Shown in pieces: positions 1-31,519 of a stretch of DNA of 31,519 nt. Every line of letters begins with the position of its first letter. Position 1 is the first letter of the stretch. This DNA comes from a virus. Location of the stretch: positions 1 to 31,519 of the IMG/VR virus record IMGVR_UViG_3300044821_000159; one strand, given 5' to 3'. Below the pieces are notes generated by a model, which saw only the letters and a program-made list of their open reading frames with translations, made no database searches and was not told the DNA's origin. Made by a program: the position numbers and the translations under genes.

Positions 1-2
1 GC

Positions 3-149
3 AGTGGAGTACGGTACCAGGGCTGTACCACCCGGGCCGAGAATGCCGCCTACCGGTGCGGGCAGTGTCGCGTTTTCAGTCGAGGTGTTGACGATGAAGG
101 TACCGGCCACGTGGTGCTCCTGGTGCGGGGGGCTGCTGGGGGAGCGTAG
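3..149 (+). CDS. C-terminal end of an upstream protein (partial, cysteine-containing)
   Basis: This frame is open from the left edge and stops at the TAG at 147-149. It reads plausibly as protein, with Gly-Cys-Thr-Thr near its start and an Arg-Cys-Gly-Gln-Cys stretch that could be half of a zinc knuckle, followed by a hydrophobic Val-Val-Leu-Leu-Val segment. The other two plus frames are less protein-like here. The family is not recognisable from 48 residues. It ends about 57 bases before the next gene, with no clear terminator between. Inference only; the frame choice rests on composition. Confidence 0.35.
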   Translation, partial: SGVRYQGCTTRAENAAYRCGQCRVFSRGVDDEGTGHVVLLVRGAAGGA

Positions 150-206
150 CGTTTCGGGGCATCGGGTGGTAGCTTCCCGAGAACTTCCCACCAGGAGCAT
201 TGCACC

Positions 207-1319
207 ATGGCCGGTACGTCGATCCAGAACCTGTCCACCGAAGATCTCGCGCTGCCGTTCCCGCTGGCGGGGGTACTGACCCCGGGGCAGGAGGTCATCC
301 TCAACGCCACGCCGACCATTCTGGCCGCGTTCGGGATCGCGGCGGGGATTGGTACACTGCGTGTGCAGCTGCTGACCCAGCCCAGCGGAGCAGCGTACAC
401 CGGGCCGTACTCCACGGCGTACCAGGGCAGCCTGAACGCGAACGGCACGATCACCGTGGCTGGCGCGCCGAACAGCGACTACGGCGACGGGTCCGACGGC
501 GTCATCGTGGCGGACGGCACCACGACCATCGCAGCACTGGGCAGCGCGCCATCAGGCAATGCCTACACGCTGACGCGCGATGTTTTTGCCGCGGCGCTCA
601 CCGTGAACAGCGGTGTCACCATCAAGACGGCCGGATTCCGAATCTTCGTTCAAGGTGTGCTGCTGCTTGCGGGCAGCACGTCGGTCGTCAGCAATGACGG
701 CGCCGCGGCAGCCGCCGGTGTGGCGGGCGCGGCCAGCGCGGCACAGACGCTGGGCGGCAGCTTTGCGGGCGGCGCCGGTGGCACGGCCGGTGGTGCGGGT
801 GCGGCCGGTACCAACGCCACGACCAGCGGCGGCGGCACGGGCGGCGCCGGTGGTGCGGCCACGGCGGGCGGCGCCGGTGGTGCAGCTTCGACCGTTACGG
901 CACCCACCGCGGCGCAGGGAGGGCTCCCCCGAGCTACGCCGTGGGCCACGCTGGGGCAGGTGCTCGGCAATGCCGGCCTCACGCTGGTCAAGGGCGGGGC
1001 CGGTGGGTCGGGTGGTGGTGCCGATGGTGCCAACGTCGGCGGCGGTGGTGGCGGCGGCGGGGGCATGCTGGTGATCTCGGCGCAGCAGATCACCAGTGCC
1101 GGGGCCATTCACGCCCGAGGTGGCGCGGGCGCGGCCGGTACTGCGGGCAATGCCGGTGGCGGTGGCGGCGGCGGTGGGGGTGTGCTCATCCTCGTCACGC
1201 ACGCCATCACGGGCACGGGCACGGCCGACGCCAACGGCGGCGCACTGGGCGCCGGGGCCGGCACGGGCACGGCCGGTGCTGCGGGCGTGGCTGGTACGGT
1301 AGTGCAGCTGGTGGGGTAG
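207..1319 (+). CDS. Glycine-rich phage structural/adhesin-like protein
   Basis: 370 aa. The ATG is preceded by AGGAGC at a good distance. Residues 1 to about 95 form a beta-rich head domain. About 95-165 hold an Asp-Gly-Ser-Asp-Gly lead-in and a short parallel-beta-like stretch (TLTRDVFAAALTVNSGVTI). From about 165 to the end the chain is extremely Gly/Ala-rich, with two near-uninterrupted runs of about ten glycines (around residues 278-287 and 317-326). Each run is followed by a hydrophobic strand (MLVISAQQIT, VLILVTHAIT) and a G-x-A-N/R-G-G turn, so the C-terminus is a two-copy module. Gly-rich proteins with this layout occur near phage structural genes as tail-fibre or adhesin components. 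The role in host binding is inferred; it could also be a capsid accessory. Confidence 0.6.
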   Translation: MAGTSIQNLSTEDLALPFPLAGVLTPGQEVILNATPTILAAFGIAAGIGTLRVQLLTQPSGAAYTGPYSTAYQGSLNANGTITVAGAPNSDYGDGSDGVIVADGTTTIAALGSAPSGNAYTLTRDVFAAALTVNSGVTIKTAGFRIFVQGVLLLAGSTSVVSNDGAAAAAGVAGAASAAQTLGGSFAGGAGGTAGGAGAAGTNATTSGGGTGGAGGAATAGGAGGAASTVTAPTAAQGGLPRATPWATLGQVLGNAGLTLVKGGAGGSGGGADGANVGGGGGGGGGMLVISAQQITSAGAIHARGGAGAAGTAGNAGGGGGGGGGVLILVTHAITGTGTADANGGALGAGAGTGTAGAAGVAGTVVQLVG

Positions 1320-1358
1320 GCTTCCCTCGCCAGTGTGTCGGGTGCTACGGTTGCCCGC

Positions 1359-1652
1359 ATGAGCAACCGCAGCTCCGGCATCATCGACGTGCACACCACC
1401 GCAAGCTACCCCACCACGGCGCAGGTGATCTTCACGTTCGCGCCGCACTTCTACGTCATCACTGCCGAGGGTGGGGCGGCTACGTCAATTGTGTACAGCT
1501 TTGACGGGATCAACGACGCGGGCACGCTCACGGCTGGGGGCAACTACAGCTCGGGGGTCATGCCGATGCAAGGCGGCGCCCGGCAGAAGGTGTGGCTCAA
1601 GCGGGGTACGAACGTCGGCACCGAGTCCGCGCAAGTCGTCGCCTGGACGTAG
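1359..1652 (+). CDS. Small beta-rich hypothetical protein, possible head accessory
   Basis: 97 aa from the ATG at 1359; a GTG eight codons upstream (1335) is an alternative. The protein is short, without cysteines, and rich in Thr, Gly, Val and aromatic residues in alternating patterns, as in a compact beta-sandwich. It ends 11 bases before the portal start, and the portal's ribosome binding site overlaps its stop codon, so the two are probably translated from one message. A head decoration or tail accessory role would fit, but no family is recognised. Confidence 0.55.
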   Translation: MSNRSSGIIDVHTTASYPTTAQVIFTFAPHFYVITAEGGAATSIVYSFDGINDAGTLTAGGNYSSGVMPMQGGARQKVWLKRGTNVGTESAQVVAWT

Positions 1653-1663
1653 GAGACTGATCT

Positions 1664-3559
1664 GTGAGCAGCGCCCTGCCGCAAGACCCGCCCGCCGGGC
1701 GTGAGATGGCCAACCAACTGGGCAGCGCCATCACGCGCCCCACGGCCGTGGCGCACAGCCCGCGCCAGCTCGAACTCGATCGGCGCTACGGGTACTTTCG
1801 CGGCACGTGCTACGACGGACGCACGCTCGACTGGAATGGCGACCCGCTGTACGACTCGAACGTCGGCATTGGGCGCGAGCGCGACATCCCGCCCGGGTAC
1901 ACCGACTCGACCGGCGCCACTACGCCGCTCCGGGCCCGGCGCCCCAGCGCGCCGTACTACCTGGCGCGCGTAGTCGTGAAGCGCTTCACGGGGCTGCTGT
2001 TCAGCAAGAACCACCACCCCAAGTTGCGCGTGTTCGGCGACGCCGACACCGAGGACTGGGTCGACGCCGCGGTCGAGGCCGGGCGCCTGTGGCCGCAGAT
2101 GATCTCCGCGCGCGACATGGGCGGCAGCCAGGGCAGCGTTGCCGTCGGGTTCGAGATTGCCAACGGCGTGCCCGTGTTCGAGGTGTTCGACGCGCGGTAC
2201 TGCACGCCCAAGTTCACCAACCGACTGAGCGGCGAACTCGCCTCGCTCGATCAGGTGTGGGCCATCAAGGAGTACGTCCGCGACCCGGACGATGGCCGCA
2301 TGATCGAAGTGCAGCTGTGGTGCCGGCGGTACGTCGACAAGGAGACCGACACCCTGTGGCAGGGGGTGTTCGCCCCCGAGGGCGATGTGACCCAGATCGA
2401 CTGGAACTCGGCCGAGGCGATGGCCCGCGCCACCGTGCGCGAGCACGGCTTTGGCGAGGTGCCGATCGAGTGGATCCAGAACGTGGTGGTCGAGGGCGAA
2501 GTCGACGGCGACTCGGACTGCCACGGCGCGTACGACCAGATCGAGCAGATCGACACGCTCACGTCGCAGGGCATCCGCGGCACGATCGCGAACTGCGATG
2601 CCACACTGGTCGTTGCTACCGATGATGAAGTGCCCCCCGACCTCGAGAAGGGGAGCGAGAAGTTCATCACGGTGAACAAGGGCGACCAGGTGATGTACCT
2701 GGAGATGGCAGGCAGCGGGTCGAAGCTCGCGTTCGAGCAGGCCGACAAGCTCGAGGAGAAAGTTCTCCGGCTGGTGCAGTGCGTGCTCGACCAGGGCGCG
2801 CGCCCCAGCGGCGCGGCGCGCACCGCCACCGAGGTCGAAAAGGACTACAGCTCCATGCACGAAAAGGGCGACGTACTGCGCGAGCAGTACGGCGAGCGCG
2901 GGGTGAAGCGCCTCGTGGCCAAGCTCATCCGCGCGGCGCAGCGCATGGCGAAGACAGTCCCCACGCGCGACGCGGACGGCAACCTCGCCCGTCCGACGAT
3001 CATGCTCCCGCCGCGCGTGGTGACGCTGCCCGACGGCAAGGTGAAGCTCGTCGAGCGCAAGCTGGGCCCGGGCGGGGTGCTGTCGCTCCAGTGGCCGCCG
3101 TACGCCACGCCCACCCCGGCCGACGCAGAGGTGGCCGTGCGCACCGCGGGCAACGCCATGAGCATGAAGTTGGTCGACCACGAGCACGCCGCCCAGATGG
3201 TGGCGCCGTACTTCCAGGTGGAGGACGTGAAGCCCATGCTCCAGGCCATGGACAAGGCCGACAGGGCCGCCGAGGACCTGTACACGCAGCAGACGCTGAG
3301 CGCCGCAGCCCCCACGGGCGACGCCGGCCCATCCGACCTGAGCGCCCTGATGGACGACGGGCTCGTCACGGTGGACGAGCTGCGCGCCAGCAAGGGGCTT
3401 GGCCCCCTGGCCCAGGACGGCGACCTGACCGTGCCCCAGTTCAAGGCGAAGTACGCTCAGACGTTCGCGCGCGTCACCATGGCGGCGAACGAGATCGGCG
3501 CCGAGAAGCTGCTCGGCATGGGCGACGACGGCGACTCGGTTGCTTCGGCAGCCGAGTAG
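1664..3559 (+). CDS. Portal protein
   Basis: 631 aa, GTG start with AGGAGA about 8 bases upstream. Portal proteins form the dodecameric ring at one capsid vertex through which DNA enters and leaves. The length is in the usual range, and the layout fits: an N-terminal wing, a conserved-looking segment around residues 100-115 (ARVVVKRFTGLLFSK), a central alpha/beta region, a stem/crown part with long helices (residues about 355-430) containing a Ser-Gly-Ala-Ala-Arg-Thr-Ala-Thr-Glu stretch typical of portal tunnel helices, and an acidic, helical C-terminus. Its place upstream of a gpF-like minor head protein, scaffold and capsid supports the call. The large terminase expected before it is not in the window. 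Confidence 0.82.
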   Translation: MSSALPQDPPAGREMANQLGSAITRPTAVAHSPRQLELDRRYGYFRGTCYDGRTLDWNGDPLYDSNVGIGRERDIPPGYTDSTGATTPLRARRPSAPYYLARVVVKRFTGLLFSKNHHPKLRVFGDADTEDWVDAAVEAGRLWPQMISARDMGGSQGSVAVGFEIANGVPVFEVFDARYCTPKFTNRLSGELASLDQVWAIKEYVRDPDDGRMIEVQLWCRRYVDKETDTLWQGVFAPEGDVTQIDWNSAEAMARATVREHGFGEVPIEWIQNVVVEGEVDGDSDCHGAYDQIEQIDTLTSQGIRGTIANCDATLVVATDDEVPPDLEKGSEKFITVNKGDQVMYLEMAGSGSKLAFEQADKLEEKVLRLVQCVLDQGARPSGAARTATEVEKDYSSMHEKGDVLREQYGERGVKRLVAKLIRAAQRMAKTVPTRDADGNLARPTIMLPPRVVTLPDGKVKLVERKLGPGGVLSLQWPPYATPTPADAEVAVRTAGNAMSMKLVDHEHAAQMVAPYFQVEDVKPMLQAMDKADRAAEDLYTQQTLSAAAPTGDAGPSDLSALMDDGLVTVDELRASKGLGPLAQDGDLTVPQFKAKYAQTFARVTMAANEIGAEKLLGMGDDGDSVASAAE

Positions 3560-3575
3560 CGCACAACATCCGGGC

Positions 3576-4028
3576 ATGGCGACGCGGGTCATCCTCGGTG
3601 GGCGCACGGCGTGGGGCAACGGCGAGTGGTGGCGCCACACGCGCCAAGCGCAGGCCACTGCCAGGCGCAAGCGCGCGGACGAGGCGTTCCGCCAGGAGTT
3701 GGAGGACAACCCGCCGCCGCTCACCGTGCCCGCGGTGGAGCAGCCCGGGGTGCCGCGCGAGGACCGCCACGACGGGCTGACGTACCGGTTGGTGGCGCGG
3801 CTCGACCCGGCCGAGGGGTGGGTGGCCGCCAGCACGGTGATGGCCTGGTACGGCGTCGACTACGCGCGCGTGGTGGCGTGGGTGCGCGCCGGCATGCTTG
3901 ACGCCGCCATGGAGCGCCACAGCCCAACGCGGCGCTACCGCGTGACCGACCCGGTCCGCTGCGCGGCCGAGGCCACCAAGCCCGCCCCGGACCCCACCGG
4001 GAAGCGCGGGCGGGGGAAGAAGAAGTGA
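3576..4028 (+). CDS. Small basic protein with a helix-turn-helix-like segment
   Basis: 150 aa from the ATG at 3576, 16 bases after the portal stop. The N-terminus is basic with a short helical Arg/Lys/Ala stretch. Residues about 81-125 resemble an excisionase/MerR-type winged helix: a helix starting Ala-Ser-Thr-Val-Met, a second helix YARVVAWVRAGMLDAA, then a wing-like SPTRRYRVTDP. The tail is Lys/Arg-rich and ends GKRGRGKKK. DNA binding is therefore plausible. Its stop overlaps the next GTG. It could be a transcription factor or a DNA-packaging accessory; the evidence does not decide. Confidence 0.55.
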   Translation: MATRVILGGRTAWGNGEWWRHTRQAQATARRKRADEAFRQELEDNPPPLTVPAVEQPGVPREDRHDGLTYRLVARLDPAEGWVAASTVMAWYGVDYARVVAWVRAGMLDAAMERHSPTRRYRVTDPVRCAAEATKPAPDPTGKRGRGKKK

Positions 4029-4483
4029 CCTTTACGCTCGCCGACATCCAGCGCATCCACGATCAACTGGGGCACGCGCGCGTGCATCACGAGATCGGGG
4101 AACTACTGGAGGCCAGTTTCTTTTTCAATGACGAGTACACCCCGCTCGCGCGCGCCGTGTGGGACGCCGAGTACAGTCTGATCGAGGTGCCCTGGCAGCG
4201 TCCGGGGTGGCCCGTGCTGTGCGGGCCGGAGTTCAACGGCGAGGAATCGCTGCCCGTTGGGCTGGAAGGCGGCTCGGGGCACGGCGACGGACTGTACGGG
4301 GAACTGGTGGTCGACCCGCGCAGCGGCGTGGGCGACTACGGCGACGGGGGTGGTCGGCGCGCGGGACCTGGGCTCGGATGGGGCAAGTGCTGGGAGTACG
4401 GGCAACACCAGTGGGACGGCGCCGGGAGCAGCTGCCCCCCGTGGGGCGATCCGGTCGACGGGGAAGACGTGGTGCGCCCGTGA
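4025..4483 (+). CDS. Hypothetical protein, LIEVPW-motif paralogue A
   Basis: 152 aa, GTG start overlapping the upstream TGA (GTGA). The first 45 residues look helical and include Phe-Phe-Phe; then comes AEYSLIEVPW (about residues 50-59), followed by a Gly/Asp/Trp-rich, low-complexity half with a few Cys. The AEYxLIEVPW motif and the Gly/Asp-rich tail recur in the gene at 4917-5150, so the two look like paralogues separated by the HAD gene. No known family is recognised. The overlap on both sides implies coupled translation. Confidence 0.6.
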   Translation: MTFTLADIQRIHDQLGHARVHHEIGELLEASFFFNDEYTPLARAVWDAEYSLIEVPWQRPGWPVLCGPEFNGEESLPVGLEGGSGHGDGLYGELVVDPRSGVGDYGDGGGRRAGPGLGWGKCWEYGQHQWDGAGSSCPPWGDPVDGEDVVRP

Positions 4484-4920
4484 TCGTGTGCGTCGACTTC
4501 GACGGCACCATCGTCGAGCGCGACAGGATGCCGTTCCGCTTCTTGCCCGGCGCGGTCGACGGGCTGCGCGCGCTGAAGCGCGCCGGGCACGTGCTGGTGC
4601 TGTACAGCGCGCGGGCCAACCGCGCTGTGCGGTACAACCCCGAACTGGACCCGCTGGTGCGCGCTGGCATCCGCCCCGTGCCGTCGGACGAGGAATGGCC
4701 TAACGTGGCGGCGGCGCACGAGGCGCTGTACCGGCAGATGTGCCGGTTCGTGGCCGTGGCGCTGCCCGGGCTGTTCGACGCCATCGACGACGGCGAGGCC
4801 GGAAAGCCAATCTGCGACGTGCTGATCGACGACCGGAGCATCAACCCGGTGAGCGCGGGCGGCCCGTTCTCGAGCGGGTGGGCCATGGTGGCGCGCACGT
4901 ACGGCGAACCCCCCCGATGA
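4480..4920 (+). CDS. HAD-superfamily hydrolase/phosphatase
   Basis: 146 aa from the GTG at 4480, which overlaps the upstream stop. HAD motif I is complete as D6-F-D8-G-T10, giving the Asp nucleophile and the acid/base Asp. S43 in LVLYSAR fits motif II, K109 fits motif III, and D117-D118 in VLIDDRS fits the metal-binding motif IV. The small size and short insert suggest a minimal-cap phosphatase acting on a small substrate such as a nucleotide or sugar phosphate, or on a nucleic acid end. The substrate cannot be read from sequence. Its position inside the head-gene cluster between two paralogues of unknown function is unusual. Confidence 0.8.
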   Translation: MIVCVDFDGTIVERDRMPFRFLPGAVDGLRALKRAGHVLVLYSARANRAVRYNPELDPLVRAGIRPVPSDEEWPNVAAAHEALYRQMCRFVAVALPGLFDAIDDGEAGKPICDVLIDDRSINPVSAGGPFSSGWAMVARTYGEPPR

Positions 4921-5150
4921 CCGGCTACATTGCCCTCGCCCACGTAGTGCTCCAGGCAGAGTACGCCCTGATTGAGGTTCCCTGGATGATGGGGTCCAAG
5001 CCCGCTTGGGATCCAGAGGAGGATGCTCTGCCCGGGGACGGGGACGGGTACGGGTACGGGGACGGGGACGGGCACGGGTACGGGTACGGGTACGGGCACG
5101 GGGCTGACGTGGTGACTGGCGCGCAACTGTGCGCTAGGCTCGCCCCATGA
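4917..5150 (+). CDS. Hypothetical protein, LIEVPW-motif paralogue B with Gly-Asp/Tyr/His repeat tail
   Basis: 77 aa, ATG overlapping the HAD stop (ATGA). Residues about 14-22 read AEYALIEVPW, matching the gene at 4025. From about residue 39 the chain is an alternation of Gly with Asp, Tyr or His, encoded by eleven consecutive GGGNAC hexamers, and it ends in a short non-repetitive tail. It looks like a shortened copy of paralogue A whose tail expanded by slippage. The function is unknown; the repeat would be flexible and might bind metal through Asp/His. Confidence 0.6.
   Translation: MTGYIALAHVVLQAEYALIEVPWMMGSKPAWDPEEDALPGDGDGYGYGDGDGHGYGYGYGHGADVVTGAQLCARLAP
5034..5099 (+). repeat. Tandem GGGNAC hexamer array (11 units), G-quadruplex candidate
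   Basis: Eleven head-to-tail units of GGGNAC with N = G, T or C and no interruption, followed by another GGGG. It lies in frame within the small gene at 4917-5150, where each unit encodes Gly plus Asp, Tyr or His. Because every unit begins with at least three G and is separated by three other bases, the plus strand carries about twelve regularly spaced G-tracts. Confidence 0.9.
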
Positions 5151-5674
5151 GTTCCACGCGAGACAACGGCCAGCCGAATCGCGCGCAGCGCCGCGCCCCC
5201 AGGGCGATCCACGGCACTCGGCTCTTCAACGGGGAGAGCGCCGAGAGCATCCACGCGAAGTTCGGGTTCCCCCCGGGCAGCAAGTGCATGGGTTGCGGCA
5301 ACCCGCCGGGCGTCGGGGGCATCACGCTGCGGTCGTTCCTCGCCGTGCCGGACCTGAAGCGGCTCGACCCGGATGGCTTCGGCATCGTCGCGGAGATGCA
5401 CCCCGACAAGCTGGCCGCCATGCTGGTGATGATGCGCGGGGCCGACGGGAAGCCCGTGCCCCACGTGCGCATCTCCACCGTGTACGCGTGCAAGCGCTGC
5501 GCGCCCGACGCCGAGCGCGCTGCGGCCAAGGGGCCGAGCTACGCCATCGTCGACATCTCGCGTGGGCCCGGGCCCGACAAGCCCCAGTCGGGCTACACGT
5601 CTGTGGCCGACGCTGCCGTCGCGGAGACCGTGGCACGCGCCGTGGCCAACATGGGCAAGGACGGGGTGAGCTGA
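5147..5674 (+). CDS. Hypothetical protein with two CxxC zinc-knuckle-like motifs
   Basis: 175 aa, ATG overlapping the previous stop (ATGA). CMGC at residues 47-50 and CKRC at 115-118 form a plausible four-cysteine zinc site, with a mixed alpha/beta segment between them. The N-terminus is basic, and the C-terminal 40 residues look helical. Its stop shares bases with the next ATG (TGATG). The pattern fits a small zinc-binding phage protein, but no specific family is recognised. DNA or protein binding would be guesses. Confidence 0.65.
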   Translation: MSSTRDNGQPNRAQRRAPRAIHGTRLFNGESAESIHAKFGFPPGSKCMGCGNPPGVGGITLRSFLAVPDLKRLDPDGFGIVAEMHPDKLAAMLVMMRGADGKPVPHVRISTVYACKRCAPDAERAAAKGPSYAIVDISRGPGPDKPQSGYTSVADAAVAETVARAVANMGKDGVS

Positions 5675-6306
5675 TGTGGAGCGACAAGGCACGCGCGGCA
5701 TCGGCCGCGGCACGCCGCAAGGGTGACAACACGATCGCCGCGCACAACGCCGCGGCCGACCTGCACATGCGCGCCGCTGGTGAGCACGCACCGGGTACGG
5801 ACGCGCACCACCTGCACGTGTCGGAGGCGATGCGGCACAACCGCGCCAGCGTGAAGCTCCAGATGGCCGCGCGCGGTCCGTCGCCCCACCAGCTCTCGCC
5901 GGCGCAGCTACACGCGAACGCCGCCATCATGCACGGCGGCCCACCGTCGCAGCACATCGTGCACGCCACGCCGCACGGCACGTCCGGCAGCGTCACCCCG
6001 CACGATCATGCCATGGCCGGGGCGCACGCGGGCAAGCAGCACGGACTGGCCGCCATGATGGCGTCGAATGAAGTGAATCGCCGCGCGAGCGTGCCGAAGG
6101 GGCGCGTCGGGGGCCGGACCAAGGCTGAAGCGACGCAGGCTACGCTGCACCAGGAGGTCACCACGCGGCGCGCGGGCGGTCAGCACTGGGCCGAACCGCG
6201 AGACTCGATGGCGCACGTGGCGATCACCCCGCCGCACGACTACACGGGGCGCACCCCGGCGGCGCCGAACTCGCTGGCGAGTCTCCCCCCGCTGCGACGC
6301 CGGTAG
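5674..6306 (+). CDS. His/Ala-rich protein with N-terminal tag, copy 1
   Basis: 210 aa. It starts with the tag MWSDKARAASAAARRKG, which recurs exactly at the start of the gene at 6747. There are 21 histidines, several spaced seven apart (residues 24, 31, 38) in Ala-rich helix-forming sequence, so they would line one face of a helix. The middle is Pro/Gly/His-rich and the end is Pro/Arg-rich (LPPLRRR). Similar Ala/His repeat proteins occur next to phage head genes, but their role is not established to my knowledge. Placement between portal and minor head protein suggests a virion or assembly role; this is inference. Confidence 0.65.
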   Translation: MWSDKARAASAAARRKGDNTIAAHNAAADLHMRAAGEHAPGTDAHHLHVSEAMRHNRASVKLQMAARGPSPHQLSPAQLHANAAIMHGGPPSQHIVHATPHGTSGSVTPHDHAMAGAHAGKQHGLAAMMASNEVNRRASVPKGRVGGRTKAEATQATLHQEVTTRRAGGQHWAEPRDSMAHVAITPPHDYTGRTPAAPNSLASLPPLRRR

Positions 6307-6312
6307 CGCACC

Positions 6313-6744
6313 GTGGGCAAGGCACTCGCGCGCGTGGTGCAGGCCGACCGCCGCAAGGACAAGGGCGGCAAGGCCGACGTGCTGCCCGTGCAGGAGCGCG
6401 CAGCCCTGCGTGCCATCCGGCGCGAGGCGCGCGCCGCCGGGTCGTACCTTGCCAGCGGGGGCAAGGGCGGGGGCAGCCCGAGCTTCGTCCTCGGGATCTT
6501 CCGCAGGGACGAATGGCGCTGCAAGAAGTGCGGCGAGCTGGGGTCGAAAGAAGAGAACGGCGGCCTGGGGCTGCACCACGTGGGCGGCATCGTGTCATCC
6601 CCGCGCGTGTCGCGCCTGGGGCACAAGTGGGTGCGCGCCAACGTGATCGCCTGCTGTGACCGATGTCACGATCTCATGCACGAAGAAGCCCGGGCCGAAG
6701 GAATCGATTCGAGTCAGGTGCAGCCTGAAGGCGACAAGGAGTAG
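6313..6744 (+). CDS. HNH endonuclease
   Basis: 143 aa, GTG start 6 bases after the previous stop. The HNH core is clear: C70xxC73, H88-H89 in GLHHVGG, N110, then C115xxC118-H119 and H123. The four cysteines hold a structural zinc, and the His/Asn residues form the beta-beta-alpha-metal catalytic site that nicks or cuts DNA. The N-terminal 65 residues are basic and may contact DNA. It sits exactly between two paralogous His-rich genes. It could be a free-standing homing endonuclease or a packaging-associated HNH, though those usually lie beside the terminase. Confidence 0.82.
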   Translation: MGKALARVVQADRRKDKGGKADVLPVQERAALRAIRREARAAGSYLASGGKGGGSPSFVLGIFRRDEWRCKKCGELGSKEENGGLGLHHVGGIVSSPRVSRLGHKWVRANVIACCDRCHDLMHEEARAEGIDSSQVQPEGDKE

Positions 6745-6746
6745 CT

Positions 6747-7280
6747 ATGTGGAGTGACAAGGCACGGGCGGCATCGGCCGCGGCACGGCGCAAGGGCACA
6801 CCGGAAGCCCATGCGGCTGCGGCTGAAGCGCACCGTATGGCACAGGGCGAAGCCGCCCCCGGCACCGCTGCCCACATCGAGCACGGTGCCATGATGCGCG
6901 GGCACCTCGCGCGCGCCGGTGGTGCTGGTGGGGCTGCCGTACGGGGGCAGGTCATGGTGTTGCACCACGAGGCCAGCACTGGCGCGCATGCAGCTGCGCG
7001 CAGCGCACCGCCCGTGCTGCACGACCCCGCTGCGCTGCACCAGAAGTACGTACACGCCGGACTTGAACGGGAGTCGCCAGGGCGGGCCATGCTCAGCGGC
7101 GGCCCTGCTGTGCTGCGCGAACACCACCTTGCCACCGCTGCCATGCACGTTCGCATGGCGCAGTCGTCCGAGATGCTGTATGACCCGCACGAAGCCGCGG
7201 TGCATCGGGCCACTGCGGCCCGGCAGCGGCAGGCCGCTGCGCTGCATGGGCACGTGGAGGGGAGTGGCACCGATGGGTAA
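6747..7280 (+). CDS. His/Ala-rich protein with N-terminal tag, copy 2
   Basis: 177 aa, 18 histidines. The first 17 residues are identical to those of the gene at 5674, and the following part is related (GEAAPGTAAHIEHG against GEHAPGTDAHHLHV), after which the two diverge. His-x6-His spacing in Ala-rich helices is again visible (residues 22 and 29). The first 50 bases of the two genes are nearly identical, so the tag is either recently duplicated or under strong constraint. It overlaps the next gene by 8 bases. Function unknown. Confidence 0.65.
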   Translation: MWSDKARAASAAARRKGTPEAHAAAAEAHRMAQGEAAPGTAAHIEHGAMMRGHLARAGGAGGAAVRGQVMVLHHEASTGAHAAARSAPPVLHDPAALHQKYVHAGLERESPGRAMLSGGPAVLREHHLATAAMHVRMAQSSEMLYDPHEAAVHRATAARQRQAAALHGHVEGSGTDG

Positions 7281-7551
7281 CCTGGTACAGCTCGACGAGG
7301 GCGGGCGCATCGCACACCTGACGGGGCACACCGGCGCCAAGGAGATGGCGAGCACGTCGCGTGCGTACACGAACGCCGTGCTCGGCGGCACGGGCGGGGC
7401 CGCGGCCGAGCACGGCCGGCTGGCGCTGCACCACGGCAACGAGGCCACGCGCGCCATGACCGAGGGGCGCTTCGCTGACATGGCGCACCATCAGGGGTTG
7501 GCGCGTGAGCACGCGCGCGCCGTGTTGGGCAGTCGTCGGGGTGCGCGATGA
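7273..7551 (+). CDS. Small His/Ala/Gly-rich hypothetical protein
   Basis: 92 aa from the ATG at 7273, overlapping the end of copy 2. It lacks the N-terminal tag but keeps the same style: Ala-rich helices with histidines on one face (EHGRLALHHGNEATRA, MAHHQGLAREHARAV). It may belong to the same functional group as the two tagged proteins. The stop overlaps the next ATG (ATGA). No family recognised. Confidence 0.55.
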   Translation: MGNLVQLDEGGRIAHLTGHTGAKEMASTSRAYTNAVLGGTGGAAAEHGRLALHHGNEATRAMTEGRFADMAHHQGLAREHARAVLGSRRGAR

Positions 7552-7916
7552 CGCCCCGCCGCGCGCGCTTGGCGACTTGGCTCATCACCCGGCGCTTTCG
7601 TGGTCAGCCCCCGGGCCGCCGTGCCGTGAAGCTCCTCGAGCCCAACGGCGACAGCATGGTGTGGGCGTTCGACGGCGACTCGATCGAGGTGTTCTACCGT
7701 GACGTGCGGCGCGACGCCGTGATCGTGCGCACGGCCGTCACCCCGGCCAACGCTGTGCGGCTGGCCAAGTTCATCCTGGCGTGGTGGGCGCGCGGGCTGT
7801 GGTGGGGGCTCAAGCTCCGGCTGTGGATGTGGGCGGTGCGCGTGCGCCGCGAGAATTCCGCGCCCGAACCGGTGCGCAGGGTGGAGCAGGTTCGCTTCCC
7901 CGTGAAAACGGCGTAG
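7548..7916 (+). CDS. Trp-rich basic hypothetical protein
   Basis: 122 aa, ATG overlapping the previous stop. The N-terminus is strongly basic. A beta-rich middle (residues 25-65) is followed by an amphipathic stretch rich in Trp, Leu and Arg (FILAWWARGLWWGLKLRLW, about 77-95). The stretch is too interrupted by Arg/Lys for a simple transmembrane helix but could lie on a membrane surface. It ends 5 bases before the minor head gene. A membrane-active role is possible but unproven. Confidence 0.55.
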   Translation: MTPRRARLATWLITRRFRGQPPGRRAVKLLEPNGDSMVWAFDGDSIEVFYRDVRRDAVIVRTAVTPANAVRLAKFILAWWARGLWWGLKLRLWMWAVRVRRENSAPEPVRRVEQVRFPVKTA

Positions 7917-7921
7917 CCCGC

Positions 7922-8908
7922 GTGGCCCGCCCCGCAAAGCCCAGCCCGCGCGAGTACTCGCGCATCGCGCGCCTGCACGCCGCCACGGTCGACCGGGTGA
8001 CCATCCGCGGCAGCGCCGTGCGGCTGAAGGCCCTGTACGAGCAGGCGCTCGACGAGCTGGCGCGCGACTCGCGGCGGTACTTTACCCGAGCACAGTGGAC
8101 GGAGAGCTTCACGGCGCACCAGCACCGCATCGTCCTGGCCCAGCTGCGCGCCGGGGTGCGGCAACTGAGCATCCGCATGGGGCAGGACGTGACCGCCCAC
8201 GCCCGCGATGCGGCGGCCGAGGGCGTGGCCACCACGCTGGCCAACATCCGCCGCCTGGAGGCGCACTACGGCGGCACCACGCCTGTGCTGAGCGTGGAGG
8301 AGGCCGCGCAGTTCGCCGGGGCGGGCGTGCCGGGGCGCGCCACGTCGCTCCTGCGCGACGCCACGGGCCACGGGCTGCTGCCCGACCGTGTGCAGACGTC
8401 CATGGCGCGGTACGGGGCGCACCTGGTGGGGGCGTTCGAGCAGGAGCTGGCCCTGTCCATGCTGCGGCAGGAGACCCTGGGCGACACGATCACCCGCATC
8501 CAGACGCGCGGCGGACTCGAGTGGTGGCAGGCTGAGCGCATCGCGCGCACCGAAACGGCCTGGGCCCTGAATCAGGGCAGTGCTGATGCCGTGGCCTACG
8601 CCGCCAGCGACGAGATGCCCGACATGCTGCTCCGCTGGAACGAACACGTGGACGACGTGACCGGCGCCCCGTACGACAACCGCGTCGCACCGGACTCGAT
8701 GGCGATGCACGGGCAGGCCGTGCGCCCGGGGGAGCAGTTCGTCATGCCGATCGACGAGCGCGTCGCTGCGGTAAGGTGGGGGATGAAGTACAGCTTCCCC
8801 CCGAACCGACCTATGGATCGCGCGGTCGTAGGGGCGTGGCGTCCCCATTGGGGTATTTCTGCGTGGAAATGGGAAGGAGGAACGCGTGTACCTGTTATGG
8901 GCGAATGA
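7922..8908 (+). CDS. Minor head protein, Mu gpF / SPP1 gp7-like head morphogenesis protein
   Basis: 328 aa from the GTG at 7922. The N-terminal two thirds are helical. The conserved C-terminal signature of the family is present: AERIARTETAWALNQGSADA (about residues 203-222), RWNEHVDD, MHGQAVRPGE, and a terminal PPNRPMDRA...WRPHW block. In related phages this protein enters the head with the portal during assembly and can travel with the DNA. The cysteine pair often seen in the central DERTCxxC motif is missing here. Its distance from the portal, with a 4 kb accessory cassette between, is unusual, since the two are normally adjacent. Confidence 0.85.
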   Translation: MARPAKPSPREYSRIARLHAATVDRVTIRGSAVRLKALYEQALDELARDSRRYFTRAQWTESFTAHQHRIVLAQLRAGVRQLSIRMGQDVTAHARDAAAEGVATTLANIRRLEAHYGGTTPVLSVEEAAQFAGAGVPGRATSLLRDATGHGLLPDRVQTSMARYGAHLVGAFEQELALSMLRQETLGDTITRIQTRGGLEWWQAERIARTETAWALNQGSADAVAYAASDEMPDMLLRWNEHVDDVTGAPYDNRVAPDSMAMHGQAVRPGEQFVMPIDERVAAVRWGMKYSFPPNRPMDRAVVGAWRPHWGISAWKWEGGTRVPVMGE

Positions 8909-8923
8909 TGCCATCATTTGGGC

Positions 8924-9436
8924 ATGGTACACAACCCAGGGCTTGCCGTTCTCACGAACCTCTACATCACCAAGCGCCTGAGCACACGGCAGTGCGCCGT
9001 GGTGCTGGGCGTTGCCAGTCAGCGCACGGTGAGCCGGTGGCTGGGCGAAGTTGGCATCTCCACACGGTCGATCTCCGAGGCGAAACAGGGGCAGAAGCCT
9101 GCGCCACACACCGTCGAAGCGTCCGTCCGCGCACGCCGAAAGCAGGTGCTAGAAGGGCGCCCTATGGTTGGGTACAAGATGCGCGGTGACGGATACATCG
9201 CCATCGCAGTTCCAGAGCATCCTTTCGCCACGAAAGATGGCTACGTGCTGGAACACCGCCTGGTGATGGAGAAGCACCTCGGGCGGTACCTGCTCCCACA
9301 CGAGGATGTGCACCACGAAGACGAGAATCGGCAGAACAACGCGTTGGAGAACCTGAAGCTGCTCACGCACGCCGACCACCTGCGCCAGCACTACCACGAG
9401 CGCGGCGTCGACCCGACTACGGGGCGTTTCAGGTAG
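8924..9436 (+). CDS. HNH endonuclease with N-terminal helix-turn-helix (homing type)
   Basis: 170 aa from the ATG at 8924; a TTG two codons earlier (8918) is possible. Residues about 19-42 form an HTH-like segment (STRQCAVVLG then SQRTVSRWLG). The C-terminal half carries an HNH_3-type core: EHRLVMEKHLGRYL, VHHEDENRQNN, LENLKLLTHADH, where the His pair and Asn residues form the metal-binding catalytic site. Such genes are typical free-standing homing endonucleases that insert beside conserved phage genes. It follows the minor head gene by 15 bases and overlaps convergently with the next minus-strand gene by 8 bases. Confidence 0.82.
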   Translation: MVHNPGLAVLTNLYITKRLSTRQCAVVLGVASQRTVSRWLGEVGISTRSISEAKQGQKPAPHTVEASVRARRKQVLEGRPMVGYKMRGDGYIAIAVPEHPFATKDGYVLEHRLVMEKHLGRYLLPHEDVHHEDENRQNNALENLKLLTHADHLRQHYHERGVDPTTGRFR

Positions 9437-9737
9437 CGGGCACGGCGGTCCACTGCCAGTGCGACGCGTAGAAGCGTCGCGTGTCCTCGTCGGGCTTCTT
9501 GCCGTACGTCAGCCCGAGCATGGCCCGCTGCGTGAGCGTCGGAGCCCACGCGCCGCGCACCAGGACGCCCTCGCGCTCGGCGGCCTTCAGTGCGTCGTCG
9601 GCGTCCGACGGCCCGGTGTAGTACCGCCCGGCCGATGCGACGATCATGGCGTCGATCAGGTCGGCCCCGTGCACTGCCGCCGGGTACGCCGCGCGTGCGC
9701 GCTCCAGGAACTCGGCCCAGCCCGCGCGCGGGGTCAC
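9429..9737 (-). CDS. Small hypothetical protein, last gene of minus-strand operon
   Basis: 102 aa, GTG start overlapping the stop of the upstream minus-strand gene (GTGA). Mostly helical, with an alpha pattern over ADLIDAMIVASAGRYY and an acidic segment, ending in an aromatic tail (ASHWQWTAVPAT). No family recognised. Its opposite orientation to the late genes and coupling to three other minus-strand genes mark it as part of an accessory operon. Confidence 0.55.
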   Translation of the reverse strand: MTPRAGWAEFLERARAAYPAAVHGADLIDAMIVASAGRYYTGPSDADDALKAAEREGVLVRGAWAPTLTQRAMLGLTYGKKPDEDTRRFYASHWQWTAVPAT

Positions 9738-10018
9738 TTCAGCGCCTCCAGCTGCGCGTCGAGCTCCTGCGTGGATCCAGAACCTTTGCGCCCCTTGTCC
9801 GCGGCTTCCACCGCCTCCACGAACACGCGTTTTTCCTCGCGAGACAACACCGCATGCGCCTGCTTGTACGCGGCGCGGTCCTTCATCGACATCGTCCGCA
9901 CGAATGACTCCCGCAAGGCGAGCACATTCGCGATGCGGGGATCGCTCGCGCTCGCCGGCTTCGGCGGGGTGATCGCGGGGACCGGGATGCTAATCGAATC
10001 GCGACGGGGGGCAGTCAT
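9734..10018 (-). CDS. Small charged helical hypothetical protein
   Basis: 94 aa from the ATG at 10018, chosen because AAGGAGAC lies just upstream. The frame is open further upstream, but that part overlaps the lipoprotein gene and is not needed. The N-terminus is Pro-rich; residues about 35-80 form charged helices (SFVRTMSMKDRAAYKQAHAV, REEKRVFVEAVEAA). It is separated by 11 bases from the lipoprotein stop and overlaps the next gene. Function unknown. Confidence 0.6.
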   Translation of the reverse strand: MTAPRRDSISIPVPAITPPKPASASDPRIANVLALRESFVRTMSMKDRAAYKQAHAVLSREEKRVFVEAVEAADKGRKGSGSTQELDAQLEALK

Positions 10019-10029
10019 CGGTGTCTCCT

Positions 10030-10575
10030 TCAATTCGACGGGTAGCAAGCGAGGTGCGGGGTACCGGCCGAATCGCGTACCGGCGTGCACGCCGTGGTCG
10101 GCGGACAGTCGGCGGCCGTCGTCGTGCACGGCGCAAGGCACGCCCAGCCCGGCTGCCGCGGCAGGCTGGAGCACACGTCCTCCGAGGGGCACGTACCCGC
10201 CACCGGATCGGACGTGCTCGGTTGGCACCGCGCGTAGCACAGGCCGGCGGCACCGCCCGACGCCGCGCCACACTGGAGACCAGGGCAGCACCCGCTCTGG
10301 GGCGCATCCCCGTCAGACGATGTGCACGCCCCGCCCGCACCGCTGCACACGGGGCCCGTGTCCGCCGGGGGTTGGCCGGCGTCGGCCGTACCCGTGTCCG
10401 CGGGGGGCTGGGCCATGTCGACCGCGGGCTGCGCGTCGGGCGTTGCGCCCGCCCCGGCGTCGCCCAGGTCCGCCAGCACGTGGTCGGGGGCCGGTGCCCC
10501 GGCGTCGTCATCGGCGGGGCCGGGGGCGCCGCACGCCGCGAGAAGAACCACTGCGAGAATTCCGAGCTTGTTCAT
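10030..10575 (-). CDS. Predicted lipoprotein, cysteine-rich (moron candidate)
   Basis: 181 aa from the ATG at 10575, which has GGAG six bases upstream; a second ATG four codons earlier is less well placed. The N-terminus is a textbook type II signal: MNKLGILAVVLLAAC with lipobox LAAC, cleavage before C15 and lipid attachment there. After it comes a flexible Asp/Pro/Ala-rich linker with a near repeat (QPPADTG twice), then a domain with about 14 cysteines, including a Cys-Cys pair, likely disulfide-bonded. It should reside in the cell envelope. Phage lipoproteins of this kind can act in superinfection exclusion or host surface change; here that role is inference. The style resembles Myxococcota lipoproteins. 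Confidence 0.75.
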   Translation of the reverse strand: MNKLGILAVVLLAACGAPGPADDDAGAPAPDHVLADLGDAGAGATPDAQPAVDMAQPPADTGTADAGQPPADTGPVCSGAGGACTSSDGDAPQSGCCPGLQCGAASGGAAGLCYARCQPSTSDPVAGTCPSEDVCSSLPRQPGWACLAPCTTTAADCPPTTACTPVRDSAGTPHLACYPSN

Positions 10576-10656
10576 CGTCGTCTCCATGTTGTGCAGCGTG
10601 CCCCGTGCGCGGTGTCCCGACCACCCGTTAGGATGGGCAGGCACTGCGCGCGATGG

Positions 10657-11277
10657 CTACTCCGCGTTGTTGGCCGCCAGTGCGAGCGCCACGGCTTCGT
10701 CGCGGAGGTCGCGCAGGTACTTCGCCAGCCCGTCCACGCCGTCGATTCCGTTGCTCTTGGCGGACGCCAGTTCCTGTGTCTCGATCAGGTCGAGCATTGC
10801 GTCCGTGGTGGTCGCGTCGATCAGCAGTGCCGTGCGCTGACGAGCCGTGTTGCCCAGCGCGGCGTACCAGTCCGCAGCTTGCCACACCTGCATGGCGTCC
10901 CCGTCGTCGGCCAGCGCGCCGCACGTGGCTTCGATCTCCTCCAGGGCGTTGTCGGCGTCCGTGGTGAAGCGGGCAACGTGATTGTGCCCATCCCAGTGCG
11001 GGGCATACCCGGCGCACACGCGTGCGGCCAGCGGGGCAAGCTCGCGGAGCAGCTTGTTTGCCGCGTTGATCTTGAGCACCGGGATCGCCCAGCGTTGCGT
11101 GTGCCCGTGCCACACGCTCATTGGCACTGCGTTCCCAATCTCGCCGCTCGTCTCCGCGGTCAGTTCGCCCACCGCACAGTCGAGTTCCACGTACACCGGC
11201 TGCTCCGAAGTCTGCACCGGGTAGCGGTGGTAGAGGCTGCTGGTGACGGGCTTGATCGTGATCGCGGTGCTTTCCAT
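10657..11277 (-). CDS. Conserved-looking hypothetical protein, first gene of minus-strand operon
   Basis: 206 aa, ATG at 11277 with GAGGAGC upstream. An N-terminal beta-rich half contains QPVYVELDCAVGELTAETSG and GNAVPMSVWHGHTQRWAIP. A middle part has YAPHWDGHNHVARF, and the C-terminal half is helical and acidic. The Trp/His/Gly blocks look like a conserved core, and I have a vague recollection of similar sequences in other high-GC phages and plasmids, without known function. A promoter is visible upstream (11328-11355). It begins the four-gene minus-strand operon. Confidence 0.65.
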   Translation of the reverse strand: MESTAITIKPVTSSLYHRYPVQTSEQPVYVELDCAVGELTAETSGEIGNAVPMSVWHGHTQRWAIPVLKINAANKLLRELAPLAARVCAGYAPHWDGHNHVARFTTDADNALEEIEATCGALADDGDAMQVWQAADWYAALGNTARQRTALLIDATTTDAMLDLIETQELASAKSNGIDGVDGLAKYLRDLRDEAVALALAANNAE

Positions 11278-11298
11278 GGTCTCGTGCTCCTCGTTGTG

Positions 11299-11316
11299 CC
11301 CGGCTTCAGCACCGGG
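11299..11316 (-). other. Hairpin in the 5' leader of the minus-strand operon
   Basis: CCCGG and CCGGG five-base arms separated by an eight-base loop lie between the predicted transcription start and the ribosome binding site of the gene starting at 11277. It could shield or stabilise the leader; no further regulatory logic is visible. Confidence 0.4.
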
Positions 11317-11327
11317 TTACAGGGACT

Positions 11328-11355
11328 ACTATAGCCAACCCTCGGAACTATGCAA
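11328..11355 (-). promoter_or_regulatory. Sigma70-like promoter for the minus-strand operon
   Basis: Read on the minus strand, TTGCAT (11355-11350) and TATAGT (11333-11328) are separated by 16 bases. A run of seven A (11375-11369) sits about 15 bases upstream of the -35 box, where an UP element would lie. In such GC-rich DNA this AT-rich arrangement stands out. The predicted start, around 11321, gives a leader of about 45 bases to the ATG at 11277. Confidence 0.65.
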
Positions 11356-11465
11356 GGCCCCCTGTACGTTTTTTTGTTCGGGGTGTCGATTCAGCGAAAA
11401 CGCTGGCGTCGGGGACGGATGCGTGCCACCTGCTGGATGGTACCCCGACCAAGGAGCCCCCGCGC

Positions 11466-12080
11466 ATGGACCCGAAGAAGCTCGCAGCACTCGCACAGCA
11501 GCAAGGTGGCGGGCCCATGCCCGGCAAGGGTGGGGGCAAGCCTCCTGGTGGCAAGGGTGGCGGGCCGCAGCCGCCGAAGGGCGGCAAGGGGCCGGGGGGC
11601 AACCCGCACCAGGAGACGCACCCCGGCATGCCCGAGGACGAGGAGACCACGGCCGACGAGGGTGCCGAACTGCCCGAGGAGCTGAAGCCGTTCGCCCCGG
11701 CCGTGAAGCTGCTCGAGCGCGACGCCGAGGACGTGGAAGAGCAGTGCGAGGGCATCGACGAGGCCCTGCTGAGCGACGCCGCGGGCGAGCCCGACGACGA
11801 GCAGAAGGCCGAACTCGAGGACAGCCTGGGCGCGCTGAGCGACGACCTCGTGGGCGCCATGAAGGGCTGCATGAAGAGCATCAGCCAGGAGGACGCGATG
11901 GGCATCGCGACGCACCTGGAGGACGAGGGTTTCATCAGCGACGCGGAGCAGGTGGGCGCGTACCTGTTCCACCTGGGGCAGGTGCTGGCCGCCGCGCCGG
12001 AACACGGCGACGAGGAACACGGCGACGACGGTGGCGGGGACGGTGGGGAAGACGACGAGGACGACTACGGGGACGAGTAG
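11466..12080 (+). CDS. Low-complexity bipolar protein (basic Gly/Lys/Pro N-terminus, acidic C-terminus)
   Basis: 204 aa, ATG with AAGGAG upstream. Residues about 14-50 are a Gly/Lys/Pro-rich basic segment (PGKGGGKPPGGKGGG). Residues about 55-170 are acidic and helical, with two cysteines, and the tail is almost all Asp/Glu/Gly. The two halves carry opposite charge. The gene abuts the convergent minus-strand gene stop to stop with no spacer. Possible roles are a capsid-assembly or internal head protein, but no family is recognised. Confidence 0.6.
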   Translation: MDPKKLAALAQQQGGGPMPGKGGGKPPGGKGGGPQPPKGGKGPGGNPHQETHPGMPEDEETTADEGAELPEELKPFAPAVKLLERDAEDVEEQCEGIDEALLSDAAGEPDDEQKAELEDSLGALSDDLVGAMKGCMKSISQEDAMGIATHLEDEGFISDAEQVGAYLFHLGQVLAAAPEHGDEEHGDDGGGDGGEDDEDDYGDE

Positions 12081-12656
12081 TCACTCGCGGTTCCTTTCGT
12101 AGTCCACCCCCACCAGATTCGACGCGTGCTCCACCATGGGTGCGCTCACCAACTCCAGCGCGCGTGTGATCCTCTGCTCCGCACGGCAGTACACCGTGTG
12201 GCGCTGCTGCACGGCGCGTTCGGGGTTGTCGGCCCACGTCTTGGGGCTGGGGAACCGCACCGTCTCGAGCGCATCTACCCCGTACAGCGCCTCCAGCATC
12301 GCGAAGTGCAGCGGGGCGCGCCGCAGCACTGGGTGTGCACGCAGCAGCAGCGCATTCGCCGCGTCCATGCGCGCTTCGCGCGGGCGACCGTTGCGCGCCT
12401 GCGGTGGCACGTACGTGGGGGGCATGGGCTCGCCGATCACCACGTGCTGGGTCGGGTTGATCTCACCGAACCGACGTAGCCAGTCGGCCCCGGTCTGTTC
12501 GAGCTTGCGCTGCGTGGCCATGATCGACTGCCGTTCGGCAGCCCACGCAATGATCGCGATGTCGAGCATGGGGTGTGCGTTGAGCGTGAGCGTGAGCGAC
12601 TCGATCGCCGCCGTGACGCTGATCGGTCCCGCCGACGGCGTGTGGTGTGTGCGCAT
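12081..12656 (-). CDS. Hypothetical helical protein, minus strand
   Basis: 191 aa from the ATG at 12656; 14 more codons are open upstream, but that start would overlap the -10-like box. The protein looks all-helical, with blocks such as MLDIAIIAWAAERQSIMATQ, DWLRRFGEINPTQHVV and ERAVQQRHTVYCRAEQRITR. Spacing of aromatic and basic residues in the C-terminal third could suit nucleic acid binding, but no HTH is clear. It is transcribed against the late genes and may be a regulator or another accessory gene. Confidence 0.55.
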   Translation of the reverse strand: MRTHHTPSAGPISVTAAIESLTLTLNAHPMLDIAIIAWAAERQSIMATQRKLEQTGADWLRRFGEINPTQHVVIGEPMPPTYVPPQARNGRPREARMDAANALLLRAHPVLRRAPLHFAMLEALYGVDALETVRFPSPKTWADNPERAVQQRHTVYCRAEQRITRALELVSAPMVEHASNLVGVDYERNRE

Positions 12657-12665
12657 ACCCGGCAC

Positions 12666-12671
12666 TTTATA
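12666..12671 (-). promoter_or_regulatory. Possible -10 box (TATAAA) for the minus-strand gene
   Basis: TATAAA on the minus strand ends 9 bases before the ATG at 12656. No convincing -35 is visible at 16-18 bases. If it is used, transcription would start within a few bases of the ATG, giving a nearly leaderless message. Confidence 0.3.
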
Positions 12672-12715
12672 TGACGCGACGTATGTGCGCCATCGCACGC
12701 AAGCTACTCACCACG

Positions 12716-12940
12716 ATGGCCGGTAGCCGACAAGCGCCCGTGGCAGTGATCGCACCCGAACTCCCGGTCGACGGGGTGTCCGAGGTGGAATCCGATCGCC
12801 CCGGCAACGCGAAGTTCGGCTACGGGCCGCACCTGCTCGGGCCCAGCGGCATCGCCGCGGGCAACCTGGGCATGATCGGCAAGCCCGCGATCGACAACGG
12901 CGGACCGACGCCGTTCGCGGGTCTGAAAGGACGGCGGTAG
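12716..12940 (+). CDS. Small hypothetical protein with C-terminal PTPFAGLK
   Basis: 74 aa from the ATG at 12716; earlier in-frame ATGs exist at 12671 and 12683, but none has a clear ribosome binding site. Gly/Pro-rich with little predicted secondary structure. The end, PTPFAGLKGRR, resembles the ends of the genes at 13170 (PSPFGALK) and 13375 (PKPFNLGGG). It precedes the next gene by 2 bases. Confidence 0.5.
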   Translation: MAGSRQAPVAVIAPELPVDGVSEVESDRPGNAKFGYGPHLLGPSGIAAGNLGMIGKPAIDNGGPTPFAGLKGRR

Positions 12941-12942
12941 CG

Positions 12943-13173
12943 ATGGCTTTCAAGGGACAGCAGCTTCCGCATCGGACGATCCGCGGCCTGGCCATGGAGA
13001 AGGGCACCACGCCCGCCGGGTTCGAGGGCATGGCCTACCCAGAGGGCAAGGATGCCGGCGGGCCGGCGGCCATCACCAAGGGGTGGAGCGACGCCGCGGC
13101 CGTGCTCGGCACGCCCGCCGGTGCTGTGGTCTCCTCGGGCAAGCAGTTCACCGTGACGGGAGGCAAGCGATGA
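12943..13173 (+). CDS. Small hypothetical protein
   Basis: 76 aa, ATG with AAGGACGG upstream. Basic N-terminus, Gly/Ala-rich middle, and a short beta-like C-terminus (AVVSSGKQFTVTGGKR). Its stop overlaps the next ATG (ATGA). It belongs to a run of four very small proteins before the decoration-like genes; a minor capsid or capsid-accessory role is possible but not shown. Confidence 0.55.
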   Translation: MAFKGQQLPHRTIRGLAMEKGTTPAGFEGMAYPEGKDAGGPAAITKGWSDAAAVLGTPAGAVVSSGKQFTVTGGKR

Positions 13174-13340
13174 CCGCACCGAACGACGAGATGGCCGCGA
13201 AGATCGGCGTCGACAAGCTCACCTCGCACCAGGCGTACGCCGCGAAGCACGGCTCGTACGAAGACAAGATGCCGGTGGACAACACGAAGGTTCCCGCGCT
13301 GCCGAATGCGAATCCGTCGCCGTTCGGGGCGCTGAAGTAG
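13170..13340 (+). CDS. Small hypothetical protein, PND/PxPF family copy 1
   Basis: 56 aa, ATG overlapping the previous stop. It aligns over its length with the next gene: an N-terminal P-N-D-[DE], a K-[IV]-G block, a Tyr then G-x-Y in the middle, and a Leu-Pro plus P-x-P-F ending. The pair looks like a tandem duplication. Function unknown. Confidence 0.6.
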   Translation: MTAPNDEMAAKIGVDKLTSHQAYAAKHGSYEDKMPVDNTKVPALPNANPSPFGALK

Positions 13341-13374
13341 TCCGCGCACTGCGCGCGTGACGGAGACTAGTCCC

Positions 13375-13569
13375 ATGCCCAGCCCGAACGACGATTCCGC
13401 CGGCAAGGTCGGCATCGAGCAAGCGATCAAGACGCCGCGCGAGTTGTACGACAACACGCACGGCCGCTACACGGACCCGATTCCGGCGATCCCCGTCGAG
13501 AAGCGGCTGCCCGTGTTGCCCATGGTCATCGACCCGAAGCCGTTCAATCTCGGCGGCGGCACGCAGTAA
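13375..13569 (+). CDS. Small hypothetical protein, PND/PxPF family copy 2
   Basis: 64 aa from the ATG at 13375, placed after ACGGAGACTAG; a GTG at 13357 would add six residues. It starts MPSPNDD and ends with KPFNLGGG, matching the pattern of copy 1 just upstream. Four bases separate it from the next gene. It may be a small virion or assembly protein; no family is recognised. Confidence 0.6.
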   Translation: MPSPNDDSAGKVGIEQAIKTPRELYDNTHGRYTDPIPAIPVEKRLPVLPMVIDPKPFNLGGGTQ

Positions 13570-13573
13570 CCCG

Positions 13574-13963
13574 ATGTCCGACGTGTTCACGCTGACGGGA
13601 GTGCTCCAGACGCAGCCGGCCATCGCCAGCGCGTCGGGACTCCCGTCCGTGATCGCGCAGCTGGCCGTGAGCATGGTGCTCCAGACGCGCACCGCGCCCG
13701 GCGAGTACGACCTGACCACAGACAGCCCCGTGAACGTGTCGTTCGGGGCGCTCACCGGAGCGAACCTCGTGTTCGTCCAGGTGAACGGCGGGGGCCACGT
13801 GCGCGTGCGCGCCACGTCGTCGGACGGCACGTTGGCAGCGTGGCCGGTTGACAACTGCCTGCTCAGCATCTGCTCGCTGGTGCCCATCACGGCACTGGAC
13901 ATCACCCGCGACCCGGGTGTCGAAACGCTCGTCGATGTGATTCTCGGCCAAGTGCCGAGCTGA
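13574..13963 (+). CDS. Beta-rich hypothetical virion protein
   Basis: 129 aa, ATG four bases after the previous stop. Alternating hydrophobic and polar strands and scarce charge suggest a beta-sandwich (YDLTTDSPVNVSFGALTGANLVFVQVNG). Its position shortly before scaffold and capsid genes fits a head decoration or accessory protein. No named family is recognised. Confidence 0.6.
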   Translation: MSDVFTLTGVLQTQPAIASASGLPSVIAQLAVSMVLQTRTAPGEYDLTTDSPVNVSFGALTGANLVFVQVNGGGHVRVRATSSDGTLAAWPVDNCLLSICSLVPITALDITRDPGVETLVDVILGQVPS

Positions 13964-13994
13964 CCCAGAAGTCCGCCACGCAGGAGAGACCACC

Positions 13995-14489
13995 GTGACC
14001 GTCACCTTTCTCGACACGCTTCAGAACGAGCTGAACAACGGCAACCCGACCTCGGTTGCCAACATCATCAAGCTGATGCAGCTCGGCACGATGCTCAGCC
14101 CGATCAAGGTCACCTCGGGCACGATCACGGCCACGGCCGCGCCGGTCATCACGTCGGCGGCGTTCTACGCCGGTGCCACGGTGACGGGCGTACCCGCCGC
14201 CAACGAGGAACCGGCCGAGGCGACCCTGCCCGCCATCCTCGTGGTGCGCACCCTGCGTGTGACGGCCTCCGGCACGGCGGCGTCGGTCGGCTCGTACATC
14301 GTCAGCGACGCGGGCGGCACGCCCACGCTGCCCACGGGCGGCGCCAGTGCGGGTGTGGGCATCGCCACGCTGTCGGACGACGGCACGACGATCACCTTCC
14401 CGAACACGGTGACGGCGTTCGTGCTCGAGTACGTGGCGCGCAGCGCCACCGACCTCCAGACGGCGTTCGCCCCGGCGAACGGCCAGTAG
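13995..14489 (+). CDS. Hypothetical structural protein, decoration-like
   Basis: 164 aa, GTG with AGGAGAG upstream. An N-terminal helix (TFLDTLQNELNNG, KLMQLGTML) is followed by a Thr/Ala/Val-rich beta domain with many short repeats of Gly-Thr and Ala-Thr. This composition and its location before scaffold and capsid are typical of abundant phage virion proteins. The function is inferred. It is followed by a strong hairpin (14500-14522). Confidence 0.6.
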   Translation: MTVTFLDTLQNELNNGNPTSVANIIKLMQLGTMLSPIKVTSGTITATAAPVITSAAFYAGATVTGVPAANEEPAEATLPAILVVRTLRVTASGTAASVGSYIVSDAGGTPTLPTGGASAGVGIATLSDDGTTITFPNTVTAFVLEYVARSATDLQTAFAPANGQ

Positions 14490-14499
14490 CCTTCGAGTA

Positions 14500-14522
14500 C
14501 ACCGGCGGATGGTCCGCCGGTG
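14500..14522 (+). terminator. Terminator-like perfect hairpin
   Basis: CACCGGCGGA and TCCGCCGGTG form a perfect 10-base stem with a three-base loop, 11 bases after the stop of the preceding gene. No T-run follows, so it may be an mRNA-stabilising or rho-assisted end, not a classical intrinsic terminator. The 133 bases between it and the scaffold gene hold no gene I can see. Confidence 0.5.
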
Positions 14523-14655
14523 CCGTGTCCGTAACCTTCATCCGAACGACGCATCCTGACTCCAGATCGGCCCGACAGTTCTTCGCCATCACTCACGTGA
14601 CGACGACGGTCAACAGTCGGTTCAGATACGGAAGACAGGGCAGGAAAGAGGCAAG

Positions 14656-15558
14656 ATGCGATTCCTCCGATTCCTCAGTCCCGATCTCCCCAACGACGGC
14701 GGCGGTGCGCCCGAGGGCGACGCCCCGGTTGTCGATCCGCCCGCCGCGCAGCCCCAAGGCGGGGGCAACCAGCGCGCCGGGCAGTTCATGCCCACGGCGG
14801 CCATCGGCAAGCTCAAGAAGGAGGCCCGCGAACGCGGCGCCCGCGAGGCCACGGCCGCGCTCGACGCGAGCGCCAAGCAGGCCGGCTTCGAGAGCCACGC
14901 CGCCATGCTTGCATTCGCCGCCGAGGCGAAGCGCAATCCCCAGCGCGCCCAGCCCGCGGCGCAGCCCACCACCCAGGCACGCCCCCAGGGCGGCGGTGGG
15001 GGCAGCAGCGTGTCGAAGCGCGACTACGATCGCGTCGTGCAGGAGAACACCTCGCTCCAGGAGCAGGTGCGCACGGTGCGCAAGGAGAACCTGCGCCTGG
15101 CCAAGCGGCTGCGCGAGTCGGGCCGAGCGCTGCTCGACACCGAGGCGAAGCACGAACTGCGGTTCGAGGCGCTCGCGGCCGGCGTGAAGCCGAAGCTGAT
15201 CCCCGCCGCCATGGCACTGTACCGGGAATCGATCCCGGCGCAAAACGACGGCGAAGAGGACAAGGCGTACTACGCCCGGCTCGAGAAGTTCGACGGGCAG
15301 AAGTTCTTCGATTCGCTGCGCGAAGCGGAGCCGAACTTCTTCGGCAGCGAGCCGGTGCGCTCGCGCCCGGCCGACACCGGCAACGGCACGGTGGTCCCGC
15401 AGGGCAAGGCGCCGGGGGCCGACCGCTCCCAGCCCGCGCTCGAACCGAACCCGCCCCCCGGTGGTGCGCCACCGGGCAAGCACGCGGCAGACATGACCCC
15501 AGCGCAGATGGCTGCGCGGCTCAAGGAACTCGGGATGGACCCGAACCTGGCCAACTGA
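14656..15558 (+). CDS. Capsid scaffolding protein
   Basis: 300 aa, ATG with GGAAAGAGG upstream. Scaffolds guide assembly of the capsid shell and then leave. Features that fit: a disordered Pro/Gly/Gln-rich N-terminus, a clear coiled coil about residues 119-165 (RDYDRVVQENTSLQEQVRTV and on), a second helical part to about 225, a disordered Pro/Gly segment, and a short C-terminal helix (AQMAARLKELGM) of the kind that docks onto capsid subunits. It lies immediately upstream of the major capsid gene. No protease domain is visible. Confidence 0.8.
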   Translation: MRFLRFLSPDLPNDGGGAPEGDAPVVDPPAAQPQGGGNQRAGQFMPTAAIGKLKKEARERGAREATAALDASAKQAGFESHAAMLAFAAEAKRNPQRAQPAAQPTTQARPQGGGGGSSVSKRDYDRVVQENTSLQEQVRTVRKENLRLAKRLRESGRALLDTEAKHELRFEALAAGVKPKLIPAAMALYRESIPAQNDGEEDKAYYARLEKFDGQKFFDSLREAEPNFFGSEPVRSRPADTGNGTVVPQGKAPGADRSQPALEPNPPPGGAPPGKHAADMTPAQMAARLKELGMDPNLAN

Positions 15559-15610
15559 GACCGCCGATTTCGCGCTTCCACTGTGACGCGCACACCAGGA
15601 GAGAGACCCC

Positions 15611-17023
15611 GTGGGAACCGACTTTTCCGTCATCAGCCAGAACTCGACCGTCCGCGCCATCGTGCAGGGCGGCCTGCTCGAGCGAGCGTTCCACAACGGC
15701 CTGTTCCCGCGGCTGATGTTCCGCGGCGAGGCCGTGCCCCAGGAGTGGACCCACAACGTCGGCGACAGCATGACGTTCACGGGTGAGGGGCTCCTGACGC
15801 CGGACGCGTCGCCGCTGGTGCCCGGGCAGGACCCGGACGTGGCGTCGGCGACGTTCGAGCAGTGGACCGCGCAGGTGCAGCAGTACGGCAAGCCCGCCAT
15901 CGACACGGCGATGCCGAACACCATGGTGGCCATCGCTGAACTCTTCATGAGCAACGCGCGACGCCTGGGCCTCGTGGCGGGCCAGGCGATCAACCGCCTG
16001 GTGCGCGACAAGATGTACAACGCCGCCGAAAGCGGCACGACCAACGTGGACGGCGCCTTCACGAGCGTGTCGACCATCCGCGTGAAGCGTCTGAACGGGC
16101 TGACGCGCGCGCGCAACCCGACCAGCACCGCGGCGGGCGCGTCGACCGTGTCGTTCAGCCCCGTGTCGAGCGGCAACCCCCTGGCCGTGACGATCTTCGA
16201 CAACGGCGCTCCGGCTAACTTCAACATCATCGCGTTCCTCGCCGACAACCCCGGCGACGAACTGGGACCGGGCACGATCACGCTGGCCACCAGCGTCACC
16301 AACGTGGCCACGGGCGCGTGGGTGCACACGATCGACCGCTCGGACATCACGTTCGTGGGCGGGGGCAACTCCGTGCGCGACATCACCGCGACGAACATCC
16401 CGTCCTTCACGGATGTGCGCTCCGCGCTGACCAACCTCCAGAACAACAACGTGCCAGTGCACCCGGACGGCCGGTACCACGCGCACATGAGCCCCACGTC
16501 GCAGGCGCGCCTGTACGACACGCCCGAGTGGCAGCGGCTCAACACGGCGCTGCCGGACTTCTACTACTACCGGCAGTACACCCTGGGCGAGTTCCTGGGC
16601 GTGATGTTCTACAACGACACCGAATGCCCCCAGACGACCACGGTCGTGGGCGGTAGCACGGCGACGTTCGACCTGCGCGATCCGTTCGCGCCCGAGCTGT
16701 GGAACACGGGGGCCACCACGGGCATCCCGCTCCAGCGCATCATCATCACGGGGCAGGGCGGGATCATGGAGTACCACATGGACCAGTCTGCCCTCATCAC
16801 GGAGGCCGGCCTCAACGGCAAGACGGGCGCCTTCTCGATCACGAACAACGGGATCGAGGTGCTCACCGAGCGGATCAGCCTGATCATCCGCGCGCCGATC
16901 GACCGCCTCCAGCAGATCGTGTCGATGGCGTGGTCGCTGTTCGCCGACTGGGTCGTGCGCACGGACGCCGCCACGGGCGACGCGGCACGGTATAAAAGGT
17001 TCGCCACGATTTGCCATGCGTAG
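15611..17023 (+). CDS. Major capsid protein
   Basis: 470 aa, GTG with AGGAGAGAG upstream. HK97-fold type by context and layout: an N-terminal segment that follows the scaffold gene, an E-loop-like part, and a long helix about residues 95-138 (TMVAIAELFMSNARRLGL, GQAINRLVRDKMY) resembling the spine helix of N4 gp56-type capsid proteins. A beta-rich insert lies about 180-260, and a C-terminal axial part contains NNGIEVLTERISLIIRAPID. It forms the icosahedral shell and should be among the most expressed genes. Strong terminator-like hairpins follow it. Confidence 0.85.
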   Translation: MGTDFSVISQNSTVRAIVQGGLLERAFHNGLFPRLMFRGEAVPQEWTHNVGDSMTFTGEGLLTPDASPLVPGQDPDVASATFEQWTAQVQQYGKPAIDTAMPNTMVAIAELFMSNARRLGLVAGQAINRLVRDKMYNAAESGTTNVDGAFTSVSTIRVKRLNGLTRARNPTSTAAGASTVSFSPVSSGNPLAVTIFDNGAPANFNIIAFLADNPGDELGPGTITLATSVTNVATGAWVHTIDRSDITFVGGGNSVRDITATNIPSFTDVRSALTNLQNNNVPVHPDGRYHAHMSPTSQARLYDTPEWQRLNTALPDFYYYRQYTLGEFLGVMFYNDTECPQTTTVVGGSTATFDLRDPFAPELWNTGATTGIPLQRIIITGQGGIMEYHMDQSALITEAGLNGKTGAFSITNNGIEVLTERISLIIRAPIDRLQQIVSMAWSLFADWVVRTDAATGDAARYKRFATICHA

Positions 17024-17439
17024 GCCCCGTGCCTTCGCGTCACCACCGTCCCACACCTTCGGGTGCTGGACTTGAGCATGGGGGCCCTTCGGGCCCCCTT
17101 TACGAACACGCCTGGCACGGCAGTTCGATGCTCGCCCCGGTCACGAGTTGCACTTCGGTTCAGCTCACGCCATCGACTGGGTTGTATCGTGGCGCAAACC
17201 CTGGTCACTCGACCATGGAACCGCGCCACACGTTTCGGCGGTACGGATCGCACACGACTTCGGTCGCTTGTGCACCGGGAGCGTGTACACAGGCTTTGCG
17301 GCCTGCGTCTGCTTGACGGATTCACTTGTAAGGACACGAACCCCCTACGGCAGGGTATGCCGGTTTCTTCGTGACACCTACTCGTCTTGACGTCGCCGCC
17401 ACCTTTCGACCCTGCCACTGAGCAGAGGAGTTCCAGCAG
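17024..17439 (+). other. 416-base gap without a credible gene, rich in stable hairpins
   Basis: No frame here has convincing protein character; the open frames are short or shadow the capsid gene. Visible structures are CACC(TTCG)GGTG at 17054-17065, the terminator at 17080-17101, GAGTTG paired with CAGCTC (about 17145-17166), and CGAC(TTCG)GTCG extended by CACA/TGTG at 17251-17272. Two are exact C(UUCG)G tetraloops, which are very stable in RNA. A structured leader or small RNA for the connector genes is possible. A tRNA was looked for and not found. Confidence 0.5.
17080..17101 (+). terminator. Intrinsic terminator after the major capsid gene
   Basis: GGGGGCCC and GGGCCCCC form a perfect 8-base stem with a three-base loop, followed by TTT. 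It stands 57 bases after the capsid stop. Partial termination here would keep capsid mRNA above that of the connector and tail genes. Confidence 0.75.
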
Positions 17440-17796
17440 ATGGCCACCACGAAGCCCGCCCGCCCCACCGACCCGCTCGAGCTGATGAAGGAGGGCGCCA
17501 TGCCCGGCACTGCGCTGCCCCCGCCGCCGGCCACGGGTCCCACCGAGTCGCCCGTCGTGGAGTTCTCAGCCGAAGCCGCGGAGCCGGTCGCAGCCCCGTT
17601 GCCGCCGCGCCCCGCCGTGCCCCCGCCGCCCGCCGTGGCGGTGGAGCGCTACCGCGTGACCAACGGACCGCGGCACGTGGTGTTGAACCGCGGGCGGAAG
17701 TCGACCATCATTCAGAACGGCGCGATTGTGTCGAGCGCGTCGCACGATCTCGCCGAGCTGCGCGCGTTCGGCGTCGAGATGACGTCGATCGCCTGA
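17440..17796 (+). CDS. Pro-rich small protein with C-terminal beta domain
   Basis: 118 aa, ATG with AGAGGAG upstream. Residues about 24-68 are Pro/Ala-rich and disordered; about 68-118 form a compact beta-like domain (YRVTNGPRHVVLNRGRKSTI). It follows the hairpin-rich gap and precedes the connector genes. It may be a head-tail junction accessory or decoration protein with a flexible tether. The family is not recognised. Confidence 0.6.
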   Translation: MATTKPARPTDPLELMKEGAMPGTALPPPPATGPTESPVVEFSAEAAEPVAAPLPPRPAVPPPPAVAVERYRVTNGPRHVVLNRGRKSTIIQNGAIVSSASHDLAELRAFGVEMTSIA

Positions 17797-17824
17797 CCAC
17801 TGCCTCCTCACAGGAGCCCGCGCC

Positions 17825-18244
17825 GTGCCCCTGAGCCCCCTGGACAAGGACCGCATCCGGTTTCACATGGGGTATCCCAGCGCCGCGACTGCGCCTGCGA
17901 TCCAATTCGGGTTCGCCATCCCCTTGCAGACCATGTTCATCGTCGACGAGGCGATGAACGTGATCCAGGAGATCGCGATCCCACGCGTGCAGCAAATCCT
18001 GTGCATCCTGGACAACCTCGTGTTCGGCAAGATCGTCGAGAGCCAGGACTATCTGGCAGCGCTGCGCATGGGCGACATGACCCTGCGCGAGGCGAAGCGC
18101 GGCGAGACGCACCCCGACTTGCTGCGGCGCGAGCTGCGCTTCTACGTCGGCCTGCTGTGCGACACGCTCGGGGCGCCGCGGTACTTCTTCAGCGAGCGGT
18201 TTCGCTCCACGGGCGGCGTGGGCAACGGATCGGTGCGGCGATGA
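17825..18244 (+). CDS. Head-tail connector/adaptor-like protein
   Basis: 139 aa, GTG with CAGGAG upstream. The start, PLSPLDKDRIRFHMGYPS, resembles the opening of phage head-tail adaptors, which dock beneath the portal. The rest is helical (AMNVIQEIAIPRVQQILCIL and DLLRRELRFYVGLLCDTLG), as expected of the gp6/gp15 adaptor type. It lies between the capsid gene and the tail completion genes. The stop overlaps the next ATG (ATGA). Confidence 0.65.
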   Translation: MPLSPLDKDRIRFHMGYPSAATAPAIQFGFAIPLQTMFIVDEAMNVIQEIAIPRVQQILCILDNLVFGKIVESQDYLAALRMGDMTLREAKRGETHPDLLRRELRFYVGLLCDTLGAPRYFFSERFRSTGGVGNGSVRR

Positions 18245-18804
18245 GTGCGTCCGGCAACCGCCCGTACCTGCCCCAGCTCCAGACGCTCACGGGCGAGCAG
18301 TACCGCGAGACCCTGGTGCAGAAGCTCACGCCCGTGGCGGACAAGATCCGCAACCTGGCCACGCGGCTGGGCGGGCGCCCGTACGAGGTGTTCCTCGTGC
18401 GCACGCGGTGGTCGGGCGGGCGGCGCAACGCGGGCACGGAGGAGATCCTGTCGGCCGAGGCCCTGGTGCCCACGCCCACGGTGAGCACGATCAACGCTCT
18501 GACCCAGATGCTCCAGAGCGTGGGGCTCGACGAGGCCGGCACCGTGGTGGTGTCGGGCATCAGCCCGTCGTACACGGAGGATCAGCTCGTGGGCGTGGGG
18601 CCGCAGGGGCAGCCCATCGCCGCGGACGAGAACTTCTATTGGGAGATCACCTACCCGCGCCCCGCGCCCGACGCGGCCGTGCGCCGCCGGTACGCGCTCC
18701 AGTCCGCCCCCGACTACCGCGCCACGCGCTTCGGCTGGACGGTGACGCTCGTCAAGGCCGGCGAAGAGCGCGACCGCGCCACCGGCCTGCCCCAGGGGGA
18801 CTGA
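18241..18804 (+). CDS. Head-tail joining region protein
   Basis: 187 aa, ATG overlapping the previous stop. N-terminal helix (YRETLVQKLTPVADKIRNLA), then a beta-rich part (YEVFLVRTRWSGG and VVVSGISPSY), and a conserved-looking C-terminus with YALQSAPDYRATRFGWTVTL. The size and place, between an adaptor and an HK97 gp10-like protein, match a head-closure or stopper protein. The exact role is inferred from order only. Confidence 0.6.
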   Translation: MSASGNRPYLPQLQTLTGEQYRETLVQKLTPVADKIRNLATRLGGRPYEVFLVRTRWSGGRRNAGTEEILSAEALVPTPTVSTINALTQMLQSVGLDEAGTVVVSGISPSYTEDQLVGVGPQGQPIAADENFYWEITYPRPAPDAAVRRRYALQSAPDYRATRFGWTVTLVKAGEERDRATGLPQGD

Positions 18805-18807
18805 CCC

Positions 18808-19419
18808 ATGGCGGGGCTCATCATCGGCGTGGACGTGAAGCTCCACGACATCCCCGCGGCCGACCGGCGATTCGCGCTGGCCGTGCCGGGCATGCAGTCG
18901 CGCAGCGCCCTGTCGGCCGCGCACCGCTCCGTGGCGCTCATGCAGCTGCGCGCGCGCACGGCCCCGGCGGCCAACCCCCGGGGCATCGGTCAGGGGGGCG
19001 CCGTGAACACGGGCAACTACCTGCGGCGGTGGCGCGCCACGCGCCTGCCCGACGGGAACGCCGCCGTGTACAACTCGGCAGTGTACGCCGGGGTGATCGA
19101 GATTGGGCGGCGCGCGGGATCACGCTGGCCGCCGATCACGGAGATCTACAACTGGCTGGTGCGCAAGTTCGGCATCGGCGGGCGCACCAAGGATGCCAAG
19201 GCACTGCGGGCCAGCCTCACGCACAGCGACGATGGCGGCGTGTCGCTCGGGCTGGGGTACGCCATGGTGGTGGCACGCGCCATCGCGATGCGCGGGCTCA
19301 AGGGCCGGTACGTGATGACCAGCCCCACGGCCCAGCGCAAGATGGAGGAGTTCTTCATCGAGGAGTTCGCGCGCGAGCTGGACAAGCAGATGAAGCGTCT
19401 GGGGGGCAGCGCCACGTGA
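18808..19419 (+). CDS. Tail completion / HK97 gp10-like protein
   Basis: 203 aa, ATG 4 bases after the previous stop. The HK97 gp10-like pattern is visible: an N-terminal beta strand, helix LSAAHRSVALMQLRART (about residues 35-51), VNTGNYLRRWRATRLPDG, then NSAVYAGVIEIGRRAG, and a C-terminal helix with EFFIEEFARELDKQM. The protein is thought to help complete the head-tail interface. It overlaps the next gene by 4 bases (GTGA). Confidence 0.68.
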   Translation: MAGLIIGVDVKLHDIPAADRRFALAVPGMQSRSALSAAHRSVALMQLRARTAPAANPRGIGQGGAVNTGNYLRRWRATRLPDGNAAVYNSAVYAGVIEIGRRAGSRWPPITEIYNWLVRKFGIGGRTKDAKALRASLTHSDDGGVSLGLGYAMVVARAIAMRGLKGRYVMTSPTAQRKMEEFFIEEFARELDKQMKRLGGSAT

Positions 19420-20147
19420 GCTACGTCACCACCGACCCGGCCGCCCCGCTGCCCCCGCCCGGGGGCACGCAGGTGGTGCTGCTCCCCACGCAGGGGCAGC
19501 CGGTGTTCACGCTGGTGCGTGAAACGGACTGCCGCACCGCCATGACGCGCGGGCTCCAGGAGTATCTCCAGCAGCTCACGATTGACTGGCCCGACGGGCG
19601 CCAGGAGCGCTTCGCGGCTGTGTTCGACACGTGGGCCGAGAGTGAGGACCGTCTCCAGTACCCGTCGGCCGCGGTCTACTCCGTCGAGGAGATGACATAC
19701 GACGCGGGTAGCCTGTCGCCTGCGACGGAAACCGACCCCGCCACGAACACGCAGTACACCCACCCGTCCGAGGCGATGCTTCAGATGACGGTGGAGCTGT
19801 GGTGCCAGGACCCCGAGCAGCGCATGGCCGTGATCGCCATGCTCGAGGACGCGTTCAATCCGGTGGAATGGATGGCGGGGTTCCGGTTGATCTTGCCGCA
19901 CTACCACGGCATGGTGGCGACCTACATGCCACCTGCCGGGATGACGTACATGGACACCGAGGAGGACGCGAAGCGCCGCTACCGCAAGGCAGTCTTCACG
20001 ATCAGCGGTCGTGTGCCCCAGGTGCGCGTACTCGGCCCCGGCGTGCCCATGCGCAATCGCGCGCAGCTCACCTTCAACGCAGAAACCCATCCCGCCCGCG
20101 TCGCTGGCGTGGCCCCGTACACGACCCCCGCAGATCCCACGGAGTAG
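19416..20147 (+). CDS. Tail terminator-like / tail completion protein
   Basis: 243 aa, GTG overlapping the previous stop. An alpha/beta layout with a core helix (CRTAMTRGLQEYLQQLTIDW), a beta strand carrying YPSAAVYSVEEM, and a second helix in MAVIAMLEDAFNP, then a Pro/Met-rich loop and a strand AVFTISGRVPQVRVLG. The context directly before the sheath gene fits a tail terminator that caps the tube. The call rests on gene order and fold impression. Confidence 0.6.
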   Translation: MSYVTTDPAAPLPPPGGTQVVLLPTQGQPVFTLVRETDCRTAMTRGLQEYLQQLTIDWPDGRQERFAAVFDTWAESEDRLQYPSAAVYSVEEMTYDAGSLSPATETDPATNTQYTHPSEAMLQMTVELWCQDPEQRMAVIAMLEDAFNPVEWMAGFRLILPHYHGMVATYMPPAGMTYMDTEEDAKRRYRKAVFTISGRVPQVRVLGPGVPMRNRAQLTFNAETHPARVAGVAPYTTPADPTE

Positions 20148-20152
20148 TCCAC

Positions 20153-22207
20153 ATGAGCTTCGCACGTCGTTTCGCGTTCAATCCCGGTGCCGCCGTCATC
20201 AGCCAGATCGAAGGCGTGGTCATCATCCGGCAGACGCCCCCCTCGCCCATCACGGGCGTGATCGAGGGCGTGGTCGGCATGGTGGGTGAGTTCCAGGACT
20301 CCACCTACGGCATCAGCGTGAGCCCCGCCGGGCAGATCGGCGGGAATCCGCGCGCGGTGCGCATTCTCACCTCGAGCGACCAGATCACGTACCTGGGTGG
20401 CTTCGACGAGACGATTGGCGAGTTCGGCATCTCGATGGGCAACGGCTTCGTCGAACTGGCGTCGAAGAGCTTCACGGGGCTGGTCGTGGTACCCGTCGAC
20501 AACCTGAGCCCCACCACGTCGGGCCAGTTCTCAAGCGGCGTGCGCATGTGGCGCGACCTGCCCACCTGCATCTCGGCGACCAACCCGAATCCGATTGTGC
20601 CCGTGAGCGCGGCGCTCATCCCGGCGGGGCTCCAATTCCAGGACGGCAGCGCGCACCGCGCGCGCGTGGCCGGGGCGTTCACGTTCGGCGGGCAGCAGGC
20701 GTACGAGACGGGCACCGACGGCGCCATCACCCTGACGGGCACGCCCGCCGCATCGCAGACGTTCACGTCGGCTGGCGGGAGCTTCATCACCAAGGGCGTG
20801 AAGGTCGGCGACATCCTCGTGCTCGGCGTGATCGGCGGGGCCGGCGCGCTCGGGTCGAATGCGGGCACCTACCGCGTCACGGCAGTGACCGACGCGACCG
20901 ATCTCGTCGTCGAGAAGTTGAACGGCGCCACGTTCGATTGGGTGTCGGGTACGGCGCAGCCGTGGCGGCTGCACGTGGCCGCGGCGGCGGACAGCTCCGG
21001 CACGGCGAACTTGCACCTGGCCCTGGTGCAGACGGGCGGCGCTGGGTACCTGATCCCGATGCGCCCGCTCGACGCGAGCATCGCCATCGACGCGGCCATC
21101 ACGCCCACGGTGCCCAGTGCAGCGGGCACGGCCAGCTCGTGGAACCCGACCAGCGGGCTCACGGGGCGCACCAATCACATCACGGGCGACTCGGGTGGCA
21201 ATCACTCGATCATCTACGATGCGGCCATCACGGGGCCCAACGTCGCGGCCAGTGCGGCGCTCGACGCGCGCTACGTGGCGGCCATCAGCGCCATGCGCCA
21301 GGTGCAGCCCCCCGCCAGCCTGATCGACATCGTCGTGAGCGCCCGCAAGAGCAGCACGATCCGCAACACGATCTCGAGCCACTGCCAAACGGCCACGGCG
21401 CAGGGGCTCACGCGGCGCGGGGTCAATTCCCCGGCGCTCAGCGTCCAGACGACCCAAGCCGCCATTGCCAACACCGACCCGGGCGTGGGGGTCAACCGTA
21501 CCGAACGGCTCGACTACAGCTGGCCGGGGTGCGTCGTGTACATCCCGCAGGCCGTGGGCTTCCCGCTCAACGGTGCGGACGGCAGCACCGTGCTCGACGG
21601 CACGCTCGACACGACTTTCGACACGTGGCTCGCGTCGATCGAGAGCAACGTGCCGCCCGAGAACAACCCGGGGCAGGTGGCCCCGCCCGTACCCCAGGTG
21701 CTCGCGCCGGTGCTCGGGTACCAACGCGCCACGCCGCAGCTCCAGCTCCAGGTGGAGGACTACATCGCGCTGAAGGCGGCGGGCGTGGCGGCGCTGTTCA
21801 TGGACCCCGACACGGGACCGCAGATCGAATCGGGTGTCACCACGTCGCTCAACGCGGCCGAGCTCACCATCCAGCGGGCGCGCATGGCGGACTTCATCGA
21901 GGACTCGATCGCCGTGGCGATGAAGCCCTTCAGCAAGCTGAACCAGACGACGCAGCTGATCGACACGGAACTGGGCGAGATCAACGGGTTCTTGAACGAT
22001 CTTCAGAGCCCGAACAACCCCAGCGCGCAGCGCATCGTCGGGTTTTTCGTCGATCCGGTAAACGGACAGACGGCGAGCCTGACGGCGCAGGGCATCACCG
22101 TGTTTCTCATCTCGGTGCAGCTGCTGCATTCACAGGACAACCTCGTCCTCCAGACGAACATCGGCTTCGGCGTGGTGCAGACCACCGTGGTGAGCGGGCA
22201 GCAGTAA
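20153..22207 (+). CDS. Contractile tail sheath protein
   Basis: 684 aa from the ATG at 20153. The sheath surrounds the tail tube and contracts on infection. The N-terminus starts with a short beta strand, then PSPITGVIEGVVGMVGEFQD and GGFDETIGEFG, resembling the opening of many sheath proteins. The C-terminal third carries the conserved part (INGFLNDLQSPNNPSAQRIVGFFVD then strands), which holds sheath-sheath contacts. A beta-rich extra domain lies about residues 185-285 (GDILVLGVIGGAG, AGTYRVTAVTDATDLVVEKL). It identifies the phage as a myovirus. A terminator follows. Confidence 0.85.
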   Translation: MSFARRFAFNPGAAVISQIEGVVIIRQTPPSPITGVIEGVVGMVGEFQDSTYGISVSPAGQIGGNPRAVRILTSSDQITYLGGFDETIGEFGISMGNGFVELASKSFTGLVVVPVDNLSPTTSGQFSSGVRMWRDLPTCISATNPNPIVPVSAALIPAGLQFQDGSAHRARVAGAFTFGGQQAYETGTDGAITLTGTPAASQTFTSAGGSFITKGVKVGDILVLGVIGGAGALGSNAGTYRVTAVTDATDLVVEKLNGATFDWVSGTAQPWRLHVAAAADSSGTANLHLALVQTGGAGYLIPMRPLDASIAIDAAITPTVPSAAGTASSWNPTSGLTGRTNHITGDSGGNHSIIYDAAITGPNVAASAALDARYVAAISAMRQVQPPASLIDIVVSARKSSTIRNTISSHCQTATAQGLTRRGVNSPALSVQTTQAAIANTDPGVGVNRTERLDYSWPGCVVYIPQAVGFPLNGADGSTVLDGTLDTTFDTWLASIESNVPPENNPGQVAPPVPQVLAPVLGYQRATPQLQLQVEDYIALKAAGVAALFMDPDTGPQIESGVTTSLNAAELTIQRARMADFIEDSIAVAMKPFSKLNQTTQLIDTELGEINGFLNDLQSPNNPSAQRIVGFFVDPVNGQTASLTAQGITVFLISVQLLHSQDNLVLQTNIGFGVVQTTVVSGQQ

Positions 22208-22280
22208 CCCTTGCGGCACGCTGGGCGGTGTGACAGCATCCTGGTGCTGACCGTCCACGCGCCCCTGCGGGGGTGAATAG

Positions 22281-22321
22281 GGCCGGGTGTTCCTCTCGCG
22301 AGGCACCTGGCCTTTTCTTTT
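22281..22321 (+). terminator. Rho-independent terminator between sheath and tube genes
   Basis: GGCCGGGTG (22281-22289) pairs with CACCTGGCC (22304-22312), nine pairs with one G-T, enclosing an inner CCTC/GAGG stem, and is followed by TTTTCTTTT. It lies 12 bases before the tube gene's start, so the T-run abuts that gene's ribosome binding site. Read-through must occur, or the tube gene needs its own start. Confidence 0.82.
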
Positions 22322-22332
22322 GGAGAACGACC

Positions 22333-22764
22333 ATGGCGTCCCCCCGAGTTCGAGGCCAGGAGACGGCGACCACGATCGCCATCAACAACGTGCCCCAGCT
22401 CCAGACGACGGACATCCGCTCGCTGGAGATGACGTGGGAGCTTGAGGTGCAGAAGGAGGGCTACCTCGGCGAGACGACCGACCGGCGCGACTCGATCTAC
22501 CGCGGCGTGAGCGGCAAGCAGCAGTATCACTTCGAGAACCCGGCGATCTTCGGCATCGTCACGAGCTTCGTGGGCAAGGCGCAGCGCCGCACGCCGGGCG
22601 TGCAGATCAACACGAAGACGACGATTCAGTTCGCGAGCGGGCTGCGCACGCGCCTGTTGATCCCGGACATCTCCCCAGGGGGCATCCCTCTGTCGTTCTC
22701 AGATCGCGCCGCGTTCGGCACGATCGACTTCCCGTACGAGGCGGCGGACGCGCAACTCGTCTGA
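22333..22764 (+). CDS. Tail tube protein
   Basis: 143 aa from the ATG at 22333 with TGGAGA upstream. The tube proteins of contractile tails are small beta-barrel proteins that follow the sheath gene. Here a beta pattern is evident (EMTWELEVQKEGYLGETTDR, TKTTIQFASGLRTRLLIPD), with a loop between strands typical of the fold, and a length close to the usual 140-170 aa. The family is inferred from position and size. Confidence 0.75.
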   Translation: MASPRVRGQETATTIAINNVPQLQTTDIRSLEMTWELEVQKEGYLGETTDRRDSIYRGVSGKQQYHFENPAIFGIVTSFVGKAQRRTPGVQINTKTTIQFASGLRTRLLIPDISPGGIPLSFSDRAAFGTIDFPYEAADAQLV

Positions 22765-22791
22765 TCGCGCCCGCACGCGTAGGAGCACAGC

Positions 22792-23241
22792 ATGTCGACC
22801 ACGTTTCTCGATCCAGGTCTCGCGGCCCAGGCCGCCAACGGCGGCAACGGCGCGGGGACACAGCTGCCCAACGGCGCCACGGTGGGCGGTGCCCCGCGCG
22901 CCATCTACGTGCATGCTGTGCCCGCCCCGATTGCTGCGGTCACGGGCGTCACGCACATCGGCATCGTCAAGCTCACGCCAAACGAGGAATTGGGCGCGTT
23001 CGCGCGCGCGCACGGTGACGGTGGGGCGCTGTCGCACGAACTGGTCAAGGAGTCATTCCGGCAGATCCGCGACGCGCAGGGCGCACGCCGGCTGGGCACG
23101 TTCGACGGATCGGTCGACCGCATCTGGGGCGAGCTTGACCCGGTCGTGCGCGTGCTCGTGTCGACCGCGTACAACTTCCATCACCAGCCGGACAAGGACC
23201 TGACCGCAGATTTTCTGAAGAGCTTCGAGACTACCGTCTAG
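22792..23241 (+). CDS. Tail assembly chaperone, first frame (gpG-like)
   Basis: 149 aa, ATG with TAGGAGC upstream. Located between tube and tape measure genes, where double-stranded DNA phages encode assembly chaperones made as a short and a frameshifted long product. The N-terminus is Gly/Asn-rich; a beta strand follows (IGIVKLTPNEELGAFARAH), then helices (ALSHELVKESFRQIRDA, LDPVVRVLVSTAYNF). It ends ADFLKSFETTV at the TAG at 23239-23241. A TTTT at 23211-23214 allows a -1 slip into the next frame. Confidence 0.75.
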   Translation: MSTTFLDPGLAAQAANGGNGAGTQLPNGATVGGAPRAIYVHAVPAPIAAVTGVTHIGIVKLTPNEELGAFARAHGDGGALSHELVKESFRQIRDAQGARRLGTFDGSVDRIWGELDPVVRVLVSTAYNFHHQPDKDLTADFLKSFETTV

Positions 23242-23456
23242 GTTTCGCGGCTTTCGCGCTGGGGCTTGGCGACGTTGTCGAGCGCAAGCGCAATCTGTGG
23301 AAGACGATCGCCTTCGCGGCACGGTACGGGTCCACGCCCCCGACCGCGCTGCTGGGGCGGATGCTCACGGTGAACGAGCTGCACGACTTCGCACAGGCGC
23401 TGGGCGATCTGCTGAGGGAAGAGTCCGCAACCGCGAGGGCCGCCACCGATGGCTGA
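23214..23456 (+). CDS. Tail assembly chaperone extension, -1 frame (gpGT-like, no own start)
   Basis: This -1 frame is open from 23139 to the TGA at 23454-23456 and has no ATG, GTG or TTG until a Met about 32 codons before the end. From 23214 it reads as a good protein: EELRDYRLGFAAFALGLG, then ERKRNLWKTIAFAARYG, and a terminal helix MLTVNELHDFAQALGDLL. It is therefore best explained as a frameshift extension of the upstream gene, as with lambda G-GT. The last 8 bases overlap the tape measure start. The exact slip point is not fixed; TTTT at 23211-23214 is the best candidate. Confidence 0.68.
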   Translation, partial: SEELRDYRLGFAAFALGLGDVVERKRNLWKTIAFAARYGSTPPTALLGRMLTVNELHDFAQALGDLLREESATARAATDG

Positions 23457-25404
23457 CGTATCCCGCACCGTCGAGACGATCTTCAAGGTGACGGGGACGG
23501 CCGCCGTCACCAGCGCCATGGGATCGGTCGCGTCGAGCGCGGAAGCCACCGGCTCGAGCCTGATGGGCATGCTGGGCGGCGTGCGCACGCTGGCCCTGGT
23601 GGGCGTGGGCGCCATGACGGGCCTTGGCGCTCAGATGATCCACATGCAGTCCGCCGCCGAGGGGACGCAGCAGTCGATCGCCGGGGCGCTGTCCGCGTTC
23701 GGCGCGGCCGGGTCGTTCCAGGAGGGGCTCGAGCAGTCGCGCGGGGTGATGGAGATCATCAACCGCGAGGCCGCCGCCCTGCCCGGCAGCGCCGAGGACT
23801 ACGTGCAGGTGTTCCGCACGGCGCTGCCCGCGGCCATGGCGTCGGGGTTTCAGAACATCGAGCAGATCGCGCACTTCACCAACCAGATGACGGCCATCGC
23901 CAGCGCGAACCAGGAATCGAGCATGGAGGCCGGCATGGACATGTCGCGCATGCTCCAGGGGCGCGCCGGGGCCGAGGTGAAGCTGTGGCGCACGATCAGC
24001 CCGCTCATCGGCAAGACGGCCGAGCAGTTCAACCACATGAGCGCGCCCGCCCGCGCCCAGGCGATGCAGGGGGCCATCCACCGGTACGCCGACACGCTCT
24101 CGCACATGGGCGACACGTGGGACGCGATCAGCGGCACGACGTCGCAGTACCTGATCCAGATGGCGCGCGCTGCGTCGATGCCGCTGTTCGAGGCGGCCAA
24201 GACGCAGCTCAAGGGCGTCAACGAGTGGCTCGAGCGCAACAACGACGCGATCGTGCACACCGGGCAGCTCATCGCACGGCACATGGTCGACGGCGTCGAG
24301 GCCGTGCGCGCCCGCGTGACGGCGCTGATCCCCCTGTTCCAGCGCATTGGCGGGGCCGTGGGGGGCGTTGGGGCGTGGGCCGGGGCGCACATGGGCACGG
24401 TGGCTCGCGCCGTGGGCGGCGCCGCCCTGGGCCCGGCGGGGAGCATGCTGGCGGGCGGGGCCATGTCGCTCGCGGCCAGCCACCCGGCCGAGATCGCCGC
24501 GGCCGGCGACGCCCTGCTGGGCATGTTCCACCGGATGGCCGGCATGCTGGAGCCGCTCGTCGCCATGGGTGACGCGCTGTCGAACGGCATCGGCGGCATG
24601 ATGGCCGGGGCACTGCCGGGCGTGGTGAGCGGGTTCACGGCGCTGGGCGACCACCTCACCGGATTCGTGAGCACGGTGGCCCCGGCGCTGACCGACGTGT
24701 TCAACACGCTGAGCGCCACGGTGGGGGGCCCGTTCGGCACGGCCATCGGCAGTGTGGTGAGCCTGCTCAGCGGGGCACTGGGCGACGCGCTGAGCACTGC
24801 GGGCGACTCGATCAAAGAACTGGCGCACCAGTTCAACAACGCAATCTTGACGCTCGAGTCGTGGACCGAGCGAGCTAGCAGCTCAATTTCGCGGTTCGGG
24901 ACGTGGGCCAACAACCTGCTCGGTGGCGGGCACGAGAACGACTTCAGCAATGCGGTCCACATGGCGTTCGGCAACCCGATGCAGGACATGATCGCCATGC
25001 AGGAGCGGTCCGACCTGACGGTCGTGAACTCGATGATGGCCGCGCTGCACAGCATGGGGCTGCCCACGGCGGGTACCGGTGCAGTGGCGGGCCCCGCCGC
25101 GCAGATGCAGGAGAGCCTCGACTCGATCAGCAACTCGCTCGGGGGCGCCGGTGGCAATCCGTGGGACCGCGCTGCGGCGAATCATGCGCGTGCGACCCGG
25201 CGCCTGCACGGCGCCAACGCCCCCGGCGCACGCGGCGGCGCCCACACGGTGAACGACTTCCGGCACAGCCGCTTCGAGATCATGCAGAAGTTCGCCGAGG
25301 GGTACGACCCCGACAGGATTGCAATCGCTTTCACTCACGACCTGGAGCGCACGGCCGACCGGCGCCTGAGCGGGCAGTTCGAGCCCGCGCACGCGGTGCG
25401 GTAG
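23449..25404 (+). CDS. Tail tape measure protein
   Basis: 651 aa. The tape measure sets tail length and is ejected ahead of DNA. Residues 1-40 are polar/helical, then hydrophobic stretches occur at about 47-64 (TLALVGVGAMTGLGAQMI) and several in the middle and later (GGVGAWAGAHMG, GGAALGPAGSMLAGGAMSLA, GIGGMMAGALPGVVSGF, GTAIGSVVSLLSGALGDAL). The rest is Ala/Met-rich and helical. By the usual rule of about 1.5 angstrom per residue, the tail would be roughly 95-100 nm. It overlaps the chaperone frame by 8 bases and ends 3 bases before the next gene. Confidence 0.82.
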   Translation: MADVSRTVETIFKVTGTAAVTSAMGSVASSAEATGSSLMGMLGGVRTLALVGVGAMTGLGAQMIHMQSAAEGTQQSIAGALSAFGAAGSFQEGLEQSRGVMEIINREAAALPGSAEDYVQVFRTALPAAMASGFQNIEQIAHFTNQMTAIASANQESSMEAGMDMSRMLQGRAGAEVKLWRTISPLIGKTAEQFNHMSAPARAQAMQGAIHRYADTLSHMGDTWDAISGTTSQYLIQMARAASMPLFEAAKTQLKGVNEWLERNNDAIVHTGQLIARHMVDGVEAVRARVTALIPLFQRIGGAVGGVGAWAGAHMGTVARAVGGAALGPAGSMLAGGAMSLAASHPAEIAAAGDALLGMFHRMAGMLEPLVAMGDALSNGIGGMMAGALPGVVSGFTALGDHLTGFVSTVAPALTDVFNTLSATVGGPFGTAIGSVVSLLSGALGDALSTAGDSIKELAHQFNNAILTLESWTERASSSISRFGTWANNLLGGGHENDFSNAVHMAFGNPMQDMIAMQERSDLTVVNSMMAALHSMGLPTAGTGAVAGPAAQMQESLDSISNSLGGAGGNPWDRAAANHARATRRLHGANAPGARGGAHTVNDFRHSRFEIMQKFAEGYDPDRIAIAFTHDLERTADRRLSGQFEPAHAVR

Positions 25405-25407
25405 CGC

Positions 25408-26532
25408 ATGCCCACCGACGCCACCACCGGAGCCGTTTTCACGATCGCCGAGACGACCGGCGCGAACCGCACGGTGGTGCTGTCGGCACGCGCGCTGCCG
25501 TACCGCCCGTACACGCTCGAGGGCACGCAGCGGCTCGAGGTGACGTGGTACCCGGGCAGCCCCGAGGGTACTGGTACCGTGCTCGGGGCCGGCGAGGAGC
25601 CGACGACGATCAACGGGATGTGGAAGGACTTGTTCCTGTCTGCTGGCGCCAACGGCGGCGGGACGAACCTCGCCCCGATCGTGGTGAACGGCACGCAGGT
25701 GTCCACCGCGAAAAACGCTTGCAAGCTGTTCGACGACATTCGGCGCCAGGGCCAGGAGCTGGAGGTGACGTGGGACGAACTCACGCGCCGCGGCTACCTG
25801 AAGTCGTTCCGCCAGGAGTGGCACACGCTGCACGACGTGGCGTGGACGATGACGTTCGACTGGATCAGCCAGGGGGAGCCCACCACCCCCGTGGCGCTCG
25901 ACGGCGGCTCGACCAGCGACGCGACCGCGCAGCTCGACGCGCAAACCAACGCCCTGAACGCAGCTGCGGTGCCGCCATTCGCGGTGCCCAGTGGCTTTAC
26001 CGACGCGCTGACCACCGCACTCCAGCTCGTGTCGAACGCCGTGGACAACGCCGCCAACGCCACCGGCGTGCAGAACACGGGCGCCACCGCCCCCGGCGAC
26101 GCGGCGCGCCGCGTGTTCGCCAGCTGCAACGACGTTGTGAACGGCGCGCAGGCCGTGGTGGCCACGTACGACACGCAGCCCGCGCGCACCTTGGTCACCG
26201 GGGGCGACCCGGCCGCCGCACCCTTGGCGCAACTGCCCTTCGGGCAGATCGTTGCGGCCGAAGCGTACAGCCGCGCGGCGCAGTCGGCGGCCCGCACGCT
26301 CCAGCGCACGGCGGCCATCCAGCGCGCGGCGCTGGCGCGCACGCTCCAGAGCACACTGATCGGCGTGTGGCAGGCGTCCGACGGCGACGACCTGCGCGAC
26401 GTGGCGGCCGTGTTCTACGGGTCGCGCCTCCAGTGGCGGCAGCTGCTGCTGTTCAACGAGCTGGGGGGCACGGCCCTCACGCGCGGGCAGCTGGTGCTCG
26501 TGCCGCGCGACACGTCGGGGGCTGCGTCGTAG
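25408..26532 (+). CDS. LysM-domain baseplate/tail protein (gp53 or Mu gpN-like position)
   Basis: 374 aa. The N-terminal 160 residues are beta-rich (LEVTWYPGSPEGTGTV, VVNGTQVSTAKNACKLFDDI), as in proteins that join tape measure to hub. An Ala/Thr-rich helical linker runs about 165-310. The C-terminal about 50 residues look like a LysM motif: LIGVWQASDGDDLRDVAAVF, RLQWRQLLLFNEL, then LTRGQLVLVPR. LysM domains near phage baseplates often help organise hub assembly. Exact homology (gp53, gpX or DNA-circulation protein) is not settled. Confidence 0.7.
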   Translation: MPTDATTGAVFTIAETTGANRTVVLSARALPYRPYTLEGTQRLEVTWYPGSPEGTGTVLGAGEEPTTINGMWKDLFLSAGANGGGTNLAPIVVNGTQVSTAKNACKLFDDIRRQGQELEVTWDELTRRGYLKSFRQEWHTLHDVAWTMTFDWISQGEPTTPVALDGGSTSDATAQLDAQTNALNAAAVPPFAVPSGFTDALTTALQLVSNAVDNAANATGVQNTGATAPGDAARRVFASCNDVVNGAQAVVATYDTQPARTLVTGGDPAAAPLAQLPFGQIVAAEAYSRAAQSAARTLQRTAAIQRAALARTLQSTLIGVWQASDGDDLRDVAAVFYGSRLQWRQLLLFNELGGTALTRGQLVLVPRDTSGAAS

Positions 26533-26534
26533 CG

Positions 26535-28364
26535 ATGCCCACGTACCGCCCCAGCATGTGTGTGAACTTCAAGTTCTTCTTCGACCCGGCGCTGCATGTG
26601 GTGGCCCTGCCCGAGCCCGTGACGGTCGACATGCGCGTGCGGCAGGCCAGCGCCCTGGCCGCGCTCGCCACGGCGGCCCCCGCCGGGCAGGCCCTGATGT
26701 TCCAGAGCCCCGACCAGCGCGCCAGCTGGATCTACGCGCGCGTGCCCAAGCACGGCAGCGTGGAGGACCCCGGGTTCCGTCAGGCGGGCAAGTTCGAGCT
26801 CACGTTCCCGTTCCGCGACCTGCCCATCGACCCGCGCACGGTGGGCGCCGCCGCGGTGGAGATCCACCTGGGCGCGGTGAGCCACGCCGACTTCGGGCGG
26901 GGCATGGTGCAGACGAACGCGAACGGCTCGCGCGCGAGCGTGATCCAGACGCGCGACGCCGACGGTGGCGTGCGGCAGGACACGCTGCGCATGATCGGCC
27001 TGGTCGACGAGTGGCAGGTGGACGAAGCCGAAAACGGCGCCGAGGTGACGATCTCCGGGCGCGACCTGCGCGGCCCCCTGCTCGACACGCCCCTGGGCAC
27101 GGACCCGTCGATCGCGCAGCAGATCCTCGGGGAGCTGGACCTGTCACAGCCCATCACGGCCGTCATCACGCAGCTGCTGCGGTTCAATCCCCTGTTCGAC
27201 CTCATCAACGTGAAGGCGAACCCCGCCGAGTGGGAAGACGGCGTGATCCCAGCGCCCGCCGCGGCCGACCTCGTGCCCCGGCACCGGTTGGGCGCGCGCG
27301 GACAGCGCTCGGGGGCGCGGGCCAGCATGCCCGGCGGGTCGAACCAGATGTCATTCTGGGACCTGATCGTGCAGTTCTCGTTCGTGTGCGGGGCGATCCC
27401 GTACTTCCGCGGCGAAGTCCTGTACCTGCGCCCCGCGCGGAGCATCTACGACCAGCAGCGCGCCGGGTTCGACCCGCGCGTGGCCACGCCGTTCGTCCCC
27501 GACCAGCCCCGGCACGTGCAGGGCGCCCCCGGCGACATCAACGTCCGGTGGCTGGTGTACGGGCGCGACGCGCAGAAGATCCACTTCAGCCGCAAGTTCG
27601 GCGGCACGAGCAAGCCCAAGACCATCCGCGCCGTGAGTACCGCACCCGACGCAGGCCACCGCGGGCTGGCCCAGGTGATCCAGGCCGTGTGGCCCCCCGC
27701 CACTGCCACACCCGCCGCGCGGCGCACGCGCACCAGCCCCAGCACGCAGCAGTCGCAGGAGGACGTGCTCACGATCAGCGTGCCGCTGATCCACGACGTG
27801 AACCGACTGCTCACGGTGGCGCGCAACCTGTACGAGCAGATCGCCCGGCTCGAGATGGGCGGCACCGCACAGACGAAGAGCCTGGCGAGCTTCGGGGGCG
27901 ACAACAGCGACCCCGACCTGCTGCGGTTGCAGCCGGGCGATTCCGTGCTCTTCTACACTGACGTGCGCGAACTCCAGGCGCGCAACCCCCTGGTGAGCAC
28001 CGTGACCGACCACTACCGCACGCCGTTCGAGAGCCAGGTGGACGAGATCGCCGCGCGCATCGGCGACCGCGTACTGGCCGCGGCCATCGTCGCCACGGCC
28101 CGGGGGCAGGTGGCCGCTGTGCAGCGCGCGTTTCGCGTGTCGACCGTGAAGTACGACTGGGACTCTGGCACCGGCGTGGGCATCGAGTTCGACTTCCAGA
28201 ACTACTTCGAGAGCCAGGCCGAACCCGACAGCGTGGGCACGGCACCCGGGGCCGTGCACACGACCACCGTGCCACGCACCCCCACGACCTCGCCGTCGTC
28301 GCCGCAGAGCGGGCTCGGCACGTCGTTCGACCCGTTCTTCACGTCGCGCACGGGGGGCCGCTGA
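26535..28364 (+). CDS. Baseplate hub protein (gpD / T4 gp27-like)
   Basis: 609 aa from the ATG at 26535; the open frame further upstream overlaps two other genes and is not coding. Hub proteins form the trimeric platform for the spike. The N-terminal domain is a beta barrel-like segment, with VDEWQVDEAENGAEVTISGRD (about residues 157-177) resembling hub strand patterns. The middle contains the ligand-like QMSFWDLIVQFSFVCGAIPY motif, similar to the gpD family. A helical C-terminal part and a Pro/Thr/Ser-rich tail follow. The stop overlaps the spike start (TGATG). Confidence 0.75.
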   Translation: MPTYRPSMCVNFKFFFDPALHVVALPEPVTVDMRVRQASALAALATAAPAGQALMFQSPDQRASWIYARVPKHGSVEDPGFRQAGKFELTFPFRDLPIDPRTVGAAAVEIHLGAVSHADFGRGMVQTNANGSRASVIQTRDADGGVRQDTLRMIGLVDEWQVDEAENGAEVTISGRDLRGPLLDTPLGTDPSIAQQILGELDLSQPITAVITQLLRFNPLFDLINVKANPAEWEDGVIPAPAAADLVPRHRLGARGQRSGARASMPGGSNQMSFWDLIVQFSFVCGAIPYFRGEVLYLRPARSIYDQQRAGFDPRVATPFVPDQPRHVQGAPGDINVRWLVYGRDAQKIHFSRKFGGTSKPKTIRAVSTAPDAGHRGLAQVIQAVWPPATATPAARRTRTSPSTQQSQEDVLTISVPLIHDVNRLLTVARNLYEQIARLEMGGTAQTKSLASFGGDNSDPDLLRLQPGDSVLFYTDVRELQARNPLVSTVTDHYRTPFESQVDEIAARIGDRVLAAAIVATARGQVAAVQRAFRVSTVKYDWDSGTGVGIEFDFQNYFESQAEPDSVGTAPGAVHTTTVPRTPTTSPSSPQSGLGTSFDPFFTSRTGGR

Positions 28365-29137
28365 TGCCCCGCGGACGCACCCGCACGGCCATCGACGCGG
28401 CGCGCCTGTCGTCACTGGCGCAGCGCCCGGGCATCGATCCGCGCATCAACCTCACGCTGGGTGTGGTGACGCAGCTCGGATTCGACGCGGTAAAGGGCAT
28501 CTACGCCGACGTGCAGTTCATGCCCACGGGTGAGACGGAGACGTGCCTCGTGGCCGCGAGCTACGCGGGTGGCGGATTCGGCATGTGGGCCCCGCCCCGC
28601 GAGCAGGACACCGTCCTGGTGGCGCTACCCAACGGCGACCCGAACATGGGCCCCGTCATCATCGCGCGCCTGTGGAACAGCGGCGACCCCCCGAGCGCCG
28701 ACTTCAAGGCTGCCGAGCAGCAGGACGGCAGCGACGTGCCCACCGACGACTTCGTGCTGCGCGTGGCGCCGAAGCAGAAGCTCGTGATTCGCACGAGCGC
28801 CGCCGGGGGCAGCGTCGACATCAAGGTTGAGGGCGACGGCACCGCCAGCATCGAGTGCGCGGGCGCGGGCGACATCACGATCAAGCAGTCGGGCAGCGGG
28901 AACGTGAACATCCTGGTGCCCGACTCGAAGAACGTGTTCATCGGGGACACGGCCGGCACCGAGCCCATCCCGCTCGGGCAGACGTTGCAGACGTTCCTGG
29001 GCAGCGTGAAGACGTACTTGGACACCCACACCCACAACTACATTCCCGGTACGCTGACGGCAACCCCGACGACGCCGCCCATCGTGGCGTCGCCCACTGT
29101 GCCCACCATCACCTCGCAGAAGGGACGTGTGAAGTGA
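28364..29137 (+). CDS. Baseplate spike protein (gpV / T4 gp5-like)
   Basis: 257 aa, ATG overlapping the hub stop. The N-terminal OB-fold-like domain, residues about 28-105, includes LTLGVVTQLGFD, VQFMPTGETETCLVAAS and the typical LVALPNGDPNMGPVIIARL. The remainder is a beta-helix-like region of alternating residues (VDIKVEGDGTASIECAGAGD and ITIKQSGSGNVNILVPD). H222-T-H224 near the end resembles the HxH motif that binds iron at the tip of P2 gpV-type spikes, although here about 33 residues follow it. The spike pierces the outer membrane. Confidence 0.8.
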   Translation: MPRGRTRTAIDAARLSSLAQRPGIDPRINLTLGVVTQLGFDAVKGIYADVQFMPTGETETCLVAASYAGGGFGMWAPPREQDTVLVALPNGDPNMGPVIIARLWNSGDPPSADFKAAEQQDGSDVPTDDFVLRVAPKQKLVIRTSAAGGSVDIKVEGDGTASIECAGAGDITIKQSGSGNVNILVPDSKNVFIGDTAGTEPIPLGQTLQTFLGSVKTYLDTHTHNYIPGTLTATPTTPPIVASPTVPTITSQKGRVK

Positions 29138-29958
29138 CCTTCGGATGGGGCGTCGAGGAATGGGGCGACGGGCCGTGGGGCGGCTTTGGCGGCGAGGCGT
29201 CCGGTCCGCTCACCGTGCAGGGTGCGCTGGCCACCAGCACGAATACTGTGCTCGTCACGCTGACGGCGCCGCCCCTGGTCATGAGCCCCATCGGCACCGG
29301 CGACGCGCTGAACCCGGGCACGTGGTTCGTCACGCGGAGTGACACGGGCTTCGCCTTCACGGTGATCGCCGTGCGCCAGGTCGACGCCTACCAGTTCGAG
29401 CTGCGCACGCTCGAGATCCTTGCCGGTTGGCGTGTCACGCACACTGCGGGGTCTAGCACGCTCACCGACGGGGCCGGCAACCCGCTGTCCCCGCCCACGA
29501 CGGCCACATTCCCTGGCGTAGAGGCTGCGGCCGCACCCCTGACCAGTGCGGGTGTGGTCGACGTGGACGTGGCCAACCCGCAGGCGCCGCTCCAGGGCAC
29601 GGCGGGCACCCTACCCGCGACGGCCGCTGGGGACTACGCCACCGAGTCGGGTGCGGCCCTGGCCGACAAGCTCATCACGCGCGCGCTCACTACGAAGCTC
29701 GGCGGGTTCTTCCACCTGCCGAACTACGGGTTCGGCCTGGGGCCGAAACAGAATGTCACCCCGGCGAGCCTGGGGCGGCTGAAGGCCGACGCCGTGCGCA
29801 TCGTCGAGGCCATCCCCATGATCGACTCGGCCGACGTGGTGGTGAGCTTCGACAACGCCATGGGCATCCTGTCGTTCACGACCAACGCGATTCTGCGCAA
29901 CACGGGGCAGTCCGTGCAGGTCATCAATCGCGTCCCCACGCGCGGCGTTCAGCTATGA
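29134..29958 (+). CDS. Baseplate wedge protein (gpW / T4 gp25-like) with N-terminal extension
   Basis: 274 aa, GTG overlapping the spike stop (GTGA). The first 20 residues have the motif FGWGVEEWGDGPWGGFGG, seen in other phage baseplate proteins. Residues about 20-150 are beta-rich. The C-terminal part (LADKLITRALTTKLGGFFHL, YGFGLGPKQ, then a helix RLKADAVRIVEAIP and strand VVSFDNAMGILSFTTNAIL) follows the gp25-like wedge pattern. Its position between spike and gpJ-like genes supports this. Confidence 0.7.
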   Translation: MTFGWGVEEWGDGPWGGFGGEASGPLTVQGALATSTNTVLVTLTAPPLVMSPIGTGDALNPGTWFVTRSDTGFAFTVIAVRQVDAYQFELRTLEILAGWRVTHTAGSSTLTDGAGNPLSPPTTATFPGVEAAAAPLTSAGVVDVDVANPQAPLQGTAGTLPATAAGDYATESGAALADKLITRALTTKLGGFFHLPNYGFGLGPKQNVTPASLGRLKADAVRIVEAIPMIDSADVVVSFDNAMGILSFTTNAILRNTGQSVQVINRVPTRGVQL

Positions 29959-29973
29959 TCGGAGCCCACCGCC

Positions 29974-31188
29974 ATGCCTGACGTGCCGTCATTCCAAGAT
30001 CTCTTCAACATCGGCCGCGACGAAATGTTGTCGCGCAACACGAATCTCACGCAAACCGTGGTTGAGACGGCCGGGACGGAGACGAACATTTTCAACGCCT
30101 CGAGCGCCGCCGTGGGCGACGAGGTGATCGGTCAGCTGGCGCGCGCACTGGCGGCGCTGTACCTGGACAGCGCCAACGGGCAAGACCTCGATCGGCTCGT
30201 GTTCGATCGGTACGGCCTAGTGCGCAAGCCCGCGGCGCCGGCTCTGGGGTCGGTGAATTTCAGCACGGCGACGGTGACCAGCGCGGCGTTCAGCATCCCG
30301 GGCGGCACCCTGCTCCAGACGCAGGGCGGGCAGCAGTTCATCACGATCACGGCGGCCACGTTTCCGTTCGGGTCGGTGGGGCCCGTCACGGTGGCGGTGC
30401 GCAGCACGCTGGCCGGGGCCAACCAGCAGGCGGCCATCGGCACGATCACGGCGATCGTGTCGGCCATCACGGGGGCCCCGGCGGGCATCACCGTGAACAA
30501 CGTCGTGGCCACGTCGGGCGCGGCCGATGTGGAGACAGACGACAGCCTGCGCGCGCGGGCGCGATCGTTCTTCACCACGGCGCGGCGGGGCACCATCGGC
30601 GCGATCCAGGCCGCGGCGCTGGCCGTGCCCGGCGTGGTGACGGCCACGGCGTTCGAGGTGCTGGACGCGTTCGGGCGCCCGGCCAAGGCCGTGAACCTCG
30701 TCGTGGCCGACCAGTTCACCGCGTCGCTCGTGAACATCACGCCCCAGCCCCCGACGTACCAGACGCAGAGCCAGACCCTGGCGACGCAGGTGTTCCAGGG
30801 CCTAGCGGACGCGCGCGCCGCGGGCATCTTCGTCGACGTGCAGGTGGGCCAGGTGGTGCTCCAGGGGGTGCAGCTGGCACTGCGCTTCGCCGCCGGGGTC
30901 GACATCGGGTCGGTCACGCTCCAGGCGTGCGCGGCCGTGGTCGGGTACGTGAACGGGTTGGCTCCGGGTGCGGCCATGACGATCGCGGGCATCATCGGAA
31001 TCCTGCGCGCGGTGCCCGGACTCATCGTCACGGGCAACGAGGTGGTGAGTCCACCGGGCGACGTGATCGCCGAGCCGCTCCAGGTGCTGCGCACGTCGCT
31101 CGCGCTCACCCTGGCCGTGGCGCAGCTGCCCACGCAGCAGCTCCAGTCCACCAGCAACCCCGACGCCGCCGGGAACGGGCCGATCTGA
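29974..31188 (+). CDS. Baseplate J-like wedge protein (gpJ / T4 gp6-like)
   Basis: 404 aa, ATG with CGGAGC upstream. Signature elements of the J family: an N-terminal DLFNIGRDEML helix; LYLDSANGQDLDRLVFDRYG (about residues 64-83), where the DLD..V..YG block is the family hallmark; LGSVNFSTATV; AADVETDDSLRARARSFFTT with the conserved E-[TS]-D-[ED]-[ST]-[LF]-R-x-R pattern; and GTIGAIQAAALAVPGVVTA. It forms the wedge ring that triggers sheath contraction. It is followed 1 base later by the next gene. Confidence 0.88.
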   Translation: MPDVPSFQDLFNIGRDEMLSRNTNLTQTVVETAGTETNIFNASSAAVGDEVIGQLARALAALYLDSANGQDLDRLVFDRYGLVRKPAAPALGSVNFSTATVTSAAFSIPGGTLLQTQGGQQFITITAATFPFGSVGPVTVAVRSTLAGANQQAAIGTITAIVSAITGAPAGITVNNVVATSGAADVETDDSLRARARSFFTTARRGTIGAIQAAALAVPGVVTATAFEVLDAFGRPAKAVNLVVADQFTASLVNITPQPPTYQTQSQTLATQVFQGLADARAAGIFVDVQVGQVVLQGVQLALRFAAGVDIGSVTLQACAAVVGYVNGLAPGAAMTIAGIIGILRAVPGLIVTGNEVVSPPGDVIAEPLQVLRTSLALTLAVAQLPTQQLQSTSNPDAAGNGPI

Positions 31189-31189
31189 C

Positions 31190-31519
31190 ATGGCCGGGCC
31201 CACCATCACCGGGGTCACCCCGACGACCGGCACGCCGCTCGCCATCGGCACGCCGGTGGCGTTCGCCGTGACGAGCACGCCCAGCCTGCTGCGGGTGATC
31301 GTGTCCGTCACGTACCCGGGGCTGGGCATCACCGAAGTGATGTACGACGGCGCGGCGTTCACTCCGGCGTACGCCAACGCCAGCTCGATCGCGACGGTAG
31401 CGGGCGGCTTCGTGTACAGCCTGCTGCGGGTGCCCGTGTGGCCCGACGCCCCCACCGTGCACGTGTTCGCCGTGGACACGTCGGGCGATCCGCTTGTGGC
31501 CGTCATGGCATGGCCCCTG
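31190..31519 (+). CDS. Beta-rich tail-associated protein (partial, runs off the window)
   Basis: Starts at the ATG one base after the J-like stop and stays open to the window end (at least 110 residues). The sequence TGVTPTTGTPLAIGTPVAF and later strands (LLRVIVSVTYPG, TVHVFAVDTSGDPLVAV) look like an immunoglobulin-like domain. A place directly after J in baseplate clusters suggests a tail-fibre or tail-accessory protein. The C-terminus is missing, so the family is open. Confidence 0.6.
   Translation, partial: MAGPTITGVTPTTGTPLAIGTPVAFAVTSTPSLLRVIVSVTYPGLGITEVMYDGAAFTPAYANASSIATVAGGFVYSLLRVPVWPDAPTVHVFAVDTSGDPLVAVMAWPL

Follow-up and report, generated by a model that had tools for sequence, protein, structure and literature searches.

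A probable programmed -1 ribosomal frameshift at a T_TTT tetramer in the tail assembly chaperone gene of an uncultivated contractile-tailed phage

The stretch of DNA analysed here (hereafter the window) is the complete 31,519-base IMG/VR virus record IMGVR_UViG_3300044821_000159, which derives from an uncultivated virus. Since portal, capsid, sheath, tape measure and baseplate genes are all present in this record, it is considered to represent a contractile-tailed phage. The tail genes are encoded on the plus strand in the order sheath, tube, chaperone and tape measure, the chaperone locus being located between the tube and tape measure genes. The tail sheath gene (20153..22207), which served as bait for relatives, shows similarity to phrog_23 (tail sheath, E 2.5e-07) and the tape measure gene (23449..25404) to phrog_167 (tail length tape measure, E 3.8e-05). 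A PHROG search with the product of the gene at 22333..22764 returned no match; this gene is designated as encoding the tail tube protein on the basis of its position after the sheath gene, and homologues are found in 23 of the 24 relatives identified in the first scan. Other features of the record include an HNH endonuclease domain at 8918-9436 (PF13392, E 7.7e-10), possibly belonging to a homing endonuclease, and a tandem repeat of the hexamer CGGGGA at 5033-5103 (approximately 12 copies), which lies within an open reading frame and gives rise to a Gly/Asp/Tyr-rich stretch. A cysteine-rich, lipoprotein-like open reading frame on the minus strand (10030-10644) resembles, by eye, secreted proteins of myxobacteria and found no match in Pfam.

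The chaperone locus comprises two overlapping open frames on the plus strand. The first (22792..23241) encodes a gpG-like protein of 149 residues, terminates at a TAG codon (23239-23241) and has homologues at the equivalent position in 75 further loci. The second, in the -1 frame relative to the first, is open from 23139 to a TGA stop at 23454-23456 and overlaps the 3' end of the first by 103 nt, while its own end is overlapped for 8 nt by the start of the tape measure gene. Downstream of the proposed slip site, this frame specifies a C-terminal extension of 80 residues with the character of a T-like domain (23214..23456), and the predicted fusion of the two frames is 221 residues long. These frames and coordinates, which had been put forward in an earlier sequence-only reading, were verified, as was the claim that the extension lacks a usable start: from 23139 onwards no ATG, GTG or TTG is encountered in the -1 frame before the ATG at 23361, approximately 150 nt beyond the slip site. 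The -1 frame had also been judged protein-like after about 23214, and its GC content by codon position after the slip site (0.70/0.50/0.79) is indeed of the coding type, as in the upstream gene (0.72/0.50/0.84). This periodicity is confined to the -1 frame and is absent from the other two phases.

Scans of viral contigs with single proteins, using either chaperone half or the tube protein, revealed no relatives. Relatives were gathered via the sheath, which gave 24 loci with the sheath protein and 80 with a sheath alignment, and three contigs from bacterial genomes were added to these sheath-derived loci. No relatives of the sheath, tube or late-control-like proteins were found in deposited phage records, and the capsid protein has three distant relatives there. 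Both chaperone halves recur between the tube and tape measure genes in the IMG/VR relatives. Profile searches placed the extension in the -1 frame in 72 of the 72 loci that possess both halves, a count that leaves out four loci without an extension match. The seeds of the extension profile were translated from TTTT, and the cleanest independent check is provided by the window's own two proteins, which as separate queries located both halves in 12 relatives, always in the -1 relation. Once near-copies had been removed, the first half was represented by 66 loci, which were used for the protein alignment and for the classification of slip sites. Variations upstream of the chaperone are observed in two of the relatives: locus L017 has tandem tube-protein matches (7938-8348 and 8398-8826), possibly reflecting a duplicated tube gene, and in locus L005 (9013-13667) approximately 4.6 kb separates the sheath match from the tube gene, the distance being far less in most relatives.

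The proposed slip site is T TTT CTG (23211..23217, plus strand), in which the tetramer T_TTT occupies 23211-23214 and the slipping codon TTT, in frame 0, occupies 23212-23214. This is an in-phase Z_ZZN tetramer of the U_UU.Y class, and the only other in-phase triplet run within the 103-nt overlap is C_CCG. TTTT had been singled out as the best slip point from the sequence of the window, and the relatives retain it at the level of codons. In a protein-only alignment, which disregards codons, the slip column (window residue 141) contains TTT in 60 of the 66 loci and TTC in a further four, and T is the last base of the preceding codon in 95% of cases, compared with a third-position T share of 11% across the gene. 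The background share of TTT among Phe codons is 0.18, giving an expectation of 11 TTT codons among 62, against 60 observed; the nominal P value of 4e-50 is indicative only, as the alignment rows are related by descent. Elsewhere in the upstream genes an in-phase T_TTT occurs at 2 of 6747 other codons. The occurrence of T_TTT at the slip column is thus far above chance.

No canonical X_XXY_YYZ heptamer is present at this position in the window, where the two possible phases read T TTT CTG and A GAT TTT. Across the group, 34 of the 66 loci carry a heptamer in either phase and 32 carry only a tetramer. The latter comprise 30 loci with T_TTT and no heptamer, including the window, and two with T_TTC. 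The heptamer-bearing loci comprise T TTT TTN (21/66), T_TTT accompanied by GGGTTTT or AAATTTT as a heptamer in the alternative phase (9/66), and other heptamers (4/66). In a few lineages (L036, L079, L084 and L037), AAAAAAA, GGGAAAA or GGGTTTC stands at the slip site instead. When mapped on the sheath tree, T TTT TTN predominates in the outer clade, and the clade of the window contains mixed classes with many changes, 22 in total. The sequence-only reading was correct in denying a canonical heptamer but overstated how exotic the slip would be, given that U_UU.U is documented (PMC4066793). In Escherichia coli, U_UU.C and U_UU.U rank with the more shift-prone tetramers provided that they are accompanied by a stimulator; the tetramer on its own barely shifts and depends on this help (PMC4066793). 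Because T_TTT is a documented Z_ZZN tetramer, known from insertion sequences of the IS1 and IS3 families (PMC4066793), this slip mechanism is uncommon rather than unprecedented.

Candidate stimulators are present on both sides of the tetramer. Upstream, an SD-like AAGGA (23194..23198, plus strand), located 12 nt before the tetramer, is a probable stimulator. Family-wide, anti-SD pairing peaks in segments ending approximately 9-12 nt before the tetramer (mean -6.2 kcal/mol), a peak that stands out against synonymous recoding (z -4.3); the element in the window is weaker than the family median. Downstream, a CGCG/CGCG mini-hairpin (about 23246-23258) had been pointed out, but this does not appear in the predicted fold, which prefers a stem-loop of 13 bp at 23219..23254 (plus strand; 6 bp, a 1x1 mismatch, 7 bp and an 8-nt loop; -14.5 kcal/mol). 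This possible stimulator begins 4 nt after the TTT and spans the frame-0 stop codon. It is modestly better than shuffled sequence, and its role is suggestive only, because z is -2.15 when a 40-nt piece is folded (8 of 200 shuffles being as good) but -0.31 for a 48-nt piece. Among the relatives, there is an excess of RNA structure directly after the slip site as a group mean, and very strong downstream hairpins are found in loci L006, L029 and L030. RNAalifold detected no consensus pairs in 39 aligned downstream regions, so the stem-loop is without covariation support, and an Rfam search gave no match. Structure differs between the tetramer and heptamer classes overall (P 0.003) but not inside the clade of the window (P 0.22), and this difference may therefore be a clade effect. 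Both kinds of stimulator are clear at the level of the group and modest in the window itself. Some tailed phages have been reported to shift without stimulators (PMC5009743).

AlphaFold models both halves of the putative fusion with a pLDDT of 89. The first half has a predicted mixed alpha/beta fold whose best match in the PDB is the HK97 tail assembly chaperone 2ob9 (E 0.35, weak), with YqbN also listed; comparison with viral models returned several named tail assembly chaperones together with Mu FS-gp41, the best named match having an E value of 0.008. The matches to 2ob9 and Mu FS-gp41 are weak (TM about 0.3-0.5), and the predicted fold can be described as weakly chaperone-like. The model of the extension is all-helical and a fold search with it yielded no match; an E8 match in the PDB was set aside, as it covered 23 residues. 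Searches of Pfam and PHROG gave no chaperone family match for either half, including the extension, for which such a profile match had been envisaged, and the P2 gpE family profile was not matched. The name chaperone is based on the combination of gene position, frameshift layout and weak fold matches, which supports the gpG/gpGT-type assignment made in the sequence-only reading.

We consider, with a probability of roughly 0.93, that the locus uses a programmed -1 ribosomal frameshift to produce two gpG/gpGT-type tail assembly chaperones that share a single start codon. The slippage itself, its efficiency and the functions of the proteins we infer as follows. Most ribosomes would read 22792-23241 to give the 149-residue gpG-like protein, and a minority would slip back by one base at T_TTT (23211-23214), the Phe-tRNA on TTT 23212-23214 re-pairing with the identical overlapping TTT at 23211-23213. 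Translation would then continue as ...DLTADF-SEELRDYRLGF... to 23453, yielding the 221-residue gpGT-like fusion. The upstream SD-like AAGGA probably helps the slip and the downstream stem-loop may do so. On the lambda model, binding of the tape measure protein would fall to the shared N-terminal part, and recruitment of tube subunits to the extension.

It is possible, if rather doubtful, that the slip takes place in the P site, with peptidyl-tRNA on the TTT slipping before the A site (CTG) is occupied. This is a sub-variant of the programmed frameshift and is not exclusive of it, the contrast being with A-site re-pairing on the Z_ZZN tetramer; the junction DF-S would be the same in either case. 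In most loci the next codon is CTN or TTN, as if the site were akin to the T TTT TTN heptamers, in which TTT is the P-site codon, and slippage of peptidyl-tRNA only, discussed for a dnaX variant (PMC5009743), also counts for this possibility. Nevertheless, the Leu or Phe codon may reflect conservation at the protein level, and the stems of the clearest hairpins begin 2-4 nt after the TTT, which under P-site slippage would place them at or inside the A-site codon. SD spacing gave no separation between the two sites (P 0.14). The A site is slightly favoured as the location of the TTT at the slip.

It is very unlikely that the locus represents two separate genes, with the extension translated from a start of its own, which may be a codon other than AUG, or by reinitiation past the frame-0 stop. 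In some relatives, such as L004 with its ATGA, a start codon does occur close to where frame 0 terminates, but the position of the first start codon of the extension is not conserved, ranging from 8 to 194 nt past the slip site, and in the window and several relatives none lies upstream of the conserved core of the extension. Separate initiation would, moreover, not account for the fact that NNT TTT is conserved in frame 0 at the level of codons. Even less probable is transcriptional slippage at the T run or a +1 slip at TTT_C. Runs of T are slippery for polymerases and UUU_Ynn is +1-prone in bacteria (PMC5009743), but transcriptional slippage has been reported at longer runs (Tn, n > 8; PMC3711429) than the four T residues here, a +1 slip on TTT C would run straight into TGA, and in every case the conserved partner frame is the -1 frame. 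A sequencing or assembly error splitting one gene could produce such a layout in one genome through a single-base difference, but is effectively excluded by the same -1 relation in 72 loci, the majority of which are divergent and lie on independent contigs.

A frameshift in the tail chaperone is in itself already known. What is new is that sites consisting of the tetramer only (32/66) and heptamers interchange within one phage group. We tentatively suggest that the tetramer-only site may be a working and long-lived alternative to the heptamer, repeatedly exchanged with it on the tree and compensated by stronger downstream RNA structure. With the two types of site replacing one another in a single homologous gene, the group provides a natural experiment on the trade-off between slip-site strength and stimulators. 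Tools that recognise only heptamers would miss the slip site in approximately half of these phages, leaving the long chaperone unannotated; PRFect, for which eight names of -1 motifs are listed, has no simple run of four among them (PMC10885494).

The nearest known system is gpE/gpE+E' of the P2 FETUD tail operon (PMC3091744). As in the phage of the window, P2 has a contractile tail with the chaperone located between tube and tape measure, and an extension that overlaps the start of the tape measure gene and has no ribosome site of its own; as proposed for the window, a -1 slip takes place on a run of T near the end of the first frame (TTTTTTG in P2; PMC3091744, PMC3931495). In contrast, the P2 site is a heptamer whereas the window has T_TTT CTG, and downstream hairpins are reportedly lacking in P2-like phages (PMC3091744), whereas the group of the window has an excess of structure there. 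Elements of the IS1 and IS3 families carry U_UU.U and U_UU.C tetramers at their productive -1 sites (PMC4066793), although the product there is a transposase rather than a tail chaperone. The first half resembles the HK97 tail assembly chaperone and Mu FS-gp41 in predicted fold, with weak matches. Mu uses a -2 shift. Lambda, which slips at GGGAAAG, is siphoviral, unlike the contractile-tailed phage of the window. As proposed for the window, lambda gpG/gpGT employs one start, a -1 shift and two products, the long form being made in the minority and the functions being connected with the tape measure and the tail tube (PMC5009743).
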